Part shown: in pieces, positions 1 through 64,000 of the stretch
Numbering within the stretch: position 1 is the stretch's first letter
Layout of the letters: every line of letters starts with the position of its first letter
Assembly (NCBI RefSeq): GCF_007751035.1
Contig: NZ_CP036433.1
Coordinates: forward strand, 7,793,001 to 7,857,000
Origin: Lignipirellula cremea
GTDB lineage: Bacteria > Planctomycetota > Planctomycetia > Pirellulales > Pirellulaceae
Length of the DNA stretch: 64,000 bases
Direction: 5' to 3'
Notes under the pieces: generated by a model
What the model was told of the DNA's origin: nothing
The model's database searches: none
What the model saw: only the letters and a program-made list of their open reading frames with translations
Program-made: the position numbers and the translations under genes

Positions 1-1018
1 CCAGGTACGACTTGTAAATGATGCTGGCAGGCAATACCTGCAGCGTCCAGGGCTGGCCATAGGCCGGAGCAATAAACGTATTGTGGGCTGTGCCGTATTC
101 ACTCAACGTGAGGTCGGGATCCTGGAACAGCATGTCGTCGGGCGATAACGCTTCAATCGCCTGGCCGTCCGACGCGCTCGCTCCCTGCATATCGCTCCAG
201 ACCGCCCCGCCGCCTGCGGCGCTGGGATAGCCTGTCGTCGCCTGCGGACTGGGATAGCCAGAGCTGGGATAGCCAGAGTTCGTATAGCCGGTGCTGGCGT
301 GGACTGCGACCGCACTGCCGGGCGCCGGATAGCCGGCTCCGGGATCGGCGTAGGCGCCGCTGGAATAGTTCGAGGTCGACTGGCCGCCGGCCGAGTAGCC
401 TGCGGGCGCCGCGCCGGAACGCGGGTAAGACGCATTTGGCCCGCCATTCGCCAGATAAGCGGCCGGCGCCGCCGCGTCCAAAGGCGCGATCGGTTCGGAA
501 TCGTAAGGGCTATGCGGGATCGGAGCCTGCAGCCCGCCGCGCCCCGCAACCGGCGGCGCCGCCGCGGGATCAAAGGCGGAAGGTCCCGCAGTCGGAGGCC
601 CCGCAACGGGAGGAAAGCGGGCCGGTCCGCCGGCCGCAAACGCCGAAGGCGGCTGGGATGCTGCAGGATCGCCCTGGGGCGAAGTGGCCGGATAGCGGTT
701 GTTCGGTGGTGAATTTGCCGGCAGAGCAGCCGTGGTATAAGCCGGCCCGGAAAGGTCGTCGACCGATCCGCCGTAACCGTCGTACCCGACGCGAGCCACG
801 TTGGGCTGGTCGTCGTCCGGAACCGAAGTGGGGATCGGTCCGGTCGACAGCTTGCCGGCATCGATCGCCGGCAGACGCTCCACCTGGGCCCGCACCGAGG
901 CGGGATTCGCCAGGGAAACTGCGGCTGCCAGCAGGCAAAGGACAAGTGCGTTCCCGGTCAACGGGCGGTGGCCAGTCGCTGCGGCGAACGTGCGTAGCAG
1001 GGGGTAAAGGTTGTTCAT
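1..1018 (-). CDS. Secreted low-complexity protein, C-terminus off the left edge (possible DUF1207)
   Basis: Reading leftwards from the ATG at 1016-1018 the frame stays open to the window edge, giving about 339 residues without a stop. The N-terminus looks like a signal peptide: a hydrophobic LVLCLLAAAVSL stretch followed by a probable cleavage near ASVRAQ at residues 40-45. The middle is rich in Ala, Gly, Pro, Ser and Tyr with degenerate GYPS and SSGYPS repeats. The part nearest the edge becomes ordinary protein sequence (YGQPWTLQVLPASIIYKSYL), which resembles the start of planctomycete DUF1207 outer-membrane-like proteins. That assignment is from memory and tentative. The gene is divergent from the HEAT-repeat gene at 1413. 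Several other open frames overlap it in the GC-rich repeat part; this frame is preferred because of the leader and the sensible residue composition. Confidence 0.72.
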   Translation of the reverse strand, partial: MNNLYPLLRTFAAATGHRPLTGNALVLCLLAAAVSLANPASVRAQVERLPAIDAGKLSTGPIPTSVPDDDQPNVARVGYDGYGGSVDDLSGPAYTTAALPANSPPNNRYPATSPQGDPAASQPPSAFAAGGPARFPPVAGPPTAGPSAFDPAAAPPVAGRGGLQAPIPHSPYDSEPIAPLDAAAPAAYLANGGPNASYPRSGAAPAGYSAGGQSTSNYSSGAYADPGAGYPAPGSAVAVHASTGYTNSGYPSSGYPSPQATTGYPSAAGGGAVWSDMQGASASDGQAIEALSPDDMLFQDPDLTLSEYGTAHNTFIAPAYGQPWTLQVLPASIIYKSYL

Positions 1019-1412
1019 GTCACAATGGTTCCCGGCCTCGTTGCACGAGGAAGAACTCGAAATGATAAAGGACCCCAGCCAATCGATACGTGTCGACGCA
1101 ATGGGAGCGTCCCGCGGAATCGATCAACGGGGGCGGAGTGTAGCGAGAACCTCGTTCTGGAGACAGACCGATTTTGCAGCTGCCGAATTGGGGGAATCTG
1201 TCCCTCCTCGCCCGACAGAAAAAAACTGCCGGTTTTTTCTCCATTGACTTGCTATCCGCCCGGCGAAAATCCAAAATATCGAGCAACAGGCAGCAGGGGG
1301 CGACCAGACTTTTCTGGCAGAGTTCAAGTTGAGGCCCCCGCAGTGATCTCGCAATGGTCGTGCTGAATTGCAGCGTGAACGATTCTTTTCGACGTTTTCA
1401 AAGGGTTGGGTC
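1019..1412. other. Divergent intergenic region
   Basis: About 390 bases between two outward-facing genes, so it should contain both promoters. An A-run/T-run inverted repeat (1217-1226 with 1232-1240, loop TGCCG) lies in the middle and could act as a bidirectional terminator or simply be an AT-rich spacer. A TTGACT at about 1244 is a possible -35 element for the rightward gene, but no convincing -10 element follows. No gene is supported here. Confidence 0.4.
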
Positions 1413-4400
1413 ATGAGTCGAAACTGGCTTTACGTTCTGGCTGCGCTCTGCAGCGTTGCCATGGTTAGTCGCCCCAGTACGGCGCAAGAGCCCGCTCCCG
1501 TCAGCGAAGCGTCGGCGGAAAAGGGCTTCGCCACGCCGTCGGGCGAGCCCGATCTGGAAGGGCCGATCGACCCCCAGACCAGCCAGATCCTGGAAAACTA
1601 TTACCGAGAAGAGAACGCGCCGCTGGTGCTGGGCCTGTTGAAACACCGCAATCCAACGGTGCGCATCAAGGCGGCCACCTGTGTGAGATATAACGACGAC
1701 CTGCAGCCGAAGGCCGTCGCCCCGCTGTCGGCGCTGCTCCGGGACCCGACTCCGGCCGTTCGTATGGCGGCCGTCGAGGCGCTGGGTTCGCTCGGCGAAC
1801 ACACCTTGCCCGCGCTGCCCGCCCTGACCGCCGCCCTGGACGACCCCGCAGAAGACGTCGCCCATCAGGCAGCGTACGGCATTGGCAACCTGGGAGAGAA
1901 AGCGCTCCCGGCCCTGCCCGCGCTGTTGAACAAACTGGACAATGAGGAAATTCGCGACCACGTCATTCGCGCCATCGGCCTGATCGGGCTCCCCGCCAAG
2001 GAAGCCGCGCCAAAAATTCTGCCCTACCTGTACAAGAACGACAGCTACAACAGCAGCGCCGGTGAAGCCCTGGCCCGACTGGGCGTCTGGGAGCCGCAGC
2101 TGAAATACCTGGGCGGCTACCGCAATTCGACCATCTATAACAATCTGCGGTACTTGCGGCCGACAAACGACACAGTCGTCGATGTCCTGATCAAAGGCCT
2201 CAAAGAGGAAAGCAAGTACACCCGCGACAGCGCGATCTCTTCGCTGGGAGAGGCCCACCCCACCACCGAAAAAATTGTATCGGCCCTGGCCAGCATGCTG
2301 GAATCCACAGAGCCTTACGATCGGAGAAACGCCGCCGTGGCGATGAAAAATCTGGATCCCCTGCTCAAGTCGGCAGCCCCGCCCTTGCTGAAAGCAGCCG
2401 CCGACGAGGACGAAGGGGTCCGCGACCAGGCGCTCGAGGCGCTCGCCAAATTCTCGTTTACCGATAAACCCTTCCTGGTCTCCGTGCTGACGGCCTTTGT
2501 CGACGCAGACGGCAACACCTGGAACCTGCACCATTCGGTGGGGGAAGCAGCAAACGACGTCTTCCCGATTCTGGTCGAAGTCATCCAGGACCCGAAGAGC
2601 GATCTCAAAGCCAGGGTGGTCGCCGTGGAATGGCTGCAGCACTTCGACGGCGACTTTGACGACAAGGTCAACGAAGTTACCTTTGCCATCCTGGACCAGC
2701 CCGACGCCCCGGCGCCGCTGCAGGCGTTCGCAGCCGGCGTGGTCTATTCCAACTACGAACAACACCTGCGACTGGTCGACGCGATTGTGCTGGGTCTCAA
2801 GCAGACCGACATGCCGCGGGCCCGGCGATTCGCGGCCCGATACGCCGAGCGCACCCAATCCGCCGCTGTCGATCCCTGGCTGATCGCGGCCCTGGCCGAT
2901 GAAGACCCCACCGTGGTCGAAGCGGTCGCCAGCGTCATCGGATCGAAAAAACTCGTCGCCGCCCTGCCTGCGCTGACACGGATCGCCGCCCAGAACGAAC
3001 ACGAGGCCCACGTGGATGCGATCTCGGCTCTCGGGCAACTGGAAGCCGCCGCCGCCCCGGCCGTCCCCACCCTGATGGGCGCCTTGAAATATGACTCCTG
3101 GAGCGGCCCGTCTGCGGCCGCGACCGCCCTGGGAAAAATTGTTCCCCTGTCCGAAATCGACGCCAAACCGATCGTCAAAGAGCTGACGGCCATGCTCGAT
3201 GATGAAAACAACTCGACCCGCGTCGCCGCGGCGGAGACCATCGCCAAAATGCCGGCCGAAGCCGCCCTGCTGGGCCTGGACCGGCTGATTACCGAACTGG
3301 ACGGAGAGAACGCCTACTACGTCGGCTCCATCGCCGAAGCGATTGGCGCCATCGGCCCGCCGGCCAACAAGGCGGCTCCGAAAATGATCGCGTTGCTGGA
3401 ACAGTCCCTCACCGACAAAAACAAAAGCAGCATGCAGGCCGCCTTGCTGAAAGCCCTGCCCGCCGTCAAAGCCGACGCTGCCGCCGCCGCGCCGCTGATT
3501 GCTTCGCTGTTGACCCAGGAGTCCGAATACGATCGCCGCAGGGTGCTTATCTCCCTCGGCCAATTTGGTCCCGCAGCCACGGGCCAGGTCGCTGCCGTTT
3601 CCAAACTGCTGGAGGCCAGCAGTTCCGACGAGCGTGCAGTCGCCGCCGAGACGCTGGGCCTGTTCGCCTCCCGCGACGCCCTGCCCGCACTCGTTAAACT
3701 GGCCGAGGAAGATCCCGATGAGGACGTTCGCGAAACAGGCCTGAAGGCCGTCCTGGCCATCGATCCCAAACACGCCGTCATCGAAAAACTCCTGATCGCC
3801 GGACTCGCCGAGCCATACTCCCATAGCTGGAACATGGTCCGCGAAATGAAAGACAAAGGGATCCCCCTGCTGACTGTCGCCATGAAAAGCGAGGACGCCA
3901 AGATTCGCGAAGGCGCCATGCAACTGCTGAACTACCTCACTAACCCCAAAGCCAAAGCGGCCGCGTTCCAGGTCGCCCTGGAAGACAAAGACCCGGACGT
4001 GCAGTTCCAGGGCGCCTATGGCCTGCTGCAGCTGCGTCTTTACTCCGATAAGATCCTGCCGGTCCTGCTCGCCGCCTTTGTCGCCGACGAAGAGAACGAC
4101 CGGGAATACGAGCTGCAGAACTCACTCCGTCAACTGGGCGCCCCGGCCCTCCGCGGTTTAGGCAAACTGGCCGCCGATGAAAACGAGAAAGTCGAAGTCC
4201 GCATCAAAGCACTGCGGCTGGTCGACGACTTTTACGAACATCAGGGCGTGATCGCTCCGGTCCTGCGGCAACTGGTCGCCAATCCCAATGCCGAGATCGC
4301 CGGCTGGGCGGCCGTCGTGCTGACCCAGATCGATACCGACACCCGGCTGTCCGAGCCCGTCTTCCAGGCGGCCCAGAACGTGGATTCGCCCGAACTGCGT

Positions 4401-6503
4401 GCGACCGCCATCGGCAGGCTCTCCAGTTACAACACGGAAGAGAACGACCCCCGCCTGGAACGGGCCAAGCAGGTGCTGCTGGCCGCATTGTCCGACGAAG
4501 ACGAGTCGGTCAGCCAGCAGGCCGCCTATCAGATTTCCAATTTCGAATTGACGGCCCTGGACGAACAGCGGCTGATTCCGATGCTGTCAAACAAGAAGAC
4601 GCATGTCGCCGTGCTGAACCTGCTGTCGAGTATGTCCCCTCCGCCGGCTGCCGCCGCGCCGTTGCTCCTGGCTTCGCTTTCCTCCGATGACGAAAACGAA
4701 CGGGAGCTGGCTACCCGGGCGTTATCGAGGTTTGGCGCCGAAATCGCCGGCCCGGTCTCCGCCCTGGCCGCCGATAAAAAAGCGGACCGGACCACGCGCA
4801 TCGCCGCCATGGAATGCATGTCAGAAATCGAATCCCCGCCGCGAGAAACCCTGCGTCCGCTGGCGCAAATGTGTCTTCACGAAAAAGGCGACTTGCGCAC
4901 CCGGGCCGCCATCACCCTGGCCCATCAAGGCGTCGCCCACAGCCAGGTCTTCAAGGCCCTGATCGAAGCCCGCCCCGGCGATGACTGGTCGTTGCGATAC
5001 GGCATTCGGAACGCCTGGTCGAGGCTGGAAGAGAAAGCAGCCCCCGCGGTGCCGATGGTGCTGGCCCAGCTCAAGGCGGCCAACCCAGGCGAAGACAAAC
5101 GCGCCGTGATTGAAATCCTGCAGTCGATCGGCAAAGATTCGCCCGCAGCGGCCAATGCCGTGGTGCAAACCATGATCGACGAAGCCGACGAAAACTCGCA
5201 GCACTACGCCTATTACGTCTCTTCCTTTGGCAAACTGGCGTTGCCGCAGCTGACCGCCGCGCTCGCCAGCGATCAGCCGCCCGTCGTGCTGAGCGTGCTA
5301 TCGACCTTGAACGAAATGGGCGACGACGCCGCCTCGGCATTGCCCAAAGTCACGCCGCTGCTCGACAGCAAGAACGAAGAGATCGCCCTGGCGGCGGCGA
5401 TCGCCGTCGCTTCAATCGGCGACGACCCCAAAGTCGCGCTGCCGGTGCTGCTGCGGCATCTGGACACTGAATCCTATGCCGTGTTCCAGAGCCTCAGCTC
5501 CCTGGGAGAAGACGCCGCGCCGGCCGTCGACCAGCTGATCGCCCTGCTCGACAATGAAAACGTCGCCGATTCCGCCATGATGGTGCTGGGGTCGATCGGT
5601 CCCGCCGCCGCAAAAGCAGCTCCCCGCCTGGTCGAGCTGATGGAAACCTCCAATGACTGGGAATCGCCGGTGCGCGTGCTCACCCAGATCGAACAGGGCG
5701 GCGCCGCCGTCCCGGCGCTGGTCGCCATGCTCGACAACCCGCTCCGGTTCGAAAGCGCCATTGGGATGCTCTCCAGCATGGGCGAAGAAGGCCAGGCCGC
5801 CGTGCCGAAGCTGACCGCGTTACTGGACAATGAAGACTACCAGACCCGCGCCATCGAAGGACTGGCTCGCCTGGGCAAAGTCGATCCGCCGGTGGTCGCA
5901 CGTCTGCTCCGACTGCTCGACGAAACGACCGAGGAAGAAACCCAGATCGCCGTGATCAACGCCCTGGCTTACGCCGAAGATTTCCCCCTGGAAAAAATGA
6001 TCGCCCTGGCGAAAGAAGGTCCGGAGCGCGTGCGTGCGGCGGCCCTGATGTCGTTTGAAGATTCGACCCCGATCGGCGCCCTGCCGACGATCATCGCCAT
6101 CGCCCGCGAAAACAGCCGCGTCTCCGGCATTGCCCTGCGGCTGATCGGTTCTTACGGTGAGAACGTCACCGACGAAGGGGTGCAAGCGATCATCGCCGCG
6201 CTCGACAAGCCCGACATGATCTGCGCCGCCGCCGGCGCCCTGGAACGCCTGGGTCCGGCCGCCAAAGCAGCCATCGCCAAACTCCGCGAACTGCTGGCCA
6301 AGGAGGAAGACGACCAGCGCTGCCATGCGTACATCGACGCCCTGGCGGCAATCGGCCCGGCCGCCGCGGAAGCAGCTCCGGAACTGGAAAGGTTCCTGAA
6401 GCACAAGAACGAGTCGATCCGCGAATCGGCCGAGCGCGCCATGTGGAGCATCGCGCCCGACCGCGCTCGCGAACTGGGCCTGGAGAACGCAGACGACGAA
6501 TAG
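1413..6503 (+). CDS. Large secreted HEAT-repeat protein
   Basis: The protein has 1,696 residues. The ATG at 1413 is preferred over an in-frame TTG at 1368 because it is preceded by an AAAGGG ribosome site and starts directly with a signal peptide (NWLYVLAALCSVAMV, cleavage near STAQ). Nearly all the rest is tandem HEAT/PBS-lyase-type repeats of about 30-40 residues. The recurring pattern is a helix pair with APAVPALxxLLxD and DxxVRxxAAxALGxLG. Such solenoids are protein-interaction scaffolds, and no catalytic motif is visible. Secretion implies a periplasmic or surface role. Very large secreted HEAT proteins are common in planctomycetes and their roles are mostly unknown. It stands alone, with a hairpin 38 bases past the stop. 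Long open frames on the opposite strand are GC-driven shadows. Confidence 0.93.
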   Translation: MSRNWLYVLAALCSVAMVSRPSTAQEPAPVSEASAEKGFATPSGEPDLEGPIDPQTSQILENYYREENAPLVLGLLKHRNPTVRIKAATCVRYNDDLQPKAVAPLSALLRDPTPAVRMAAVEALGSLGEHTLPALPALTAALDDPAEDVAHQAAYGIGNLGEKALPALPALLNKLDNEEIRDHVIRAIGLIGLPAKEAAPKILPYLYKNDSYNSSAGEALARLGVWEPQLKYLGGYRNSTIYNNLRYLRPTNDTVVDVLIKGLKEESKYTRDSAISSLGEAHPTTEKIVSALASMLESTEPYDRRNAAVAMKNLDPLLKSAAPPLLKAAADEDEGVRDQALEALAKFSFTDKPFLVSVLTAFVDADGNTWNLHHSVGEAANDVFPILVEVIQDPKSDLKARVVAVEWLQHFDGDFDDKVNEVTFAILDQPDAPAPLQAFAAGVVYSNYEQHLRLVDAIVLGLKQTDMPRARRFAARYAERTQSAAVDPWLIAALADEDPTVVEAVASVIGSKKLVAALPALTRIAAQNEHEAHVDAISALGQLEAAAAPAVPTLMGALKYDSWSGPSAAATALGKIVPLSEIDAKPIVKELTAMLDDENNSTRVAAAETIAKMPAEAALLGLDRLITELDGENAYYVGSIAEAIGAIGPPANKAAPKMIALLEQSLTDKNKSSMQAALLKALPAVKADAAAAAPLIASLLTQESEYDRRRVLISLGQFGPAATGQVAAVSKLLEASSSDERAVAAETLGLFASRDALPALVKLAEEDPDEDVRETGLKAVLAIDPKHAVIEKLLIAGLAEPYSHSWNMVREMKDKGIPLLTVAMKSEDAKIREGAMQLLNYLTNPKAKAAAFQVALEDKDPDVQFQGAYGLLQLRLYSDKILPVLLAAFVADEENDREYELQNSLRQLGAPALRGLGKLAADENEKVEVRIKALRLVDDFYEHQGVIAPVLRQLVANPNAEIAGWAAVVLTQIDTDTRLSEPVFQAAQNVDSPELRATAIGRLSSYNTEENDPRLERAKQVLLAALSDEDESVSQQAAYQISNFELTALDEQRLIPMLSNKKTHVAVLNLLSSMSPPPAAAAPLLLASLSSDDENERELATRALSRFGAEIAGPVSALAADKKADRTTRIAAMECMSEIESPPRETLRPLAQMCLHEKGDLRTRAAITLAHQGVAHSQVFKALIEARPGDDWSLRYGIRNAWSRLEEKAAPAVPMVLAQLKAANPGEDKRAVIEILQSIGKDSPAAANAVVQTMIDEADENSQHYAYYVSSFGKLALPQLTAALASDQPPVVLSVLSTLNEMGDDAASALPKVTPLLDSKNEEIALAAAIAVASIGDDPKVALPVLLRHLDTESYAVFQSLSSLGEDAAPAVDQLIALLDNENVADSAMMVLGSIGPAAAKAAPRLVELMETSNDWESPVRVLTQIEQGGAAVPALVAMLDNPLRFESAIGMLSSMGEEGQAAVPKLTALLDNEDYQTRAIEGLARLGKVDPPVVARLLRLLDETTEEETQIAVINALAYAEDFPLEKMIALAKEGPERVRAAALMSFEDSTPIGALPTIIAIARENSRVSGIALRLIGSYGENVTDEGVQAIIAALDKPDMICAAAGALERLGPAAKAAIAKLRELLAKEEDDQRCHAYIDALAAIGPAAAEAAPELERFLKHKNESIRESAERAMWSIAPDRARELGLENADDE

Positions 6504-6540
6504 TGGCCGTCGCCCTTCGCCATCACACGACGCCGTTATC

Positions 6541-6572
6541 CGGCCTGCCAGGTCAACACGCCTGGCAGGCCG
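6541..6572 (+). terminator. Hairpin after the HEAT-repeat gene
   Basis: A perfect 12-bp stem (6541-6552 with 6561-6572) encloses an 8-base loop, 38 bases after the HEAT gene stop. No T-run follows, so it is either a T-less terminator or a transcript-stabilising hairpin. Confidence 0.45.
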
Positions 6573-6883
6573 CACTGCGTTAACCTCCCCACAATCCGCA
6601 CCGCCAGGGCGCGCACATAGCCGAAGTCGCCAGACTTTGGAGGGAGCTTTTTCGGCCAGCGAAACAGCAGCCAAACCCTGGCGAGTTCAGCTGCGGGGGA
6701 ATGAAGGGATCTCTAACGCCACACTGGCGGCCTGACACACAACCACCATTTCGAGGGGTAAAAATCGGGAGAATCGACAAAGTTCGCCTAAACTCCCAGC
6801 GAGCAATTAGCCGAACAATAAAGCAGAGCATGACCGAATGTGCGGGTGCTCGTTTATTGGATTCTCTTCAAGGCCTGTTTCCC
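6573..6883. other. Intergenic region, no gene seen
   Basis: About 310 bases between the hairpin and the lipoprotein gene. An in-frame ATG at 6831 upstream of the chosen lipoprotein start would add a non-hydrophobic segment before the leader and is considered unlikely. Nothing else is supported. Confidence 0.4.
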
Positions 6884-7216
6884 ATGCGCACACTCCTGCT
6901 GCTAGTTCTCTCCGGCATCACCGCCGCCTCGACCGGTTGCGCGATGTGCTGTGCTCCGTTCGACTACGACTACAACGCCTACGGCGGCGTCCATCAGAGA
7001 TCCGACATGCGGCACGGCCGGGTCGGATCGGTCTTCGCCCCGGCCGACGGCAGCGTCGCCAGCGATGGCATGATGCACCAGGGGGAAGTCATTCACGAAG
7101 GCGAAGTGATTCACGAAGGCGAAATGATGTACGAGGGGCAAATCCCCCACGCCAGCGGCCCCCATTCCACGCCGATCGAATCCAGCACCTACTACGAATA
7201 CGGCCCCGGCCAGTAG
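6884..7216 (+). CDS. Small lipoprotein with HEGE repeats
   Basis: The protein has 110 residues. The chosen ATG at 6884 gives an immediate lipoprotein-type leader (MRTLLLLVLSGITAASTGC) with the probable lipidated cysteine at residue 19. An AAGG lies about 10 bases upstream. The mature part is acidic and Tyr/His-rich, and carries a short tandem repeat built on HEGEV/HEGEM (roughly residues 68-84), also visible as a repeated GAAGGCGAA DNA unit. No domain is recognised. Short lipoproteins with such leaders are frequent in planctomycetes and have no assigned function. It stands alone before the cassette region. Confidence 0.7.
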   Translation: MRTLLLLVLSGITAASTGCAMCCAPFDYDYNAYGGVHQRSDMRHGRVGSVFAPADGSVASDGMMHQGEVIHEGEVIHEGEMMYEGQIPHASGPHSTPIESSTYYEYGPGQ

Positions 7217-7460
7217 TACACCCTCCGACCTGCCCGTAGTGGACCAGGCCACAGGTCCCTCTCCCCTGTGGCGGACCTGGCCACAGATCCCTCTCGCTCC
7301 GCGCCATCGACATTCCTTCTCCGTCCGCCATTCCGCGGGCCTTCGATCGCCATGCGTTCCTCCCCGCGACTCTTTCCAGACCGTTGACGGGCCAGGGGCG
7401 CCTACGTTTTCAAGCCAGGCAAAAAAGGGCAGGGCAGGGGCAAAGGCAAACGGGACCGCC

Positions 7461-7510
7461 TGGCAAAACAGGGTCCACCCAATCACGGGCTCAAACCCGG
7501 GCCAGTCGTT
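7461..7510 (+). repeat. Left copy of a 50-base direct repeat flanking the cassette array
   Basis: Aligns without gaps to 19531-19580 with 40 of 50 positions identical by eye, sharing GTCCACCCAA and TCAAACC. The right copy begins exactly at the end of the last attC-like site, so the pair brackets the cassette island in direct orientation. Confidence 0.6.
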
Positions 7511-7731
7511 TCTGCCTGGCGCCAGCTATTACCCGCAAGCGATCTACGGCCCTGTCTCCGAGGGCCGGTAAAGTCAGGGCGCCCCCTTCTATCGTGCTGC
7601 GCAGCCCTGCGAAAATCGCACTTGCCGCCACTTCCCGGCGAGTTGCCGCTGCCGCCGCAGAAACTCTTCCATCCAATGGACAGATGCCTTTTCAATGCGA
7701 ATCGACATATGCAATCGCCGGCAAGGAACGA

Positions 7732-7819
7732 GGGGAAAATAACTTCGGTTTTTGTATAGTGAGCCGAACGCGCTAGCGTCGGGCGGTTCTACTCCTGTGA
7801 GCCGAAGTTATTCTTCCCC
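7732..7819. repeat. Inverted repeat enclosing a GCGCTAGCG palindrome
   Basis: The left arm (7732-7748, GGGGAAAATAACTTCGG) and right arm (7802-7819) are reverse complements except for one extra base. Between them lies a GAGCCGAACGCGCTAGCG-type sequence with its own palindrome CGCTAGCG. It could be a REP/MITE-like element or a long terminator hairpin. Origin unknown. Confidence 0.6.
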
Positions 7820-7891
7820 AGTTCCCAAACACGCCGAACCTCTTGCAGCAAAGGAGATTGCGCCCGTCCCTCGACCTCACCGGCCCCGGAA

Positions 7892-8041
7892 TATACAGAC
7901 GTCATGATAAATCCCCCGACCGCCATCTGTATAAAACAAACGGCCCCAGCAAACCACGGAAACAGCTTGACACCGCTCGATTTATACAGAAAATAACAGC
8001 ACCTGCAACCACCGGGTTATGCAGACGTCTGTATAATATAT
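7892..8041 (+). promoter_or_regulatory. Candidate array promoter and attI-like region with four TATACAGA motifs
   Basis: The octamer TATACAGA occurs at 7892-7899, inverted at 7926-7933, direct at 7983-7990 and inverted at 8028-8035. The first and last copies extend to TATACAGACGTC, and the last forms the palindrome CAGACGTCTG (8022-8031). A perfect TATAAT lies at 8032-8037, immediately before the first cassette boundary, and TTGACA is present at 7967-7972. This is the position of the attI site and Pc promoter in an integron. The repeats could be recombinase-binding or operator sites; that role is inference. Confidence 0.5.
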
Positions 8042-8064
8042 GTTCTGGCCGTGAAGGTCTTACC

Positions 8065-8643
8065 ATGACGCCTGTGCCGAGCAACCGTGCCCGCGAGATC
8101 GAAGCTTGGTTCCGCGACCACGAGAATGGCGAATTCGTTGTTGCGCCTTCCGTGCAGCCTTCAAAGCTCGTCGGCGATCGTTCTACGTCGCGAACCGTCA
8201 TTTACACTACCAAGCTTCCTTGCCTGCTCGCAAACCTTTCGGCCTTCGACGTTGAACATCGAGTCCTGATTGTGGCTCGAGCCGGACTTCCGATTCCAAC
8301 TGATCTGATCCACCTGAACGATTTGCCCGTTGGCGCAAACTGTTGGTTCGTCGGTGATGCTGATCCGCCGTGTATCTTGACATTCGCTTGGCTGAGGGAG
8401 CATGTTGCCATTGGCTGGTTGGGCGTGAACGACGAGCTGCTGAATAGGAATCCAACCTCCGATTGTGGCCGTCTGAGGATCCCAATGTCCGACGCAGAAA
8501 AACTGACAATGCCTGTGTTGGCCAACCTATGCCCAGATTTTCGCGACCTCCTGGGGCCACACTGTTGCCAAATGCTGGATGGTGGATTCAAGATCGAATT
8601 AGAGGGGGCTATGATGCATCTTCGCTCTGGCCCTGTAGCCTGA
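8065..8643 (+). CDS. Cassette 1: unknown protein
   Basis: The protein has 192 residues. The ATG at 8065 has a GAAGG site about 8 bases upstream and lies 17 bases inside the cassette boundary (GTTCTGG at 8042-8048). An open frame continues upstream through the promoter-like region, but those residues are not protein-like. The sequence is a soluble mixed alpha/beta protein with several Cys residues. No signal peptide, membrane segment or recognised family motif is seen. As the first cassette it should be the best expressed from the putative array promoter. The 3' end is followed within 10 bases by the attC R'' box. Confidence 0.7.
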   Translation: MTPVPSNRAREIEAWFRDHENGEFVVAPSVQPSKLVGDRSTSRTVIYTTKLPCLLANLSAFDVEHRVLIVARAGLPIPTDLIHLNDLPVGANCWFVGDADPPCILTFAWLREHVAIGWLGVNDELLNRNPTSDCGRLRIPMSDAEKLTMPVLANLCPDFRDLLGPHCCQMLDGGFKIELEGAMMHLRSGPVA

Positions 8644-8649
8644 AGCAGG

Positions 8650-8739
8650 CCAGAACCATCGATTGCAACCGAGCGGCGGATCGGGTAGTTCCTGATGGCA
8701 AGCCGTTTGGCCGCCGCCGGTTGAATCGTGTCGTTACGA
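8650..8739 (+). other. attC site 1
   Basis: R'' CCAGAAC (8650-8656), 9-base spacer, left arm CAACCGAGCGGCGG, central region, right arm CCGCCGCCGGTTG, 9-base spacer, R' GTTACGA (8733-8739). The arms are complementary with one bulge, and the inner spacer halves (CGATT/AATCG) also pair. Length 90 bases. Confidence 0.85.
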
Positions 8740-8757
8740 CACTGAAGATTTCGCCAC

Positions 8758-9333
8758 ATGACGGATGACCAACGCGTTGCTCGCCTCGTCGCTGAATTGG
8801 CGGGCACCGGCGCACAGGTCAACGGCGCGTTTCAGGTTTGGGCACTCGAGGCGCAGCTGACCGACGCCCACTTGCATGGAATCTCAAGCTGGGCCGACCT
8901 TGAATTCTTGATGGCCGCGGGTTGCCCGATCACCGATGCCGGACTGGCTTCGATTTGCTGCTTTCGTCGGCTAGTTTCACTCGACATAGGTGGCACGGCA
9001 ATCACTGCGAATGCGATCTCAACCGCCGAACTGCCGGAAACGCTTACAACCTTCGGTTTGTACGACATCCCGTTGACAGATGATGCTGCTAATCGAATTG
9101 CGCAGTTGCCCGAAATACGGATGCTTAATTGCAACGAATGCGGATTGTCACTGCCCGCATTTCACCGCTTGGTCGAGCTTCCAAAGCTGCGCGGATTCGA
9201 GGCGTTGGGCTGTCCTGTCCCAGATGATGATGCGCGAGCAATTTCTCGACGCATCCCACACGGTCTGCTACGATTGGACTCAGGCGTGTGGAGCAATGGA
9301 GACGTCAAACGTCCGCCCAGAAACAGGTCGTAA
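8758..9333 (+). CDS. Cassette 2: leucine-rich-repeat-like protein
   Basis: The protein has 191 residues and the ATG lies 19 bases after the attC R' box. The central part (about residues 38-150) shows LRR-type units such as ITDAGLASICCFRRLVSLDI, ITANAISTAELPETLTTFGL and ALPxLRGFEALGC-like segments. Planctomycete cytosolic LRR proteins share this T-DxGL pattern. It is probably a protein-interaction module. No signal peptide is seen. The stop codon TAA overlaps the R'' box TCGTAAC (9328-9334), a compact arrangement typical of cassettes. The intact attC that should follow is interrupted by repeat A and the IS91 element. Confidence 0.7.
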   Translation: MTDDQRVARLVAELAGTGAQVNGAFQVWALEAQLTDAHLHGISSWADLEFLMAAGCPITDAGLASICCFRRLVSLDIGGTAITANAISTAELPETLTTFGLYDIPLTDDAANRIAQLPEIRMLNCNECGLSLPAFHRLVELPKLRGFEALGCPVPDDDARAISRRIPHGLLRLDSGVWSNGDVKRPPRNRS

Positions 9334-9334
9334 C

Positions 9335-9447
9335 AATTAGGATTTGTCCTCGCGGGCCGGTGGGTAGATTTGCCGCTGCTAGTTGTTGTTGCGCGTGTGG
9401 GCGGGACTGAATTGCCGTTCGAGGAGCCGAGGTCAAGTCGTTTGTTC
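9335..9447 (+). repeat. 113-base repeat, copy A, directly after an attC R'' box
   Basis: Same length as 18824-18936 and 102 of 113 bases identical by eye. It begins immediately after the R'' box TCGTAAC and ends in TCGTTTGTTC. The IS91 element begins at the next base. No convincing complementary arm is visible inside it, so it is not an ordinary attC half. Its minus strand holds a short high-GC3 frame ending AREDKS that is interrupted in this copy. Confidence 0.8.
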
Positions 9448-9715
9448 GAGAAGCCCGGCGCGTTGCGTGGCCGGGCAGGGCCTTAGGGAAACGCTTCCGA
9501 GGCGGAGCTCGGTCGTAGTGGCTTGCTGCGGAATCGCCTTCGTTTGACGACGGCCAGCGGGACGTTTGAGGGAGAGGCGTTGCATTACGCTTGTCCGTTT
9601 CGCCAGGTATCGATCGTTTTCGACGTCCAAATCGAACGTCGGCGCGCAGTGGGGGCGCGGTCGCTGCCGCGACTTTTGAATCATCAACACGTGTCGTCGA
9701 TCGTGCATCAGCTCG

Positions 9716-10825
9716 CTAAGGCGGTTGAGAAGTGGGGATGGGCCTCGGCGGCGGAGGCGGCTCGAAACGGAGACGCAGCAAGGGCCCGCCGCACTCGCTG
9801 CAGGCGAAGTCGGGCGTCGGCGGCGCGACGATCGTTTCCGTCCAGGCCAGCCAGAACAGCAAGCCCAAGGCGGCCGCCACCAGCCACTTCAGTGATTCGA
9901 TCGATTGTCCCGCGCGAGGACTGAGGAACCCATAATGACGAACCTTTTGCAGCCCTCGCGGCAGGACGTGCTGCAGAAATCGCCGCACGAACTCATCTGC
10001 GTCCAGCCGCATTGTGCGCCAGCGCTGCGAACCGCTGCGGCGATAGCGGAACGTCACCGATTGTTCGTCGCAGGCCACGATCCGCTTGTCGGACAGGGCG
10101 ACGCGAAACACGTAAGGCGCCAGATACTTGACCGCCGCCGCGCCGTCGCCGACCGCCTGGCAGTCGACCACCCAGGACTCGCTCCAGACCGAGTCGTCGA
10201 CCTCGTCCAGCAAGCCCTCTGCGGCAAGCGCCGCACGCAGCTTCCCGCGGTACAGGAGTGACAGAGGTTGACACGGCAGAAAGAAGCTGGTCGGCGTCTG
10301 CCGCCATTGGCCTTCCGCGTCCAGCCCTCCGCCGGGAACGACATAATGCAGGTGCGGATGATAGTTCAAGTCGCGGCCCCAGGTGTGCAACGCTCCGAAG
10401 AAGCCCAGCGTCGTGACGCCTAACCGTTTTGGGTCGGCGGCCAGTGACTTGAGGGCGTCACTCGAAGCGCGGAACATGGCGGCGTACGCTTCGCGCGGAT
10501 GTCGCCGGGCGAACTCGCGGAACGCCTGGGGAACCGTGAACGTCAACAGGAAGTAATGGCACGGCAGCAGCCTGGCGAGCTGTCGTTCGCACCAGACGCC
10601 GCCTTTCTCGCTTTGACAGCTGGGGCAATGGCGGTTGCCGCACGAGCGACCCATCACATGCGCCTGCCCGCACTGGCGGCAGGCGTAATGCACGGTCCCC
10701 AACTCGCCGGTGCGGCAAGCCATGATGCAGCGCAGCACGCGTTTCTGTTCGACAGGCATCGTCGTCGCGTGGCGTTCCAGGTAGGCGGGACCGTGCCGAC
10801 GAAGAACATCGGCGACCGTCAGCAT
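9716..10825 (-). CDS. IS91-family HUH transposase
   Basis: The protein has 369 residues. The N-terminal zinc-binding domain has CRQCGQ and CGNRHCPSCQ (about residues 49-77). The HUH-type metal site is the HPHLH motif within LNYHPHLHYVVPGG (about residue 180). The paired tyrosines of Y2 rolling-circle transposases are in KYLAPYVFR (about residue 238). An extra CSECGG zinc knuckle and a proline-rich tail end the protein. It initiates single-strand nicking at the element origin for rolling-circle transposition. Translation probably couples to the upstream recombinase gene: 4 bases separate them, with a GGGAG site overlapping the recombinase end. The frame is intact, so the element may be active. 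Confidence 0.92.
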   Translation of the reverse strand: MLTVADVLRRHGPAYLERHATTMPVEQKRVLRCIMACRTGELGTVHYACRQCGQAHVMGRSCGNRHCPSCQSEKGGVWCERQLARLLPCHYFLLTFTVPQAFREFARRHPREAYAAMFRASSDALKSLAADPKRLGVTTLGFFGALHTWGRDLNYHPHLHYVVPGGGLDAEGQWRQTPTSFFLPCQPLSLLYRGKLRAALAAEGLLDEVDDSVWSESWVVDCQAVGDGAAAVKYLAPYVFRVALSDKRIVACDEQSVTFRYRRSGSQRWRTMRLDADEFVRRFLQHVLPRGLQKVRHYGFLSPRAGQSIESLKWLVAAALGLLFWLAWTETIVAPPTPDFACSECGGPLLRLRFEPPPPPRPIPTSQPP

Positions 10826-10829
10826 CGAC

Positions 10830-11720
10830 CTACGCTCCCGTATCCAAGGCGGCGCCGACGCCTTGCATCAGCTGGTCGATGATCTGGCGCGTGTGTTCGC
10901 CGCCGGGCTCGGTGACGTGCAAGTACCGCGCGGTGGTCTGCAACGAACTATGGCCCAGCAGCTGCTGCACGCGTCGCAGCCCGACGCCGGCTTCGATCAG
11001 GTGCGAGGCGTAGCTGTGCCGCAGCGTATGAATCGAGACCGACTTGGCCAGCCCTGACTGATCGACGACCCGCTTCCAGGCGCCCTGCACGCTGGCTTCG
11101 GCCATCGGCTTGTCGGCGACGCCGCCTTGGTTGCGGCCGCGTCCCAAAGCGGGAAACAACCAGCGCGGGTTACGATGTTCAAGCCAGTAACGGCGCAACA
11201 TCGCCAGCAGTTCTTGCGGCAGGAGAATAAAGCGATCCTTGGCGCCTTTGCCGCGATGCACATGCAGCATCATCCGCTGGCTGTCGAGATCGGCGACCTG
11301 CAGATGCAGCCCTTCGTTGAGCCGCAAGCCGCAAGCGTACACCGTCCACAAGTAGGCCCGGTTGTGGCGGGTCCGCACCGCGGCGAGCAACTGCCGCACC
11401 TCCGACCGCGACAGCACGTCGGGCAACGTCTTCTGCGGCGGGATGCGAATGTTGCACAGCGTGGCCCACGCGCGCGGCGCGGTGAAGTGATAAAAGAACT
11501 TCACGCCATTGACGGCGACACGCATCGAGCCGGGAGCAAACCCGCAGTCATTCTTGAGATACAGCAAATACTGCCGCACCTGCTCCTCGCTCAGCCGATC
11601 CGGCGGCGTGCGAAAGTGTTCTGCCAACTTCCGCACCGCCCGCAGATACGCCTCCTGGGTGCGTTCGCTCAAGCCCCGCAGCTGCAGGTCTTCCGTCATC
11701 CGCCGTCGCAATTCGCTCAT
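10830..11720 (-). CDS. Tyrosine recombinase of the IS91-type element
   Basis: The protein has 296 residues. The ATG at 11720 follows an AGGAGG box at ideal spacing, so the longer in-frame upstream extension is rejected. The N-terminal SAM-like core-binding domain (LSERTQEAYLRAVRKL) is followed by the catalytic domain. Catalytic residues are seen as Arg in ACGLRLNEGL, Lys near HRGKGAKDR, His-x-x-Arg in HTLRHSYASHL, His in LLGHSSLQ, and Tyr in TTARYLHV. The spacer between the second and third conserved patches lacks the extra helix that marks integron integrases, so this is not IntI. Recombinases of this kind accompany many IS91-type elements. A role in moving the surrounding cassettes is not supported by sequence. 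Confidence 0.9.
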   Translation of the reverse strand: MSELRRRMTEDLQLRGLSERTQEAYLRAVRKLAEHFRTPPDRLSEEQVRQYLLYLKNDCGFAPGSMRVAVNGVKFFYHFTAPRAWATLCNIRIPPQKTLPDVLSRSEVRQLLAAVRTRHNRAYLWTVYACGLRLNEGLHLQVADLDSQRMMLHVHRGKGAKDRFILLPQELLAMLRRYWLEHRNPRWLFPALGRGRNQGGVADKPMAEASVQGAWKRVVDQSGLAKSVSIHTLRHSYASHLIEAGVGLRRVQQLLGHSSLQTTARYLHVTEPGGEHTRQIIDQLMQGVGAALDTGA

Positions 11721-11881
11721 GATCAACCTCCTGGAAAAACGCAAAGAAAAACGTCCTTCCAAGGATGGCGTACAACCACAGCGAAGGGGTAAAATCAAAA
11801 CCTGCCGCGCAGCGGCTTCCTTGAACAAACCGTTGCACCGGAGTCGCGGGAAGCGCGACTCCTGAACTCAGCACCGAACGC

Positions 11882-11909
11882 CGCGACCCGGTGAACGGTA
11901 GCGTTCTGT
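11882..11909 (+). other. attC site 2, right half (left half at 9328-9334)
   Basis: Right arm CGCGACCCGGTG, 9-base spacer AACGGTAGC, R' GTTCTGT (11903-11909). The matching R'' TCGTAAC belongs to cassette 2 at 9328-9334. The left L arm has been lost or displaced by the 113-base repeat and the IS91 element. Confidence 0.75.
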
Positions 11910-11924
11910 CGCTTGGGAGAATCT

Positions 11925-12275
11925 ATGGAACTTCCGGAATTCCGTGTGACGCTGACCCGGCTCAAACTCGGAGAAACGGCCTACCCTCAAGGACCGGACG
12001 TTCCTCACTATGAATACCAAGGCCAGCGATCAAAACTCGGCGGCAAGCCCGATTTGATTTAAGGCGAACGTCCACTACCGAAATGCCCGCAATGCAAAAA
12101 GGAAATGACGTTCGTTGCACAAATTGATTCTGTCGAACATGACTGGCCGTCAAATCCTCATGCAGTGGACTCGCTTTCAGATGATCAAAAATGGATGTTT
12201 TGTGACGTAGGCATGATCTACGTGTTTTACTGTTTTGACTGCATTCACGCTGAGGCTTCCACAGAATTCTATTGA
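11925..12275 (+). pseudogene. Cassette 3: DUF1963 (YwqG-like) gene with an in-frame stop
   Basis: From the ATG at 11925 the frame reads 45 codons, meets TAA at 12060-12062, then continues in the same frame to TGA at 12273-12275. The residues on both sides of the stop form one DUF1963-like domain: KLGGKPDLI before it, then CPQCKKEMTFVAQIDS and the WMFCDVGMIYVFYC segment after it. A single C-to-T change (CAA to TAA) would explain it. The cassette is otherwise intact, running from GTTCTGT to ACAGAAC. It could be a pseudogene, a sequencing error, or expressed as two fragments. DUF1963 proteins have no firmly assigned function. Confidence 0.8.
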
Positions 12276-12302
12276 TGACTCAAACGAAACAGCAGGAACG
12301 CG

Positions 12303-12393
<91 letters not shown>

Positions 12394-12402
12394 GACGCGA
12401 TC

Positions 12403-13074
12403 ATGAACGACATTCAGACCCAACATGATCGCCTGTGGAAGCTGATCGACGACGCGCGAGGCGAATCCAATCACGCAACGGCAAAAGCGATTTTTCGCGA
12501 TGCCGAACAACTTGCGCGGCGCCTTCACGACGCCGAACCTGACGATGCTGAGCATTGCTACGCAATCGCGTTGACGTTTTATCATCGATGGGACACTCAG
12601 AATGAACGCAGCAAATGCATTGAGTGGTTACGCAAGACGGCGGAGCTGGACCCAGATCATCCGTGGGTTCCACTCTATCTCGGATATCAATTCATGGACG
12701 ACAAACGGTACGAAGACGCGTATGCTGAATTCGAGCGAGTCAATCGGGACTACTTTGCATCGCGTGAACTTCATTGGCGAAACATCAAGACTGACGAACT
12801 GATGGTTGTGGCACTGATTCTTGGTGGCTCATCTCCCGTAGATTGTTCCAAGCTCGTTCGCCTTGTGGACCGCTATACTGAAGCTGAGGCCATCGACCAG
12901 CCGATCCCAACGGAGATCGTCAAGACTTTGGCCAATTCGACTAACCGTGAACGATTCACGGTGCCAGCTCAAAAGGTTGCCTCCGAACTGTGTCGATTGA
13001 TCCGAGGATGCGGTGATTCCAACGTTTTTCCTGATGAACTTGCGGCATTGGACTCAGCTGCCAATGTCGGGTAA
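12403..13074 (+). CDS. Cassette 4: TPR-like protein
   Basis: The protein has 223 residues. The ATG at 12403 lies 9 bases after the R' box; an upstream in-frame TTG falls inside attC 3 and is rejected. The N-terminal half has a TPR-like helical repeat character: RDAEQLARRLHDAEPDDAEH, then WLRKTAELDPDHPWVPLYLG, then RYEDAYAEFERV at about residues 25-120. The C-terminal half is helical and unassigned. It is soluble with no leader, and probably a protein-interaction module. The TAA stop is inside R'' GGGTAAC (13069-13075), which is the complement of the cassette's own R' box. Confidence 0.72.
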   Translation: MNDIQTQHDRLWKLIDDARGESNHATAKAIFRDAEQLARRLHDAEPDDAEHCYAIALTFYHRWDTQNERSKCIEWLRKTAELDPDHPWVPLYLGYQFMDDKRYEDAYAEFERVNRDYFASRELHWRNIKTDELMVVALILGGSSPVDCSKLVRLVDRYTEAEAIDQPIPTEIVKTLANSTNRERFTVPAQKVASELCRLIRGCGDSNVFPDELAALDSAANVG

Positions 13075-13159
13075 CCAAGCGGTGAACGGGAGCCGCCGAT
13101 GACGCGGGTTTTGAAATCATAGTTTTTTGGCGGCGGCCCCGTTACCGCCAACGATATTT
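13069..13159 (+). other. attC site 4
   Basis: R'' GGGTAAC (13069-13075), spacer CAAGCGGTG, left arm AACGGGAGCCGCC, core GCGGGTTTTGAAATCATAG, right arm GGCGGCGGCCCCGTT, spacer ACCGCCAAC, R' GATATTT (13153-13159). The R' box departs from GTT by one base, yet still pairs with the next cassette's AAATA R'' remnant. Confidence 0.85.
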
Positions 13160-13172
13160 GTTTGGAGACTTT

Positions 13173-13502
13173 GTGAAGATTGGCTGCCGTTGCGGTGCGA
13201 CAATATCCGACTCGACCGACTACATTTCCCACAAAGCGCACCTCACGCCTGACCAGGATATCTACGGTGTGATGGATGGAATTGACGACGAGGTCATCGA
13301 CCGAGTGGCGTCGGGTGTACTGCCCGTGAAAGATGCATACATGGTATCGAGAAGAATCATGTCATCGCCAACACGGACAATGTGGCAATGCTTCGAGTGC
13401 GGGCGTCTCTACATAGACGGACCGGACGGTGATCTCCACTGCTTCGTTCCTGAAAACGACGAAACCGAAAAACGGATACTTCGAGCACGAAACAGCAAAT
13501 AA
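13173..13502 (+). CDS. Cassette 5: small zinc-ribbon-like protein
   Basis: The protein has 109 residues. A GTG start at 13173 is chosen because GGAG (13164-13167) lies at correct spacing; an in-frame TTG at 13158 overlaps the attC. Cysteine pairs at the N-terminus (CRC, residues 5-7) and in MWQCFECGRLY (about residue 70) suggest metal binding. The C-terminal block IDGPDGDLHCFVPE follows. The function is unknown; similar short WxCxxCGRLY proteins are familiar as integron cassette products. The stop codon TAA (13500-13502) is formed across the intron 1 boundary, so intron insertion has not lengthened the protein. Confidence 0.7.
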   Translation: MKIGCRCGATISDSTDYISHKAHLTPDQDIYGVMDGIDDEVIDRVASGVLPVKDAYMVSRRIMSSPTRTMWQCFECGRLYIDGPDGDLHCFVPENDETEKRILRARNSK

Positions 13503-14304
13503 TCGGGTAGCCGGACGGGTTTCCCCGCCCGGCCCCCACACCACCGTACGTGCGGGTCCGCATACGGCGGTTCAACGAAGGAGTTCAGTCCGGGCCGCGA
13601 GTAGCGTCCGAAAGACAGGTTCGGTGCTGGCGGCAGCGACCACTGCTTCCCTTTGCAACTCACGGATCAGACTCAAGGCTGGCTGCTCGACCAGCGCCCG
13701 TGCGGTACGTCCCGGTCGGGACAATGAACCTGCGGTCTCTTCAGGCGAAGAGTGGTTCCCTCGCACCGAGCTCGTCGATGGCTCCTCCTTCTTCATTGTT
13801 CGGTCCTTCCCGTCTCGATTGGTGTTCGAGGATCGGTACCTCGACCTCTGCTGACTCCTGCCTCGCCCGCTGGGGATTGCTCCGCGGCGGTCCAGCCTTT
13901 CAGGCAAGCCTTACTTGCTGGGGCGAACGACGGCTCGCAAGCCGCCTGGCAGGTCTCCCCGGATAAGAACGTGATCTTTCGCTGCACAAGCTCGCCCTTT
14001 ACCTGAACGACCGTCTGGGAACGGCTTCGTGATGTTGTGCTCACTCGCCTGGTCGAACCGGCCTTATAGGACGTTTCTGTTCGTAACCTCGCAGCTTGGG
14101 TGGGAATGCGACCGACGGCGAAATCAGGCCGGTACTTACGCACGCATTCGCAGGCTTCCTCCCCACGGTCGGTCGCCCTTCCGCAGTTGCCTTCACCTCG
14201 TACTTTGTCAATCGGAGCAATCATTTGGTATACTGACCTCCTTAGACTCCCAGTCTCGTACACGGGACTTTCACCCGATAAAATCACGCCCATGCCGGGC
14301 GTAC
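13502..14304 (-). mobile_element. ORF-less group II intron 1 (class C, attC type), 803 bases
   Basis: Read on the minus strand it starts GTACGCCCGGCATGGGCGTG, followed by GGGTGAAAGTCCCGTG, which is characteristic of class C group II intron 5' ends. It ends with a domain-V-like hairpin (CCGTATGCGG...CGCACGTACGG, about 13547-13575), a GC stem, and ..CCCGAT. Insertion is antisense to the cassettes and splits R'' at TTGT/T on the bottom strand, the known class C-attC target. No reverse transcriptase is encoded. A 74-residue frame (13572-13796, minus, starting MKKEEP) is conserved in copy 2. The domain V loop is GACC, not a GNRA tetraloop, so catalytic competence is uncertain. Confidence 0.85.
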
Positions 14305-14390
14305 ACAATGCCGTGAACCGGAGCGGCCGATAGCGCGGGTTTTGAAATCAGAAGTTTTTGGCGGCCGCCCGGTTACGGCTGTCGTTAGGC
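14305..14390 (+). other. attC site 5 (R'' at 13497-13501 separated by intron 1)
   Basis: After the intron the site resumes with AC, spacer AATGCCGTG, left arm AACCGGAGCGGCCG, core GCGGGTTTTGAAATCAGAAG, right arm GGCGGCCGCCCGGTT, spacer ACGGCTGTC, R' GTTAGGC (14384-14390). Confidence 0.88.
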
Positions 14391-14404
14391 GGCGGAGGCT
14401 TCGA

Positions 14405-14722
14405 ATGCCAGATGAGCGCTTCTGGCGAGACGCCAGCGGGAGGCTGACCTTCAACCTGCCCGGCGTCGGCGCCACGGACTATCCTGGCGTGTGCCGAGAC
14501 CTCTCCGATGCGTTGGGTCTCGTGCCGGCCGGGGAGATCGTCATCGGTCCGGAGCAGATGTTCTGGGACTTCCAGCGAGGCGACCAGCTGGTTAGCCTGG
14601 ATTGGGATATCTGGATGGACTTCATAGTTGTAGCCAAGTCCGAGGAGGCTGAGCCGTTGGTGGGGGATGTCGCCGCCTGGCTTCGCGCGAGCCCTTGGGC
14701 GACGGCCAACGACACCGCCTAA
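14405..14722 (+). CDS. Cassette 6: small unknown protein
   Basis: The protein has 105 residues. The ATG at 14405 lies 15 bases after the R' box, with GGAGG at 14394-14398 as ribosome site. It is acidic, Trp- and Asp-rich (for example GEIVIGPEQMFWDF and LDWDIWMDFIVVAKS), with no leader or membrane segment. No family is recognised. GC content is higher than in cassettes 7 and 9, suggesting a different donor. The stop overlaps R'' GCCTAAC, which complements the cassette's own GTTAGGC. Confidence 0.68.
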   Translation: MPDERFWRDASGRLTFNLPGVGATDYPGVCRDLSDALGLVPAGEIVIGPEQMFWDFQRGDQLVSLDWDIWMDFIVVAKSEEAEPLVGDVAAWLRASPWATANDTA

Positions 14723-14816
14723 CCTCGCGCTGCAGCGGAACCCGCACCACCGCCGCACTTCTACTACTATCATCGCGTTCTCGACGGTGCGGGTCCGCTG
14801 AGCTTTGACTTTATCG
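14717..14816 (+). other. attC site 6
   Basis: R'' GCCTAAC (14717-14723), spacer CTCGCGCTG, left arm CAGCGGAACCCGCACC, right arm GGTGCGGGTCCGCTG, spacer AGCTTTGAC, R' TTTATCG (14810-14816). The arms differ from the GAAATCA-core family, and R' has T in place of the first G of GTT. 100 bases. Confidence 0.8.
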
Positions 14817-14844
14817 TGCTTGATCCGCGAAACCGGTCCACGCT

Positions 14845-15303
14845 ATGCAAGAATACAAGAAACGTGTCCGCTTGCTCGCCGAACGGTACGGAGCATCCAT
14901 TGACTATGCCAACGACGATGGCCTAACGTTGACCACATTAGTCGGCAGCATCTGTTTCACTCCGACATCAAAGAGTGACATGAATTGCAAGATAACGAGA
15001 CAAAAGACAAATGTCGCATTCACGTGCCCCAAGGCATTTGTATTCGACATCGTTGACCGATTCGCGACGGGCAAACCCCTTGATGGCTACAAACCGAAGG
15101 GAAATCCATTGACATTGCAAGAATACATCGACGAGGAACATGCAACCGAAAGGGTATCGCAACTAAAAAACCGGATTGTCGCAGGAACCGCAAACAATGG
15201 CGAACTAGGTGGAAACCACTACAACGCCGAATATTTCAACGGCATACTCGTGCTGTTCGACATTTTCACCGGTGCCCCTACCAATGTTGTCGAACTGACT
15301 TAA
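14845..15303 (+). CDS. Cassette 7: unknown protein
   Basis: The protein has 152 residues, starting with the ATG at 14845. It is a basic, mixed alpha/beta soluble protein with no leader. Features include a central CPKAFVFDIVDRFATGKPL segment and a hydrophobic C-terminal NGILVLFDIFTG stretch. No family is recognised. The base composition is visibly more AT-rich than the flanking chromosomal genes, consistent with acquisition from another genome. The attC R'' CGATAAC begins 13 bases after the stop. Confidence 0.68.
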   Translation: MQEYKKRVRLLAERYGASIDYANDDGLTLTTLVGSICFTPTSKSDMNCKITRQKTNVAFTCPKAFVFDIVDRFATGKPLDGYKPKGNPLTLQEYIDEEHATERVSQLKNRIVAGTANNGELGGNHYNAEYFNGILVLFDIFTGAPTNVVELT

Positions 15304-15315
15304 AACACAAATGCA

Positions 15316-15405
15316 CGATAACCATCGCATGCAACGGAGCCGGCGGTCGGGTCGGTTTTGAAGTCAAAGCATCTCGCGCCGGCCCGCTGATGCGTAGCGT
15401 TATGC
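15316..15405 (+). other. attC site 7
   Basis: R'' CGATAAC (15316-15322), spacer CATCGCATG, left arm CAACGGAGCCGGCG, core GGTCGGTTTTGAAGTCAAAG, right arm CGCCGGCCCGCTG, spacer ATGCGTAGC, R' GTTATGC (15399-15405). 90 bases. Confidence 0.88.
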
Positions 15406-15427
15406 TGCAAAAGCGGAGGTTTCGTAG

Positions 15428-15886
15428 ATGTGGGCCGTCACAACGAACTTGCTGATCGGCACTGATGGCGACGCTCGTGATCGGACAAGCCTTATCGACA
15501 ATGGCGTGGCACATATCGTCAACTGCGCTGTTGAACTCGAGTCCTACTTTCCCAAGCGTTTCTCGTACACGCGGCTCGATCTAAAAGACCCTGACGAAAA
15601 CTTCCACAAGATCATTGATTCCACCGCAGGAATCATCGCGAAAAAACGAGAATCCGGACGCGTATTGGTTCATTGCCATGGAGCACTCAGTCGTAGTCCT
15701 GCCGTGGTACTCGCCTATCTCTGCAGCACGGGCTGCTCACTCATTCAATCGGCCGAAACACTGTCAAAGGCATTGCCGACACGCCCCAACTCGATATTCT
15801 TGACGCAACTCTTGGATCGTTTCCCGATCGATACGCAGGACGAGCCCGTGTCAACACTTTATGCCATTCTCAGCGCTCAAGGCTGA
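15428..15886 (+). CDS. Cassette 8: dual-specificity-type protein phosphatase
   Basis: The protein has 152 residues, with ATG at 15428 preceded by GGAGG at proper spacing. The signature loop HCHGALSR gives the CX5R motif with catalytic Cys83 and Arg89, followed by SPAVVLAYL. Asp54 or Asp56 in LDLKDPDENF is placed to be the general acid. The length matches a minimal DSP domain without targeting regions. It should hydrolyse phospho-Tyr/Ser/Thr or another phosphomonoester; the substrate is unknown. A phosphatase is an unusual cargo for an integron cassette. The R'' box GCATA|A lies 18 bases past the stop and is split by intron 2. Confidence 0.85.
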   Translation: MWAVTTNLLIGTDGDARDRTSLIDNGVAHIVNCAVELESYFPKRFSYTRLDLKDPDENFHKIIDSTAGIIAKKRESGRVLVHCHGALSRSPAVVLAYLCSTGCSLIQSAETLSKALPTRPNSIFLTQLLDRFPIDTQDEPVSTLYAILSAQG

Positions 15887-15909
15887 CTGTTGCGAGGACG
15901 TGCTGCATA

Positions 15910-16712
15910 ATCGGGTAGCCGGACGGGTTTCCCCGTCCGGCCCCCACACCACCGTACGTGCGGGTCCGCATACGGCGGTTCAACGAAGGAATTCAGTCCG
16001 GGCCGCGTGTAGCGTTTGAGAGACAGGTTCGCTGCTGGCGGCAGCGACCACTGCTTCCATTAGCAACTCACGGATCAGACTCAAGGCTGGCTGCTCGACC
16101 AGCGCCCGTGCGGTACGTCCCGGTCGGGACAATGAACCTGCGGTCTCTTCAGGCGAAGAGTGGTTCCCTCGCACCGAGCTGGTCGATGGCTCCTCCTTCT
16201 TCACTGTTTGGTCCTTCCCGTCTCGATTGGCGTTCGAGGATCGGTACTACGACCTCTGCTGACTCCTGCCTCGCCCGCGGGGGATTGCTCCGCGGCGGTC
16301 CAGCCTTTCAGGCAAGCCTTACTCGCTGGGGCGAACGACGGCTCGCAAGCCGCCTGGCAGGTCTCCCCGGATAAGAACGTGATCTTTCGCTGCACAAGCT
16401 CGCCCTTTACCTGAACGACCGTCTGGGAACGGCTTCGTGATGTTGTGCTCACTCGCCTGGTCGAACCGGCCTTATAGGACGTTTCTGTTCGTAACCTCGC
16501 AGCTTTGGTGAGAATGCGACCGACGGCGAAATCAGGCCGGTACTTACGCACGCATTCGCAGGCTTCCTCCCCACGGTCGGTCGCCCTTCCGCAGTTGCCT
16601 TCACCTCGTACTTTGTCAATCGGAGCAATCATTTGGTATACTGACCTCCTTCGACTCCCAGTCTCGTACACGGGACTTTCACCCGATAAAATCACGCCCA
16701 TGCCGGGCGTAC
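15910..16712 (-). mobile_element. ORF-less group II intron 2 (class C, attC type), 803 bases
   Basis: Exactly the same length as intron 1 and nearly identical throughout, with scattered substitutions. The minus-strand start GTACGCC and end ..CCCGAT are the same, inserted between GCATA and AC of R'' in attC 8. Two copies with the same missing coding region imply either that the deleted form moves in trans, using a reverse transcriptase encoded elsewhere, or that a cassette carrying it was duplicated. The flanking cassettes are unrelated, which favours movement. The 74-residue frame (15980-16204, minus) is kept open with several amino-acid changes. Confidence 0.85.
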
Positions 16713-16797
16713 ACAAGCCGGTGCACACGGAGCGGCGGGCGGCGTCGGTCCTGAAGTCAATGTCGTTCGCCGCCGCCCGGTGAACACAAGCGTTATG
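16713..16797 (+). other. attC site 8 (R'' at 15905-15909 separated by intron 2)
   Basis: Resumes with AC, spacer AAGCCGGTG, left arm CACACGGAGCGGCG, core GGTCCTGAAGTCAATG, right arm CGCCGCCGCCCGGTG, spacer AACACAAGC, R' GTTATGC (16791-16797). Confidence 0.85.
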
Positions 16798-16820
16798 CCA
16801 CAGAGTCAGTGGTCAATGAA

Positions 16821-17870
16821 ATGCGATACAAGACGTTGAATTCTCTGCGGGCTCAACTGGTTGATCATGATGGTGCGATCGTCTCTTGCGAGCCGCTCAC
16901 TCTTAAGCTTGGAGGCCTCGCTTGTTATTCTGATTCCGTGTTAAATTACGCCGATCTGCCCTTCGCGGAGGAAACTGCATTACGTGGCGGTTACCCGCGC
17001 CTCGTTGTAGATGAGAAGGGTAACCTCACCATCACGGTTGAGGTCGATAGCTGGCGAAAGTTGACGCCCAAGGAAGTTCGTGTGTTGCGGGAGGACTTTG
17101 CAGGGCAGCTCACGGACGGAATCGGTGCAGGATGCTTTGATGATCTGACGACTGCAACCGGCATCGCCGTGGCGCCGCGGTTTCCGCTCACTTCAAAGTG
17201 TAAGCAGACCGAAGGAACCGCGTGGCGACCGAGGGCGTCCACGAAGAAGGGGAACGAGCAGCGGATCTCTGCTGCCGCAATACTGGTTGAGAAAATGGAC
17301 CTTGCCTGTCCAAAGACTGATGCGCCCTTGAAATCAACCGCTCGTGAAAAGGACGCCGTCAAGAACCCCGACACGCGGAAGAAGCCAAATCTAAACAAGC
17401 TTTTTCGTCTGCTGGCAAAACCCGAGCGAAATCAATTGTTCGATCAGATCAAGGCGGAATTGGAAGCATGCGGCAATGACCTGACTATGGTTGGCGATGG
17501 TGAGTACCCCTACGGGAATTTCAACGAACCAAAGCTACTTCGGCTGTTGTTGAATGCTGGCTTGCCGCCGGAAACAACTGATGTGAAACGATATTCGTTG
17601 CTCATCCAGGCGGCATGTGATCCGAAGTCTATTGAGCTTCTGCTGAAACACAGCGTCAACATCAATCGTGTATGCGATGGAGACGATGCAACGGCCTTAA
17701 TTCGCGCAGCCCGTCTCGGCAAACGTAAATCCGTAGAACTACTTTTGAAAAATGGAGCCGACCCCTCTATTAGAAACAAGGCAGGTAAAGCGGCCATAGA
17801 GGTTGTGGACAAACGCTCGCGCGACAGGCAGACCATCATCGACCTGCTTCAGTCCCGATCTGGAGAATAG
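16821..17870 (+). CDS. Cassette 9: ankyrin-repeat protein with unknown N-terminal domain
   Basis: The protein has 349 residues from the ATG at 16821 (a GTG at 16809 is an in-frame alternative). The N-terminal ~110 residues form an unassigned domain, including YPRLVVDEKGNLTITVEV. Residues about 130-200 are a basic, low-complexity linker. The C-terminal ~150 residues are ankyrin repeats: PKLLRLLLNAGLPPE, SIELLLKHSVNIN, DDATALIRAARLGKRKSVEL and LLLKNGADPSIRNKAGKAAI. No leader is seen, so it is probably cytosolic and protein-binding. At over 1 kb it is the largest cassette gene here. The R'' GCATA follows 6 bases after the stop. Confidence 0.8.
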   Translation: MRYKTLNSLRAQLVDHDGAIVSCEPLTLKLGGLACYSDSVLNYADLPFAEETALRGGYPRLVVDEKGNLTITVEVDSWRKLTPKEVRVLREDFAGQLTDGIGAGCFDDLTTATGIAVAPRFPLTSKCKQTEGTAWRPRASTKKGNEQRISAAAILVEKMDLACPKTDAPLKSTAREKDAVKNPDTRKKPNLNKLFRLLAKPERNQLFDQIKAELEACGNDLTMVGDGEYPYGNFNEPKLLRLLLNAGLPPETTDVKRYSLLIQAACDPKSIELLLKHSVNINRVCDGDDATALIRAARLGKRKSVELLLKNGADPSIRNKAGKAAIEVVDKRSRDRQTIIDLLQSRSGE

Positions 17871-17881
17871 TCGAAGGCATA

Positions 17882-18107
17882 ATCGGGTAGCCAGGCCGGT
17901 TTCCCACCCGGCCCCCACACCACTGTATATTCGGGGTTAGGAGCTTCAGTTCCACGAATTGAGGCAAGCTGAGCCTCGGTCGACTGCGAGCGTGGCGGAT
18001 CGCCTGGTCGAAACGCTTGTGGGACGTTTCCGTTCGTAGATTTGCAAGACTCCCAGTCTCGTACACGGGACTTTCACCCGATAAAATCACGCCCATGCCG
18101 GGCGTAC
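17882..18107 (-). mobile_element. Group II intron 3, internally deleted remnant (226 bases)
   Basis: Both ends match introns 1 and 2 (..GGCTACCCGAT and GTACGCCCGGCATG with GGGTGAAAGTCCCGTG), but the middle is missing. The domain-V-like hairpin is degraded: only CACTGTATATTCGG remains in place of the CGTACG and CGCATACGG arms. It occupies the same bottom-strand TTGT/T site in attC 9. It cannot splice and marks an older insertion that has decayed. Confidence 0.8.
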
Positions 18108-18191
18108 TCAATGCCGTGCACACGGAGGACGGCATCGAGTTATTACAAATGGAAAGTCAACTCGCAGTCCCCGGTGACGGCTGACGTTATC
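18108..18191 (+). other. attC site 9 (R'' at 17877-17881 separated by intron remnant 3)
   Basis: Resumes with TC, spacer AATGCCGTG, left arm CACACGGAGGACGGC, central region, right arm CTCGCAGTCCCCGGTG, spacer ACGGCTGAC, R' GTTATCC (18185-18191). The arms are less well paired than in the other sites. Confidence 0.75.
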
Positions 18192-18207
18192 CAACAAGAT
18201 ACACACC

Positions 18208-18813
18208 ATGGTGATGCCAACTTTAGAGCAACGCGTCCGCATCTTGGTACACTATGCTTGGGATTTGCGCGACGAGGGAAGCGATGACGCGATGATCATT
18301 AAGCAGATCATTGACGAAGGCGTTCCACCAGATATCGCTAATGCCGTGCCGGGCCTGATCGATGATGAGATCCCGAAACTCATTCATGATGACGCCGCTC
18401 GCCAATCGGTCATTCGGCAAGTCACAACTGCGATCGAGTCGGAAAACTTTGATGGTCTGCGTGAAGCAATGCTAGACGGAATTGATGATGAACGGACGCT
18501 GCACAAGATGTACTGCGTCCTTGAAGAACTCTTACTTTCGGATTCACACGAAAAGGGTACGGTTGCAGCTTACGGTCTTTCGTTCTTACATGGACGCGGC
18601 GATTGGCCGCTTATCCAAGCGCTGTCACACGAGGATGAAAATGTGCGATTTCGGGCCGCTTTCGCCCTCGGGAAAATGGGCAAGGCTGCACAGAATTCTA
18701 TGGACTCACTCAAAGAGGCATTGAACGACCCGGATGAATATGTTCGCAGCGCGGCCACGCATGCGCTTGCCGTAATACAGAAAGAGATGAAGCCGTGGTG
18801 GAAATTCTGGTAG
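18208..18813 (+). CDS. Cassette 10: HEAT-repeat protein
   Basis: The protein has 201 residues. The ATG at 18208 lies 16 bases after R'; a second ATG two codons later is possible. The N-terminal half is helical and acidic (IIKQIIDEGVPPDIANAVPG). The C-terminal half contains HEAT/PBS-lyase-type repeats: WPLIQALSHEDENVRFRAAF then ALGKMGKAAQNSMDSLKEAL and DEYVRSAATHALAVIQ. It ends with the aromatic tail PWWKFW. It is likely a protein-binding scaffold without a leader, unlike the secreted HEAT protein at 1413. R'' GGATAAC follows 3 bases after the stop and complements the cassette's GTTATCC. Confidence 0.8.
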   Translation: MVMPTLEQRVRILVHYAWDLRDEGSDDAMIIKQIIDEGVPPDIANAVPGLIDDEIPKLIHDDAARQSVIRQVTTAIESENFDGLREAMLDGIDDERTLHKMYCVLEELLLSDSHEKGTVAAYGLSFLHGRGDWPLIQALSHEDENVRFRAAFALGKMGKAAQNSMDSLKEALNDPDEYVRSAATHALAVIQKEMKPWWKFW

Positions 18814-18816
18814 GCT

Positions 18817-19018
18817 GGATAACAATTAGGATTTGTCCTCGCGGGCCGGTGCGTAGATTTTCCGCAGCGAGTTGTTGTTGAGCGTGAAGGCGGGATCGAA
18901 TTGCCTTTGGAGGAGCCGAGGTCAAGTCGTTTGTTCAACAAGATGTTCCACCCGATCGCCAAAACGTCTTGTCAATGGGTACAATCCACCGGCGGCGACT
19001 GAGCTTTTTCCGTTCGGC
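18817..19018 (+). other. attC site 10, interrupted by the 113-base repeat
   Basis: R'' GGATAAC (18817-18823) is followed at once by repeat B. The right side is CCACCGGCGGCGACTG, a 10-base spacer and R' GTTCGGC (19012-19018). No clear left arm complementary to the right arm is visible. R' is supported by its match to the R'' box GCCGAAC at 19449. Confidence 0.6.
18824..18936 (+). repeat. 113-base repeat, copy B, directly after an attC R'' box
   Basis: Partner of 9335-9447, again starting immediately after the AAC of an R'' box and ending in TCGTTTGTTC. Sequence to the right (AACAAGATG) is unrelated to that beyond copy A, so the repeat is a discrete 113-base unit or the end of a larger element. 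This copy has the cleaner reverse-strand frame ending IYAPAREDKS. Confidence 0.8.
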
Positions 19019-19043
19019 GGTTCTCATTCTTCAGGAGTATACG

Positions 19044-19409
19044 ATGTTCAAGCTGCTTCAGACCCTTGTGATCGCTGGGCTGATCACCACCCCAGCGCAC
19101 GCCGATGAAGTCATCGGTGCGATCTGGCAGGTGAAGAATAACGTTGGGTACGAGTGGCAGTTCCGCGCTGGGCCCAAAGGGGTCCTCTGGACTGTCCCGG
19201 ACGAGGGACTGCCGAAGCGACTCGGCACCTGGTCCGCGAATGGCCCTAGGACGGTCTTGAAGTTCGATGCTCCGCGCGAGGGCACGATCGGCGCGAAGAG
19301 GACGATCACCATCGTGCAGGTAGGAAAGCGCCCTCCCAAGTGGCAAGGCGAGTCCGAACTTCCCAATGGCAGAAAATTCACAGTTACTGTCACATTGATC
19401 AAGGACTGA
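19044..19409 (+). CDS. Cassette 11: small secreted protein
   Basis: The protein has 121 residues. The ATG at 19044 has CAGGAG at ideal spacing and begins a clear signal peptide (MFKLLQTLVIAGLITTPAHA, cleavage before DEV). The mature domain is about 100 residues and beta-rich, with W- and G-containing strands (IWQVKNNVGYEWQFRAGPKG, RTITIVQVGKRP, GRKFTVTVTLI). It resembles small secreted planctomycete domains that have no assigned function. It is the only cassette product predicted to be exported. The R'' GCCGAAC lies 40 bases after the stop. Confidence 0.75.
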   Translation: MFKLLQTLVIAGLITTPAHADEVIGAIWQVKNNVGYEWQFRAGPKGVLWTVPDEGLPKRLGTWSANGPRTVLKFDAPREGTIGAKRTITIVQVGKRPPKWQGESELPNGRKFTVTVTLIKD

Positions 19410-19448
19410 CGCGGTGGGCTCATGTCGCCGCCGCGGGAATAGCCGCTG

Positions 19449-19547
19449 GCCGAACCAGGTGCTGCACCTGATCGGGGCCGCATGCAGGATTTTCCTGTGA
19501 TCCCGTTGCTGGGTTTGGCCCCGACAGGTGTGCCAAAAAAGAGTCCA
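19449..19547 (+). other. attC site 11, last in the array, R' decayed
   Basis: R'' GCCGAAC (19449-19455), spacer CAGGTGCTG, left arm CACCTGATCGGGGCC, right arm GGCCCCGACAGGTG (19517-19530), then TGCCAAAAAA and GAGTCCA where R' is expected. The arms pair almost perfectly but GTT is absent, consistent with the end of the array. Confidence 0.65.
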
Positions 19548-19580
19548 CCCAAACATTGGATCAAACCTGGGCCAGTTGTC
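19531..19580 (+). repeat. Right copy of the 50-base direct repeat flanking the cassette array
   Basis: Partner of 7461-7510. It starts right after the right arm of the last attC and includes GAGTCCACCCAA. See the left copy for the alignment. Confidence 0.6.
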
Positions 19581-20022
19581 TTTCGCTCCCTGCTGGACCG
19601 CGACCATGCGCCGACTGCTGGCGACTTTCTACGGCTGCTCGTCCTCCAAGCGATGAACCAGAATCTGCTTGCGGTCTTGTCTCTTGGCCGACAAAAGACG
19701 CCCGACAGCGCACGTTGCAGGCGGTCTCTCGGCGACGCCTCCTGTTTTGCGGCATCTGGGGTTGCTTCTTTTCTCGGCTGGCCGCGGGGTTTCGCTGGCG
19801 ATTCGTCTGCCCGGCAGCTCTTTTCGGGCCGTTGACGGGCCAGGACCGGCCCCCGGTTGCGAGTTGCATTGGCCCCTGCAGCGGCTTACCATACAGGGTT
19901 TGGTACGCCCTGTTTTTTTCTGCAGCCTGCCCTGAAACGATGCTGATTCTTTCGTCCTTTCCCACGGTCGCCGGTCGAGCGTCTGGTCTGACTCCCGCCG
20001 TTCTGCGGCAAGGGCTTTGCTG
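19581..20022. other. Intergenic flank right of the cassette array
   Basis: About 440 bases with no convincing gene; several overlapping frames have unlikely composition. It contains the 16-base block CCGTTGACGGGCCAGG (about 19832-19847) that also occurs at about 7383-7398 on the other side of the array. Confidence 0.4.
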
Positions 20023-20775
20023 ATGATGGAAGCACAAAATTTGACGGTGCGCAACGGGGCGTTCCTGCTGCGCGAGGTGTCGTTTGTGATTCCCGACGGG
20101 CATTACTGCGTGCTGATGGGCCGTACAGGATCCGGGAAAACGACCCTGCTGGAAGCGATCTGCGGCCTGAAAGAGATCGTCAGCGGCAAACTCCTGCTGG
20201 CCGGTCGGGACGCCACCCGCCTGGCGCCGTCGCAACGCGGCGTCGGCCTGGCCCCGCAAGACGGCGCCCTGTTTGAGGCGATGAACGTCCGCGACCATTT
20301 GCGTTTCGCCCTGCAGGTGCGGCGCTGGGCCGAAGTCGACATTGCCCGGCGGATCGAGGAACTGGCGTCGCTATTGCGGATTGAATCGTTACTACTGCGC
20401 AAACCGTTCCAGCTTTCCGGCGGGGAACGGCAGCGGGTCGCTTTGGGCCGGGCGTTGAGCTTTCACCCAAAAATTTTATGCCTGGATGAGCCGCTGAGTG
20501 CGTTGGACGATGACACGCGCGGCGATATGATGACGTTATTGAAAAAGGTGCAAAAAGAAGTCGGCGTCACCATGCTTCACATTACCCACAACCGGCACGA
20601 GGCGGAAGAACTGGCCGATCTGCGGCTGGAAATCCAGAATGGACAGATGCTGCCGCCCCGTTCCGACGATGCGGCGGCAGGCGATTCGTCGTCCAGCAAT
20701 CCCGCGACAGGCGATACGCCCGTCAGCGACCTGCTCGACGACAGCTCGGCCGCTTCCGTCCGGCCCCGTGCATAA
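20023..20775 (+). CDS. ABC transporter ATP-binding protein (ModC/PotA-like)
   Basis: The protein has 250 residues; ATG at 20023 (or 20026) follows AAGGG. Walker [10 protein letters not shown] is at about residue 34. The signature [15 protein letters not shown] and Walker [16 protein letters not shown] follow, with the H-loop histidine in [14 protein letters not shown]. The order and spacing match import-type ATPases of the molybdate/sulfate/spermidine class. The last ~35 residues are a Ser/Ala/Asp-rich tail ([17 protein letters not shown]) that replaces the usual regulatory domain. No permease or binding protein gene is adjacent, so the substrate cannot be named. It is the first plus-strand gene right of the cassette array. 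Confidence 0.88.
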
Positions 20776-20909
20776 ACTCCGCTGGCCCGGCGACGCTGCT
20801 TTTTGCTTGCCCCGATCCAACCCCCTGCATTCCCACAACGGCCAAAAGCTGTTGCGTTCCCCCCGCGCTGCGTGACCCGCAGCGCCAGCTACACGCGAAA
20901 GACATCGCT

Positions 20910-21341
20910 ATGAAAGTTGCAGTCATTGAGACCACTAAAGGCCCGATCAAACTCGAATTGTTCGACGACAAGGCGCCCGCCACCGTCGCCAATTTTGAGA
21001 AACTGGCCGGCGAAGGATTTTACGACGGCCTCAAATTCCACCGTGTGATCTCCGACTTTATGATCCAGACCGGCTGTCCCCAGGGCACCGGCACCGGCGG
21101 CCCGGGCTACAAGTTCCGGGACGAGTTCCACCCCGACCTGCGTCACGACCGTCCCGGCATTCTGTCGATGGCGAACGCCGGCCCCAACACCAACGGTTCG
21201 CAGTTCTTCATCACGCACACGCCGACGCCCCACCTGGACAATCGCCACTCGGTATTTGGCGCGGTCCTGGAAGGCCAGGACATTGTCGATTCGATCGAAC
21301 AGGGCGACAAAATGACCAAGGTCACCGTCAGCGAAGAATAG
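20910..21341 (+). CDS. Peptidyl-prolyl cis-trans isomerase (cyclophilin type)
   Basis: The protein has 143 residues, close to the minimal bacterial cyclophilin. Active-site blocks are visible: [19 protein letters not shown] (catalytic Arg in FHRV), then [20 protein letters not shown], and [20 protein letters not shown]. It catalyses proline isomerisation during protein folding. There is no signal peptide, so it is cytoplasmic (PpiB-like). It lies 134 bases after the ABC ATPase and 55 bases before the next gene, so it may share transcripts with either. Confidence 0.95.
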
Positions 21342-21396
21342 TCGGACGACCTGCTTTCCGGCTCCACGGCTCTTTCCTCTGAAGCGAGGTTCTTCC

Positions 21397-22947
21397 ATGT
21401 CGTACAAATTTACCCCTTGGCTGCTGGTCGCGGTCGCTTGCCTGGCAACGGCGATGCAGCCGGCTGATGGGTGCGATACGCCCGTCTATCGATACGCCAT
21501 GTATCGCTGGCAACCGGCGCCGTACGAGGTTTATTTCTTCCACGAGGGAGAACTGACCGAAGAACAACAGGCGGTCGCCGACTTTCTGGGGTCGGCCGCC
21601 GAGCAGGAGCAGGAGCCTGCCAATGTCGTTTACCTGCCGGTCGATACGGCCGGCGACGAGGACCTGGCCTCGGCCAATATCCCGGCCGACGTCCGCGATC
21701 TGTGGCAAAAGACCACCGTCAAAACGACCCCCGGCTATCTGATTGTTTCCCCGCGGGGCGGCAAGCTGTTTGTCGGCTCGCTGACGCTGGCGGAAGCCCG
21801 GTCGCTGGTGGATTCGCCCGTGCGACGGAAAATTGCGGCCGCTCTGGCCGAAGGGAACGCGGCCGTCTACCTGCTGCTGACCCATCCGGCCGCCACGCCG
21901 GTCGAGGGGAACCCGGGCCTGTGGGCGATGCTGGAAAACCCCGACCTGCTCCGTCGGTCGCAGGGCCGCACCAACCAGGAATCGCGCGACCTGCTGAACA
22001 AACTTCAGGCCGAAGTGGCCGCCGGCAAAGTGAACCTGTTCGCCGGCCGCAGCGACCTGTTTCCCGAAGTGGCCGAAGAGAAAGCGCCCGGCGACGATCC
22101 GCCCGCCGTCGACGCCAAACCGGCCCCGGCCCCGCAGATCGCCTGGCTGGAAGTTGACCGCGACGACCCGGCCGAGCAATGGCTCGTTCGCCAGCTGCTG
22201 GCCGTCGAAGACGACCTGCAGGGAATCCAGCAGCCCAGCGTGTATGTGCTGTACGGACGCGGCCGCACCTTGCCGCCGTTCATCGGGAAAGGCGTGCACC
22301 ATGAACTGCTGAAAGAGTGCCTGGAATTTGTCACCGGCGCCTGCTCCTGCACCATCAAGGACCAGAACCCGGGCGTCGACCTGCTGATGACGGCCGACTG
22401 GGAAGCGGCCGCCGCCAAGGTCGCGGAAAAGTTCGGCAATGAAGAAGGGAACGAGTCCCTGTTCAGCGGCTCGGAGTTCTTCCCGGAACTGATCGTCCCC
22501 GCCCAGCCGCTGGCCGCCGCAGAAACCGCCGGCGACGCCGGCGCCGATGCTCTTGCCGCCGCCGATCCCCCGGCGCCGCAAGCCGGCGTCGACACGCCCG
22601 CCTCCCCTGGCGACCCGGCCGCTTCGAACGAAACGCCCGCCGCCGCGGAAACGCCCGCCAATCGCACCGGCGATGCGGCGCGTAGCGCAAGCGTCCCGCC
22701 GACAACCGACACGCCCGTCGCCGGCGACACTGTGGACAACGGTGCAGATACCCGTGCGAAGAATGCGGACGTCGATTCGCCGCGGAAACTGGCCCTGGCG
22801 ACGTCCGACAAACCACTCGCGTCGACTTCGGCTGCGGCTGCTGACGACAAGGCGGTCGGTGGTATGTTCTTTACCATCGCCCTGGGTCTGGGCGTGGGCG
22901 TGCTGGTGTTACTTGGCGCCACGCTGTTTGCTTTCCGTGGACATTAA
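21397..22947 (+). CDS. Secreted/membrane-anchored planctomycete protein
   Basis: The protein has 516 residues, with a signal peptide (WLLVAVACLATAMQPADG) and one C-terminal membrane helix (FFTIALGLGVGVLVLLGATL, about residues 490-512). Between them are two globular stretches. The first (about 25-190) reads like a thioredoxin-fold-related unit (GYLIVSPRGGKLFVGSLT). The second (about 245-370) has YVLYGRGRTLPPFIG. A Pro/Ala/Asp-rich linker of about 100 residues precedes the anchor. No catalytic motif is recognised. It ends 12 bases before the LolD-like ATPase, so the two are likely co-expressed, and a role with an ABC export system is possible. Confidence 0.8.
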   Translation: MSYKFTPWLLVAVACLATAMQPADGCDTPVYRYAMYRWQPAPYEVYFFHEGELTEEQQAVADFLGSAAEQEQEPANVVYLPVDTAGDEDLASANIPADVRDLWQKTTVKTTPGYLIVSPRGGKLFVGSLTLAEARSLVDSPVRRKIAAALAEGNAAVYLLLTHPAATPVEGNPGLWAMLENPDLLRRSQGRTNQESRDLLNKLQAEVAAGKVNLFAGRSDLFPEVAEEKAPGDDPPAVDAKPAPAPQIAWLEVDRDDPAEQWLVRQLLAVEDDLQGIQQPSVYVLYGRGRTLPPFIGKGVHHELLKECLEFVTGACSCTIKDQNPGVDLLMTADWEAAAAKVAEKFGNEEGNESLFSGSEFFPELIVPAQPLAAAETAGDAGADALAAADPPAPQAGVDTPASPGDPAASNETPAAAETPANRTGDAARSASVPPTTDTPVAGDTVDNGADTRAKNADVDSPRKLALATSDKPLASTSAAAADDKAVGGMFFTIALGLGVGVLVLLGATLFAFRGH

Positions 22948-22959
22948 CCCTGGTGGGTG

Positions 22960-23631
22960 ATGATTACCTTCGAGTCCGTCAGCAAGGTTTACCAGACGCC
23001 GCAGGGCGAAGTGCGCGCCCTCGACAACGTGAGTCTTTCGATATCGGCCGGTGAATTCATCGCCGTCCGCGGCCACAGCGGCTGCGGCAAATCGACGCTG
23101 CTCTCTCTGGCAGGCGGCCTGAGCACGCCCACCACGGGCCAGGTCCACGTGGCCGGCCAGAACCTGACCGCCATGAGCTCCAGCCAACGGGCCGCCCTCA
23201 GGGCGACGCATATCGGGTTCGTCTTTCAAATGTTCCACCTGCTTCCGTACCTGTCCGTGCTGGACAACGTGCTGGTCGCCGCTGACAACGCTCCCGCGGC
23301 AAAACAGGAGGCGCTCGCGCTGCTGGAACGCTTTGGCATGGCCGACCGGCTGCAACATCGTCCGGCGGAACTCAGCGCGGGCGAACGCCAAAGAACGGCG
23401 ATGGCCCGGGCGTTGCTGCATCATCCGCAACTGCTTCTGGCCGACGAGCCGACCGGCAATCTGGATCCCCAGAACGCCGTCGGCGTGCTTGACCTGATCG
23501 CCGAGTTCCATCAACAGGGCGGCACCGTGCTACTGGTCACCCACGACGAAACGGCCGCCGGTTACGCCCAGCAAACGCTGGAACTGCGGGCCGGCAAACG
23601 GATCGACCCGGTCGCCGGCCAGCCCGGCTGA
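22960..23631 (+). CDS. LolD/MacB-type ABC transporter ATP-binding protein
   Basis: The protein has 223 residues from ATG 22960 (GTG at 22957 is an alternative). Walker A GHSGCGKST is at about residue 36, followed by Q-loop FVFQMFHLLPYLSVLDNV, signature LSAGERQRTAMARALL, Walker B LLLADEPTGNLD and H-loop LVTHDE. The LPYLSVLDNV and DEPTGNLD wording is typical of the LolD/MacB/FtsE group that drives mechanotransmission-type transporters at the inner membrane. The signature has A in place of the first G of LSGGE, a tolerated variant. No permease follows within the window. It is translationally close to the upstream anchored protein. Confidence 0.9.
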   Translation: MITFESVSKVYQTPQGEVRALDNVSLSISAGEFIAVRGHSGCGKSTLLSLAGGLSTPTTGQVHVAGQNLTAMSSSQRAALRATHIGFVFQMFHLLPYLSVLDNVLVAADNAPAAKQEALALLERFGMADRLQHRPAELSAGERQRTAMARALLHHPQLLLADEPTGNLDPQNAVGVLDLIAEFHQQGGTVLLVTHDETAAGYAQQTLELRAGKRIDPVAGQPG

Positions 23632-23837
23632 CGCTTTCTTCCGGCGACACGTTGTGCACAACCGTCGGGCGACCCTGCCGACCGGGCTACGGCGCAGCTC
23701 TCGTGATTTCCAGGACTTGCGAGCCGCCCCGTTTCCTGGGGGCCGGGGCTGGCCAAACGGCGACGAAAACGCCATGGTGAAGGAAGATCCAACCCCAGGC
23801 GACAGCAGGATACGCCTCAGCATCAGGAGACGCCGCG

Positions 23838-25277
23838 ATGGCCACGGACGAACTTCGAAAACAGCACAAAAAGCCGGAACTCCCCATCCTGGAGAGAAAG
23901 CCCCCGTACAACCTGGAAGCAGAACAGGGCGTGCTGGGCAGCATGCTGCTCAACTCTGAAATGTGCGACGAAGTCGCCCTGATCCTGCGCGTGGACGACT
24001 TTTACGACGACGCCAATCAGCGGCTGTTTTCCCACCTGATGGCCATGCACGATGCGGGCTCCAAGATCGATATCACCCTGCTGGTCGATCGCCTGCAGAA
24101 CTCGGGCGACTACGAAAAAATCGGCGGGGCGGCGTACCTGGGCAAGGTGGCCCACTCCGTCGCCAATGCGGCCCATGCGGCCTACTACGCCCGCATCGTC
24201 CGCGAAAAATCGACCTTTCGCTCGCTCATCAACGCTGCGACGGAAATTCTTCGCGACGGCTACGATGAATCGCGGGAAGCGAAGGAAGCTCTCGCCTCGG
24301 CGGAACAGAAAATCTTCTCCATCCTCGACAGCCGCGGCGGCGCCGCTGTCAGCTCCATCAAAGACGTACTGCTGGAAGCGATGGCCCGTATGGACGCCCG
24401 CATGAAGGGCGAACACACGACCGGCGGCGTAGAAACGGGCTACCACGATCTCGATGCGATGACCGGCGGCCTGCATAACGCCGAACTGGTCGTGCTGGCG
24501 GCCCGCCCTAGTATGGGAAAAACGGCGTTCGCCATGAACATCGCCGAGAACGTGGTGCTCCGCGATCGGAAGCCAGTACTCTTCATCAGCCTGGAAATGT
24601 CGGCGATCGAACTGGCCGATCGTCTGCTTTGTTCGGCCGCCCGGGTGAACGGCCACCGACTGCGGAACGGCACCATCTCGAACGACGACCGGAAGCGACT
24701 GGTCGAAAAGGCCGCCATCATCAGCCAGGCGCCGTTGTTTGTCGACGATTCGCCCGCCCGCACCGTGACCGAAATCGCCGCCGGCGCCCGCCGGATCCAG
24801 CGACGCGAAGGAACGCTGGGCCTGATCATCATCGACTACCTGCAGCTGATCGAACCGGACAACTCGAAAGATCCTCGCCAGGAACAGGTCGCCAAAATCA
24901 CCCGACGTTTAAAAGGCCTGTCCCGCGAAATGTCGGTGCCCGTGCTCTGTCTGGCCCAGCTCAACCGCCAGGCGGAAGCCGGCAAAGACGACCACCGCCC
25001 CAAGATGAGCCACCTGCGAGAATCGGGCGCCATCGAACAGGACGCCGACGTGGTGATGTTTGTGCACCGCGAAGAATACTACAAACGCGGCGAAGACAAG
25101 GAGCAGTTCGAAGGGCAGGCCGAGATCATCATCAGCAAGCAGCGTAACGGCCCGGTCGGCGACGTCGAACTCATCTGGCGGAAAGACTTCACCCGCTTTG
25201 AAGACAAAACGCCCGAGCGCTACGACGAGTTCGACACCTACAACGACGCCAATGCCGGCGCCAGCGCGGGCTTCTAG
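23838..25277 (+). CDS. dnaB: Replicative DNA helicase DnaB
   Basis: The protein has 479 residues, the full expected length. The N-terminal domain starts PPYNLEAEQGVLGSMLL (about residues 22-38). The RecA-like motor has Walker A ARPSMGKTA (222-230), LFISLEMS (H1a), IIIDYLQLI (Walker B), LAQLNRQ, and the DnaB C-terminal blocks SHLRESGAIEQDADVVMFVHR and KQRNGPVGDV. It unwinds DNA at the fork as a hexamer and loads primase. GGAGA lies 11 bases upstream of the ATG. The last codons lie in a 17-base perfect tandem repeat that duplicates the stop region. Confidence 0.97.
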   Translation: MATDELRKQHKKPELPILERKPPYNLEAEQGVLGSMLLNSEMCDEVALILRVDDFYDDANQRLFSHLMAMHDAGSKIDITLLVDRLQNSGDYEKIGGAAYLGKVAHSVANAAHAAYYARIVREKSTFRSLINAATEILRDGYDESREAKEALASAEQKIFSILDSRGGAAVSSIKDVLLEAMARMDARMKGEHTTGGVETGYHDLDAMTGGLHNAELVVLAARPSMGKTAFAMNIAENVVLRDRKPVLFISLEMSAIELADRLLCSAARVNGHRLRNGTISNDDRKRLVEKAAIISQAPLFVDDSPARTVTEIAAGARRIQRREGTLGLIIIDYLQLIEPDNSKDPRQEQVAKITRRLKGLSREMSVPVLCLAQLNRQAEAGKDDHRPKMSHLRESGAIEQDADVVMFVHREEYYKRGEDKEQFEGQAEIIISKQRNGPVGDVELIWRKDFTRFEDKTPERYDEFDTYNDANAGASAGF

Positions 25278-25297
25278 CCGGCGCGGGCTTCTAGCCG
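25264..25297 (+). repeat. 17-base perfect tandem duplication over the dnaB stop codon
   Basis: The unit GCGCGGGCTTCTAGCCG occurs at 25264-25280 and again at 25281-25297. The first copy contains the last codons and TAG of dnaB; the second adds a spare copy downstream. Confidence 0.9.
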
Positions 25298-25408
25298 GCC
25301 GGTTGTCGGAGAACCACACCGGCGCAGGAAATCGCCTGGAGAGCTATCCGCCTGCAAGTCGAAAGGCGACATTCCGTCACTTTCCGATAGCATGCAGTCG
25401 CACGCTGC

Positions 25409-26611
25409 TTAGCCTAACGTCCAAACCTGGACCAGGCCGGCGATGTCCGCGACGGCGATCCGGTTTTCATCCGGCGAAACGGCAATGGCGTGGAACCAGT
25501 CCTGGAACTGGCCGCCGCGAGATTTGCCCAGGGAAGCCACTTCTTTCCCGTCGGCCACCTGGAAGATTTTCAGCAAGGTATCGCGGCCGCTGGTCAGCAG
25601 GTGCTTGCCGTCGGCGGTGAAGCGGAGGTCGCAAATGCCGTACTTGTGTTTGGCGAACTCGCGAATTTCCTCTCCCGTTTCCGCATCGATCAGGTACGCC
25701 ACCGCGTCGCCGATTTCTCCGCCCTGGCCGACCGCCAGGTACTTGCCGTCGGGGGAAAAGTCCGAGGCGACAAAGCCGCTGCCAACCCATTTGATCCAGA
25801 TGCGGCTGTGGCCGTAAGAGCTGCTGCGTTCTTTCATTTCGGGGAACTTCACCCGAATCAGGTCGACCAGCATTTCTTGCGGGTCGAGAGCGAAGATTTT
25901 GGCCTGGGCCGGCGGGCGATCGAAGTCATCCCACTTTTCGCTATGCTCGGAGACGAAGCATTTTTTCCCGTCGGGCGAAAGGGAGACGCTGACCACGCCG
26001 TTCATTTTGTGGCCGGACCAGCGGTCCGTTTCTTTCCGCGACTTTAGATCCCACAGGATCGACACGCCCTGGCCGTCGCCGCTGAGCAGGCGGGAACCAT
26101 CGCCGCTGACATCGCACGTCACGACCCAGTCGGAGTGGCCCTGAAGTTCGTGCACGGACTGTTGCGTTTCGATTTCGACCCCGGGCGCCGACAGGACTTC
26201 CTCTTTGTTGCTTTTGTCCCGTTTGATCAGGCGGCGCCTTTGGGCGATATCGAGCACGCAGTCGATTTTTCCCGTGGCGGGCGCCGTGGTGTCCCACAGG
26301 CGAATCGAATGGTCCAGGCTGGACGAGATTAGCGTTTTCCCCTGGTCGATCGTGAGCAGACGGGTCACGCCGTTGGTGTGCCCCAGCAACCGCCGGACCG
26401 GCAGCACATTGGGGGCGGTGCGTTCTTTGTCCTTGGCTTCCGCTTCGGTCGCCTCGGCCGCATCCTGCGACAGATCCCACAGGTACATTTGGCCGTCGCG
26501 ATTGGCGGCCGCCAGACGCTCGTTATCCAGGAACGCCACGGCGCTGGGCCACTGGCCTTCAAAGGTCAGCTGGTGGGAGAGTTTCGCCTGTTTGGGATTG
26601 AAACTGGCCAT
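25409..26611 (-). CDS. WD40-repeat protein
   Basis: The protein has 400 residues. Repeats show GH and WD-type endings: LLGHTNGVTRLL with SSSLDHSIRLWD, LQGHSDWVVTCDVSGDGSRL with GVSILWD, WSGHKMNGVVSVSLSPDGKK, DFSPDGKYLAVG and LTSGRDTLLKIFQV. These fit a single beta-propeller of about seven blades. There is no signal peptide from this ATG. It lies 62 bases downstream of the DUF1501 gene and 1.4 kb downstream of DUF1549/DUF1553 on the same strand, the standard planctomycete trio. It probably forms a protein-interaction platform for that set. Confidence 0.88.
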   Translation of the reverse strand: MASFNPKQAKLSHQLTFEGQWPSAVAFLDNERLAAANRDGQMYLWDLSQDAAEATEAEAKDKERTAPNVLPVRRLLGHTNGVTRLLTIDQGKTLISSSLDHSIRLWDTTAPATGKIDCVLDIAQRRRLIKRDKSNKEEVLSAPGVEIETQQSVHELQGHSDWVVTCDVSGDGSRLLSGDGQGVSILWDLKSRKETDRWSGHKMNGVVSVSLSPDGKKCFVSEHSEKWDDFDRPPAQAKIFALDPQEMLVDLIRVKFPEMKERSSSYGHSRIWIKWVGSGFVASDFSPDGKYLAVGQGGEIGDAVAYLIDAETGEEIREFAKHKYGICDLRFTADGKHLLTSGRDTLLKIFQVADGKEVASLGKSRGGQFQDWFHAIAVSPDENRIAVADIAGLVQVWTLG

Positions 26612-26673
26612 GGGAAGAATCGCCTTTGCAAACGGGAAAGGTGACAGCAGGGAATCGGCGGAGGCAAGCCGCC

Positions 26674-27939
26674 TCAGGCCAGCAGGTCGGAGACCACTTT
26701 GGAACCAAACGGAGCCAGAGGAATCGGTCGCGATCCCTGGTAATTTTCCGTGTGGGGATTGACCCCCAGGGCCTGGTAAATGGTGGCGAAGTAGTCGCCT
26801 TCGCTGACCAGGTTATCAGCCACATCGACGCCGTCTTCGTCGGTGGCTCCATAGACGAGCCCGCCTTTGACGCCGCCGCCGGCAAGGGCCGTGCTCCAGG
26901 CGCGCACGTAATGGTCGCGGCCGGAGCGGTTATTGATATTGGGCGTGCGGCCGATTTCTCCCATCCAGACCACCAGCGTATCGTCGAGCAGGCCCCGCTG
27001 TTCCAGGTCGGTCAGCAGGCCGGCCCAGGCGAACTCCATCGGCGGCACCAGTCCTTTGTGGCCGGTGAAATTATCGGCGTGCGTGTCGTAGCTGCTTTGT
27101 CCCACTTCGACAAACGGCACGCCCGTTTCGATCAGGCGCCGGGCCAGCAGGCAGCGGCGGCCGAACTGGCTGTCGCCGTACAGATTTTCGTATTTGGCCC
27201 ATTCGTCATCAAAATCAAACACCGGCAATCCACTCTGCAGGCGACGCGAAGCGGCGTAAGATTCCCGGTGCATGCGGGCCGTTTCCGAGCGATGCAGTTC
27301 GGCGCGCTCGTCTTCGACAAAACTGCGCAGGGCGTTTCGCCGGGATTCCATTTTGGGATCGAGATTACTCTGGGCGAAGGTCGGCAGGCGACCATCGCTG
27401 CCCAGATTGAACGGCTGGTACTTGGGGCCCAGGAAGCCGCTGCCGGCGTTACCGTTGGAGCTGATTTTGACAAAGTTCGGCAGGTCGGAGTCTTCGTTCC
27501 CCAGATACTTGGCGGCAATGGCGCCGATTTCTGGAAAGCGAACATTGGCCGACGGCTGATAGCCCGTGTGCATTAAATAGATGCCGCCGTTGTGATCCAC
27601 CTGCGAGGTCCGCATGGAGCGAATCACGCACAGCTTGTCCATTTTCTGGGCGATCGTCGGCATCAGCTCGCAAATCTGCGTGCCGGCCACATTGGTCGAG
27701 ATCGGTCGAAACAGGCCGCCGTAGCGCGACTCGGGTTTCGGGTCGAAGGTTTCGAACTGGCTGGCGCCGCCGTTCATCCAGAGCAGGATGCAACGCTTCT
27801 GCTTCTGCTTCGCCTGGTCGACGTTCTCCGCCGATCTGGCGAGCGCCCCCCAGTTCATTACCGTACCGCCGGCCGCTGTTCCCAGCACGCCTTTGAGCAG
27901 AGCACGGCGCGACAGGTGATCTTGAGTCATGCACTTCAT
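26674..27939 (-). CDS. DUF1501 protein with Tat-like leader
   Basis: The protein has 421 residues; ATG 27939 has GGAGG upstream. The N-terminal SRRALLKGVLGTAAGG is a twin-arginine-type leader. The domain is alkaline-phosphatase-superfamily-like: LLWMNGGASQFETFDPKP, GVPFVEVGQSSYDTHADN, WMGEIGRTPNINNRSGRDHY and ALAGGGVKGGLVYGATDEDG are hallmark DUF1501 blocks. DUF1501 proteins are strongly expanded in planctomycetes and nearly always follow a DUF1549/DUF1553 gene, as here (54 bases). The reaction is not established; hydrolysis of sulfate or phosphate esters on complex polysaccharides is a common guess. Confidence 0.93.
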   Translation of the reverse strand: MKCMTQDHLSRRALLKGVLGTAAGGTVMNWGALARSAENVDQAKQKQKRCILLWMNGGASQFETFDPKPESRYGGLFRPISTNVAGTQICELMPTIAQKMDKLCVIRSMRTSQVDHNGGIYLMHTGYQPSANVRFPEIGAIAAKYLGNEDSDLPNFVKISSNGNAGSGFLGPKYQPFNLGSDGRLPTFAQSNLDPKMESRRNALRSFVEDERAELHRSETARMHRESYAASRRLQSGLPVFDFDDEWAKYENLYGDSQFGRRCLLARRLIETGVPFVEVGQSSYDTHADNFTGHKGLVPPMEFAWAGLLTDLEQRGLLDDTLVVWMGEIGRTPNINNRSGRDHYVRAWSTALAGGGVKGGLVYGATDEDGVDVADNLVSEGDYFATIYQALGVNPHTENYQGSRPIPLAPFGSKVVSDLLA

Positions 27940-27993
27940 CGTCGGACTTCCTCCAGGATCGGTCTCAAGGGGGGAACCTTGAGGATCGGGCCG

Positions 27994-29637
27994 TTAATGG
28001 TTGAATCGGAATTCGCTGCAGGTCATCAGCACCCACATGGCTTCTTTCACCAGTTCAAACTGCGAATCGTCGCCAGACAAATGTTCGACAAAACGGGCCT
28101 GCTCTGCAGGCGTGGGGCGCCGGGACAGAATCGACAGATACAACTGATCGACCCGTTTCTCGGGCGCCTCTTCGCTTTCGGCCAGGGCCCGCAGCAGGCC
28201 GCCTTCGCCGTTGGAAAGCAGCTTGCTGATGCCGCCGTTGTTCATATAAAGGTGTTCGCTCAGGCCGCCGACAAAGTCGCCGACGCCGTCGGTCGGCTCG
28301 CCGAAAAAGCTCATCTGGTAATTGCCCAGTGGGTAGAATTCGTCCTTTTCCACCTGCTCTTCGGTCTTGCTGTCGACGGCCGCGTAGTTGACGGCGACGC
28401 GCCAGGACGCCGCCAGTTCTTCGGCGGAAAGCGGGCGGTTGCGGGCTCTTTCAAACCACAGGGGACGCTCGGCTTCAACTTCGCTGACGGAAGAAAGCTG
28501 GTACGTTTGCGAGTTGACCAGCTCCCTGATGTACCACTTCAGATCAAAGTTGTGGTCGACCAGTTGCTCCGTCAGTTCGACCAGCAACTCGGGATGGGTC
28601 GGCGAGTTGGATTCGCTCATGTTGTCGATCGGATGCACGATCCCCCGGCCCATGAATTGACCCCAGACGCGGTTGGCCGTCGCTTTGGCGAAGAACGGAT
28701 TGTCGCGACTGGTCACCCACTCGGCGAGCGCGTTCTTGCGTGAGAACGTCGGCGCCGGCGGAACCTTGCCGCTGGCGAACTTCAGCGGTTTGGCGTCTTC
28801 CGGCGGAGTCGGTTCGGAGAGGGCGTCCCCCAGCAGGAACTTGGGCGCCACCGGCACTCCCTTCTGGCCGACTTCGGCTTCGGAAGCGGGACCGGTAAAG
28901 TTGACATCGCCGACGCTCTGTTCGGCAATCATGACCTTTTTCTGTTTATCGGCCGTCGTTCCCACTTCCACCACTTCCAGCCGGGCGAGAAACGCCGCCA
29001 TGCCGTAAAAGTCCAGCTGGGACCAGTTCTCATAGGGATGATCGTGGCAACGGGCGCACTGCAGCTGCACCCCCAGGAAGGTTTGCGTAATCTTTTCGGT
29101 CGCGTCTTCTGGCTCGTTCTTGTACTGCACCAGATACATGGGCGCGCCATTCTCGGCCGTGTTCCCTTCCGCCTTGAGGATGGCCGAAACAATCTGATCG
29201 TAAGGCGTGTTCTGGGCGAACTGCTTCGCCAGCCAGTCCTTGAAGCCGTCGCGCGAGCCAGAATAGAAACCGGGCGGATGACGGCCAAAAAACAGCATGT
29301 CCCACTGCCGTGCCTGGTGGACCGCATACGCCGGATCCGCCAGCAACTGGTCGATCAACTGCTCCCGCCTGGTGGGCGAGGTGTTGTCGAGAAACGCCAA
29401 CGCCTGGTCGTACGTCGGGATGCTGCCAGTCAGATCCAGGTAGATGCGACGCAGAAACTCCTCGTCGGTCGCTGGAGCCGCCGGTTCAATTTTCCGCTTC
29501 TGCCAGGCTTCGCCAATCCGACGATCAATCACATCCCGCAAGGCTTCCGCAGCCGACAAGGAGGGAACCATCCCCGTCAGACACACGCATATCGCCAAGC
29601 TGCTGAACAAAGCAAAGGGGCGGCAAGATCGCAACAT
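27994..29637 (-). CDS. DUF1549/DUF1553 secreted protein
   Basis: The protein has 547 residues, with signal peptide FALFSSLAICVCLTGMVPSL (cleavage near LSAAEA). The N-terminal DUF1549 starts DEEFLRRIYLDLTGSIPT. A heme-type CARCHDHPYENW motif lies near residue 190. DUF1553 follows: RVWGQFMGRGIVHPIDNM, SPTHPELLVEL, WYIRELVNSQTYQLSS, and the tail TCSEFRFNH. It lacks the extra N-terminal cytochrome domain of its larger paralogue at 32839. It is probably exported with the DUF1501 partner downstream. The function is unassigned, although such pairs often lie near sulfatases. It is first in a three-gene minus-strand unit. Confidence 0.93.
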   Translation of the reverse strand: MLRSCRPFALFSSLAICVCLTGMVPSLSAAEALRDVIDRRIGEAWQKRKIEPAAPATDEEFLRRIYLDLTGSIPTYDQALAFLDNTSPTRREQLIDQLLADPAYAVHQARQWDMLFFGRHPPGFYSGSRDGFKDWLAKQFAQNTPYDQIVSAILKAEGNTAENGAPMYLVQYKNEPEDATEKITQTFLGVQLQCARCHDHPYENWSQLDFYGMAAFLARLEVVEVGTTADKQKKVMIAEQSVGDVNFTGPASEAEVGQKGVPVAPKFLLGDALSEPTPPEDAKPLKFASGKVPPAPTFSRKNALAEWVTSRDNPFFAKATANRVWGQFMGRGIVHPIDNMSESNSPTHPELLVELTEQLVDHNFDLKWYIRELVNSQTYQLSSVSEVEAERPLWFERARNRPLSAEELAASWRVAVNYAAVDSKTEEQVEKDEFYPLGNYQMSFFGEPTDGVGDFVGGLSEHLYMNNGGISKLLSNGEGGLLRALAESEEAPEKRVDQLYLSILSRRPTPAEQARFVEHLSGDDSQFELVKEAMWVLMTCSEFRFNH

Positions 29638-29970
29638 GGCGTACTCCCAGGTATGGGTAAGGGCGGGTGCTCAAGGAGAAAACGCGGCGGGAGGGACAGT
29701 TCTTTCATCCCATCCTAACAAAGAAAGTGGATTCGTGAACAGATAAACAAGTTACCCCAGACTGTTGTCTTTATGTCATTCCATTTCCCGCAGCACCCTT
29801 TTCCCGGCCCGCGCATCCCGGACCGGGCGGACGGCGGCCGAGGGGGGGTTCTCCCGGGGCAGAAATCCGGCGGCCAGCGAGCGGACGAAAGTTGCCGTAA
29901 AAGATTGGCAGCCCGGTCCCGGCAGGCCATAATCGCTGCCTGGACCCTTTGAAAACCTTCTCGACAGGAG
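29638..29970. other. Divergent intergenic region
   Basis: About 330 bases between the DUF1549/DUF1553 gene (leftward) and an oxidoreductase (rightward). It should hold both promoters, but no clear -35/-10 pair, operator repeat or small gene was seen. Confidence 0.35.
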
Positions 29971-31080
29971 ATGCGGATGCCTGCCAAATATCGTGTTGCT
30001 GTGATCGGCCATACCGGACGTGGTAACTGGGGACATGGACTCGATACGTTCTGGCGGATGATGCCGGAGTGCGAAGTGGCGGCGGTCGCCGACGCCGATC
30101 CGGCCGGACTGGCCAAAGCGGCCGATCGACTGCACACCAAAAAGGCGTACGCCGACTGGCGGAAGATGCTCGACGAGGTCAAACCGCACGTGATCTCCAT
30201 CTGCCCCCGCCACCCCGACCAGCATGCCGAAATGGCGATCGGCGCGGCCCAGCGCGGCATCCATGTGTTCCTGGAGAAACCGTTCTGCCAGAACCTGGAA
30301 CAGGCCGACCAGATTGTCGCCGCCTTTGAGAAGAACAACGTCAAGCTGGCGCTGGCCCATCAGACCCGATACAGCCCCCGAGTGCAGGCGGTCCGCGACC
30401 TGATCATGGACGATAAACTGGGCACGATCCTGGAGCTGCGCGGCCGCGGCAAGGAAGACCATCGCGGCGGCGGCGAAGACCTGTGGGTGCTGGGCAGCCA
30501 CGTTTTGAACCTGATGAACGTGTTCGGCGGCGAAGCCCATTCCTGCTTTGGCCGCGTCCTGCAGAACGGCCATCGCGTGACGGCCGCCGACGTCGCCCCC
30601 GGCAACGACGGACTCGGACCGCTGGCCGGCGACGCAGTCCACGCCATGTACGCCATGGACGACGGCGTGACCGGCTATTTCAGCTCGGTCAAGAACATGA
30701 CCGGCAAGCCCTGGCGGTTTGGCCTGCAGATCTTCGGCTCCAAAGGCGTCGTCGAGATCGTCACCGGCTACCTGCCGGAAGTCAGCTTCCTGCCCGACTC
30801 CTCCTGGTCGCCCGGCCGCACGGCGTCGAAGTGGCTGCCGGTCACCAGCGCCGGCGTCAACAAGCCGGAAACGTACGAAGACGGCGGTCACGAAGCAGGC
30901 AACGTCGCGGCGGTTCGCGATCTGCTCTCCGCCATCGAAGAAGATCGCCAGCCCGAGTGCAGCATGTACGAAGGCCGCCACACCATCGAGATGATCGCCG
31001 GCGTGTTCGAATCCCACCGCCAGAACGCCCCGGTGAAACTACCGCTGGAGAACCGAAAAAACCCGCTCACCATGCTGTAA
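29971..31080 (+). CDS. Gfo/Idh/MocA-family oxidoreductase
   Basis: The protein has 369 residues; a second ATG two codons in is an alternative start. The N-terminal Rossmann fold has YRVAVIGHTGRGNWG, followed by VAAVADADPAGL and ISICPRHPDQHAEMAI. The family's EKP motif is in VFLEKPFCQN (about residue 108), whose Lys contacts the cofactor and substrate. The C-terminal domain includes HQTRYSPRVQAVRDLIMDD. It probably acts as an NAD(P)-dependent sugar or inositol dehydrogenase. No leader is present, so it is cytoplasmic, unlike the Tat-exported paralogue at 35870. It stands between two DUF1501 clusters. Confidence 0.92.
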   Translation: MRMPAKYRVAVIGHTGRGNWGHGLDTFWRMMPECEVAAVADADPAGLAKAADRLHTKKAYADWRKMLDEVKPHVISICPRHPDQHAEMAIGAAQRGIHVFLEKPFCQNLEQADQIVAAFEKNNVKLALAHQTRYSPRVQAVRDLIMDDKLGTILELRGRGKEDHRGGGEDLWVLGSHVLNLMNVFGGEAHSCFGRVLQNGHRVTAADVAPGNDGLGPLAGDAVHAMYAMDDGVTGYFSSVKNMTGKPWRFGLQIFGSKGVVEIVTGYLPEVSFLPDSSWSPGRTASKWLPVTSAGVNKPETYEDGGHEAGNVAAVRDLLSAIEEDRQPECSMYEGRHTIEMIAGVFESHRQNAPVKLPLENRKNPLTML

Positions 31081-31334
31081 GCAACGCTCGCATTCTTTCC
31101 GTCTTCTGCGGTGAACGTCCAAAAAAGAAAGTTCACCGCGGAAGGCGCAGTGCATCGCCGAGGGAAAGAGAAGACAAAAGATCAGGCGGATCGCGACAAG
31201 CAACAAAGTCATGTAACGAAGAACGACTTCATGCGGGAAAGACAACAGAACAAGAAAATCCTCTTCTCTCCCGCCTTCTCCTTTTCCTCTGCGATCTCGG
31301 CGGTGAACCTCTTCTTTTTCTTTCTTCTTCCCCC

Positions 31335-32819
31335 TTAAGCAATAATCTCCCGAATGACCTCGCCGTGGTCGATGTCGAGCCGCTTCCGCCCGGGTATTTC
31401 CAGCCGCCGGGAGTCGAGCCCCAGCTGCTGCAGGATGGTGGCGTGAATGTCGGTCACGTAATGCCGATCCTCCGCCGCGTGGAAGCCGATCTCGTCGGTG
31501 GCGCCGTGCACGACGCCCCGCTTCAGACCACCGCCCGCCAGGCAAACGCTGAAACCAAAGATATGGTGATCGCGGCCGTCGGCCCCCTGCGTGCCGGGCG
31601 TCCGGCCGAACTCCGACGCCAGCACCACCAGCGTTTCGTCGAGCAGACCGCGCCGATCGAGATCTTCTAACAGGCCGCCGATCGGTTGATCGACCGCCAG
31701 AGCATTACCGGAGTGGTTCGCCTTGAGCCGGCTATGCGCGTCCCAGGCTCCGGCCCCGCCCCCGCCGTGCTGGATCTGCACAAACCGCACGCCCCGTTCG
31801 ACAAACCGCCGGGCCGCCAGCAGCTGCATGCCAAACGCCTTGGAGTGCGGCTGATCCAGGCCATACAGCTTCTGACACTCGGCCGTCTCCTGGGTGAAGT
31901 CCACCACCTCGGGCACCGACTTCTGCATCCGGAACGCCAGTTCGTACGAAGCCACGCGGGCCGCCAGCGCCGGATCGTCGGGGTACTCGACCCCGCGCAA
32001 CGCATTCAGCTGGCCCAGCAGATCAACGCCAATGCCATGCGCCTCAGGCGAGAAGGTCCGTTCGGGCCGGCCGAAGTCCAGCGGGTTCTGCGGGTCGATG
32101 CGCAGCGGCGTCGCATCGTGCGCGGGGCCCAGGTAATGCCCGTCCTGCTTGTTCCAGTACTCCCTTTTTCCCAGCGAGATAAACTGCGGCAAGTTCTCAT
32201 TGAGCGAGCCCAGACCGTAGTGCACCCAGGCGCCCAGGTTGGGAAACTCGCCGTCGTTTCGATGCCGGCCGGAATGGAACTGCGTTTGCGCCCCGTGGTT
32301 GCTGTCGGTGGTCCACAGGGACCGCACCACCGCCAGGCGATCGGCGTTACGGGCGATGTGCGGGAACCAGTCGCTGATCTCGATGCCGCTTTCGCCGTGC
32401 TTTTTGAAACCGGCCTGCAGCGGGTATAGTTTGTTCCGCTGGTTGCCGTTGGCGTCGGGCACGACGAGCCGTTCCAGGGCGAGCTTTTTGGGATCCTGCA
32501 CCGCGGCGAACGGCGTTTCGTCGATCGTTTTCCCCGCGTATTTGGTGAGCATCGGCTTGGGGTCGAAGCTCTCCATATGGCTCAGGCCGCCGTTAAGGAA
32601 CAGCCAGATGACGCTCTTCACCTGCGGCGGGAAGTGCGGCTTGCCGTCGGGCGGCGACCAGGTCGAATCGCGGGCAATCCCATCACGATGCAGCATGGCC
32701 CCCAGGGCCAGACCCGTGAACCCCAGGCCCATATCGGCCAGAAAACGACGTCGCCCGGCGAGGGACGCAGCGGCTCCCGACGGTTGCGGTTGCCAGAGAT
32801 TTCCAGACATCGGCCACAC
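31335..32819 (-). CDS. DUF1501 protein, second copy
   Basis: The protein has 494 residues. It has the blocks [80 protein letters not shown] and [20 protein letters not shown]. The N-terminal segment [20 protein letters not shown] (about residues 22-41) is a Tat-type leader placed a little inside the protein. It lies 19 bases after the 947-residue DUF1549/DUF1553 gene, so translation is probably linked. It differs from the 26674 copy in length and metal-region residues, so the two pairs are old paralogues, not a recent duplication. Confidence 0.93.
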
Positions 32820-32838
32820 TCCTGCTGGCGTGTTCGGC

Positions 32839-35682
32839 TCAGCGCACGGTTACAAAGTCGTTGTGATTGAGTAGCGTCCAGACCAGGTATTCCCGGGCCG
32901 GGCGGGCAGGGGCCGGCAGTTTCCCCCAGGCATCCAGCGCCTGGCGACTGGCGGCCCGTTCGTCATCATTCGGCGTAACGCCCAGCAGCACGCGGAACGC
33001 ACGCTCCACAAAAGCGTCGTCGTCCAGCGGGACATCTGCTTCGCCCGACAAGGACAACTGCGCGGCGATCGGCCCGATCGCATCAAGCACCAGCTGGCTG
33101 TTGGTTAGCGCCAGCGCCTGCTGTGGCACAATGCTTTGATCGCGCCGGTAACAATCGGTGACGTCCGCCTCATCGAAGGTGGTCAGCAGCGAATTGCGGC
33201 TGTTCTTCGAATGGAAAAAGTAAAGGCTGCGGCGGAGCGAAGCGGCCTGTTCTTCCGGCGGGATGGGCGGGCCTCCCTGGGTCAGATCGAGCTTGCCGGT
33301 GAGCTGCAGTACGGTATCGCGCACCACCTGCGATTCCACGCGGATCGGCTCTCGTCGCCACCAGTACCGGTTGTCGGGATCCCGCTCCTGGCTGGCCGCA
33401 GCGTCGATACTGGAAGAGCTGCGGCGATAGGCGGCCGAACCGACAATTAACCGATGCATGTGCTTCATGCTCCAGCCGCTTTCGATCAGTTCCACCGCCA
33501 GCCAGTCCAGCAGCTCCGGGTGTGTCGGCTGCGCGCCGTTCCGGCCAAAGTCAAACACCGTGGCGACCAGCGGCTTCCCCATATGCCGGGCCCACAAATG
33601 ATTCACGGCCACCCGGGCCGTTAAAGGATTCCGGCGGTCGGTGATCCAGGCCGCCAGCGCCCGGCGCCGGCCCGTGCTCTGGGCAGGGAAGGGCGGGGCA
33701 GGGTCGTCTTTCCCGGAGAACAGAAACCGCGTCGCCGACCAGACTGCTCCCGGCAGCGGGACGTACATCGCGCTCGGCTCGACCGGTTTCTGCAGCGAGG
33801 CAACCGCCGTGTCGACCGCAGCCTGGGCGACGGCCGCTTCCTGCCGCAGTTTGACATGCGCCGCCGCCGGATCCTCAGGAGCGGGCGGTTCCTCAAGCGA
33901 GGCCAGCTCCGCCAGCGCGGTGGCCCGCCGGGCTTCTACTTCGGCCAGCTTCTGCCGGGCTTTGGCCAGCGTGACGACCCGCTCCGCCAGGACGGCCGCG
34001 GCCGTCGCCTCCTGGCGCTGCTGCTTGAGCGCCGCGGCATTGGCTGCGCCATCGCCGGCGTCGGTCATCGCCCAGTCGGCCCGCATGGCGGCGGATCGGC
34101 GTGCGATGCTGTCCCGCTCCGCCTGGGCGACCGCAAGGGCGAGCTGCGCCTGTTCCAACTCTGTCCCGGACGCGGCCGCGTCGGAGATGACGGCCGGGCT
34201 GTCGGCCTGGGAGTCTTTGGCGGCATGTAACTTCTGGCGAACCTGCTCAACGGCTGCCTCCGCCGCCTCGACTTTTTCCTGCGCGGCCGCCAGGTAGCTC
34301 TCCAGCATGCCCGGCCGGCGGGCAGGCTGCCAGGCTTCCGCCGGCAGATCAACCGGCGTGATCTGCAGCGTCTCCAGCGCAAACTGAGACGGTACGCCCG
34401 GCGAGAGCGGATGGGCCTTGTCGGGGTTGCTCTCCTGCCCGCGGATGAACAGGTAAGTCGGCGTATCGAGGGCGGCGTCGAACACCCGCGGCACGCCGGC
34501 CTGGGTGGGATCGGGTTCGCCCGGCAGCAGATCGACGCGCACCTGGTAGGGCTCAAAGAAGGCCCGCATCCGGTAGAAGTCCTGCTGCGAGATCGGATCG
34601 TATTTGTGGTCGTGGCATTTGGCGCAGTTGACCGTCAGACCGAGAAAGCCCTTGCTGACGTGCTCGACCGTTTCCTCCATCCACTGATGGCGGTTGAACA
34701 GAAAGTAGTTCCGCGCCAGGTAACCGGTCGCCCTCAGCTGCTGTGGGTTCTGCGGCTGCAGTTCATCGGCGGCCAGCATCAGCCGGACCATTTCGTCGTA
34801 GGAGGTATCGGCGTTGAGCGACTCGACCAGCCAGTCCCGCCAATGCCAGATATGCTTCTGGCTGTTGCGGAGCTGAGCGCCGAGCCCCCACCAGTCGCTG
34901 TATCGCCAGATGTCCATCCAGTGACGAGCCCAGCGTTCGCCATGCCGGGGATCATCCAGCAACTGATCGACCTGCCGCTCGTACCAGCCGGGCGACGCGT
35001 CGGCTTCAAAAACACGGATCTCCGCGGCCGTTGGCGGCAAGCCGACCAGATCCAGGTGCAACCGTCGCAGCAACAGCACCCGCGGCGCCTCGCCCTGGGG
35101 CGTCAATTTCTGCTGACGATGCCCGCGGGCGACGAAGGCGTCGATCGGGTTGAGTCCCTCGCCGGCGTCGGTCGGTACAGGCGGACGGACCAGCGGACGA
35201 AAGGCCCAGTGATCGCCCGGGTCGGTTTCAGGCTGTTCGTCGGCCGGGCCGACGGCGCCGGCGGTAATCCAGTCGCGTAATGCCTGAATCTGCGGGGCGG
35301 AAAGCTGCTCGCCTTCAAACTGCGGCGGCATCCGTTCGTCGATCTCTTTGGCCGCCACCCGTTCCAGTAGCAGACTGGCGGCGGGGTTTTCAAGATCGAT
35401 CACCTCGCCCGAGTCGCCGCCCTGGCGGACCAAGGCCGCCGTATCCAGCCGCAAGCCGGCTTCCTGTTTGAGGGCCCCATGGCACGCATAGCAGCGCTGC
35501 TTCAGCAGCGGCTTGACCTGCGTGGTATAGATTTCGGGCTCAGCCGCCGACAGGGAAGGGGCGAACAGGAAAAGGCAGAAAGCGACGCCCAGAAGCTGCA
35601 GGCCCGGCCAGGGCTGCGTTTCCGACAAACGCACCGATCGAGGCGAAGCGACCCGAGTTAAGGTTGCCAGAAACCGAATCAT
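32839..35682 (-). CDS. PSCyt1-DUF1549-DUF1553 secreted cytochrome-like protein with coiled-coil insert
   Basis: The protein has 947 residues. A signal peptide ([17 protein letters not shown]) is followed by a planctomycete cytochrome-C domain with CYACHG (about residue 63) and the [13 protein letters not shown] context. DUF1549 ([20 protein letters not shown]) and [18 protein letters not shown] follow. DUF1553 ends the protein: [31 protein letters not shown] and NHNDFVTVR. Between them, about residues 460-650, is an Ala/Glu/Gln-rich heptad segment ([37 protein letters not shown]) that should form a long coiled coil. It is exported, may bind heme, and partners the DUF1501 gene downstream. Confidence 0.93.
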
Positions 35683-35822
35683 GGAACGCCTCCGCTGCCG
35701 GGGTTACAGGTCCGATTATTGGAAAGAAGAACCGCCGGTGCATTGCCGCCGACGACAATGCGGACGAGAGCCGCCTTCTGCTCCGTGAAAGAGAGCGTTC
35801 TTTCGCGCAGCGCAGAGCGAAC

Positions 35823-35856
35823 TTCCCGCAGGCGACTAGTTGTTCGCCTGCGGGAA
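35823..35856 (-). terminator. Hairpin downstream of the Tat oxidoreductase gene
   Basis: A 13-bp perfect stem (TTCCCGCAGGCGA, 35823-35835, with 35844-35856) and 8-base loop, 14 bases past the stop of the gene that ends at 35870. On that gene's strand the T-run precedes the stem instead of following it, so a classic intrinsic terminator is not satisfied. Confidence 0.4.
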
Positions 35857-35869
35857 AAAAGGAAAGCGA

Positions 35870-37165
35870 CTAGCCCTGGGCCAGTTTGGTGACGCCCGGC
35901 ACGGCGACTTCGGGCGAAGCCACATCGCCCCATTCGTACGTCTGCGGACCCAGCTGCGTGGTCGAGTTGAGCATCTCTTCCGAGCTGATCGACTGGCCCG
36001 TGTAACAGGCTTCGCGGCCCATGATGGCCATCAACGTGCTATACGACATGTACTCGCCGTTGTTGATCGGCTGGCCGTTGCGGATGCTCTTGAACAGCTC
36101 GACATGCTCCACATCGTACATGCTGGGCTTCGGCCCGCTGTACTTCCATTCGTCCTTGCCGCTAATCTGGTGGGCCAGCACTTTGGCGCTGCCTTTGGTT
36201 CCCAGCACGTAGTCTTCCACGTTGTTCATGCACCCAGGCATCTGCCGGGTGTAGGAGAACGTTTTGACGCCCGAGTCCCACTCGTAACAAACGGCGAAGT
36301 GGTCAAACACGTTGCCCCACATTTTGTCGGTGCGAACCTGGCGGCCGCCCAGGCCGACGCAGCGGGTGGGCAGGACGTCGTCGTTCAGCCAGAGCGCCTT
36401 GTCGAGGCTATGGATATGCTGCTCGACGATATGATCGCCGGACAGCCACGTGTAGTACAGCCAGTTGCGGACCTGGTACTCCATCTGACTCCACTCGGGC
36501 TTGTCGCCCCGATGCCACAGGGCGCCGGTCAGATAGTTCTCCTGGATGGCGGTGATATCGCCGATGGCGCCGTCTTTAATCCGGGCCATCGTTTCCTGCA
36601 CGCCCAGGTCGTACCGCCAGCAAAGACCGGAAACCAGGCTGAGCCCTTTATCCTTCGCCTTGCGGGAAGTCTCCAGCACGCTCCGCACGCCGGGACCGTC
36701 GACGGCGACCGGTTTCTCGCAAAAGACATGCTTGCCCGCGGCGATGGCCGCTTCCAGCTGGACCGGGCGAAAGTGCGGCGGCGTGGTCAGCAGCACCACA
36801 TCGACATCGGTCTCCATCACCTGCTTGTAAGCGTCAAAGCCGGCGAAGCAGCGTTCGGCCGGCACGTCCATCTGGTCGGCAATGCTGCGCGACAGATTCT
36901 TCTTGGCCGATTCAATCCGGTCCGAAAACGCGTCCGCCATCACCGTCAGTTTGACGTTCTTGTCCGCCTTCATGGCGTTGACCGCCGCGCCGGAACCACG
37001 TCCGCCGCAACCGATGAGCGCGACCTTCAGCGTGTCGCTGCCGGCTGCATGCACCGTACGCGGAGTCGCCAGGGCGCTCACGCCGCCGACAATCGCCGCG
37101 GCGGTGGTCGTCTGCAGAAAACGACGGCGGCTGGGGTCGGTGCTGGACGGTTTCTGTTCAGACAT
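35870..37165 (-). CDS. Gfo/Idh/MocA-family oxidoreductase, Tat-exported
   Basis: The protein has 431 residues. ATG 37165 is chosen because GGAG lies at correct spacing and the leader follows immediately: DPSRRRFLQTTTAAAIVGGV is a twin-arginine signal. The Rossmann fold begins LKVALIGCGGRGSGAA, and the cofactor/substrate motif is VFCEKPVAVDG (about residue 137). The C-terminal domain has HIHSLDKALWL and a TRCVGLGGRQVRTD segment typical of exported planctomycete oxidoreductases. Export with a bound nicotinamide cofactor would use the Tat route, as in glucose-fructose oxidoreductase. It is probably a sugar oxidoreductase in the periplasm; the substrate is unknown. Confidence 0.92.
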   Translation of the reverse strand: MSEQKPSSTDPSRRRFLQTTTAAAIVGGVSALATPRTVHAAGSDTLKVALIGCGGRGSGAAVNAMKADKNVKLTVMADAFSDRIESAKKNLSRSIADQMDVPAERCFAGFDAYKQVMETDVDVVLLTTPPHFRPVQLEAAIAAGKHVFCEKPVAVDGPGVRSVLETSRKAKDKGLSLVSGLCWRYDLGVQETMARIKDGAIGDITAIQENYLTGALWHRGDKPEWSQMEYQVRNWLYYTWLSGDHIVEQHIHSLDKALWLNDDVLPTRCVGLGGRQVRTDKMWGNVFDHFAVCYEWDSGVKTFSYTRQMPGCMNNVEDYVLGTKGSAKVLAHQISGKDEWKYSGPKPSMYDVEHVELFKSIRNGQPINNGEYMSYSTLMAIMGREACYTGQSISSEEMLNSTTQLGPQTYEWGDVASPEVAVPGVTKLAQG

Positions 37166-37640
37166 TGATTTCTCCATAAACAAGATAATCAAGAAGGAAA
37201 TTGACGATCCGCGGAGGCGAGTCGCAGGTGGGTTCCAAAGGCAGGGACGGGAAACATCCCGCGGCTTGTATCCTAGACACCCCGGACCGCCGCTGCAAGC
37301 AAGTTTCAGGCGGGAAACGCCCCCCAAACGTCCTCCCGGAGGACAAAACCCGGCCGCCGCCCGATGGCTTCCCGGCCAGCGGCAGGGCGCCGCGATTCGT
37401 CCCCCCAAAAACCGACCTTGCGAGATTCCTCGCAAATTCTCTATAAGCCACCACCGTCGCACCGCACGATCCGCGATCCATCTTGCGCCCTGGCCGTCTG
37501 GAAGGGTCGCATCCGCCCTGAGACCGCTGGCGACCCAAAAACAAACCTGCTGCCGTACCTCGCAACGGGACCCGCAGCCTGGAACACGCAACTAACCTTT
37601 CGCCCTTCGGCAGAGAATCTTCTCTCCCACAAATCAAAGT
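37166..37640. other. Divergent intergenic region
   Basis: About 475 bases between the Tat oxidoreductase (leftward) and the TylF-like gene (rightward). Open frames run through it on both strands, but their composition is Arg/Pro-rich and unlike protein. No repeat or clear promoter pair was recognised. Confidence 0.35.
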
Positions 37641-38429
37641 ATGGGAACTCAACACATGTGGAAGGCGCTGAAAAGTCGAGGCCTGTGGGGCCGCAAGCGA
37701 AAGAGCGAAGTCTCGCTCAAACAGCTGGTAGGCGAAGGGGTCTCCGAGCCGATCGCCCAAACCGTGCTGCAGACGCTTCCTTACACCATGACCTCATCGG
37801 CCCGCATTGCCGCCTTGTGTGAAGCGATTGAGTACGTCGTCGCCCGCAATATCCCCGGCGATATTGTCGAATGCGGCGTCTGGCGGGGAGGCAGCATGAT
37901 GGCGGTCGCCCACACGCTCCGCCGCCTGGGCTCTGCTTCGAGAAATTTGCACCTGTGCGATACGTTCGAAGGGATGACGCCGCCGAGCCAGCACGACGTC
38001 TCCCGCGATGGCGCTTCCGCCGAAGTGCAGCTGCAGCAGGAAGACCGCGACGACCCGCGTTCCGTCTGGTGCGTCGCCGGCCTCGACGAAGTCAAGAAAA
38101 ATATGGCGTCGACCGGCTACCCGTCGGAACTGCTCCATTACGCGGTCGGCCCGGTCGAACAAACCTTGCCCGCCGCCGCGCCGAAAAAAATCGCACTGCT
38201 GCGGTTGGATACCGACTGGTACGAGTCGACGAAACACGAAATGGAGCATTTATTCCCGCGTCTGGCGGTCGGCGGCGTGCTGATCATCGACGACTACGGC
38301 CACTGGCAGGGAGCCCGCCGGGCCGTGGATGAATACCTGGAGCAGCATCGCCTGCCGCTGCTGCTGCACCGGATTGATTACACCGGACGCATGGCCGTCA
38401 TTCCGACCGCCTCGTCCCGCGCTGCCTGA
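37641..38429 (+). CDS. TylF/MycF-family O-methyltransferase
   Basis: The protein has 262 residues. Family blocks are GDIVECGVWRGGSMMAVAHT (SAM site, about residues 73-92), LHLCDTFEGMTPPS, VGPVEQTLPAAAPKKIALLR, LDTDWYESTKHEMEHLFPRL and GGVLIIDDYGHWQGARRAVD. The conserved D in DTDWY and DD in IDDYG match the divalent-metal site of macrocin-type sugar O-methyltransferases. In planctomycetes such genes usually modify surface glycans, not antibiotics. It lies 59 bases before a second SAM-dependent methyltransferase on the same strand, which suggests a small glycan-modification unit. Confidence 0.92.
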   Translation: MGTQHMWKALKSRGLWGRKRKSEVSLKQLVGEGVSEPIAQTVLQTLPYTMTSSARIAALCEAIEYVVARNIPGDIVECGVWRGGSMMAVAHTLRRLGSASRNLHLCDTFEGMTPPSQHDVSRDGASAEVQLQQEDRDDPRSVWCVAGLDEVKKNMASTGYPSELLHYAVGPVEQTLPAAAPKKIALLRLDTDWYESTKHEMEHLFPRLAVGGVLIIDDYGHWQGARRAVDEYLEQHRLPLLLHRIDYTGRMAVIPTASSRAA

Positions 38430-38488
38430 ACCCGCGCTGCCGGCTCCTTGTAATTCCCTGTTTCCCGTTCGCACCGCGAAGTTTCCTC

Positions 38489-39388
38489 ATGACAAGCTCC
38501 CCCCGGTTGCTGAATGTCGGCTGTGGTACGCACTGGCACCCTGAATGGACCAATGTGGATCTGGTCTCCCATTCCCCGGCCGTGCAGCAAGCCGACTTGC
38601 GCCGAGGGATTCCGTATGCCGACGGGGAGTTTGACGCGGTTTACCATTCGCACGTGCTGGAGCACCTGGACCCGGCCGACGGCGTCGCCTTTCTACGGGA
38701 GTGCTGCCGCGTGCTGCGACCCGGCGGCGTGCTGCGCATCGCGGCGCCTGACCTGGAAACGATCGCCCGCGAGTATCTCCGCGTGCTGGACCAGGTGGAC
38801 GAGGGAGTTCGTCCGCCGGCCGACCTGCATTGGATGCGGCTGGAACTGATTGATCAGTGCGTGCGTTCCCGTCCCGGCGGCGAAATGGGTCGCCACCTGG
38901 CCGACGCCCGGATCACCAACGCCGACTTTGTCGCCTCCCGCGTGGGCGAAGAATACAACCTGGCCGCCGGCAAACGGTCGGCTTCCGCGCCGCCGGTGCA
39001 GGGCATTGCCCGGCTGAAAAAACTGGGCCGAAAACTCCTTCGCATGGAACGCCGACTGCGTGAGCGACTGGCGCAAACCGTGCTCCTGCTGCTGACCGGC
39101 AGCCGGGGCGTCACCGCCTGGAAAGAAGGCCTGTATCGCCAGTCCGGCGAAGTCCATCGCTGGATGTACGACCGCGTGAACCTGGGCCAGCTGCTGACCG
39201 ACCTGGGACTGGAACAGGTGACCACCAGGGCGGCCGATGAAAGCCGTATCGACCGCTTCGCCAGCTACGAACTCGACACGCTCGGCGGCGCCACGCGGAA
39301 GCCCGACTCGCTGTTTATCGAAGGCGTCAAGCCGGTCGCCGCTACCTCGCCGGCCGTTCGATCCGCCCTGGCGAGCAAAGCGGCCTGA
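38489..39388 (+). CDS. SAM-dependent methyltransferase (class I)
   Basis: The protein has 299 residues. The SAM-binding start is LLNVGCGTHWHPEWTNVDLV (residues 6-25). The motif II-III region is FDAVYHSHVLEHLDPADGVA, followed by VLRPGGVLRIAAPDLETIAR. The C-terminal ~150 residues are helical and basic, with a segment LGRKLLRMERRLRERLAQTV that is not part of the core fold. This N-terminal form with HVLEHL is common in glycan or lipid biosynthesis clusters. It follows the TylF-like gene by 59 bases, so co-transcription is likely. The substrate is unknown. Confidence 0.88.
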   Translation: MTSSPRLLNVGCGTHWHPEWTNVDLVSHSPAVQQADLRRGIPYADGEFDAVYHSHVLEHLDPADGVAFLRECCRVLRPGGVLRIAAPDLETIAREYLRVLDQVDEGVRPPADLHWMRLELIDQCVRSRPGGEMGRHLADARITNADFVASRVGEEYNLAAGKRSASAPPVQGIARLKKLGRKLLRMERRLRERLAQTVLLLLTGSRGVTAWKEGLYRQSGEVHRWMYDRVNLGQLLTDLGLEQVTTRAADESRIDRFASYELDTLGGATRKPDSLFIEGVKPVAATSPAVRSALASKAA

Positions 39389-39404
39389 CCGTAGCGTCCT
39401 GGGG

Positions 39405-41069
39405 TTACTTTGCTCCTACCCGTTCCTGCCAGGCCTGGAACTGGCGTTCCAGTTGCTGCACCTGTTGCGGGTGCTGGGCCGCCAGATCGGTCGTTTCCGT
39501 CGGATCTTCGGCCAGCTGGAACAGGCTCCAGGTTCCGCCCTCTTTAGCGCGAAGCGCCTTCCAGTCGCCTGCGCGGATCGCGACCTGTCCCCGCGCGCTC
39601 CAGCATAACTCGGTTGGTCCGGTTCGCTGTTTGCCGTGCAGTACGGGAACCAGCGAGGAACCCGCCAGCGGCAACGGATGACGGCCGTGGAACTCGGTCG
39701 GATAGGCGACGCCTGCCAGCTCCAGCACCGTCGGCATCCAGTCGAACACATGCCCCACCTGCGACGTCCGGCTGCCGGCCTGCACCTGGTCGGGCCAGCG
39801 CACCAGCAGCGGGGTGCGCACGCCGCCTTCGTAGGCCGTCAATTTACCGCCGCGCAGCGGCGTGTTGCTGACATTCGCCCAGGCCAGACCATAGCCGGCA
39901 AATGTATCGTGCGGGCCAGGCAGCAGCTGCGGTCCGCTGCCGGGCCGGATGGCCACGCCGTCGCGGCGCCACTTTGTATTGTCGCCGTCGACCTGGAAGC
40001 CAAAGCCTTCCCGACGGGGAACCAGCCCGCCGTCGGGCGCGGCGCCATTGTCGGACAGGAACACGACCAGCGTCTGCTGCGTCTTGCCGGCCTTTTCCAC
40101 CGCCTGGAGCAATTGGGCCAGGCCCGCGTCGACGCTGGCGACTTGCGCGGCGTAGACCGCCATCCGTTCCGCCTGCCAGTCCGGCGCGACCGCTTTCCCC
40201 CAGGGCATGATGTCGGCCGTCTGCGGGGCCAGCTTCACTCCCGGCGCCGCCAGTCCCAGCTTCTGTTGCCGCTGGAACCGGGCCTGTCGGGCGTCGTCCC
40301 AGCCCAGCTGGCGATAACGCTCCCGGTGCGGGGCGATCTGCTCTTCGACAGCATGCAGCGGCCAGTGCGGCGCGATATGCGCCACATACAAGAAGAACGG
40401 CTGCTCCTCCGCCAGAGACTCCTGCAGAAAGAGCGACGCATGGTCGTTCAAAGCGTCGGTCAAATAAAAGTCGTCCGGCAACGCGTAGCGTTTCCGATCC
40501 AGATAGTACGGGTTCTGCGCCACCTCGTGAAAGTAGCTGATCTTCCCCTGGCACATCGGCCCAAAGAAACGATCAAAGCCCCGGTCCAAAGGCGACTGCC
40601 GGCCCTGCCATTTGCCGACCATCGACGTGCGGTAACCGGCGGCCTGCAGCATTTCCGGCAGCAGCACGCACTGGGAATGATCCTTCGGGTCGTTCCAGTG
40701 ATCGCCGCGATGGCCCACCTGCTGGCAATACAAACCGGTCAGCAGCGACGCCCGGGTCGGCCCGCAGATGGAGTTGTTATAGAACTGGGTGAACAGCATA
40801 CCGTCGCGAGCGAGCGAATCGATCGCCGGCGTGGGAATCTCGCCGCCATAACAACCGACATCCGACCAGCCCAGGTCGTCCGCCATCACCAGGATAATAT
40901 TCGGACGACTCGCCTGCTCCGCCGCCCCGACATGCGCCGCCGTGAGGACCAGCACGACGAACAACAACCCGTTCGTTACCAGCTGCAGACAACGACCGCG
41001 ACGCTCTTGTCCTGAAAGTAATCCACACAAAACGGCAAACGGTCGATCATTCAGCGAAGCGGCAGGCAT
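39405..41069 (-). CDS. Secreted sulfatase (arylsulfatase family)
   Basis: The protein has 554 residues. The N-terminal segment GLLFVVLVLTAAHVGAAEQ is a signal peptide with a long n-region. The metal site starts ILVMADDLGWSDVGCYGGE. The sulfatase signature is CGPTRASLLTG, with the CxPxR cysteine that must be oxidised to formylglycine. Further blocks are MVGKWQGRQ, VVFLSDNGAAPDGG, RGGKLTAYEGGVRTPLLVRW and FDWMPTVLELAG. It removes sulfate esters from sulfated substrates outside the cytoplasm, and planctomycetes use many of these against algal polysaccharides. It converges on the methyltransferase genes, with 16 bases between stops. Confidence 0.94.
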   Translation of the reverse strand: MPAASLNDRPFAVLCGLLSGQERRGRCLQLVTNGLLFVVLVLTAAHVGAAEQASRPNIILVMADDLGWSDVGCYGGEIPTPAIDSLARDGMLFTQFYNNSICGPTRASLLTGLYCQQVGHRGDHWNDPKDHSQCVLLPEMLQAAGYRTSMVGKWQGRQSPLDRGFDRFFGPMCQGKISYFHEVAQNPYYLDRKRYALPDDFYLTDALNDHASLFLQESLAEEQPFFLYVAHIAPHWPLHAVEEQIAPHRERYRQLGWDDARQARFQRQQKLGLAAPGVKLAPQTADIMPWGKAVAPDWQAERMAVYAAQVASVDAGLAQLLQAVEKAGKTQQTLVVFLSDNGAAPDGGLVPRREGFGFQVDGDNTKWRRDGVAIRPGSGPQLLPGPHDTFAGYGLAWANVSNTPLRGGKLTAYEGGVRTPLLVRWPDQVQAGSRTSQVGHVFDWMPTVLELAGVAYPTEFHGRHPLPLAGSSLVPVLHGKQRTGPTELCWSARGQVAIRAGDWKALRAKEGGTWSLFQLAEDPTETTDLAAQHPQQVQQLERQFQAWQERVGAK

Positions 41070-41187
41070 GGCAGGTTCTCGCAGTCAAAGCAGCGGCGGC
41101 AAAGTCCGGCCAGTATCCCGCGACCCGGGCCGCCCGTCAACTTTTGAAAAACGCACGAACGGCGACGACCAGCACGCTGCTCGTGCG

Positions 41188-42177
41188 TTACTCGTTCCCC
41201 GCCCATAACCGGGCCAGCTTGCCGACTTCGAAAGCCTGGGTCGGGGCGTCGGTCGTGAGCTGCACCAGGAACGTTTTCCCTTTCCGGGTGCTGGAGACAA
41301 CCGTGCCAGTGATCCCTTCGCCGATTGCCTTCCGGTTGACGCCGGCGGGAGCCACGCGGATCTTCTGGCCGGGCTTGAGCGTCAGGGCGACGACGGTTGC
41401 TTCCTGGAAAAGCGTCAGGGCAAGGTCGTTCCCTTCCGCCACGTCGACATAGCCCGGCAGGCCTTCTTCGGCCATTCGCTGGGCGTGGACTTCCATCTGT
41501 TCGGCCTGGAATTTGAGCAGGCTTTCGTCGTCGAGGAAAATGTGCCAGCAGACGCGGACGCGGCCTTTGCCGACGCCGTGGGTCTTGGCCCGCAGGGCGT
41601 CGCCGACCTGGATATCCGAGAACTTCGCCGGCTGGCCGTTTTTCCAGTAGCGGGTCTCGTCGTTGGTTTCCAGGAACAGGCCCGACTCGCGGACGTAGCT
41701 TTTGTCGGCCTTGGCCTGGGTGAATTCGATGCGGCCGCGATCCGCGTCGATCGCATCGACCAGGTAGTATTCTTTGTGGCCGTTGAGCATGTTCATTTCG
41801 TCCTGGATGTAGGTCAGCCAGACCCACTCGCCCGCCTCGTTTTCATGCATACGAAAGATGGCCCGTTCGCCAATCTTGAAATCCCGCAGGTCGCCAAAGG
41901 TCGCGTGGTGCAGCATTTCGGCGTACGGCATCACCGTAAACGGAAACTCCACGTCGTCCCCTTCGTTACGGAACACGCCGGTCTGTTTCTCCAGATCTAC
42001 GCTCACCAGCTCGCCCCAGATCCGCCGCATCCGGTCAAACGGCACAATCACCTTGCCGGGCGTAATCTTCAGCGCAGGCTTCTCAGCCGGCGGCGCCGCC
42101 TGCACAGCATGCGCCGGGAACAGAGAGAACAGCATCAGGACGGCCGACAGCCAGGCGGACTTGCACGTAAGGATCAT
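41188..42177 (-). CDS. Secreted protein of unknown function
   Basis: The protein has 329 residues. The ATG at 42177 is preferred because it starts directly at a signal peptide (MILTCKSAWLSAVLMLFSLF, cleavage near AVQAA). The frame remains open to a further ATG at 42240. The mature protein alternates short beta segments resembling repeated OB/SH3-like barrels: GELVSVDLEKQTGVF, RAIFRMHENEAGEWVWLTYI and GTVVSSTRKGKTFLVQLTTD. The C-terminal part has GQKIRVAPAGVNRKAIGEGI. No enzyme motif is recognised. The style resembles the beta-rich linker of the kinase/caspase protein at 44287. It is upstream of the sulfatase on the same strand but 118 bases away. Confidence 0.75.
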   Translation of the reverse strand: MILTCKSAWLSAVLMLFSLFPAHAVQAAPPAEKPALKITPGKVIVPFDRMRRIWGELVSVDLEKQTGVFRNEGDDVEFPFTVMPYAEMLHHATFGDLRDFKIGERAIFRMHENEAGEWVWLTYIQDEMNMLNGHKEYYLVDAIDADRGRIEFTQAKADKSYVRESGLFLETNDETRYWKNGQPAKFSDIQVGDALRAKTHGVGKGRVRVCWHIFLDDESLLKFQAEQMEVHAQRMAEEGLPGYVDVAEGNDLALTLFQEATVVALTLKPGQKIRVAPAGVNRKAIGEGITGTVVSSTRKGKTFLVQLTTDAPTQAFEVGKLARLWAGNE

Positions 42178-42651
42178 GAGGATTGCTATCCAGATGGGAA
42201 GGAGCGGTAAAAAGCGGCCAGACGAGTGACAGACAGACATGCGTCACGCTGACAGGAAGCGACACCCCCGGCAAGACCGCGATCGGTCCGCCGGGTTCGC
42301 CATCCCAGTGTAACCCCTGGCATACCGTGGTCAACGTCCGCCGACGGCCGCTGGCTTTCGCTCCCACCCCATCGAGCAAGGCAAAAACCCACCACCTGAC
42401 TGCAATTGCCCCCGCGAGGTGCGGGCGGTAGGATACCGCCACGTTTCCCAGGTAGACAAAAGTCTTGTCACCAGGAAAAAACGCCGGGGGGAAACGTACC
42501 GGACTCGGCCACGAGTCCGGAAGGCGGGGCGGAAAGAAAGGGACTCGTGGCCGAGTCCACTGCCCGAATTGCTGGCTGTCGCGCAGCACTCGCAATCCGG
42601 CGTTTCAAAATCTCCCTGCGGTCGATCTGCAGGCGACAGGAAAGAGCGGCT
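42178..42651. other. Divergent intergenic region with paired inverted palindromes
   Basis: About 470 bases between a leftward secreted-protein gene and nadD. GGACTCGGCCACGAGTCC (about 42507-42524) and its exact inverse GGACTCGTGGCCGAGTCC (about 42540-42557) lie 15 bases apart. Each is itself a near-palindrome (GGACTCG...CGAGTCC), so the pair could fold as two hairpins or one long stem. No gene is supported. Confidence 0.55.
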
Positions 42652-43272
42652 ATGCGGCTGGGTATTTTTGGCGGTTCCTTCGATCCGGTTCACTACGGGC
42701 ACCTGCTGCTGGCGGAAAACTGCCGCGAGGCGTGCAACCTGGATCGGGTCTGGTTTCTGCCGGCCTTCACGCCGCCGCACAAGCAGAACCAGCGACTGGC
42801 CACGGCGAATCAAAGAGTCGACATGCTGCACCTGGCAATCGCCGGGCACTCCGCGTTCGATGTATCGACCCTGGAGATTGAACGCGGCGGGGTGAACTAT
42901 ACGGCCGACACGCTGGAAACGATCGCCCAGCAGAACCCGGAAGCGACCCTGTTCTTTCTGATGGGAGCCGACAGCCTGGCGGAATTTCCCACCTGGCGTG
43001 ATCCGCAGCGGATTCTGGCCGCCGCCATTCCGATCGTCGTGCGACGGTCCGGCTCCCCGGAGCCCGACTTTCGCCTGCTCGACGGACTGGTCGAGAAATC
43101 ACGCATGGAGCTGATCCTGCAGCACCAGGTGGAATCGCCCCTGATCGAACTGAGCAGTTCCGATCTTCGCGATCGCCGCGCCCGGGGACTCAGCATTCGC
43201 TACCGTACGCCGCGGGCCGTGGAAAAATATCTCCAGGCGCAGCGTCTGTACCGGACCCCCGACGCCGAGTAG
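42652..43272 (+). CDS. nadD: Nicotinate-nucleotide adenylyltransferase
   Basis: The protein has 206 residues, the usual NadD length. The N-terminal nucleotide-transferase motif is GIFGGSFDPVHYGHLLLAE with the HxGH-type His pair (HYGH). The substrate/ATP region is WFLPAFTPPHKQNQ. The C-terminal signature is ELSSSDLRDRRARGLSIRYR. It transfers AMP from ATP to nicotinate mononucleotide in NAD synthesis. The ATG at 42652 has AGGAAAGAG upstream; longer in-frame extensions upstream cross the palindromes and are rejected. It stands alone. Confidence 0.96.
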   Translation: MRLGIFGGSFDPVHYGHLLLAENCREACNLDRVWFLPAFTPPHKQNQRLATANQRVDMLHLAIAGHSAFDVSTLEIERGGVNYTADTLETIAQQNPEATLFFLMGADSLAEFPTWRDPQRILAAAIPIVVRRSGSPEPDFRLLDGLVEKSRMELILQHQVESPLIELSSSDLRDRRARGLSIRYRTPRAVEKYLQAQRLYRTPDAE

Positions 43273-43512
43273 CCTCCCTGGAAGTAGCGGCGCCGCTGCA
43301 CGGCAAGCGATTCGCAAAAAACGATTTTACCGGCTGCGGGAAGCTGGCCGATCGAGGCAACCGCGCCAATCGCCCGCATTGCAACGCGCCGGAGGGAACG
43401 GGACAAGCAGTCGCGTCCGAAAGGTCGATGTAACCGGAGGAAGGTTCGTCCTGGCTCCGCAAACCGGCGTTGCGGCAAGCCTTCCCTGGGCGTCCACTCT
43501 GGGAGTGCGGAT

Positions 43513-44238
43513 ATGCAACGTTTCACCACTTCGCTCGTTTTTTCCCTCGCACTCAGCACCGGCTGGCAGGCTCTCGCTCCTGGCTGCCTGCGGGCGGAAG
43601 AGGGAATCCCTCTGCACATGCCCGTGCAGACCGCCTCCCCCATAGCGACAGGCGCCGCGCCCGGCGACCTGCTCTCGCGGTTGTTGCCGGATTCCGGCAA
43701 TCCGATCGTGGCGTTGCGGATTGAACCGCAGCTGCGGTTTTCCGGCGCGCCCTACCGCTCCTCGTATGGCGCGTCCCCGTCGCAGGGGGAAGGTTCCGGC
43801 GGAACCCGAGCGACAGGGAAGAACCGGATGGATCCTCATTCGCGCGAGGCGGCCCCTTTGCCGCCGCCAACGCCGCCGGTCGACATGCGGGAAACGGTCG
43901 CCAGCGACCAGATCCACCAGGCCGCCGAACAGAAGCAGTCCGGTATCGCCTCGCCCGGGCGAAGCGCACCGTCGCCGCGGGAGCCGGTGGAAACGCTCGC
44001 GCTGCCAGTGGCGTCGCCGGAGTCCTCGCTGGAAGCAACGGACGTGCAGGTGCTCCCCCCGAGACCGACCGGATTGCCGGCGTTCGTTCCGCGTCCCCAG
44101 CCGACGCCTGGACCGACGACCTCTCAGGCTCCGGTCAACCGCCAGACGGCCCCGCACTGCGCCGTCCGGCCCCAGGACCCATCCACGCCGACGGTGCGGT
44201 CTTCCCTGCTGCGGCAGCCAGACCGCCAGCGCCAGTAA
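43513..44238 (+). CDS. Secreted proline-rich protein
   Basis: The protein has 241 residues; ATG 43513 has GGGAG at good spacing. The leader QRFTTSLVFSLALSTGWQAL ends near CLRAEEG; a Cys close to that position might alternatively be a lipidation site. The mature part is Pro/Ser/Ala/Thr-rich and probably disordered (APLPPPTPPVDMRE, PRPQPTPGPTTSQAP), with no recognisable domain. It converges with the kinase/caspase gene, whose stop is 48 bases away. Composition alone makes it less certain than its neighbours; the opposite strand also has a long Arg-rich frame that looks like a shadow. Confidence 0.6.
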   Translation: MQRFTTSLVFSLALSTGWQALAPGCLRAEEGIPLHMPVQTASPIATGAAPGDLLSRLLPDSGNPIVALRIEPQLRFSGAPYRSSYGASPSQGEGSGGTRATGKNRMDPHSREAAPLPPPTPPVDMRETVASDQIHQAAEQKQSGIASPGRSAPSPREPVETLALPVASPESSLEATDVQVLPPRPTGLPAFVPRPQPTPGPTTSQAPVNRQTAPHCAVRPQDPSTPTVRSSLLRQPDRQRQ

Positions 44239-44286
44239 CAGGACAGCGACAAGTTCCTGTCACTTTGGGGCGCATCGCCTGGTGCT

Positions 44287-47200
44287 TTATTCGCGGGGCA
44301 CGTTCAGTTCGGCGATCAGATATTTGCTGAATGCGTCCAGGTCGAGGGTGCTGAAATAGGTCAGCCGTTTCCGGTCCCGCTTGAGTCCAGCGACCCGAGT
44401 GCGGTCGGCCTCCAGCGGGGATTTCTGCAGATCGGCGATCTGCTTGTCGATGGTGGTGAACTCGCTTCGCACCCCTTCCAGGCCGGTGCGGTACAAGGCG
44501 GTCGCTTCCGGCCCGTGTTCGATGACAAACTGATCCAGCGGGGCCACGTCCTTGGTGAGCATCGGCGGTTCGGCTCCCTGCAGGGCGAACTCCCGCATTT
44601 CTCCCGCCAGCTGCCAGGCGTACCTGGCAAAGACCGCTTCCGCCCCGGTCGCCGCCGGATCCAGATGGGAGAGCCCTGACTTTAGGTCGGCGATCCCGTT
44701 TTTGTAGTCCTTTTGCATGAAGTTCTGCCAGGCCAGCGCCAGGTACGGCGCCGCCCGATCGGGATGCGAGGTCCGCACCTGCTCAAACAGTTTCTGCGCG
44801 GCGGCGGTACGATTGTGCTTCAGGTTGGCCAGTCCATAAGCAATCGACAGATCGGGCTGGTCGGGCGTTTTCTTGTGGGCGGTTTCGTACGCCTTCACCA
44901 CGGGCTCGTCCAGCGTGCGCTGCGCCAGGGAGCCAAGGACGGTCCGGACGGCCTCTTTGTACTCTTCGGAAACGCGTTCCGGGGTGGCGTTCGGCAAAAA
45001 GGCCAAAGGCGTTTGCGAATGGTCCTGGGCATCGCGAAACTCGGGCGTTTTCAGGTCCAGCAGGCGGATCAGTTCCTCGGTGGAAACGCGATAGTCCTGG
45101 TCCTCGTCGGCCGCCCCGTTGAAGGCCTCTTCCAGGACCGTCCCAAAGGCGCCGCGCCCGCCGGCCCGCAGCTCGATTCCTTTTTCTTTGTCGCGACTGC
45201 TGGCGACAATCACCACCGACGTCGAAGCGGCCGCCAGCGCGTTCGGCTTGAGCGTTTCCACCAGCTCAGCCGAGGAAGGCTGGGCATTGGCGAAGCGACT
45301 GGCTCCATGGTGCGAAGCATCAAGCAGCAGCACCTTTTCCGCCGCCGGGGTGTTCTCGATCTGGGTCACCAGCCAGGACAGCGGCACGCCGGTTTCGGCG
45401 CGCTTTTCGGCGTCAAAATCCTTCATGGCCAGGACCGCGTCCCCCTGGTCGCTGAGATAGCCGTGCCCCACAAAGTAAACGATCAGCTGGCTGCCGGGCG
45501 GGACGGATTTCAAAAAATTGGGCAACGTGCGTTCCAGCGCCAGGCGGGAAGGATTCAGCTCAAAAAAGCACTGCTCTTGCGCGGTCCGGTACTGCTGCAG
45601 CAACGCCCGATGCACGGCCTCCGCGTCGGCGGCTGCATAATCGAGCCGGGCCTGGCGAATGTCACTGTAGTCCTGCACCCCCAGCACCACCGCCCAGGTG
45701 CGACGATCGGGCGTCGGCGAGATCGATAGCGTGCGGGCGACCGGCGACTTCAGATCGGGCGAAAGGTGCGTCGCCTGGACCGTATCGCCTTCGCGGAGAA
45801 AGTCAAAGCTGACCGGTTCGCCGCTGGCCAGAAAGTCAATCTCGCAATCTTCCGCCAGCGTAAAGCGGATCGGCGCCGGGTAGTTATCCAGCCGGATCTC
45901 CAGCGAGCGGCCCGTCCGATCCAGGCTGGCGACGGTTCCCCGCACCGTGAATTCCCGCCGGGCGGCAATCGCCGTAATCTGGGCGTCGTGCTGCACCGTG
46001 ACGGCGTCGCCCGCTTCCAGGTGGTTCAGCGTCAGCTCGCGGCCGTCGAGAACGGTCGAGCCATTGAGAGTGATCTCGCAGCGCTGGGCCAGCGGCCAGG
46101 TTCTTTCGGGCGAGGACTCTTCCCGGCCGAGGGTAGCGGTCAGCTCGCGGCGATCGGTATTGATTTTTACGACCGCCCCTTTGAACGACATCGTTCGTAG
46201 CGCGTCCACCCCCTTCGCTTCCCGGCGACTCTCGCCCGGCCCATGCGATACAGTCGCGCGATCGCCGGGCTGCAGCGCCCGCAAACGGTACGGCTCGCCA
46301 TGGACTTCCGCCTCGCCGTTGAGGGTGACGCGGGCCGTGACGGGCACATAAATCGAAAGCGGCTGGGCGGGGTTCTCGCTGTCGGTCAGCTGGAGCGTGC
46401 CGTCGCGGACGTCGATGGCGCTGATCACACCCTGGTCCTGCTGGGCCACGGCCCGGCGGGCGACGATATTCTGAATGGCGGAGCCGTCTTCGCTGGTGAA
46501 CTTTTTCACCTCAACCTGGTCGTCAAGCTGCAGATCGCTGAACGACGCTTTGGAGTCGTTCAGGAACACCTGGTCAGAGCCCGGGTCAAAGTCGATGGCC
46601 AGCAGATCTTTGGCGCCATCGATGCGAATCCAGAGCCGGTTCTGATCGGGGGCGATATCGGTCAGCACGCCCGACCGGGGTCCGGCATTGGCTACCGGCG
46701 GCGGTTCGACCGGCTTGCTTCCCAGCGGCAGGAACAGCACGCCCAGGGAAAGCAGCAGGCTCATCACAAAGGCGCCAATCACCAGCAGGCGGCGTTTTTT
46801 CGCCTGTTTTTCGGCATCGACCTCGGCCTGTTGTTCTTCGGCGGTGGGCGCCGCTTCGCCGCCGCGGGCGCGCAGCTCCAGCATGGGCTTTTCGGCGTTG
46901 CGATACCGGCGGGCCGGATCTTTCTCAGTCATTTTTTCCACGACCGCCGCCAGATCGGGCGGCACGCCCTGCAGCACGCGGCCGATCTCGGGCAGGCGCT
47001 GGTCGAGCGTCGCCTGCCACATCATCCAGGCAATTTGTTCATCGCGTCCGTACATTTTGAGACCGGGAAACAGGTCGTCAAAATGCTTGCCGCACATCAG
47101 TTCATAGGCGGAGAAACCGAGCGAGTAGATATCGCTCCAGGGGCCGACCGCCCCCAGCTCTGGACTGCAGACCTCGGGGGCCATGTACTTGGTGGTGCCT

Positions 47201-47676
47201 TTGACGACGCTGCCTTCGTTATCGGCCAGGCGGCGGGCGATGCCGAAGTCGCCCAGTTTGACGCGATGAGTTTTGTCGAGCAGCAGGTTGGTCGGTTTCA
47301 CATCGCCATGGACGATCCCGTTCTGATGCAAAAAGTGCAGCGCGCTCAGCGTATAGACCAGCGTCAGCCGCAGCGATTCCAGGTCGATCGGTTCGCCCGC
47401 CAGCTGCTGCTTCAGGTTGCCTCGCATCAATTCCAGCACCAGCCAGCCCCGGTCACGGACCACATCGTAGATGGTCATAATGTAGGGGTGTTCCAGCGAG
47501 GCCAGGAGCTGAGCCTCTTGCCAGTAACGATCCAGCTGGGCCGGGTCGTTCAGGTACTGCTGATGAATCTGCTTCACCGCCACCTCGCGGCCCAGCTCGT
47601 TATCACGGGCGCGGTACACCGTGGCGAAGTCGCCAGCGGCGATCTGTTCCAGCAGTTCGTATCTCGGGGTCGGCAC
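44287..47676 (-). CDS. Membrane Ser/Thr kinase fused to a caspase-like domain lacking the catalytic Cys
   Basis: The protein has 1,129 residues. The kinase domain (1-270) has Lys35 in VAVK, HGD at 123-125 in place of HRD, DFG at 143-145 and MAPEV. One membrane helix follows (297-318). Residues 330-650 form several beta-rich repeats about IAPDQNRLWIRI, GTLQLTDSEN and TVASLDRTGRSLEIR. A peptidase C14-like domain (658-895) begins RTWAVVLGVQDY. Its catalytic His is present (VGHGY, His738), but the expected DACHSG reads DASHHG, with Ser788 in place of Cys. The rest is helical and TPR-like. The kinase should be cytoplasmic and the caspase fold outside. It is last gene of the Tad-locus strand. Confidence 0.92.
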   Translation of the reverse strand: MPTPRYELLEQIAAGDFATVYRARDNELGREVAVKQIHQQYLNDPAQLDRYWQEAQLLASLEHPYIMTIYDVVRDRGWLVLELMRGNLKQQLAGEPIDLESLRLTLVYTLSALHFLHQNGIVHGDVKPTNLLLDKTHRVKLGDFGIARRLADNEGSVVKGTTKYMAPEVCSPELGAVGPWSDIYSLGFSAYELMCGKHFDDLFPGLKMYGRDEQIAWMMWQATLDQRLPEIGRVLQGVPPDLAAVVEKMTEKDPARRYRNAEKPMLELRARGGEAAPTAEEQQAEVDAEKQAKKRRLLVIGAFVMSLLLSLGVLFLPLGSKPVEPPPVANAGPRSGVLTDIAPDQNRLWIRIDGAKDLLAIDFDPGSDQVFLNDSKASFSDLQLDDQVEVKKFTSEDGSAIQNIVARRAVAQQDQGVISAIDVRDGTLQLTDSENPAQPLSIYVPVTARVTLNGEAEVHGEPYRLRALQPGDRATVSHGPGESRREAKGVDALRTMSFKGAVVKINTDRRELTATLGREESSPERTWPLAQRCEITLNGSTVLDGRELTLNHLEAGDAVTVQHDAQITAIAARREFTVRGTVASLDRTGRSLEIRLDNYPAPIRFTLAEDCEIDFLASGEPVSFDFLREGDTVQATHLSPDLKSPVARTLSISPTPDRRTWAVVLGVQDYSDIRQARLDYAAADAEAVHRALLQQYRTAQEQCFFELNPSRLALERTLPNFLKSVPPGSQLIVYFVGHGYLSDQGDAVLAMKDFDAEKRAETGVPLSWLVTQIENTPAAEKVLLLDASHHGASRFANAQPSSAELVETLKPNALAAASTSVVIVASSRDKEKGIELRAGGRGAFGTVLEEAFNGAADEDQDYRVSTEELIRLLDLKTPEFRDAQDHSQTPLAFLPNATPERVSEEYKEAVRTVLGSLAQRTLDEPVVKAYETAHKKTPDQPDLSIAYGLANLKHNRTAAAQKLFEQVRTSHPDRAAPYLALAWQNFMQKDYKNGIADLKSGLSHLDPAATGAEAVFARYAWQLAGEMREFALQGAEPPMLTKDVAPLDQFVIEHGPEATALYRTGLEGVRSEFTTIDKQIADLQKSPLEADRTRVAGLKRDRKRLTYFSTLDLDAFSKYLIAELNVPRE

Positions 47677-47767
47677 TTGCTAAGCCTCTATCTGGTCGCC
47701 AGGAAAATCGCGAAGGGGAATCGGAACGCCCACGGGGTTCAGCGGATCAACAAGGGTAGTCGGGTTG

Positions 47768-48970
47768 CTAACGACTGAGCAACGTCGAAAGCAGTTTCTG
47801 CAGTCCTTCATCGTTAGGGTGGGTGCTTGCAGACCTTAGCCCGGTCATGCCGCGGGTTTCGCTCTGGTTTTCCGAGTGCAGCATGTCCAGCACCTGGTGG
47901 TAATAACGACGTTCCTGCGCGTCGTTCCCCAGGCTGTGGGCCTGGATCGCCAGTCGCAGCCGTTTTTGATATTCGGCCAGCTCGCCGCCGGGCAACGGCT
48001 GGATATAGTACTTGACGATCAGATCGCGCGACTTCTGTTTGCTGCCGCTTTCCGACAGTTCAAAGTCATCCGGCATGAACAGCATTCCGATCGACGCCGC
48101 AAAACTCAACACCAGCACGCAGATCACCAGCAGCGGGCTCTTGGGCGACGGAGCGGCCGGTTCTTCGTCGTTGCTGCTGACTTTCTGCAGCTGCAGTTCG
48201 GGCAACTTGCCGTCGGCGCCCAGGGCGACGTTCGTGGCGGCCGCATCGTTGATGATCACCTTCGGCCGCTGCACCACCTTGTGCTGCAGCGGGTTCCCTT
48301 TGAAGGCCGGCTGGCCGGAATGCTTGCCAGGCAAAGGGCCGGTTGAGGGCCCGGCGGGCGTCTCCAGCAGCGGTTTGGTCAGCGCTTCGTCCCCCCGGAA
48401 CACGGCCGCCTGGCCTGCCGGCGGAGCCCCCTGAAAACGAGCCTGCGCGGCGCCGCCGGGGGCGGCGTTTGCAGGAGCTGCAGGCTGCCCGGTCGGCGAC
48501 CCCATCGACGGTCCGCCTGCCGGCCCATGCATGGGAAGTCCGCTAACGGGCGGAGCCAGATGCGGCGGCACAGGTCCCGCAGGATTCGCCCGCGGCGGGT
48601 TCTTGGCTGTCGGCGGAGGCAGGGACGCCGGCGAAGGCGAAGCAGCGGGCGGGCCCGGTTGTGCGACCGGCGGGACGGGAACGGCCGGCGGCATCCCGGC
48701 AGGCGGTTCGGCCGACGGGGCAGGGGGGAAGCCCGGCGGCGACAGGGCCGTTTCCGCTGTGGAGACTTCCCCTTTAGCCGCGCCGCTCCGCGAGGGCGGC
48801 AGCATCCAGTCGCTGGGATTGGCGGGGCTCAACGTTTTCCGGGTATCCGCGTGGTGCTCTTCAATGGGGAATTTCTTCTGACAGCGCGGACAAGCCACGT
48901 GCTGACCGGCCAGCTCGTCGGGAGCGGTCAATTCCTTCCTGCAGTGAGGGCAAAGCACTTTGAGCGGCAT
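47768..48970 (-). CDS. Zinc-ribbon membrane protein with proline-rich linker
   Basis: The protein has 400 residues. The N-terminus is an MJ0042-type zinc ribbon: LCPHCRKELTAPDELAGQHV then CPRCQKKFPI. About 200 residues of Pro/Ala/Gly-rich linker follow. One membrane helix is at about residues 280-300 (LLVICVLVLSFAASIGMLFM), and a short helical domain ends the protein. The same layout (cytoplasmic ribbon, flexible linker, helix) is common in planctomycetes and has no assigned activity. Its stop is 91 bases before the kinase/caspase start on the same strand. It may be a partner of that protein or of the Tad machinery. Confidence 0.82.
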   Translation of the reverse strand: MPLKVLCPHCRKELTAPDELAGQHVACPRCQKKFPIEEHHADTRKTLSPANPSDWMLPPSRSGAAKGEVSTAETALSPPGFPPAPSAEPPAGMPPAVPVPPVAQPGPPAASPSPASLPPPTAKNPPRANPAGPVPPHLAPPVSGLPMHGPAGGPSMGSPTGQPAAPANAAPGGAAQARFQGAPPAGQAAVFRGDEALTKPLLETPAGPSTGPLPGKHSGQPAFKGNPLQHKVVQRPKVIINDAAATNVALGADGKLPELQLQKVSSNDEEPAAPSPKSPLLVICVLVLSFAASIGMLFMPDDFELSESGSKQKSRDLIVKYYIQPLPGGELAEYQKRLRLAIQAHSLGNDAQERRYYHQVLDMLHSENQSETRGMTGLRSASTHPNDEGLQKLLSTLLSR

Positions 48971-49040
48971 GGGCGGCGCCGGGCATTACGCCCGCAGAAA
49001 AAAAGGAGAAACAAGAAGAGCGGCAAAGCCCGGCGGGCCG

Positions 49041-49940
49041 TTACATGATTTTGACGAAGTTCAGTATAAACGGTCCGAGGATGATTAAAACAGTCGACGC
49101 CATCACCAGGATGCCGGGCAACAGCATGTTGACGGCCGCTTCGCCCGCCAGCGTTTCGGCCCGCTGCGATCGCTTCACCCGCAGCACGTCGGCCTGCGTC
49201 CGAAAAATAGCAGACAACGGAGTCCCCAGTTCTTCCCCCTGCAGAATGGCGCCAATGATCGCGCTGACTTCGTCGTCGTTCAATCGGCGCCGCATGTTGT
49301 CGAACGCTTCCGAACGGGCCTTCCCCATATTCATATCGCTCAGCACCCGGCCGAACTCCTGGGCGATGGCGTGCCCTTCAAACTCCTTCACCGACTGCTG
49401 CAGTCCCTGCAGAAAGCTGTTGCCGGACTCCATCAACAGGGTGAGCAGGTCCAGCAGGAACGGCATCCGGCGTTTAATCATCACCAGACGCCGGTGGGCC
49501 GTACGCGTCAAACGGAATCGCAAAAACCAGACGGTCAGCCCCGACATGAGCACGCCCGTCACCAGGCCGGCGGGCCCCATCATCACAAAGCCCATGTATA
49601 AATAGCCCGGCAGCAGCAGCAGGGCGATCAGCTCCATCCGGCCCAGGTACTCTTCCGGCAACCAGTACCGGGTGATGCCGGCGGCCTGGATCTCGCGGCT
49701 GATTTCCGGCAACTGGCCGCGAAAAGCCGAGCGGTTCAGCTTGGCGAACGTTTGAATCACCGGCTGGAACAGCCGAAACAGATAGTCGGTCCGGCGCAAC
49801 CCGTTGATGCGGCTGACATCGAACCGCCATTCATCGGCCTGAGCCAGGTCGTCGGTCGACAGCGCCTGCCAGATCCACCAGGCCAGCATTGACGTCGCAC
49901 CGCCCAGGACCAGGCTGGGGACTAGCGAAAAAGGATCCAT
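49041..49940 (-). CDS. tadC: Tad pilus inner-membrane platform protein TadC
   Basis: The protein has 299 residues. An N-terminal helix (LVLGGATSMLAWWIWQAL) and a central hydrophobic hairpin (IALLLLPGYLYMGFVMMGPA, VLMSGLTVWFLRF) precede the type II secretion F domain. The F domain reads MPFLLDLLTLLMESGNSFLQ, GRVLSDMNMGKARSEAFDNM and IIGAILQGEELGTPLSAIFR. The final helix is MLLPGILVMASTVLIILGPF. It forms the motor-coupled platform for pilus extrusion with TadB. The gene follows tadB by 25 bases and precedes the zinc-ribbon gene by 70 bases. Confidence 0.93.
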   Translation of the reverse strand: MDPFSLVPSLVLGGATSMLAWWIWQALSTDDLAQADEWRFDVSRINGLRRTDYLFRLFQPVIQTFAKLNRSAFRGQLPEISREIQAAGITRYWLPEEYLGRMELIALLLLPGYLYMGFVMMGPAGLVTGVLMSGLTVWFLRFRLTRTAHRRLVMIKRRMPFLLDLLTLLMESGNSFLQGLQQSVKEFEGHAIAQEFGRVLSDMNMGKARSEAFDNMRRRLNDDEVSAIIGAILQGEELGTPLSAIFRTQADVLRVKRSQRAETLAGEAAVNMLLPGILVMASTVLIILGPFILNFVKIM

Positions 49941-49965
49941 AACGTCTATCTCAAAGCAAAACGAA

Positions 49966-50811
49966 CTAAATATCCGCGTCGAGGATCGCCACCGCCCAGA
50001 AGTACGCCGCCACGTTCAGCAGCACGGCCGCACACAAGATCGCTTGTCCGGCAAAGTCGGTGAACAGCGCCTCGACCACATCGGGACTCATCACATAGTA
50101 GGCCGCCAGGATCGCCGGCGGGGCGAGCCCCATGTACACGGCCGACTTGCGGGCCTGGGCCGTTTCCGACCGCACCTTCCGTTCCAGACGCTGCAGTTCA
50201 ATCACCGAGGCTGAGATCCGCTCGACCGTTTCATTCAGCCGGCCGCCGCTTTCCCGACTGGCCAGCAACGCGGCCGAGAACAGAATAAAGTTCTCGCTCC
50301 GCAGCCGCTCTTTGGCTTCGGTCAGCGTCCGTTCCAAAGGCTTTCCCATTTTGTACTCGCCAACCATCTGGGCGAATTCCTGCTGGATGGGTTTAGGGCA
50401 ATCCGTCGCCAGCAGCTCCAGCGCCTGGGCCAGCGACAACCCGGCCCGCACTGCGCTGCTGAACATCACCATGGCGTCGGCCAGCTGCTCTTCGACCTTC
50501 AGCCGCCTGGCGGCCGCCATCCGCCGCACCACAAACCAGGGCCCCGCACACATAAAAATGGCGGCGACCACCCCAAACAGCGCGGCGTCAAACCCCAGCC
50601 ACAAAACAATAAAGGTCATCGCCACGATGGCCAGCCAGATCTGAATCCACCATCGCAGCTTGCTCGATACAATCCGCAGGCTCTTCAGACGCTCGGCCAG
50701 ATCGCGTTCCACGTAGTCGATAAATTGATGATACGCCCCCTGGCCAGCCCAGCCGGCTCCGGCCGCGCACAGTCCGCCCAGGAGAGAAATCACAACAGCT
50801 TCAAACGGCAT
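49966..50811 (-). CDS. tadB: Tad pilus inner-membrane platform protein TadB
   Basis: The protein has 281 residues. ATG 50811 follows a GGAGGG box; an upstream in-frame ATG is rejected. Membrane helices are seen near the N-terminus, at residues 57-90 (IWLAIVAMTFIVLWLGF; LFGVVAAIFMCAGPWFVV) and at the C-terminus. The F domain is ADAMVMFSSAVRAGLSLAQA, EYKMGKPLERTLTEAKERL and FSAALLASRESGGRLNETVE. It is the partner of TadC in the platform driven by the CpaF ATPase, which is immediately upstream (102 bases). Confidence 0.93.
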   Translation of the reverse strand: MPFEAVVISLLGGLCAAGAGWAGQGAYHQFIDYVERDLAERLKSLRIVSSKLRWWIQIWLAIVAMTFIVLWLGFDAALFGVVAAIFMCAGPWFVVRRMAAARRLKVEEQLADAMVMFSSAVRAGLSLAQALELLATDCPKPIQQEFAQMVGEYKMGKPLERTLTEAKERLRSENFILFSAALLASRESGGRLNETVERISASVIELQRLERKVRSETAQARKSAVYMGLAPPAILAAYYVMSPDVVEALFTDFAGQAILCAAVLLNVAAYFWAVAILDADI

Positions 50812-50913
50812 GGACCCTCCTGTTAAATCGTGCAAAATCGGTGAATGGGGGGAAACGCCTTAACCGCGCCGGGGCAGGGCCACAGGGAGCGAAAGCAGCG
50901 ACGTGGCGAACCG

Positions 50914-52797
50914 TTATTTGTCGTACAAAAAGTCCAGATCCAGCAGCTTCTGTTCGACCAGCTCGTCCATGAAGGTCGGCAGCGTGCCGGTCGGTCGCAG
51001 GTTCTTTCCGTCCCGCCGATTGAAGATATCGGTGATCCCCACTTTCGACGTTTCGGGATGGATGCCGCTGATTTCCGAGATCTGGCTGATCACCCGTTTC
51101 CCGCTCGGCAAGCGATCGATATGCACAATCACATGGATGGCCGAACCGATCTGGCGATGGATGGAGCTGATCGGCAGGTCGGCCCCCATCAGCATCAGCA
51201 GCTCCAGCCGTTCGATCACTTCCTCAGAGCTGTTGGCGTGGATGGTCGTCATCGAACCGTCGTGGCCCGTGTTCATCGCCTGCACCATGTCGAGCGCTTC
51301 CGACCCGCGGCATTCGCCCACCACGATCCGGTCAGGCCGCATGCGTAAAGCATTCTTCACCAGATCGCGGATGGAATAGGCGCCTTGCCCTTCGACGTTT
51401 GCCGGCTTGGTTTCCAGCGAGACCACATGATCCTGGTGCAGCCGCAGCTCGGCCGTATCTTCGATGGTGACGATCCGTTCCTTGTACGGGATAAAGCTGC
51501 TCAGCACGTTCAGCATGGTCGTTTTGCCCGAACCGGTGCCGCCGCTGATCAGAATGCTGCGGTGGTTCACCACGCACGCCCGCAAAAAAGTGGCGGCCGC
51601 CCGAGTGACCGAGCCGTACTCAATCAGCGCGTCCATCTGCAGGCGCTGGATCGGAAATTTGCGGACCGTTAAACAGGGGCCAAACAGGGCCAGCGGCGGA
51701 ATGATGGCGTTCACACGGGACCCGTCGGGCAGTCTGGCGTCGACCAGCGGCTGGCTTTTATCAATACGACGGCCAACCTGCGCCACGATCCGCTCAATGA
51801 TCGATTCCGTGACTTTATCGGAGATGAACCGGCGCCCCGACTTTTCAATCACGCCGTCGCGCTCGACGAAGATCTGGTCGCTGCGGACGACCATGATTTC
51901 GCTAATGGTCGGCGCCCTCAGCAGATCCTGCAGCGGCCCGAACCCAAAGACGATATCCTTCAGGTCCTTTTTCAGCATTCGCAGAATCAGATACCGCCGC
52001 AGCTCTTTGTGAATGTGCGGTCGCACCTGGCCGAAGATACTGTGGAACCGCTCCTCGACGCGATGGATCTTGCTGCTCACATCGGGCAGTTTTTCCAGCT
52101 CCAGCTTGTCGCGTAAAAAGGTCAGCAGGGCGTGCAGCTCTTGCTCTCGCTCCGGCACCAGGGTGGCCGGCACGTCGAACTCGTTGGTGGTCAGGGCGGC
52201 CAGGTCGAAGATTTCTTCTTCCCCCGTTTCCATGATCAGCTGGTTGATGGAGTGGTCGCGCAGGCCCAGGCCGCAGATCTCTTCCAGCAGGGCTTCGTTC
52301 TGCGGGCCAAACAGGTTCAGTTCCCGACAGACGTCTTCAATGTTGTTTTCCAGCAGCAGAATGCTGGCTTCGTTCTGGCCATGGGCGTTCTCCATTTCGT
52401 ACAGGTCCAGCCGCTCCAGCAGCTGCTTATGGATTTTCAGCTCCAGGTCGGCGACCATGTCGCGCAGATGGGCTTCCAGCTCGAGCCGGCTGATAGCGGC
52501 CGCTTTGTGCGTTTCAAAGCTGATCGTGTAGGGCCACAGCCGAATTTTGATGTTCGTCGCGAACTTGACTCGCTCGCCGCCCAGCACTTCAGTTTCGCCC
52601 ACCAGGCAACTGTTGACGCCCAGGTTTTCCAGCTCAAGCTCATCGCCCAGCGTGCGCACGACCGCATGCCGGCGGGAAATCAAAGGCGATTTCAGCACCA
52701 CCTGGTTGGTTGGATCCCGACCGAAAAAAATCTCGGGCCCGGCCGCTTCGACCATGTTGCGGCGGCTTTCGTTGAGTTTATTGAACCAGATCTTCAT
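50914..52797 (-). CDS. cpaF: FHA-domain/CpaF (TadA) secretion ATPase fusion
   Basis: The protein has 627 residues, longer than the ~450-480 usual for CpaF. Residues 20-100 are a forkhead-associated domain: FGRDPTNQVVLKSPLISRRH (GR 26-27, SRRH 41-44) with Asn62 in LGVNSCLV. FHA domains bind phospho-threonine. A helical linker leads to the type II/IV secretion ATPase: Walker A GGTGSGKTT (419-427), VTIEDTAELRL (Asp box), NALRMRPDRIVVGECRGSEA (Walker B) and GHDGSMTTIHANS (His box). It powers Flp pilus assembly through TadB/TadC. The fusion suggests control by a kinase, possibly the one at 44287. Confidence 0.95.
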   Translation of the reverse strand: MKIWFNKLNESRRNMVEAAGPEIFFGRDPTNQVVLKSPLISRRHAVVRTLGDELELENLGVNSCLVGETEVLGGERVKFATNIKIRLWPYTISFETHKAAAISRLELEAHLRDMVADLELKIHKQLLERLDLYEMENAHGQNEASILLLENNIEDVCRELNLFGPQNEALLEEICGLGLRDHSINQLIMETGEEEIFDLAALTTNEFDVPATLVPEREQELHALLTFLRDKLELEKLPDVSSKIHRVEERFHSIFGQVRPHIHKELRRYLILRMLKKDLKDIVFGFGPLQDLLRAPTISEIMVVRSDQIFVERDGVIEKSGRRFISDKVTESIIERIVAQVGRRIDKSQPLVDARLPDGSRVNAIIPPLALFGPCLTVRKFPIQRLQMDALIEYGSVTRAAATFLRACVVNHRSILISGGTGSGKTTMLNVLSSFIPYKERIVTIEDTAELRLHQDHVVSLETKPANVEGQGAYSIRDLVKNALRMRPDRIVVGECRGSEALDMVQAMNTGHDGSMTTIHANSSEEVIERLELLMLMGADLPISSIHRQIGSAIHVIVHIDRLPSGKRVISQISEISGIHPETSKVGITDIFNRRDGKNLRPTGTLPTFMDELVEQKLLDLDFLYDK

Positions 52798-52845
52798 GAA
52801 GGATCGAACCGCAGGAGAAGGCGTGAAAAACGGGGCGACAACGTC

Positions 52846-53589
52846 CTACTTTTTCTTTTCGTTGAGAATCAAACCGATATCGCGGTTGTTCCCCTGGCTC
52901 TTCAGTTCCAGCAAACGCATCGCCTGGCGTTCCAGCTTGTCGCCTTCTTTAACCACCACGATGCCGATGTTCCCTTCCTGCGCGCTCCGCGACCGGCGGC
53001 CGGATTCGGCGCTGCCCAGGCGGCCGCCCAGCGATTTCACCTCGAACGGACCGACAAACTCCGGCTCATCGTCGCGCAACCGGACGCCTGGCGCGGCGAC
53101 GCCAGGCTCCCCGCCGGGGGTCGTTGGCCCGGGCGTCTGCTTCAGGTTGACCTGCGGCGGGAATACGAACGTCACTTTGTCGCCCGGGTCGATCAGTTCC
53201 GGCACAAAGGCCTGGCTGGTGACCATCACCCAGATAATGCTCTCATCGGACAGAAACTTCAGCTCCGGCGGCGGCGTACGATAGTCCTTGCGAAACACCA
53301 GATCGCCGCCCTGGTAAGGGCGACTGGCGGTGATATCGCGGACCGTTTCCAGATCCTGGTACAGATAGACATATGTCTCCAGGTCGCCCGCATGGGCCCG
53401 GGGCACCCGGACTTCGGCAAAATCGGTCGCTTTAAGCTTCTCCCCTTCCTCGACGACGACGCCGTCTTTGATCCCCAGGAACGAAACGCTTTCGACCTCT
53501 TTAGTTTTATTGAACAGGTAGACATAGTTCAGCGCGACGCCCAGCAGGCCCAGCAGGCCGGCGACGACAAGTCCTTGAATCCCTCTCAT
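52846..53589 (-). CDS. cpaB: Flp pilus assembly protein CpaB/RcpC-like
   Basis: The protein has 247 residues from ATG 53589 (GGGAG upstream). Upstream residues in the same frame are not part of a helix and are excluded. The N-terminal membrane helix is GLVVAGLLGLLGVALNYVYL, followed by an SAF-like domain start (KDGVVVEEGEKLKATDFAEV) and VTSQAFVPELIDPGDKVTFV, the typical CpaB block for the periplasmic collar. A Gly/Pro linker and an acidic/basic tail follow. It sits 48 bases before the CpaF gene. The family assignment rests on architecture and position. Confidence 0.82.
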   Translation of the reverse strand: MRGIQGLVVAGLLGLLGVALNYVYLFNKTKEVESVSFLGIKDGVVVEEGEKLKATDFAEVRVPRAHAGDLETYVYLYQDLETVRDITASRPYQGGDLVFRKDYRTPPPELKFLSDESIIWVMVTSQAFVPELIDPGDKVTFVFPPQVNLKQTPGPTTPGGEPGVAAPGVRLRDDEPEFVGPFEVKSLGGRLGSAESGRRSRSAQEGNIGIVVVKEGDKLERQAMRLLELKSQGNNRDIGLILNEKKK

Positions 53590-53746
53590 CTGGACGACTC
53601 CCAAACGCGATCTGTTTCGATTGTTGGCTTCCAAGCTGCAGGTTGTTTTTACAGGGCGGCAAGGAGAAAAACTGCTGTCCGTCCCGCCATCATAAACCGC
53701 GGCGGCCATTGCCTGTAGCATTGCAGGCGGAACTTGCGACAATTCC

Positions 53747-54709
53747 TCAAGGATCCCGCGCTGCGCTCGCCGAAGGACCCTCGGTAAAGAGCACCGCCTG
53801 GACTTCGTCGCCCGATTCTGTCAACGATACCTGCAGCGGCCGTTCCCCCGGGTGCAGATACCGCGTTTGCCGGCCGTGCGGCAGGACGGTCCATTCCGCC
53901 AGTCGCTGGTATCCCAGGGCAGGCAGTGCTTCATCAAAAAACGTTTGCCAGCGGGGCAGAGGGCCGGCGCCCTGACGGGCCACGATCGCCTGGCCAAACG
54001 CCGACTCCATCGCCGCCACGGGCCCCATAAAATCTGGCCAGTCCAGCCGCAACGCGGGCCCCGCCAGAGGAGCCTGGGAAACATCCATCACGTGCAACGT
54101 CCACTGCACCGGGTCGCGGGCCGTATCCGCCAGGACCGGCAGGGCGACGCCCAGGGCGACAATCCGATCGACGGCAGGCTCCGCCGCCACGCCCGGCGGA
54201 GCGGCATGCGGATCGGCCCGCCGCACGGCCGCCGCCATCACCACCGGCTCCCGCAGCTGGTACAGGGCCCATTCCCCCGGCGACTGGTCGACCGCCGGCG
54301 TACCTTCCAGTTGCCGCAGCAGACGCAATTCTCCGGCGCCGGGCGATCCCAGCGGGGCCGGCGACTGCTGGGCGATCCGGCGACAATAGCCATGCAACTG
54401 CTTCAGCGCCTGGTCGACATCGCCGTCGACCACCACCCGGGTCAGGGCAGGGGAGGCGTCGCCAAACTGCAGCCGATGCGGCACGCGGTCGTTCGCCCAG
54501 TGGCGATCGATCTTATCGGCCGCGGCCAGCGCCGCCGCTTTCGGCCCGGCCAGCCGCCACAGCCATACCTGGCGCCCAATGGTGAGCGCAATGACAATCA
54601 CCAGACCGCTGGCCAGCAGATTGCTGGCGAGCGAAGACCAGGTTCGAGCGATCGCGCCGAAGTCAGGCGGCGAGTCGGCCGGCGGACGGGGCGACGACGA
54701 AACAGGCAT
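53747..54709 (-). CDS. Tad-locus membrane protein of unknown function
   Basis: The protein has 320 residues. The N-terminus is Pro/Ser-rich, then one membrane helix (ASNLLASGLVIVIALTIGRQ, about residues 30-50). The remainder is predicted extracytoplasmic, alpha/beta, with LTRVVVDGDVDQALKQLHGY and ALGYQRLAEWTVLPHGRQTR. No known family is recognised. Its position between the TadE-like genes and cpaB, with small gaps on the same strand, argues for a role in Flp pilus assembly, perhaps as an alignment or secretion accessory. Confidence 0.75.
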   Translation of the reverse strand: MPVSSSPRPPADSPPDFGAIARTWSSLASNLLASGLVIVIALTIGRQVWLWRLAGPKAAALAAADKIDRHWANDRVPHRLQFGDASPALTRVVVDGDVDQALKQLHGYCRRIAQQSPAPLGSPGAGELRLLRQLEGTPAVDQSPGEWALYQLREPVVMAAAVRRADPHAAPPGVAAEPAVDRIVALGVALPVLADTARDPVQWTLHVMDVSQAPLAGPALRLDWPDFMGPVAAMESAFGQAIVARQGAGPLPRWQTFFDEALPALGYQRLAEWTVLPHGRQTRYLHPGERPLQVSLTESGDEVQAVLFTEGPSASAARDP

Positions 54710-54763
54710 GACAAACTTGGATAAGACAAGCAGAAAAGGAAGCCAACCGAAAACGGCCGGCGG

Positions 54764-55831
54764 CTATTTGGTCGGCAGCGGAATACCGCTGTCCGCTTCA
54801 TACTGAACGGCCAGACGGCGGAGCTCGGACTCGATTTCCGACAGACGCGAACGGTACGCCTCCAGCGGTGCGACCTTTGCTTTCAGCTCAGCGATCTCCG
54901 CTTCCGCCGCGGCAATCTGGGCCGAAATGGTCGGCGTGGGCGGCTGCATTTTCAAGAGGTCGATTAGCGCCTCCAGTTCCGCGATCCGTGCGTTGTACAT
55001 GGCGAGAAAAAAGTTGGTCATGGTGCGCGGCAAGCGGCTGATCTCTCCCAGCTCAATATCGCCCCGGCGATTACGGCCGTCGATCTTGGGGACGACCTGC
55101 TGCTGGTAAATCTCCTCGCGATCCAGCTGGCAGAGCGCGAGATAGACCTGGCCCATCATCGCCATGTACGGCTGCAGCGTGCGGGGATGAAAGTCGTGCG
55201 AACCGACATAACGCTGGACGTCTTCATCGTTATCCAGCACCTGCAGGTGACGGAAATGGGGGACCGCCATGATAGCGTTGACCGCCTCGCTGAAGGCAGC
55301 CGGCAGATCCTGCGAAGTCTGCGGGAACTCATACAGGATCGTGGTGCGGCGGGTCATCGTCGGCATGTTCATCTCGGCGTTACGGAAGGTAACGCCCAGC
55401 ACTTCATGCTCGATCGAACCGCTTTCAAAACTGCCCAGACGCGGCATCATCGGGTACCGGCGCACAATCGACGCCTTGCCGCGGCCGCCGCCCTGGGTCG
55501 GGTCCAGCACCGGCTTGATCCCAAAGCCAGGCAAGGGGCCGCGGACAACCGGGTGCTGCAGCTGCGGCAAATCCACCGTGACCCAGGCATCCGTCGCTTC
55601 CACCGATGCGGTCGCCGGAGCCGGCCAGATATGCCCCGGAGCAACCGGCTCCGTGTTGCCAGTCCGCGGCCAGCGACTGCGATGCACTTCGTCCCGGGCG
55701 ACAATCTCTCCCCGCAAGCGCAGCCGCGCCATGGTGTTGAAGTTGACCATCAACGCCGCCACAAATAGCAGCACGGGCAACCAGATCACCAGTTCCAGGG
55801 GAGCGAGTCCGCGGCGTGGAGAAGTCGTCAT
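54764..55831 (-). CDS. TadE-like minor pseudopilin with C-terminal coiled coil
   Basis: The protein has 355 residues. It begins with a short basic region and the TadE-type segment RGLAPLELVIWLPVLLFVAA (residues 7-26), where a Glu (E13) follows the processing region, as in prepilin-like proteins. The central domain is unassigned (RRTTILYEFPQTSQDLPAAF, HFRHLQVLDNDEDVQRYVGS). The C-terminal ~90 residues are coiled coil (ISAQIAAAEAEIAELKAKVA, RSRLSEIESELRRLAVQYEA). It is probably a membrane-anchored minor subunit or assembly factor. It sits 69 bases from the TadG-like gene on the same strand. Confidence 0.8.
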   Translation of the reverse strand: MTTSPRRGLAPLELVIWLPVLLFVAALMVNFNTMARLRLRGEIVARDEVHRSRWPRTGNTEPVAPGHIWPAPATASVEATDAWVTVDLPQLQHPVVRGPLPGFGIKPVLDPTQGGGRGKASIVRRYPMMPRLGSFESGSIEHEVLGVTFRNAEMNMPTMTRRTTILYEFPQTSQDLPAAFSEAVNAIMAVPHFRHLQVLDNDEDVQRYVGSHDFHPRTLQPYMAMMGQVYLALCQLDREEIYQQQVVPKIDGRNRRGDIELGEISRLPRTMTNFFLAMYNARIAELEALIDLLKMQPPTPTISAQIAAAEAEIAELKAKVAPLEAYRSRLSEIESELRRLAVQYEADSGIPLPTK

Positions 55832-55900
55832 AACGTTGCCAGGGGAGTGCCAGGAATAAACGGCTCAAAGGGAAACAACACGGGAAACCGGCCGGGGCGG

Positions 55901-57421
55901 CTAGTGATGACTGAGCCAGTCCAGATCGTTGGCTTCCAGATCGCGGAAATCGGGCGGAGTAAAATCGCCCAGGCTGGGATGCGTATAGGGCTGGCTGCTC
56001 AAAATGGCCGGAATGGAGGCCGATGTGGCCGGCGCCAGCTGCACCGACCAGTTCTGGTTCCGCATGCTGAACTCTTCCGGAAACCAGGAGCCGGGCTGAC
56101 GAGTGATATACCAGTCCTGCTGCTCCACCTCGGGGTCTTCTGGCGGCGGATCGACATCGGCAGGCAGATCCACATATTGCCCCGGCACGCCGCCGGTCAG
56201 CCCGGCCGTAACGGCGTTTTCTCCCGGCTCAACCTTCAGCAGCCGCCGCCGCGGCACGGTGACCATCACCTGGGCGTACGCCTGGGTATCGCCCGCGGCC
56301 GGACTGCGAAACACGCGGGGCATCAGCTCGGTAAATTTGCTGCGGTAGACCACGCCGACAAACATAAAGTCGCGATCGTACATCTGGTTGATGGCCAGCT
56401 GCGACAGCTCGGTGTCGCCATACTCCCAGGGACGGCGGAGCATGAACATGAGATTGGTGTCGGGATATTCTTCCAGCAGCTGCTCCAGATGCCCGGCGGT
56501 CAAGATTCGCCAGAAGGCGGCGTACTGCGACATTTTCCCCAGCCCCGTCCGCCATCCGCCGCCCAGCAACAGGTTATCGAACGGCTGCATGGAGGCCGCA
56601 TCCCACTGATGCAGATAGGTATGTGCGAACTGCCGACGAAAGGTCCGGGCCTGGTCGATTTTCCCATGCTCGCGGTAATCCCACACCGGTAACGTGCGGA
56701 GTTCTGACTCCCTGTCGCCGCCCATCGGATCGACATTCGTCCGCCACATCAGGGCGTGCAGATCGACCGCCCGGGGCCAGGCCCTGCCGTGCCGCTGGGC
56801 CGCTTCTTCGGCCGCCATTTGCGCCTGCTGGGGCGACGCCTGCAGCACGGCCCGCTGGAATTCGGGAATCTGTTCTTCGGCCAGGATCTGTTCAAAGACC
56901 GGCAGCATCAGTTCAGAACTGGCTTGCGACCAGGCGCCAAACGTGGCGACCAGCTGCATTTCGCCCGGAGCCTTTTCATTGATCGCTTCGCCCAGATCGG
57001 CGAATTTCTGGAACTCGGAACCGGCGAAGGCCGGGCCAATCCGCGTCCAGTTGGCCAGAATTTCCGGCGTCAGCGTAATGGCCGTCTGGTCCCGTGCCTC
57101 GCGCAGGTAGGCGGTCAGAGCGAACGTATCCCAGAGCAGATGATTCGAAAAGGCAATCGTGTTCAGGCTACGGGCAATCGACACGCCGCCCGAATACGCC
57201 GCGGCGTCGGCCGCGTTTTGCATGCGGACCTTCTCGTTGAACTGCAGGTCGCTGTTCATCACCATCCCCAGCAGAATGGTCAGCGTGATCAGGCCAAACA
57301 TCGAAGTCAGGCTGATCGAGCCCTTCTCATCCCCATGCACGCGACCGATCAGGCCCGCGCCACGAGAGAAGCAGAAGCCCAGACATCGCTGGAGATTACG
57401 GGGATGAAAGTGATTTCGCAT
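55901..57421 (-). CDS. TadG-like pilus locus protein
   Basis: The protein has 506 residues with the ATG at 57421; an earlier in-frame start is possible. After a basic N-terminal stretch comes DEKGSISLTSMFGLITLTIL (TadG-like membrane entry) and NEKVRMQNAADAAAYSGGVS, the latter close to the RxQxAADAAALAG block of TadG/Flp-assembly proteins. The rest is a large extracytoplasmic domain with no recognised motif. The C-terminus is Asp-rich. It is encoded between two TadE-like genes in the pilus locus, consistent with a minor subunit or export-gate role. Confidence 0.85.
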   Translation of the reverse strand: MRNHFHPRNLQRCLGFCFSRGAGLIGRVHGDEKGSISLTSMFGLITLTILLGMVMNSDLQFNEKVRMQNAADAAAYSGGVSIARSLNTIAFSNHLLWDTFALTAYLREARDQTAITLTPEILANWTRIGPAFAGSEFQKFADLGEAINEKAPGEMQLVATFGAWSQASSELMLPVFEQILAEEQIPEFQRAVLQASPQQAQMAAEEAAQRHGRAWPRAVDLHALMWRTNVDPMGGDRESELRTLPVWDYREHGKIDQARTFRRQFAHTYLHQWDAASMQPFDNLLLGGGWRTGLGKMSQYAAFWRILTAGHLEQLLEEYPDTNLMFMLRRPWEYGDTELSQLAINQMYDRDFMFVGVVYRSKFTELMPRVFRSPAAGDTQAYAQVMVTVPRRRLLKVEPGENAVTAGLTGGVPGQYVDLPADVDPPPEDPEVEQQDWYITRQPGSWFPEEFSMRNQNWSVQLAPATSASIPAILSSQPYTHPSLGDFTPPDFRDLEANDLDWLSHH

Positions 57422-57539
57422 TGCGCGAATTCCGGTGGCGTAAATCCCGCCCCGATCGACGCCCTGGGACCAACAGCCCCAGGGCAGGCGACAAAGAACG
57501 GGTCGAATGGAAAATAAAGATCGATAGCGCACAGGCGAC

Positions 57540-58685
57540 TTAAGGGAAAAACTCCCGTTCGTTCATCGAGGGCAATCGTGGGTAACGAGAAAAATCCTGA
57601 AACGGCAGGTCGCCGGACAGGTCCTGATAATACGGATAGGCCGGCTTCTCTCCCTCATTATTCAATCGGACCGAAGCCTGCAGCGGGTACGTGTACACGC
57701 CATGGTAACCTTGAATCCGCTGGGCGAACGAACTGCTTGAGGGATTTCCGCCGGTAGACTGGTTGCCGCCCGTTGACTGGCTTCCACCGCCAAACTCTTC
57801 TTCGCTCAGCGACTGCTGCGTGCCGCCCTGGGGATCATTGCTCTGGGAATCGTTGCCCGAAGACGAGCCATTCCCGCTGCGGCTGGCCCGATCGACGCGG
57901 CTTTGTCCCAGCAGGATACGAGCCGGCCCCGGCAACAGCGCCAGGTGATGCTCGACCGTGACGTGCAACTGGTCCTGCCAGCCGATTTCGTTCGGCTGGA
58001 ACTCGGCCAGGTAGGGAGAAACCTCCCAGTACGCCAGCGGCGGCTCTTCGGCCTTGTGCCATACATCAATCCGCACGCCTGTGCGATCCAGGGCGTACGC
58101 CAGTTTGTTCTGCAGGCGAGGCTCCACCCGGGTGTTGGTCCGTTGCGAAGGCGCCATGGCGAAGTAGGCCTTCTGCAGGGACGGCAGCCCTTCCATCCCC
58201 GGATGGTCGAGCCCGATTCCGGTAAACCGCGAAGGAGAAGCGGCCATGCAGGCCATGGCGGCGGCAAAATGAATGCGTCGGTATTTGGGGCCGGTCGGGT
58301 TGATGCGGTAGACCGAGAACGTGCCGTCGTCGCCGGTGTCGGCGGAGATCTGGGTGTACGTGCCGATCTGATTCTCCAGCTCGCCCTCTTCGGCCAGGCG
58401 GGCCGGAATCCACACGATTGCGCTGCGGGCGGCGGCAAAGGCGCCATACTCCACTTCGATCTGGCCGATCATCATCTGGCTGAGCTGCACGATGAACATC
58501 ATCACCATGACAAACACGGGGAACGTCAGCACAAAGCTCAGGCTCTGTACGCCGCCTTGCTGGTCCCGATGCAGCTGGAACAGATGGGCCCATCGCACCC
58601 GGGCGCCAGCCAGCATGGCGAGCCCCTTCAGGGCCAGCAGCGAAATCGCCAGGCCCGCCAGATAAGGTAACAAAGATAGGCTCAT
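57540..58685 (-). CDS. TadE-like pilus locus protein
   Basis: The protein has 381 residues from the ATG at 58685 (first alternative at 58709). Two N-terminal hydrophobic segments are LSLLPYLAGLAISLLALKGL and, after HRDQQGGVQ, SLSFVLTFPVFVMVMMFIVQ. The latter resembles TadE prepilin-like helices with the residue pattern QxxxxxxExxxGAFAAARSA. A Gly/Ser/Gln-rich low-complexity region with repeated STGGNQ occupies about residues 285-325. The neighbours on both sides are Tad genes, so it probably is a minor pilin or assembly factor. Confidence 0.82.
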   Translation of the reverse strand: MSLSLLPYLAGLAISLLALKGLAMLAGARVRWAHLFQLHRDQQGGVQSLSFVLTFPVFVMVMMFIVQLSQMMIGQIEVEYGAFAAARSAIVWIPARLAEEGELENQIGTYTQISADTGDDGTFSVYRINPTGPKYRRIHFAAAMACMAASPSRFTGIGLDHPGMEGLPSLQKAYFAMAPSQRTNTRVEPRLQNKLAYALDRTGVRIDVWHKAEEPPLAYWEVSPYLAEFQPNEIGWQDQLHVTVEHHLALLPGPARILLGQSRVDRASRSGNGSSSGNDSQSNDPQGGTQQSLSEEEFGGGSQSTGGNQSTGGNPSSSSFAQRIQGYHGVYTYPLQASVRLNNEGEKPAYPYYQDLSGDLPFQDFSRYPRLPSMNEREFFP

Positions 58686-58733
58686 ACCGGCACTTTCCCC
58701 TGATACCACAACGGGACGTCGTCGCCGTTGTGA

Positions 58734-59330
58734 CTACATCGTTTGTCCCCACTCCACTCCCGTCACCAACCGCACCACGACTACCAGCACGCCGGCCAGA
58801 GCACTGGGTCCCAAAAACAGCCGGGTTTTCAACGGAGCCCGGTCCTCGTCGCGAATCGCAGGGCGGCTGCGGAACCGGAGAATGTAAAGAGGATAGGCGA
58901 AAAACCTCCTCAACAACTCTCCCGCGCCGACTTGCCAGATCAGCGAAATCACCCCGGCCACAGCGGCGATCAGGAAGGTCCAGATCAACGCCTCCATACC
59001 GGCGTACGCTCCTAAAAACGCTCCCATCATGGCAACCAGCTTGATGTCGCCCCCGCCGATTCCCCCGGCGAAAACCAGATAGCAGACGACCATAATTCCG
59101 CCGCACAGCCCCAGACCGGCAGCGCTTTGGAGGAGGGACAAAGCGCCGACCCACCACTCGTGCGGCGCGACGCCCTGGCGAACTTCCATCCCCAGCAGCG
59201 TCGCCAGGGTGCTGAGTCCCAACGCAACCAGGATGCCGCTGTAGGTTGTTTTGTTGTAGATCTTGCCGGCGCGCAGGTCAGTACAGGCCGCGGCCGCGAC
59301 AAATCCCAGCAACAAGGCCAAGTTCAGCAT
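58734..59330 (-). CDS. cpaA: Prepilin peptidase, A24 family (TadV/CpaA)
   Basis: The protein has 198 residues and is hydrophobic throughout. Both catalytic aspartates are seen: the first in AACTDLRAGKIYN (about residue 18) and the second in the GGGDIKL motif (about residue 95), the GxGD signature of A24 aspartyl peptidases. The N-terminal methyltransferase domain of PilD-type enzymes is absent, as usual in Tad systems. It cleaves the leaders of Flp pilins and TadE/TadG-like pseudopilins in the inner membrane. It is immediately downstream of the flp pilin gene (22 bases). Confidence 0.94.
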   Translation of the reverse strand: MLNLALLLGFVAAAACTDLRAGKIYNKTTYSGILVALGLSTLATLLGMEVRQGVAPHEWWVGALSLLQSAAGLGLCGGIMVVCYLVFAGGIGGGDIKLVAMMGAFLGAYAGMEALIWTFLIAAVAGVISLIWQVGAGELLRRFFAYPLYILRFRSRPAIRDEDRAPLKTRLFLGPSALAGVLVVVVRLVTGVEWGQTM

Positions 59331-59352
59331 GCCTGGTCTCAGCAGCCGCGGA

Positions 59353-59562
59353 TCAGGAAACGTCCGCTGCGCCGCCTTCCAGCTCGTTCATGCCGTCGTT
59401 GAAAAAGTCGCGGATGCGGGGCCACCCGATCTTGATCACAAAGATCAAAATGGGCAATGCAATCGCCGCCACGATCAGCACCGTTTCAATGCTGACCGCT
59501 CCGTCTTCATCTTCGTGAATGGTGCGGAGCAAGCCCAGCAGAGTGGGTTGGTTGGTCTTCAT
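59353..59562 (-). CDS. flp: Flp-type major pilin
   Basis: The protein has 69 residues, the normal Flp size. A short acidic leader (HEDEDG) leads to AVSIETVLIVAAIALPILIF. The Gly-Ala processing site is followed by the Glu at +5 and the hydrophobic stalk typical of Flp/type IVb pilins. The charged/aromatic segment KIGWPRIRDFFNDGMNELEG forms the tail. It is cleaved by the adjacent prepilin peptidase and polymerised by the CpaF/TadB/TadC machine. Confidence 0.92.
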   Translation of the reverse strand: MKTNQPTLLGLLRTIHEDEDGAVSIETVLIVAAIALPILIFVIKIGWPRIRDFFNDGMNELEGGAADVS

Positions 59563-59721
59563 CGGTTCCCTGTCTCGAAAATTGCCTGTGTTTTAAGGTG
59601 TTGCGGGTTCCAAAGACCCCGGCAATCCTTGCTGCGTCCCCTGATCCTGCGTTCGCATCTTCGACCTGCCTGCGGTCGGACAGGTCACACCGGTCCCCAA
59701 CGCAAGGCGGCCCTGGCGTGG

Positions 59722-59886
59722 CTACTGGAAGGGCCACGACACCAGGATGCTTGTCATTTGGTACACCGTATTCATCATTCGCGGAGCCAGATAATACACG
59801 AAAGCAATCAACGGCAGCACAACGCCCAGCAGCAGAACATAGTCCAGCGAGGCGGCTCCACGACGAGATGAGCGGCGAATGTGCAA
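59722..59886 (-). CDS. Second Flp-like pilin
   Basis: About 54 residues from a TTG start at 59886 that follows AGAGGG closely; the frame is open to an ATG at 60030 without an obvious ribosome site. The sequence RRGAASLDYVLLLGVVLPLI has the pilin-like processing region (G/A), an acidic residue at the position corresponding to +5 or so (LDYV) and a hydrophobic stalk, followed by YYLAPRMMNTVYQMTSILVS. It resembles a minor or alternative Flp pilin. The start codon is uncertain. Confidence 0.7.
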   Translation of the reverse strand: MHIRRSSRRGAASLDYVLLLGVVLPLIAFVYYLAPRMMNTVYQMTSILVSWPFQ

Positions 59887-60030
59887 AGCCCTCTCCGATT
59901 CCTGGTGATGAATCCGGAAATGGTTGAAGCGTAAACTCTCGAGAATCAAACGTCTCCAGACCGATGCCCCCGGTCCGCGGGTTTCCCCCAAGTGGGTAAG
60001 GGTGGATGCACCCGGTCCCGCCTCTCCCAT

Positions 60031-60246
60031 CAGGATCAGGGAAGGATCGGGCCGTTTGTATCCACGATTCTTATCTCAACGGGCCAGAACGAACGATTAT
60101 TGCTATAAATCGCTGCAATTATTTTTGCACGGAACGACGCCGCACAAGCAGGTTTCTGTTCGCCCAGCGCGCAGAGCTTTGTAAGATTGGAGTATAAAGC
60201 CTGCCAGGGGGGCGGTCAACGTTTTTCAAAGGGGGGGGTAACCGGG
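60031..60246. other. Divergent intergenic region
   Basis: About 215 bases between the leftward Tad locus and the rightward DUF1801 gene, AT-richer than its surroundings (notably 60090-60130). This is the likely location of the Tad operon promoter. No operator repeat was recognised. Confidence 0.35.
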
Positions 60247-60657
60247 ATGGCGAAAACTGTTCCCACAGGAGCCAGCGTGGAAGCGTACCTGCAGACGGTC
60301 GCCAGCGAGCAGCGGCGGGATGATTGCCGACAGGTGATGGAAATCATGCAGAAGATCACCGGCGAGCCTCCCCAAATGTGGGGCCCCAGCATCATCGGCT
60401 TTGGCAGCTACCACTACACCTACGACAGCGGCCGCAGCGGCGATTGGCCGCTGACAGGGGTCTCCCCCCGCGCAGCGGCGCTATCGATCTACATCATGCC
60501 CGATCTGGACGCCTGGGAACCTCTGCTCTCCCAACTGGGCGACTGCAAAACGGGCAAGTGCTGCCTGTACGTGAAAAAGCTCAGCGAGCTCCATCTGCCC
60601 ACGCTGAAAAAGATCCTCCGCCAGTCGGTCGCCGCCGTCAAAAAGAAGTATCCGTAA
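60247..60657 (+). CDS. DUF1801-family protein
   Basis: The protein has 136 residues. ATG 60247 is preceded by GGGGGGGGTAACCGGG-type sequence, which offers a purine-rich ribosome site. Blocks are PTGASVEAYLQTVASEQRRD, MEIMQKITGEPPQMWGPSII, GFGSYHYTYDSGRSGDWPLT and CKTGKCCLYVKKLSELHLPT, matching the small DUF1801/YdhG-like fold. No catalytic activity is established. It stands alone between two minus-strand genes. A longer frame upstream is not protein-like and is excluded. Confidence 0.93.
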   Translation: MAKTVPTGASVEAYLQTVASEQRRDDCRQVMEIMQKITGEPPQMWGPSIIGFGSYHYTYDSGRSGDWPLTGVSPRAAALSIYIMPDLDAWEPLLSQLGDCKTGKCCLYVKKLSELHLPTLKKILRQSVAAVKKKYP

Positions 60658-60697
60658 CGAGACTCCCGTAACGACGACCCGACCGGCGCCACCGCGG

Positions 60698-61531
60698 CTA
60701 GATCTGCGAATACGCGGTCGGCTCCAGCATCACGCTGTGAATCTTTGTGACCGTGTCTTTGTACCGGTCCAGTTTTTTCATCACGTCCCAGTCGGGATGG
60801 GTGCGGAAAGCGTCCCAGTGTTCCTTGTGGGCGGCCGCATCGCTGGCGGAGAGCAGGTAGGTCAGGTTCGGCGCGTCGTTCGAAATTAACGTCTCTCCAT
60901 AGAAGACGGGCGCCATTTTCACCGCCTTCATGATGTCGATTTCCCCCTTGTTGAACATCTCGACTTTCAACCGGGCCTTGTCGGCGTTGTGGCTTTCATA
61001 GATCCGCAGTTCAAAAATGCGGGGGGCCTTCTTCTGGCTTTCGGCCGGCAGTTCGATCACTGGCATGCCGGCGAACGCCTTCATCAGGCGGCTTTCGATC
61101 CGCTCATAGGCGGGCGTCTCTTTCGGCAGGGCGAAAAAGTCGGCGGCGGCCGACTGGTAGGCTTTGTCCTCCGCCAGCGCGGCGTTCTGCTGACCCAGTT
61201 GATCCAGCGAGCGGTACGGAATCAGCACATACAGCGAGGCGTCCTTCGTTTCGCCGGTCGGGGTGAACACGCCGATGCGATCGATCCCCTGGCGGCCCAG
61301 CGCCGGCAGCAAGGCCTGCTGAACGTACTCGCCCACAACCTTCTGCTGGGCCGGATCGGTGTTCCGGTAGATGCGCAGTTCGTAATACTCCTGCTCCGCA
61401 GCGGCGCCCGATTCGGCCGCCAGGCAGGTCGCCGGAGCGCTCGCGAGGGAAAGGCCCAGCAAGGCGGGGACGCTGGTCGAGGCCGCCAGCAAGGCGGTCA
61501 TCCACAGTCGACGGGAAAGCATGCAGTTCAT
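60698..61531 (-). CDS. Secreted NIPSNAP-family protein
   Basis: The protein has 277 residues from ATG 61531 (alternative nine bases further in). The signal peptide is LWMTALLAASTSVPALLGLS, with cleavage near TCLAAES. Two ferredoxin-like NIPSNAP units follow: EYYELRIYRNTDPAQQKVVG and, after a linker, RIFELRIYESHNADKARLKV with MFNKGEIDIM and MAPVFYGETLISNDAPNLTY. The C-terminus is HWDAFRTHPDWDVMKKLDRY. Exported NIPSNAP proteins are common in planctomycetes and their function is unknown. Confidence 0.9.
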   Translation of the reverse strand: MNCMLSRRLWMTALLAASTSVPALLGLSLASAPATCLAAESGAAAEQEYYELRIYRNTDPAQQKVVGEYVQQALLPALGRQGIDRIGVFTPTGETKDASLYVLIPYRSLDQLGQQNAALAEDKAYQSAAADFFALPKETPAYERIESRLMKAFAGMPVIELPAESQKKAPRIFELRIYESHNADKARLKVEMFNKGEIDIMKAVKMAPVFYGETLISNDAPNLTYLLSASDAAAHKEHWDAFRTHPDWDVMKKLDRYKDTVTKIHSVMLEPTAYSQI

Positions 61532-61742
61532 GGTGGGTGTCTTTCGGGAAGAGTCAGCGATCGGCAATTTAACAAAGGGCAGCGGGGGCCGCCCAGGTCA
61601 GGCAGTCGCCCGCCTGGCCTCTCTTTTTTAACATGCCGGACGGCTCGCGTCAGCGAGAACAAGGCCGCCGCCCCGATTCGCCTGAAGAATCGCGACGGGT
61701 TATGAAAACACGGCGCCGCAGGAAAGACGCGTCCAAAGCACG

Positions 61743-62672
61743 TTAGATTTTGACGCCGGAGCCCTTGGTCAGCGCCATGAAGGCCGCCTCCAGGTTGACC
61801 TGCTCTTCGGCGAAGTGCTGCAGGCGAAAACCCTTGCCAACGAGCAGGCTGGCCAGTTCGCTGTAGTCTTCGACCTGTTTCTTCAGCGTGACCGCCAGGC
61901 GGCCGTCGGCGATTTCGACATGGTCGACCAGCTCGCTTTCCCGCAGCAGCCTGGCGGCCGGGTCCATGTCGCCGTCGACGCCGATGTTGAGCAGGGCCTG
62001 TTCGCGGACCTGTTTGATCACATCGGAAATCGACGCGTTTACTTCCATCACGCCGTTATTGATGATGCCGATCTTGTTACAAATATCGGCCAGCTCCGGC
62101 AGAATATGGCTGGAAACGATGATCGTTTTCCCCATTTTCCCCAGCCGCCGCAGCAGGTTCCGCATTTCAATACGGGCCCGCGGATCCAGCCCGCTCAGCG
62201 GTTCATCCAGCAGTAGCACCTGCGGATCGTGCAGCAGCACGCGGGCCAGACCCAGTCGCTGCGTCTGTCCGCGACTGAGCGTGTTGGCGAACGCGTTCCG
62301 CTTGAAATCGAGGTCGACCACCTCCAGCATTTCGTTACACCGGCGGCGGCGTTCTTCCCCGCGGATCCGATAGGCGGCGGCGAAGAACTCCAGGTACTCA
62401 ATGACCTTCATGTCATCGTACACGCCAAAAAAGTCAGGCATATAGCCGACCAGGCGGCGGATCTCTTTTGGCTTTTGGTACGAAATCCCGCACACGTACG
62501 CCTCGCCCCAGGAAGGCTCCAGCAGCGTGGCGATGATCCGCATGGTCGTGGTTTTGCCGGCGCCGTTGGGGCCGATGAACCCGAACAGGTCGCCCTGTTC
62601 CAGCTTCAGATCGATCGAACGGATCGCGTACAGCTCGCCGTATTTTTTGGTCAGGTCGTGCGTTTCAATCAC
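61743..62672 (-). CDS. ABC-2-type transporter ATP-binding protein
   Basis: The protein has 309 residues. Walker A GPNGAGKTT is at about residue 35, the Q-loop region is VGYMPDFFGVYDDMKVIEYL, and the signature LSRGQTQRLGLARVLL has R in place of G. Walker B is VLLLDEPLSGLDP and the H-loop VSSHILPEL. The C-terminal ~90 residues are the extra domain of DrrA/GldA-type ATPases. It would drive an ABC-2 exporter or gliding-type system. It starts 13 bases after the membrane protein that runs to the right edge, so the two form one operon. Confidence 0.93.
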   Translation of the reverse strand: MIETHDLTKKYGELYAIRSIDLKLEQGDLFGFIGPNGAGKTTTMRIIATLLEPSWGEAYVCGISYQKPKEIRRLVGYMPDFFGVYDDMKVIEYLEFFAAAYRIRGEERRRRCNEMLEVVDLDFKRNAFANTLSRGQTQRLGLARVLLHDPQVLLLDEPLSGLDPRARIEMRNLLRRLGKMGKTIIVSSHILPELADICNKIGIINNGVMEVNASISDVIKQVREQALLNIGVDGDMDPAARLLRESELVDHVEIADGRLAVTLKKQVEDYSELASLLVGKGFRLQHFAEEQVNLEAAFMALTKGSGVKI

Positions 62673-62685
62673 AAGCGGGATCTCG

Positions 62686-64000
62686 CTAGTCGGCGTTGTT
62701 TTTCACGGGCAAGACAAAGCGATAAAACGTCCAGTGCCGATCATAGCGGTCGGTCAGCGGAGCGCCCGTCAGATGCAAGGTAGCAGCCCGGTTCTCGGCC
62801 CGCGCTACAAACACGGCGCGGCCCATTTCCAGCTCGCGAGTGATATCGATGAAGCCCTGGTAACGGTTCCGCAATTCCGTATAGGTGCGGCCGCCGGCCG
62901 CGTCGTGCAGCATCATGATTTCCATAATGCGGGCGACGTTCAGGTCGCCTTTGTCCCAGGGCGTCACCACGTCGCGATTATCCAGATCGACCGTTTTCCG
63001 CGTCAAGTGCCAGTCCAGCGTGCGCTCAAAGGCGCCCTCCGACAGATCCACCACCGCCCGCGGAGGCAGCGGCCGCTTCAAACGATACGCGGAGCGGCCA
63101 TAAAACAGTACGCCGTCGGTCAGCTCTTCGTCGAACGGGTTGGTAATCTGGCCCTCGACCTGGCTGCGAGAGGAGATCCGCAACCGGGGCGGCGAACGCA
63201 ATTCGCTCTCTCCCCGCCATCGCGCCACCAGGGTCCGCGTGGACGAGGTTTGAATCGGCAGCCCTTCCAGCCGGCCATCGCCGCCCGTTTCCGGCGGCAT
63301 GTCGATCCGGTAGGCGTCGCTCAAGGAAACGCCCAGCGTACTGGCGTTCATGCCGCCCAAAGCGTCGCCCGGCAACCCTTGCCAGGAAAGCAGTTGCGTG
63401 GCGCCGGGCTGCATCCGCTGGGAGGCTTCGACCGGCAAGGTCAGATCCAGCGATTGTGCGGCCGGACTGTAGATCGAACACCAGGAAGTGCCGCGCACCA
63501 GATCGGCGTCGCCGTCTTCGTTCACCACCAGATCGACGACATCGACCTGGTTGATCCAGGTCTGATCCCCTTTCCAGCGACTGGCCAGCAACACGGCCAG
63601 ACCGCAAAACAGCAGCACCGCCAGCGGGAAGGTGACCCAGGTCCAGTGCATTCTTTTCCCCAGCCACTTCAGCAGGAAATAGTCGCCGGGCCCAATGATC
63701 AGAATGTACAGTCCGATCAGCCCCGCCACCCAGGAAAACGGCGTCAACTTCACATGGCGGAACTGGTCCAGTGCGGCCCGCAACTGGCCCGACATGTCGT
63801 CGTAGCCGACATGCGTGACTTCGTCGAACTGTCGCTGACGGCTGCGTTCGCCCAGTTTCTGGTCGCCATAGAGCAGCTTCTGGACCAGCTCGGCGCGGCC
63901 CTCCCAGGCGGACAGCGGCGGACGATCCAGGTCGAAGGCGACAAACGTAATCGAACCGAAACCGCGGCTCGACCGCACCACCGTCGCCTGGCGCCGGGAG
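62686..64000 (-). CDS. Membrane protein partner of the ABC ATPase, N-terminus off the right edge
   Basis: The frame remains open to the window edge; a GTG at 63981 is the first in-window start but residues upstream (RRQATVV) continue sensibly, so the gene is treated as partial. At least 438 residues are present. Two membrane helices lie at FSWVAGLIGLYILIIGPGDY and WVTFPLAVLLFCGLAVLLAS (about residues 85-140). The rest is a large beta-rich extracytoplasmic domain (LVARWRGESELRSPPRLRIS, DVVTPWDKGDLNVARIMEIM). It is probably an accessory subunit of the ABC-2 system; the permease itself is expected upstream, beyond the edge. Confidence 0.85.
   Translation of the reverse strand, partial: SRRQATVVRSSRGFGSITFVAFDLDRPPLSAWEGRAELVQKLLYGDQKLGERSRQRQFDEVTHVGYDDMSGQLRAALDQFRHVKLTPFSWVAGLIGLYILIIGPGDYFLLKWLGKRMHWTWVTFPLAVLLFCGLAVLLASRWKGDQTWINQVDVVDLVVNEDGDADLVRGTSWCSIYSPAAQSLDLTLPVEASQRMQPGATQLLSWQGLPGDALGGMNASTLGVSLSDAYRIDMPPETGGDGRLEGLPIQTSSTRTLVARWRGESELRSPPRLRISSRSQVEGQITNPFDEELTDGVLFYGRSAYRLKRPLPPRAVVDLSEGAFERTLDWHLTRKTVDLDNRDVVTPWDKGDLNVARIMEIMMLHDAAGGRTYTELRNRYQGFIDITRELEMGRAVFVARAENRAATLHLTGAPLTDRYDRHWTFYRFVLPVKNNAD

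Follow-up and report, generated by a model that had tools for sequence, protein, structure and literature searches.

Sequence comparison indicates that positions 7892-8048 of the window most probably represent the attI site of a chromosomal integron together with its promoter region; the integron's own intI has decayed, and the copies of TATACAGA/TTATRCAGA are putative IntI-binding sites. The window, i.e. the whole stretch of DNA analysed here, covers 64 kb and corresponds to bases 7793001-7857000 of a single-contig 9.57-Mb genome. The evidence consists of sequence identity, fixed spacing, recurrence of the motif, a resemblance to the repeats of attI1 and the tracking of IntI clades by the motif. 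We regard this planctomycete attI as a new variant: its five related putative IntI sites face both ways and lie next to a dead intI, and an identical site belongs to a live intI. An earlier description of it was not found in the literature searched, in which subscription papers were mostly not covered. Parts of a 2016 paper (PMC4792948) describe knowledge of how attI sites are recognised as lacking, and according to passages of a 2026 paper (PMC12901181) attI2 still awaits the definition of its binding sites.

Five copies of a motif precede the first cassette

The word TATACAGA occurs four times in the window, at 7892-7899 (+), 7926-7933 (-), 7983-7990 (+) and 8028-8035 (-). These are exactly the places, in both orientations, that an earlier note on this DNA had reported, and there are no others in the 64 kb. 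Dinucleotide shuffles contained a mean of 0.12 occurrences, and 0 of 100 got to four. The palindrome claimed in the same note is present as well (CAGACGTCTG, 8022-8031), and TATAAT, at 8032-8037, does end five bases short of the cassette boundary, since the first cassette begins at T8043. Overlooked at that time was a fifth copy at 8017-8025, TTATGCAGA, which deviates at one base and together with the last copy makes up a near-perfect 20-bp palindrome, TTATGCAGA-CG-TCTGTATAA. When the L-box 9-mer of the site was used as the query, four further copies were found versus 0.21 expected (0 of 200 shuffles matched this), and an unanchored survey likewise returned five copies at the window site (0 of 40 shuffles). 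All features are listed in Table 1.

Table 1. Features around the attI site, in window coordinates
Feature	Position	Strand	Remarks
intI, second piece	7623..7724	-	95.1% identity over 102 nt to intact intI in L015; homology stops here
101-bp inverted-repeat element inserted in intI	7725..7825	.	24-nt arms
intI, 5' piece	7826..7903	-	start codon 7901-7903; 76/78 nt identical to intact intI
Motif copy 1, ATATACAGA	7891..7899	+	overlaps first codons of intI
Motif copy 2, TTATACAGA	7926..7934	-	within intI leader
Candidate Pc, TTGACA-16-GAAAAT	7967..7994	+	10/12 consensus matches; towards cassettes
Motif copy 3, TTATACAGA	7982..7990	+	in Pc spacer and first bases of Pc -10
Motif copy 4, TTATGCAGA	8017..8025	+	DR-like
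Motif copy 5	8028..8036	-	holds putative attI L box TGTATAA (8030-8036) and most of TATAAT
R box with crossover G8042^T8043	8042..8048	+	conservation of three modules stops here; cassette-end complementarity
First gene cassette	8043..8733	+	ORF 8065-8643 and attC from about 8648

The boundary between this region and the cassettes is real on independent grounds, because the reverse complement of GTTCTGGCC at 8042-8050 is found, without any mismatch, as GGCCAGAAC at 8648-8656, the start of the first cassette's own attC. The site lies between an integron integrase gene, of which a remnant is left in the window, and the first cassette. Its crossover is of the G^TT type, conservation ends there, and cassettes lie beyond. 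The window R box, GTTCTGG, deviates from GTTRRRY at position 4, and the R box there arrived with the cassette. The ORF of the first cassette had no match in Pfam.

The same module precedes an intact intI elsewhere in the genome

A whole-genome search for exact words located TATACAGACGT six times in the 9.57 Mb, always at integron modules: two inverted copies each at the window, at 2868852-2868995 and at 7050011-7050154. The earlier note had suggested a search near integrase genes and had named as a possible refutation that the motif is common genome-wide without relation to promoters, which does not hold for TATACAGACGT. The more degenerate TTATRCAGA occurs 40 times in the genome, with 12 occurrences within the three integron modules and the remaining 28 scattered.

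The module at 2868852-2868995, 4.9 Mb from the window, immediately precedes an integron integrase gene that is intact (2868982-2870049 of the genome) and whose 356-aa product scored 411 bits against TIGR02249 (cut-off 265). The module at 7050011-7050154 precedes a second broken intI. Alignment of the three modules showed that conservation begins exactly at the crossover AAC/GTT. Over 222 nt, window positions 7826-8047 share 99.1% identity with the intact locus (L015), and the 139 nt between 8042 and the start codon of intI show no difference from it. The same 139-bp module thus stands upstream of an intact intI and of a second broken one. The earlier proposal that an attI/Pc region of an integron precedes the first cassette is supported. 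As the three modules are near-identical duplicates, they do not count as independent.

The intI of the window had escaped the earlier note. It is on the minus strand and consists of a 5' piece, the 101-bp element and a second piece (Table 1), with no match beyond. Since the gene is both split by the element and shortened, the window array represents an attI without a working intI of its own, and an intact intI beside attI, as in a complete integron platform, is absent from the window. The intI remnant differs from L015 at 7 of 180 nt versus 0 of 139 in attI (Fisher p=0.02). The same contrast with L016 gave 2/139 differences in attI versus 5/180 in intI, so that the signal for selection on attI against intI decay is weak, and this explanation was not retained. 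At least 27 near-full copies of the 101-bp inverted-repeat element were found in the genome (40 of 125 candidates were scored), many of them 99-100% identical; going by these near-identical copies, it is a recently active small mobile element.

Promoters

The TATAAT hexamer had been suggested as the cassette promoter. In a promoter scan the hexamer was left without a -35 partner, and it coincides with the L box, so this assignment was dropped. A better candidate for Pc is TTGACA-16-GAAAAT at 7967-7994. In silico, it has the -35 and -10 elements of a sigma-70-type promoter within the 16-18 bp spacing and points towards the cassettes; a promoter of this quality was present in 2 of 100 shuffles. 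In the set of upstream regions described below, 14/24 rows have a TTGAC[ATG] word that points towards the cassettes and lies 65-95 nt from the crossover. The sole minus-strand match of the scan, at 7933-7904, was not accepted as Pint because its -10 falls on the intI start codon.

Comparison with known attI sites

Like the window site, attI1 of class 1 integrons is situated between intI and the first cassette. Its L box is CCCTAAA according to parts of PMC12901181 and, when counted from the crossover AAC in the attI1 sequence, occupies positions identical to those of TTATACA in the window. The spacing between AAC and the L box was also constant in the relatives, and the L box accordingly stands at a fixed distance from the crossover both in the attI1 register and among these loci. 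Passages of two papers describe two direct repeats in attI1, upstream of L and R, as binding sites of IntI1 (PMC3518468; PMC12901181). A repeat finder returned one direct-repeat pair from attI1, and the only two matches to GTTATGCAGA within 2/10 mismatches (offsets -51 and -32) were both at direct repeats; two such matches were seen in 5 of 2000 shuffled attI1 sequences. From their position, we infer that the repeats of this pair, GTTATGGAGC and GTTACGCAGC, are DR1/DR2. There are, however, clear differences: attI1 consists of an L box and two repeats, whereas the window site has five related copies, and the attI1 repeats are direct, whereas the window copies are found in both orientations. Furthermore, unlike in attI1, one window copy overlaps the intI start, and the TTGACA of Pc lies between the sites.

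In V. cholerae attIA, as described in parts of PMC3948777, Pc is placed between intI and attI as in the window, and transcription of the cassettes begins 65 bp from the attI crossover; the -35 of the window Pc is about 70-75 bp from the crossover. In contrast to the window site, attIA is without such repeats according to PMC8946536, and V. cholerae relies on LexA and CRP control, neither of which was found at the window site.

The motif recurs in relatives and varies with the IntI clade

An IntI relative was detected at 1e-60 in 102 of 199 family genomes, and 24 upstream regions were examined, one being the window's own and two the same locus. For 12 of the remaining 23, no more than one of 300 shuffles fits AACATATATTATACAGA as well as the real sequence does; the fit is poorer in the other 11. 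The L-box 9-mer recurred above shuffles (p<=0.05) in 9/23 rows (L024, L025, L027, L028, L032, L035, L037, L038 and L138) and did not do so at this level in 14/23. For this recurrence test, L043 was left out as it had no credible anchor, and the anchor of L037 was moved one base by eye. Some loci carry two labels (L034/L140, L027/L054, L028/L055).

In a blind AAC-anchored survey of 100 loci, the window site was one of four that were not reached by any of 200 shuffles. The lowest shuffle counts at a plausible crossover belonged to L024, L038, L028/L055 and L035, all of them Pirellulaceae. Extension to a general rule for all integrons was rejected, as loci from other phyla were near the chance level of 100 tests, the best being L114 with 5/200.

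The motif itself differs between groups: TTAkRCAGA is common to L028/L032/L035/L038, TTATnCAAG to L036 and L138, and an ATATRTTGA-type repeat to L029/L030/L031/L034. These groups, with motif labels assigned by hand, agree with the IntI tree, and genome G153 even combines three IntI with three different motifs. Since attI and intI adjoin, part of this co-divergence is expected from joint descent.

A search of the 199 genomes with the DNA pattern only, allowing 2 mismatches, yielded 8 matches in 3 genomes, while the reversed pattern yielded 4. Six of the 8 adjoin an IntI or a remnant; one match in G008 is about 0.8 kb from a remnant, and the own-genome match at 1864676 has no IntI nearby. On contig C739 of G008, which represents another genus, two attI-like modules (L163 and L166) are located 1.1 kb apart, at 9165 and 10259, and only one of them is beside an IntI remnant. 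Perhaps this pair reflects an attI carried inside a cassette array.

Among 19 loci checked, a motif copy overlaps an in-frame ATG in L024, L028, L031, L037 and L118, and a GTG in L035; in L028 and L118 the overlapping word is TTATGCAGA. We treat the start codon inside the motif as a lead only, because there are other candidate starts without overlap.

Alternative readings of the repeats

The earlier note had left the choice between an attI/Pc region and a LexA-like regulated promoter, and only the former stands. That the motif is a LexA operator, placing intI and the cassettes under SOS control, is in our judgement highly improbable, even though LexA boxes in Pint are frequent in published integrons according to parts of PMC3108266, the genome does contain lexA, and the motif, like LexA operators at Pint, is short, palindromic and close to intI. 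The confinement of TATACAGACGT to integron modules argues against it, and the exact-word search did not show the motif to be common to lexA or other SOS genes. The stretch upstream of the own lexA, another place where the note had proposed to look, lacks TATACAGA and instead carries a different palindrome, ACCCGTATATTAACGGGT, that is unique in the genome; parts of PMC3108266 also state that the E. coli motif is not the one used by LexA of planctomycetes. In addition, lexA was found in 6 of 15 genomes and not found at E<=1e-20, a threshold that a more distant LexA could escape, in the other 9. Iterated motifs are nevertheless kept in five of the lexA-negative genomes (G124, G146, G050, G182 and G153; 93-99% completeness), and the presence of three motifs for three IntI in G153 also speaks against this reading. 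The attI motifs suggest how integrons may be controlled in genomes in which no LexA turned up.

The repeats could also be targets of a local transcription factor, distinct from both IntI and LexA, that controls Pc and Pint, in line with the position of copy 3 in the Pc spacer and of copies 1-2 at the intI start, and parts of PMC3948777 describe a CRP box that Pc and Pint of Vibrio have in common. We consider this quite unlikely, since the crossover-proximal motif is kept at a constant distance and resembles the integrase-bound repeats of attI1, and since the motif varies with the IntI clade, even inside one genome. It is also rather unlikely that the integrase sites are limited to copies 4 and 5 and the rest is chance or promoter sequence. 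The variable spacing of copies 1-3 among lineages and the 14 rows without recurrence would favour such a split, but the four copies beyond the L box exceed the expectation by far, and the sole base that differs in copy 3 of L016 yields TTATGCAGA and stays within the motif. The best reading from the comparisons remains that of integrase-binding repeats, as the earlier note had proposed, to which IntI would bind.

A proposed arrangement of integrase sites

If the copies are IntI sites, copy 5 would be the L box beside the crossover, faced by copy 4, and copies 1-3 would act as accessory sites, similar to DR1/DR2 of attI1 but inverted, and extending as far as the start codon of intI. IntI bound to these overlying sites could conceivably repress Pc and intI because copy 3 is in the spacer and -10 of Pc and copies 1-2 are at the intI start. 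Likewise, because the intact locus has the same module without any difference, its IntI could still insert cassettes at the window attI in trans. Put together, and only tentatively, a lineage-specific IntI-site array may extend over Pc and the intI start, such that bound IntI silences its own gene along with the first cassettes, replacing the regulatory role that LexA has in Vibrio, while one intact IntI serves several arrays with an intI-less attI. The findings suggest that an attI can outlast its own intI. Moreover, with a readable repeated motif that differs by IntI clade, the attI sites of Pirellulaceae offer a natural series for asking which IntI residues read which bases.

Other elements in the cassette array

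The window also contains an IS91-type element (9331-11846) in which a Y2 transposase with a zinc-binding domain accompanies a tyrosine recombinase. At the left junction of the element, AAC is followed by AATTAG in the copies read, and 9/13 copies with a readable right end continue, as judged by eye, into attC-like sequence. The element thus appears to prefer attC sites at their R'' end. Furthermore, Rfam identified two degenerate group II introns on the minus strand, at 13502-14182 and 15910-16590, which lie in the cassette array by attC-like sequence.

Follow-up and report, generated by a model that had tools for sequence, protein, structure and literature searches.

The window analysed here, a stretch of 64,000 nucleotides from the Lignipirellula cremea genome, contains a Tad pilus locus in which the genes follow each other on the same strand in the order two Flp-like pilins, TadV, TadE, Tad/TadG, TadE-like, a 320-aa protein and an RcpC/CpaB-like protein, then FHA-TadA, TadB, TadC, a zinc-ribbon/TM protein (ZnR) and, as the last gene, a Tad-linked receptor-like Ser/Thr kinase with a pseudo-caspase ectodomain, for which we use the label KC. 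This agrees with the first-pass annotation, which had put the kinase at the end of a Tad locus whose ATPase carries an FHA domain. The features of the locus, with the evidence for each, are as follows:

59722-60030, minus strand: Flp-like pilin ORF, second of two (sequence inspection)
59353-59562, minus strand: Flp-like pilin ORF, first of two (sequence inspection)
58734-59330, minus strand: TadV, prepilin peptidase, Peptidase_A24 (Pfam)
57540-58709, minus strand: TadE, pseudopilin (Pfam)
55901-57532, minus strand: Tad/TadG, pseudopilin (Pfam)
54764-55831, minus strand: TadE-like, pseudopilin (position and sequence)
52846..53742, minus strand: RcpC/CpaB-like protein (position and sequence character, synteny; no Pfam match)
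50914..52797, minus strand: FHA-TadA/CpaF motor ATPase (Pfam T2SSE 1.7e-61 and FHA 3.9e-8, alignment)
49966..50835, minus strand: TadB-like platform protein (Pfam T2SSF 2.2e-17)
49041..49940, minus strand: TadC-like platform protein (Pfam T2SSF 2.1e-13, synteny)
47768..48970, minus strand: ZnR, 400 aa, with zinc ribbon, Pro/Ala-rich linker and TM, between TadC and KC
44287..47676, minus strand: KC (ORF, Pfam, >70 homologues)
46903..47661, minus strand: cytoplasmic Hanks-type kinase domain of KC, residues 6-258 (Pfam, K/D/D conservation, kinase tree)
46729..46785, minus strand: single transmembrane helix, residues ~298-316, N side basic (hydropathy, charge tally)
45718..46680, minus strand: four tandem OB-like beta domains, residues ~333-653, predicted extracytoplasmic (AlphaFold2, CusF matches)
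44983..45714, minus strand: caspase-fold (C14-like) domain with decayed dyad (Pfam C14, AlphaFold2, Foldseek, VIA-align, dyad tally)
45463-45465, minus strand: H738 of the caspase-fold domain
45313-45315, minus strand: S788 of the caspase-fold domain
45073..45108, minus strand: EF-hand-like loop D857-x-D859-x-D861-...-E868 within the caspase-fold domain (residue conservation)
44290..44979, minus strand: C-terminal TPR-like helical region, residues 900-1129 (AlphaFold2 helices, weak TPR_19)

The motor ATPase combines an N-terminal FHA domain, in which R27, S41, R42, H44 and N62 (GRD...SRRH...N) are present, with a TadA/VirB11-type ATPase, the combination that defines class III of the CpaF/TadA proteins; it matches the TadA-family model at 1e-96, which is below the cut-off of that model. 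ZnR, a candidate adaptor or target of phosphorylation, gave no Pfam match above cut-off; it is present in 62 aligned loci, with a conserved C-terminal part and, ahead of the TM, a DGxLPxLxL motif. The window yielded no secretin gene, eight secretin matches being located elsewhere in the genome, and no cognate PP2C phosphatase was present among the window proteins scanned with Pfam, which comprised part of the ORFs of the window. A second, weak FHA-TadA match in the genome (4.5e-9) is located at C1:7393166-7393786. Downstream of KC, a 350-aa ORF (41188-42240) lacking a match in the Pfam scan contains phrases like 'FSDIQVGDALRAK', which resemble the OB-like repeats of the KC ectodomain.

The KC gene is intact and has a GTG startcodon, and its 1129-aa product contains K35, H123-G124-D125, D143-F-G (143-145), APE166-168 and the clade motif AWM(M/R)WH in the kinase domain, and, in the caspase-fold domain, H738 as part of VGHGY, and both D786 and S788 (codon TCG) within DASHHG; the residues picked out in the first-pass annotation (K35, HGD123-125, DFG, H738 and S788) are thus all where they had been placed. 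Full-length homologues with 33-42% identity are found throughout the order of the host, and a shorter form, which stops near residue 895 and has no C-terminal helical region, occurs in family f22 of the class. The homologue sets obtained from the different collections partly overlap, and dyad counts were made non-redundant at 95% identity.

As the kinase begins at residue 5 there is no N-terminal signal on KC, and hydropathy gives one TM in the full-length homologues (residues ~298-316), with a mean net charge over 88 rows of +3.2 on the N side and +0.1 on the C side. Because of the missing signal, the single TM and the basic N side, we infer that the kinase faces the cytoplasm, where the FHA-TadA motor also is, and that the OB-like domains, the caspase fold and the helical tail lie outside. 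Since the caspase fold dominates Foldseek searches with the whole ectodomain, the beta region was modelled separately, and AlphaFold2 predicted OB-like domains (pLDDT 91) that singly match CusF (Foldseek TMt 0.67-0.75 over ~86 residues); matches over longer stretches had a high rmsd and are not meaningful, and the number of domains (about four) was read from the repeat pattern.

The kinase domain (Pkinase 1.7e-45) has the VAIK Lys, catalytic Asp, DFG and APE of Hanks-type Ser/Thr kinases, and K35/D125/D143 are intact in 84 out of 88 rows, the exceptions being three K to R changes and one frame artefact in a broken contig. In L284, L285 and L137 the VAIK Lys is Arg (VAIR) with HGD and DFG retained, and kinase activity of these three is doubtful. 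While 26 of the 27 readable other kinases of the genome have HRD, HGD is invariant or nearly so among the KC kinases. An Arg to Gly change before the catalytic Asp is that shown by non-RD kinases, and suggests a lower dependence on activation-loop phosphorylation rather than inactivity. HGD as the mark of a dead kinase was ruled out, because Lys, catalytic Asp and DFG are conserved and HG is a signature of this kinase clade. The best PDB sequence match of KC was PknB of M. tuberculosis (5e-33), and the PknB/Stk1 PASTA kinases share with KC an N-terminal Hanks kinase, one TM and an extracytoplasmic sensor, whereas KC has HGD where HRD is expected and a different ectodomain, in which the Pfam scan found no PASTA domain; the NCBIfam PASTA-kinase model scored 191 bits against a cut-off of 450.

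Gene order was compared in the 27 loci for which 4 kb or more of upstream sequence was available; 22 of them have the order FHA-TadA, TadB, TadC, ZnR and KC, and the five exceptions (G030, G031, G040, G058 and G085) have FHA-TadA elsewhere in the genome. Locus L115 contains TadB, TadC and the kinase, with no FHA-TadA between the RcpC-like and TadB genes and no zinc-ribbon protein. In the 396 genomes of the order of the host, FHA-TadA was found in 44 and KC in 49, and KC was present in 43 of the 44 FHA-TadA genomes (Fisher 8e-50, not corrected for phylogeny), with G120, G058 and G327 scored as kinase-positive from weak or partial matches. The sole FHA-TadA genome without the kinase is G115, in which the Tad contig ends just downstream, and the six KC genomes showing no FHA-TadA are all fragmented MAGs. 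In the rest of the class, all 18 FHA-TadA genomes have one kinase homologue each, versus 1/80 genomes without detectable FHA-TadA, and a full FHA-TadA was present in 8/10 further genomes reached via named contigs. The kinase and FHA-TadA genes lie megabases apart in the one-contig genomes G433, G466 and G520; the two are therefore co-inherited without linkage, which argues for a shared function. In comparative genomics, the link between KC and the pilus is strong.

An FHA-TadA that is more distantly related (25-33% across FHA domain and linker) was found in 12 genomes of the same order, in nine of which a kinase gene is located nearby. These nine kinases form one clade with KC and one further kinase (SH-aLRT 99), apart from 46 of the 47 other planctomycete kinases; for the single background kinase within the Tad-linked clade (L015 in G059), the 35 kb of surrounding sequence retrieved contain no Tad genes. 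Among the sister-clade pseudokinases (L222-L230), the eight that were scanned have FGE-sulfatase-like, Ig/TPR, WD40 or FHA domains in place of the caspase fold, and catalytic losses in the sister clade are varied (HGK, HGA, HGT, HGN, VAIF and lost DFG). Where the kinase is K/D/D, the phosphothreonine residues of the FHA domain (R-S-H-N pattern) are intact in 36/37 loci. The full R-S-N set is absent from all nine FHA domains of the pseudokinase loci and from 1/37 intact-kinase loci. We read this pattern as writer (kinase) and reader (FHA) having decayed together in the sister clade, with the caveats that neither the co-occurrences nor the cases of joint decay are independent of phylogeny, that the FHA residues may have been lost just once, in an ancestor, and that kinase and FHA may have decayed in a single event between the two clades. 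A wider generalisation, on which our opinion is evenly balanced, is that planctomycetes have a group of Tad-pilus receptor kinases in which pseudo-caspase, sulfatase-modifying-factor-like, Ig, WD40 and FHA domains are exchanged as sensors or outputs, and a kinase-FHA phospho-switch, which decayed jointly into a phosphorylation-free sister version.

The explanation which we hold to be probable, with its function inferred, is that a dedicated receptor-like Hanks kinase and a phospho-switch on the FHA motor control the Tad pilus. The cytoplasmic N-terminal kinase would be joined by one membrane helix to the extracytoplasmic OB-like domains, caspase fold and helical tail, which would sense the state of the pilus or a signal from the envelope or surface, or would scaffold the machine. 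Once activated, the kinase would phosphorylate Thr residues, either its own or those of a partner such as the neighbouring ZnR. Through its FHA domain the TadA/CpaF motor would bind the phosphothreonine, which could recruit or switch the motor and so control pilus extension or retraction. A phosphorylation circuit acting on the pilus had been called plausible in the first-pass annotation, and synteny, unlinked co-occurrence and joint kinase/FHA decay now lend it good genetic support, at the level of sequence comparison. It is unlikely that the kinase of the Tad locus instead acts as a scaffold or as a regulator of expression or cell cycle, with FHA-TadA binding the phosphoproteins of other kinases. 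The host genome has 72 Pkinase matches, the sister clade stays beside Tad genes despite lacking catalytic residues, and the product of a neighbouring gene is not necessarily the ligand of an FHA domain, all of which fit this alternative; however, KC shows almost no variation at K/D/D, it is inherited together with FHA-TadA also where the two genes are unlinked, and the FHA residues are decayed where this kinase is dead. Planctomycetes have a very large number of kinases, of which few have been assigned to a pathway.

A switch from receptor kinase to FHA motor, resembling PpkA-Fha1 of the H1-T6SS, is the most likely mechanism. In the PpkA-PppA-Fha1 pathway of P. aeruginosa (PMC12133291) a membrane Ser/Thr kinase senses envelope events, as is proposed for KC, and an FHA protein is the cytoplasmic effector of the secretion machine, whereas in the Tad locus the motor ATPase itself carries the FHA domain, the ectodomain consists of OB domains and a pseudo-caspase, the scanned neighbours of KC include no PP2C, and the circuit is a predicted one. 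An FHA domain with phosphothreonine-binding residues is linked to a kinase (36/37 loci), as in the T6SS-type threonine phosphorylation pathway; because the locus encodes Tad pilus parts and not T6SS machinery, KC would work like this pathway, not belong to it. Fusion of FHA to a Tad motor is also seen in the recognised class III of CpaF/TadA ATPases (PMC12019362) and in KilF of the Tad-like Kil system of Myxococcus, for which a contact-triggered phosphorylation cascade was suggested by analogy with the T6SS (PMC8460266); in contrast to these, a kinase partner is identified here by linkage and co-inheritance, and in another phylum. The word 'phosphorylation' is absent from the main text of the CpaF paper (PMC12019362) and 'kinase' from that of the Kil paper (PMC8460266), and beyond the suggested Kil cascade we found nothing in the literature tying a kinase to FHA-Tad. 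While FHA-bearing Tad motors and their suspected control by phosphorylation were already known, the co-inherited KC offers a concrete kinase partner, and a testable prediction follows from the way in which kinase and FHA residues have decayed together.

The caspase-fold domain is recognised by Pfam (Peptidase_C14, 8.8e-7, above cut-off, residues 660-857), and its AlphaFold2 model is confident (mean pLDDT 87.6), with Foldseek matching it to the MALT1 caspase domain (TMt 0.72) and VIA-align to procaspase-6 (Z 21.1, 201 residues at 2.4 A). By its fold the domain thus belongs to C14, but the His-Cys dyad is incomplete, with Ser in place of Cys in the KC of the window. Among 72 non-redundant homologues, column 738 contains H48 R12 Q7 T2 I1 N1 S1 and column 788 S25 C16 T10 G9 V4 A3 plus five singles; these columns rank 51st and 157th in conservation among 226, and the tree requires at least 12 changes between H and not H at 738, and at least 14 between C and not C at 788. 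Both His and Cys are present in 13/72, and because Cys is found in only 16 and His in only 48 of the homologues, the alignment indicates that the domain is a recurrently dead caspase fold. The EF-hand-like loop is by comparison well kept over the 72 homologues (D857 in 72, D/N859 in 65, D/N861 in 71 and E868 in 71), and the fold is possibly stabilised by Ca2+ through this loop. The caspase part is missing from L130, L132, L289, L292, G040 and G058, where the kinase is kept along with all or most beta domains, L130 and L132 being Tad-linked; since the domain is missing in some members, we consider it useful but replaceable, with catalysis not under selection.

The suggestion in the first-pass annotation that the domain is a binding module fits the repeated loss of the dyad with retention of fold and EF-hand-like loop, and the absence of the domain from some Tad-linked members, and we consider it probable, jointly with the explanation of the locus as a whole, that the caspase fold of the KC in the window is a binding or structural module and not a protease. 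Its other suggestion, that the domain uses serine, is not supported by the alignment, as Ser occurs in just 25/72 and can be replaced by G, T, V or A, and Ser788 as a conserved nucleophile was ruled out on the same tally. It is quite improbable that the domain is a working protease (through Ser788, or Cys in relatives) with the kinase gating envelope proteolysis: the predicted fold is intact, 13/72 members have H+C and another 15 H+S, but the nucleophile column varies between S, C, T, G, V, A and others, His is lost in a third of the members, and some Tad-linked members lack the entire domain. Given the members with both His and Cys, proteolysis may take place in some lineages. Close relatives with Cys in an otherwise identical setting had been named as a sign of sequence error. 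Cys is retained in 16/72, but S, T, G, V or A recur in the same column, and a sequencing error at Ser788 was therefore ruled out. A reading in which Ser arose in isolation, through a recent mutation or an error, and in which KC is a plain fusion of kinase and protease that has nothing to do with the pilus, has a negligible probability: DSCH or DTCH is retained in some relatives, but members of the family repeatedly show the change of Cys, and there is strong linkage to the pilus.

Caspase homologues without an intact His-Cys dyad have been described before (PMC6426788, PMC3501461), and planctomycetes were reported to have just 64% intact dyads, with Ser as the commonest replacement of Cys (PMC3501461, PMC6426788). 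KC shares the dyad-less caspase fold with these pseudo-orthocaspases and prokaryotic metacaspases, but is not of the YS type, and differs in its fusion to a kinase that looks active and in its link with a Tad pilus. Ser for Cys is by itself ordinary; the finding is the partnership of kinase and FHA motor together with exchangeable, mostly non-catalytic outer domains, in which the caspase fold has been reused in a receptor ectodomain, mostly without catalysis.

A second kinase-caspase fusion is encoded in the same genome (L205/L110, 764 aa, C1:5341306-5343054, minus strand), with an HRD kinase, the catalytic His changed to Met (VLTGMGSS), Cys present (VDTCQTAG) and the same EF-hand-like loop as KC, which is unmatched in the other five C14 ORFs of the genome. 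Of these six other C14 ORFs (L106-L111) just two (L106 and L109) have both His and Cys, and by this count pseudo-caspases are common in the host genome.
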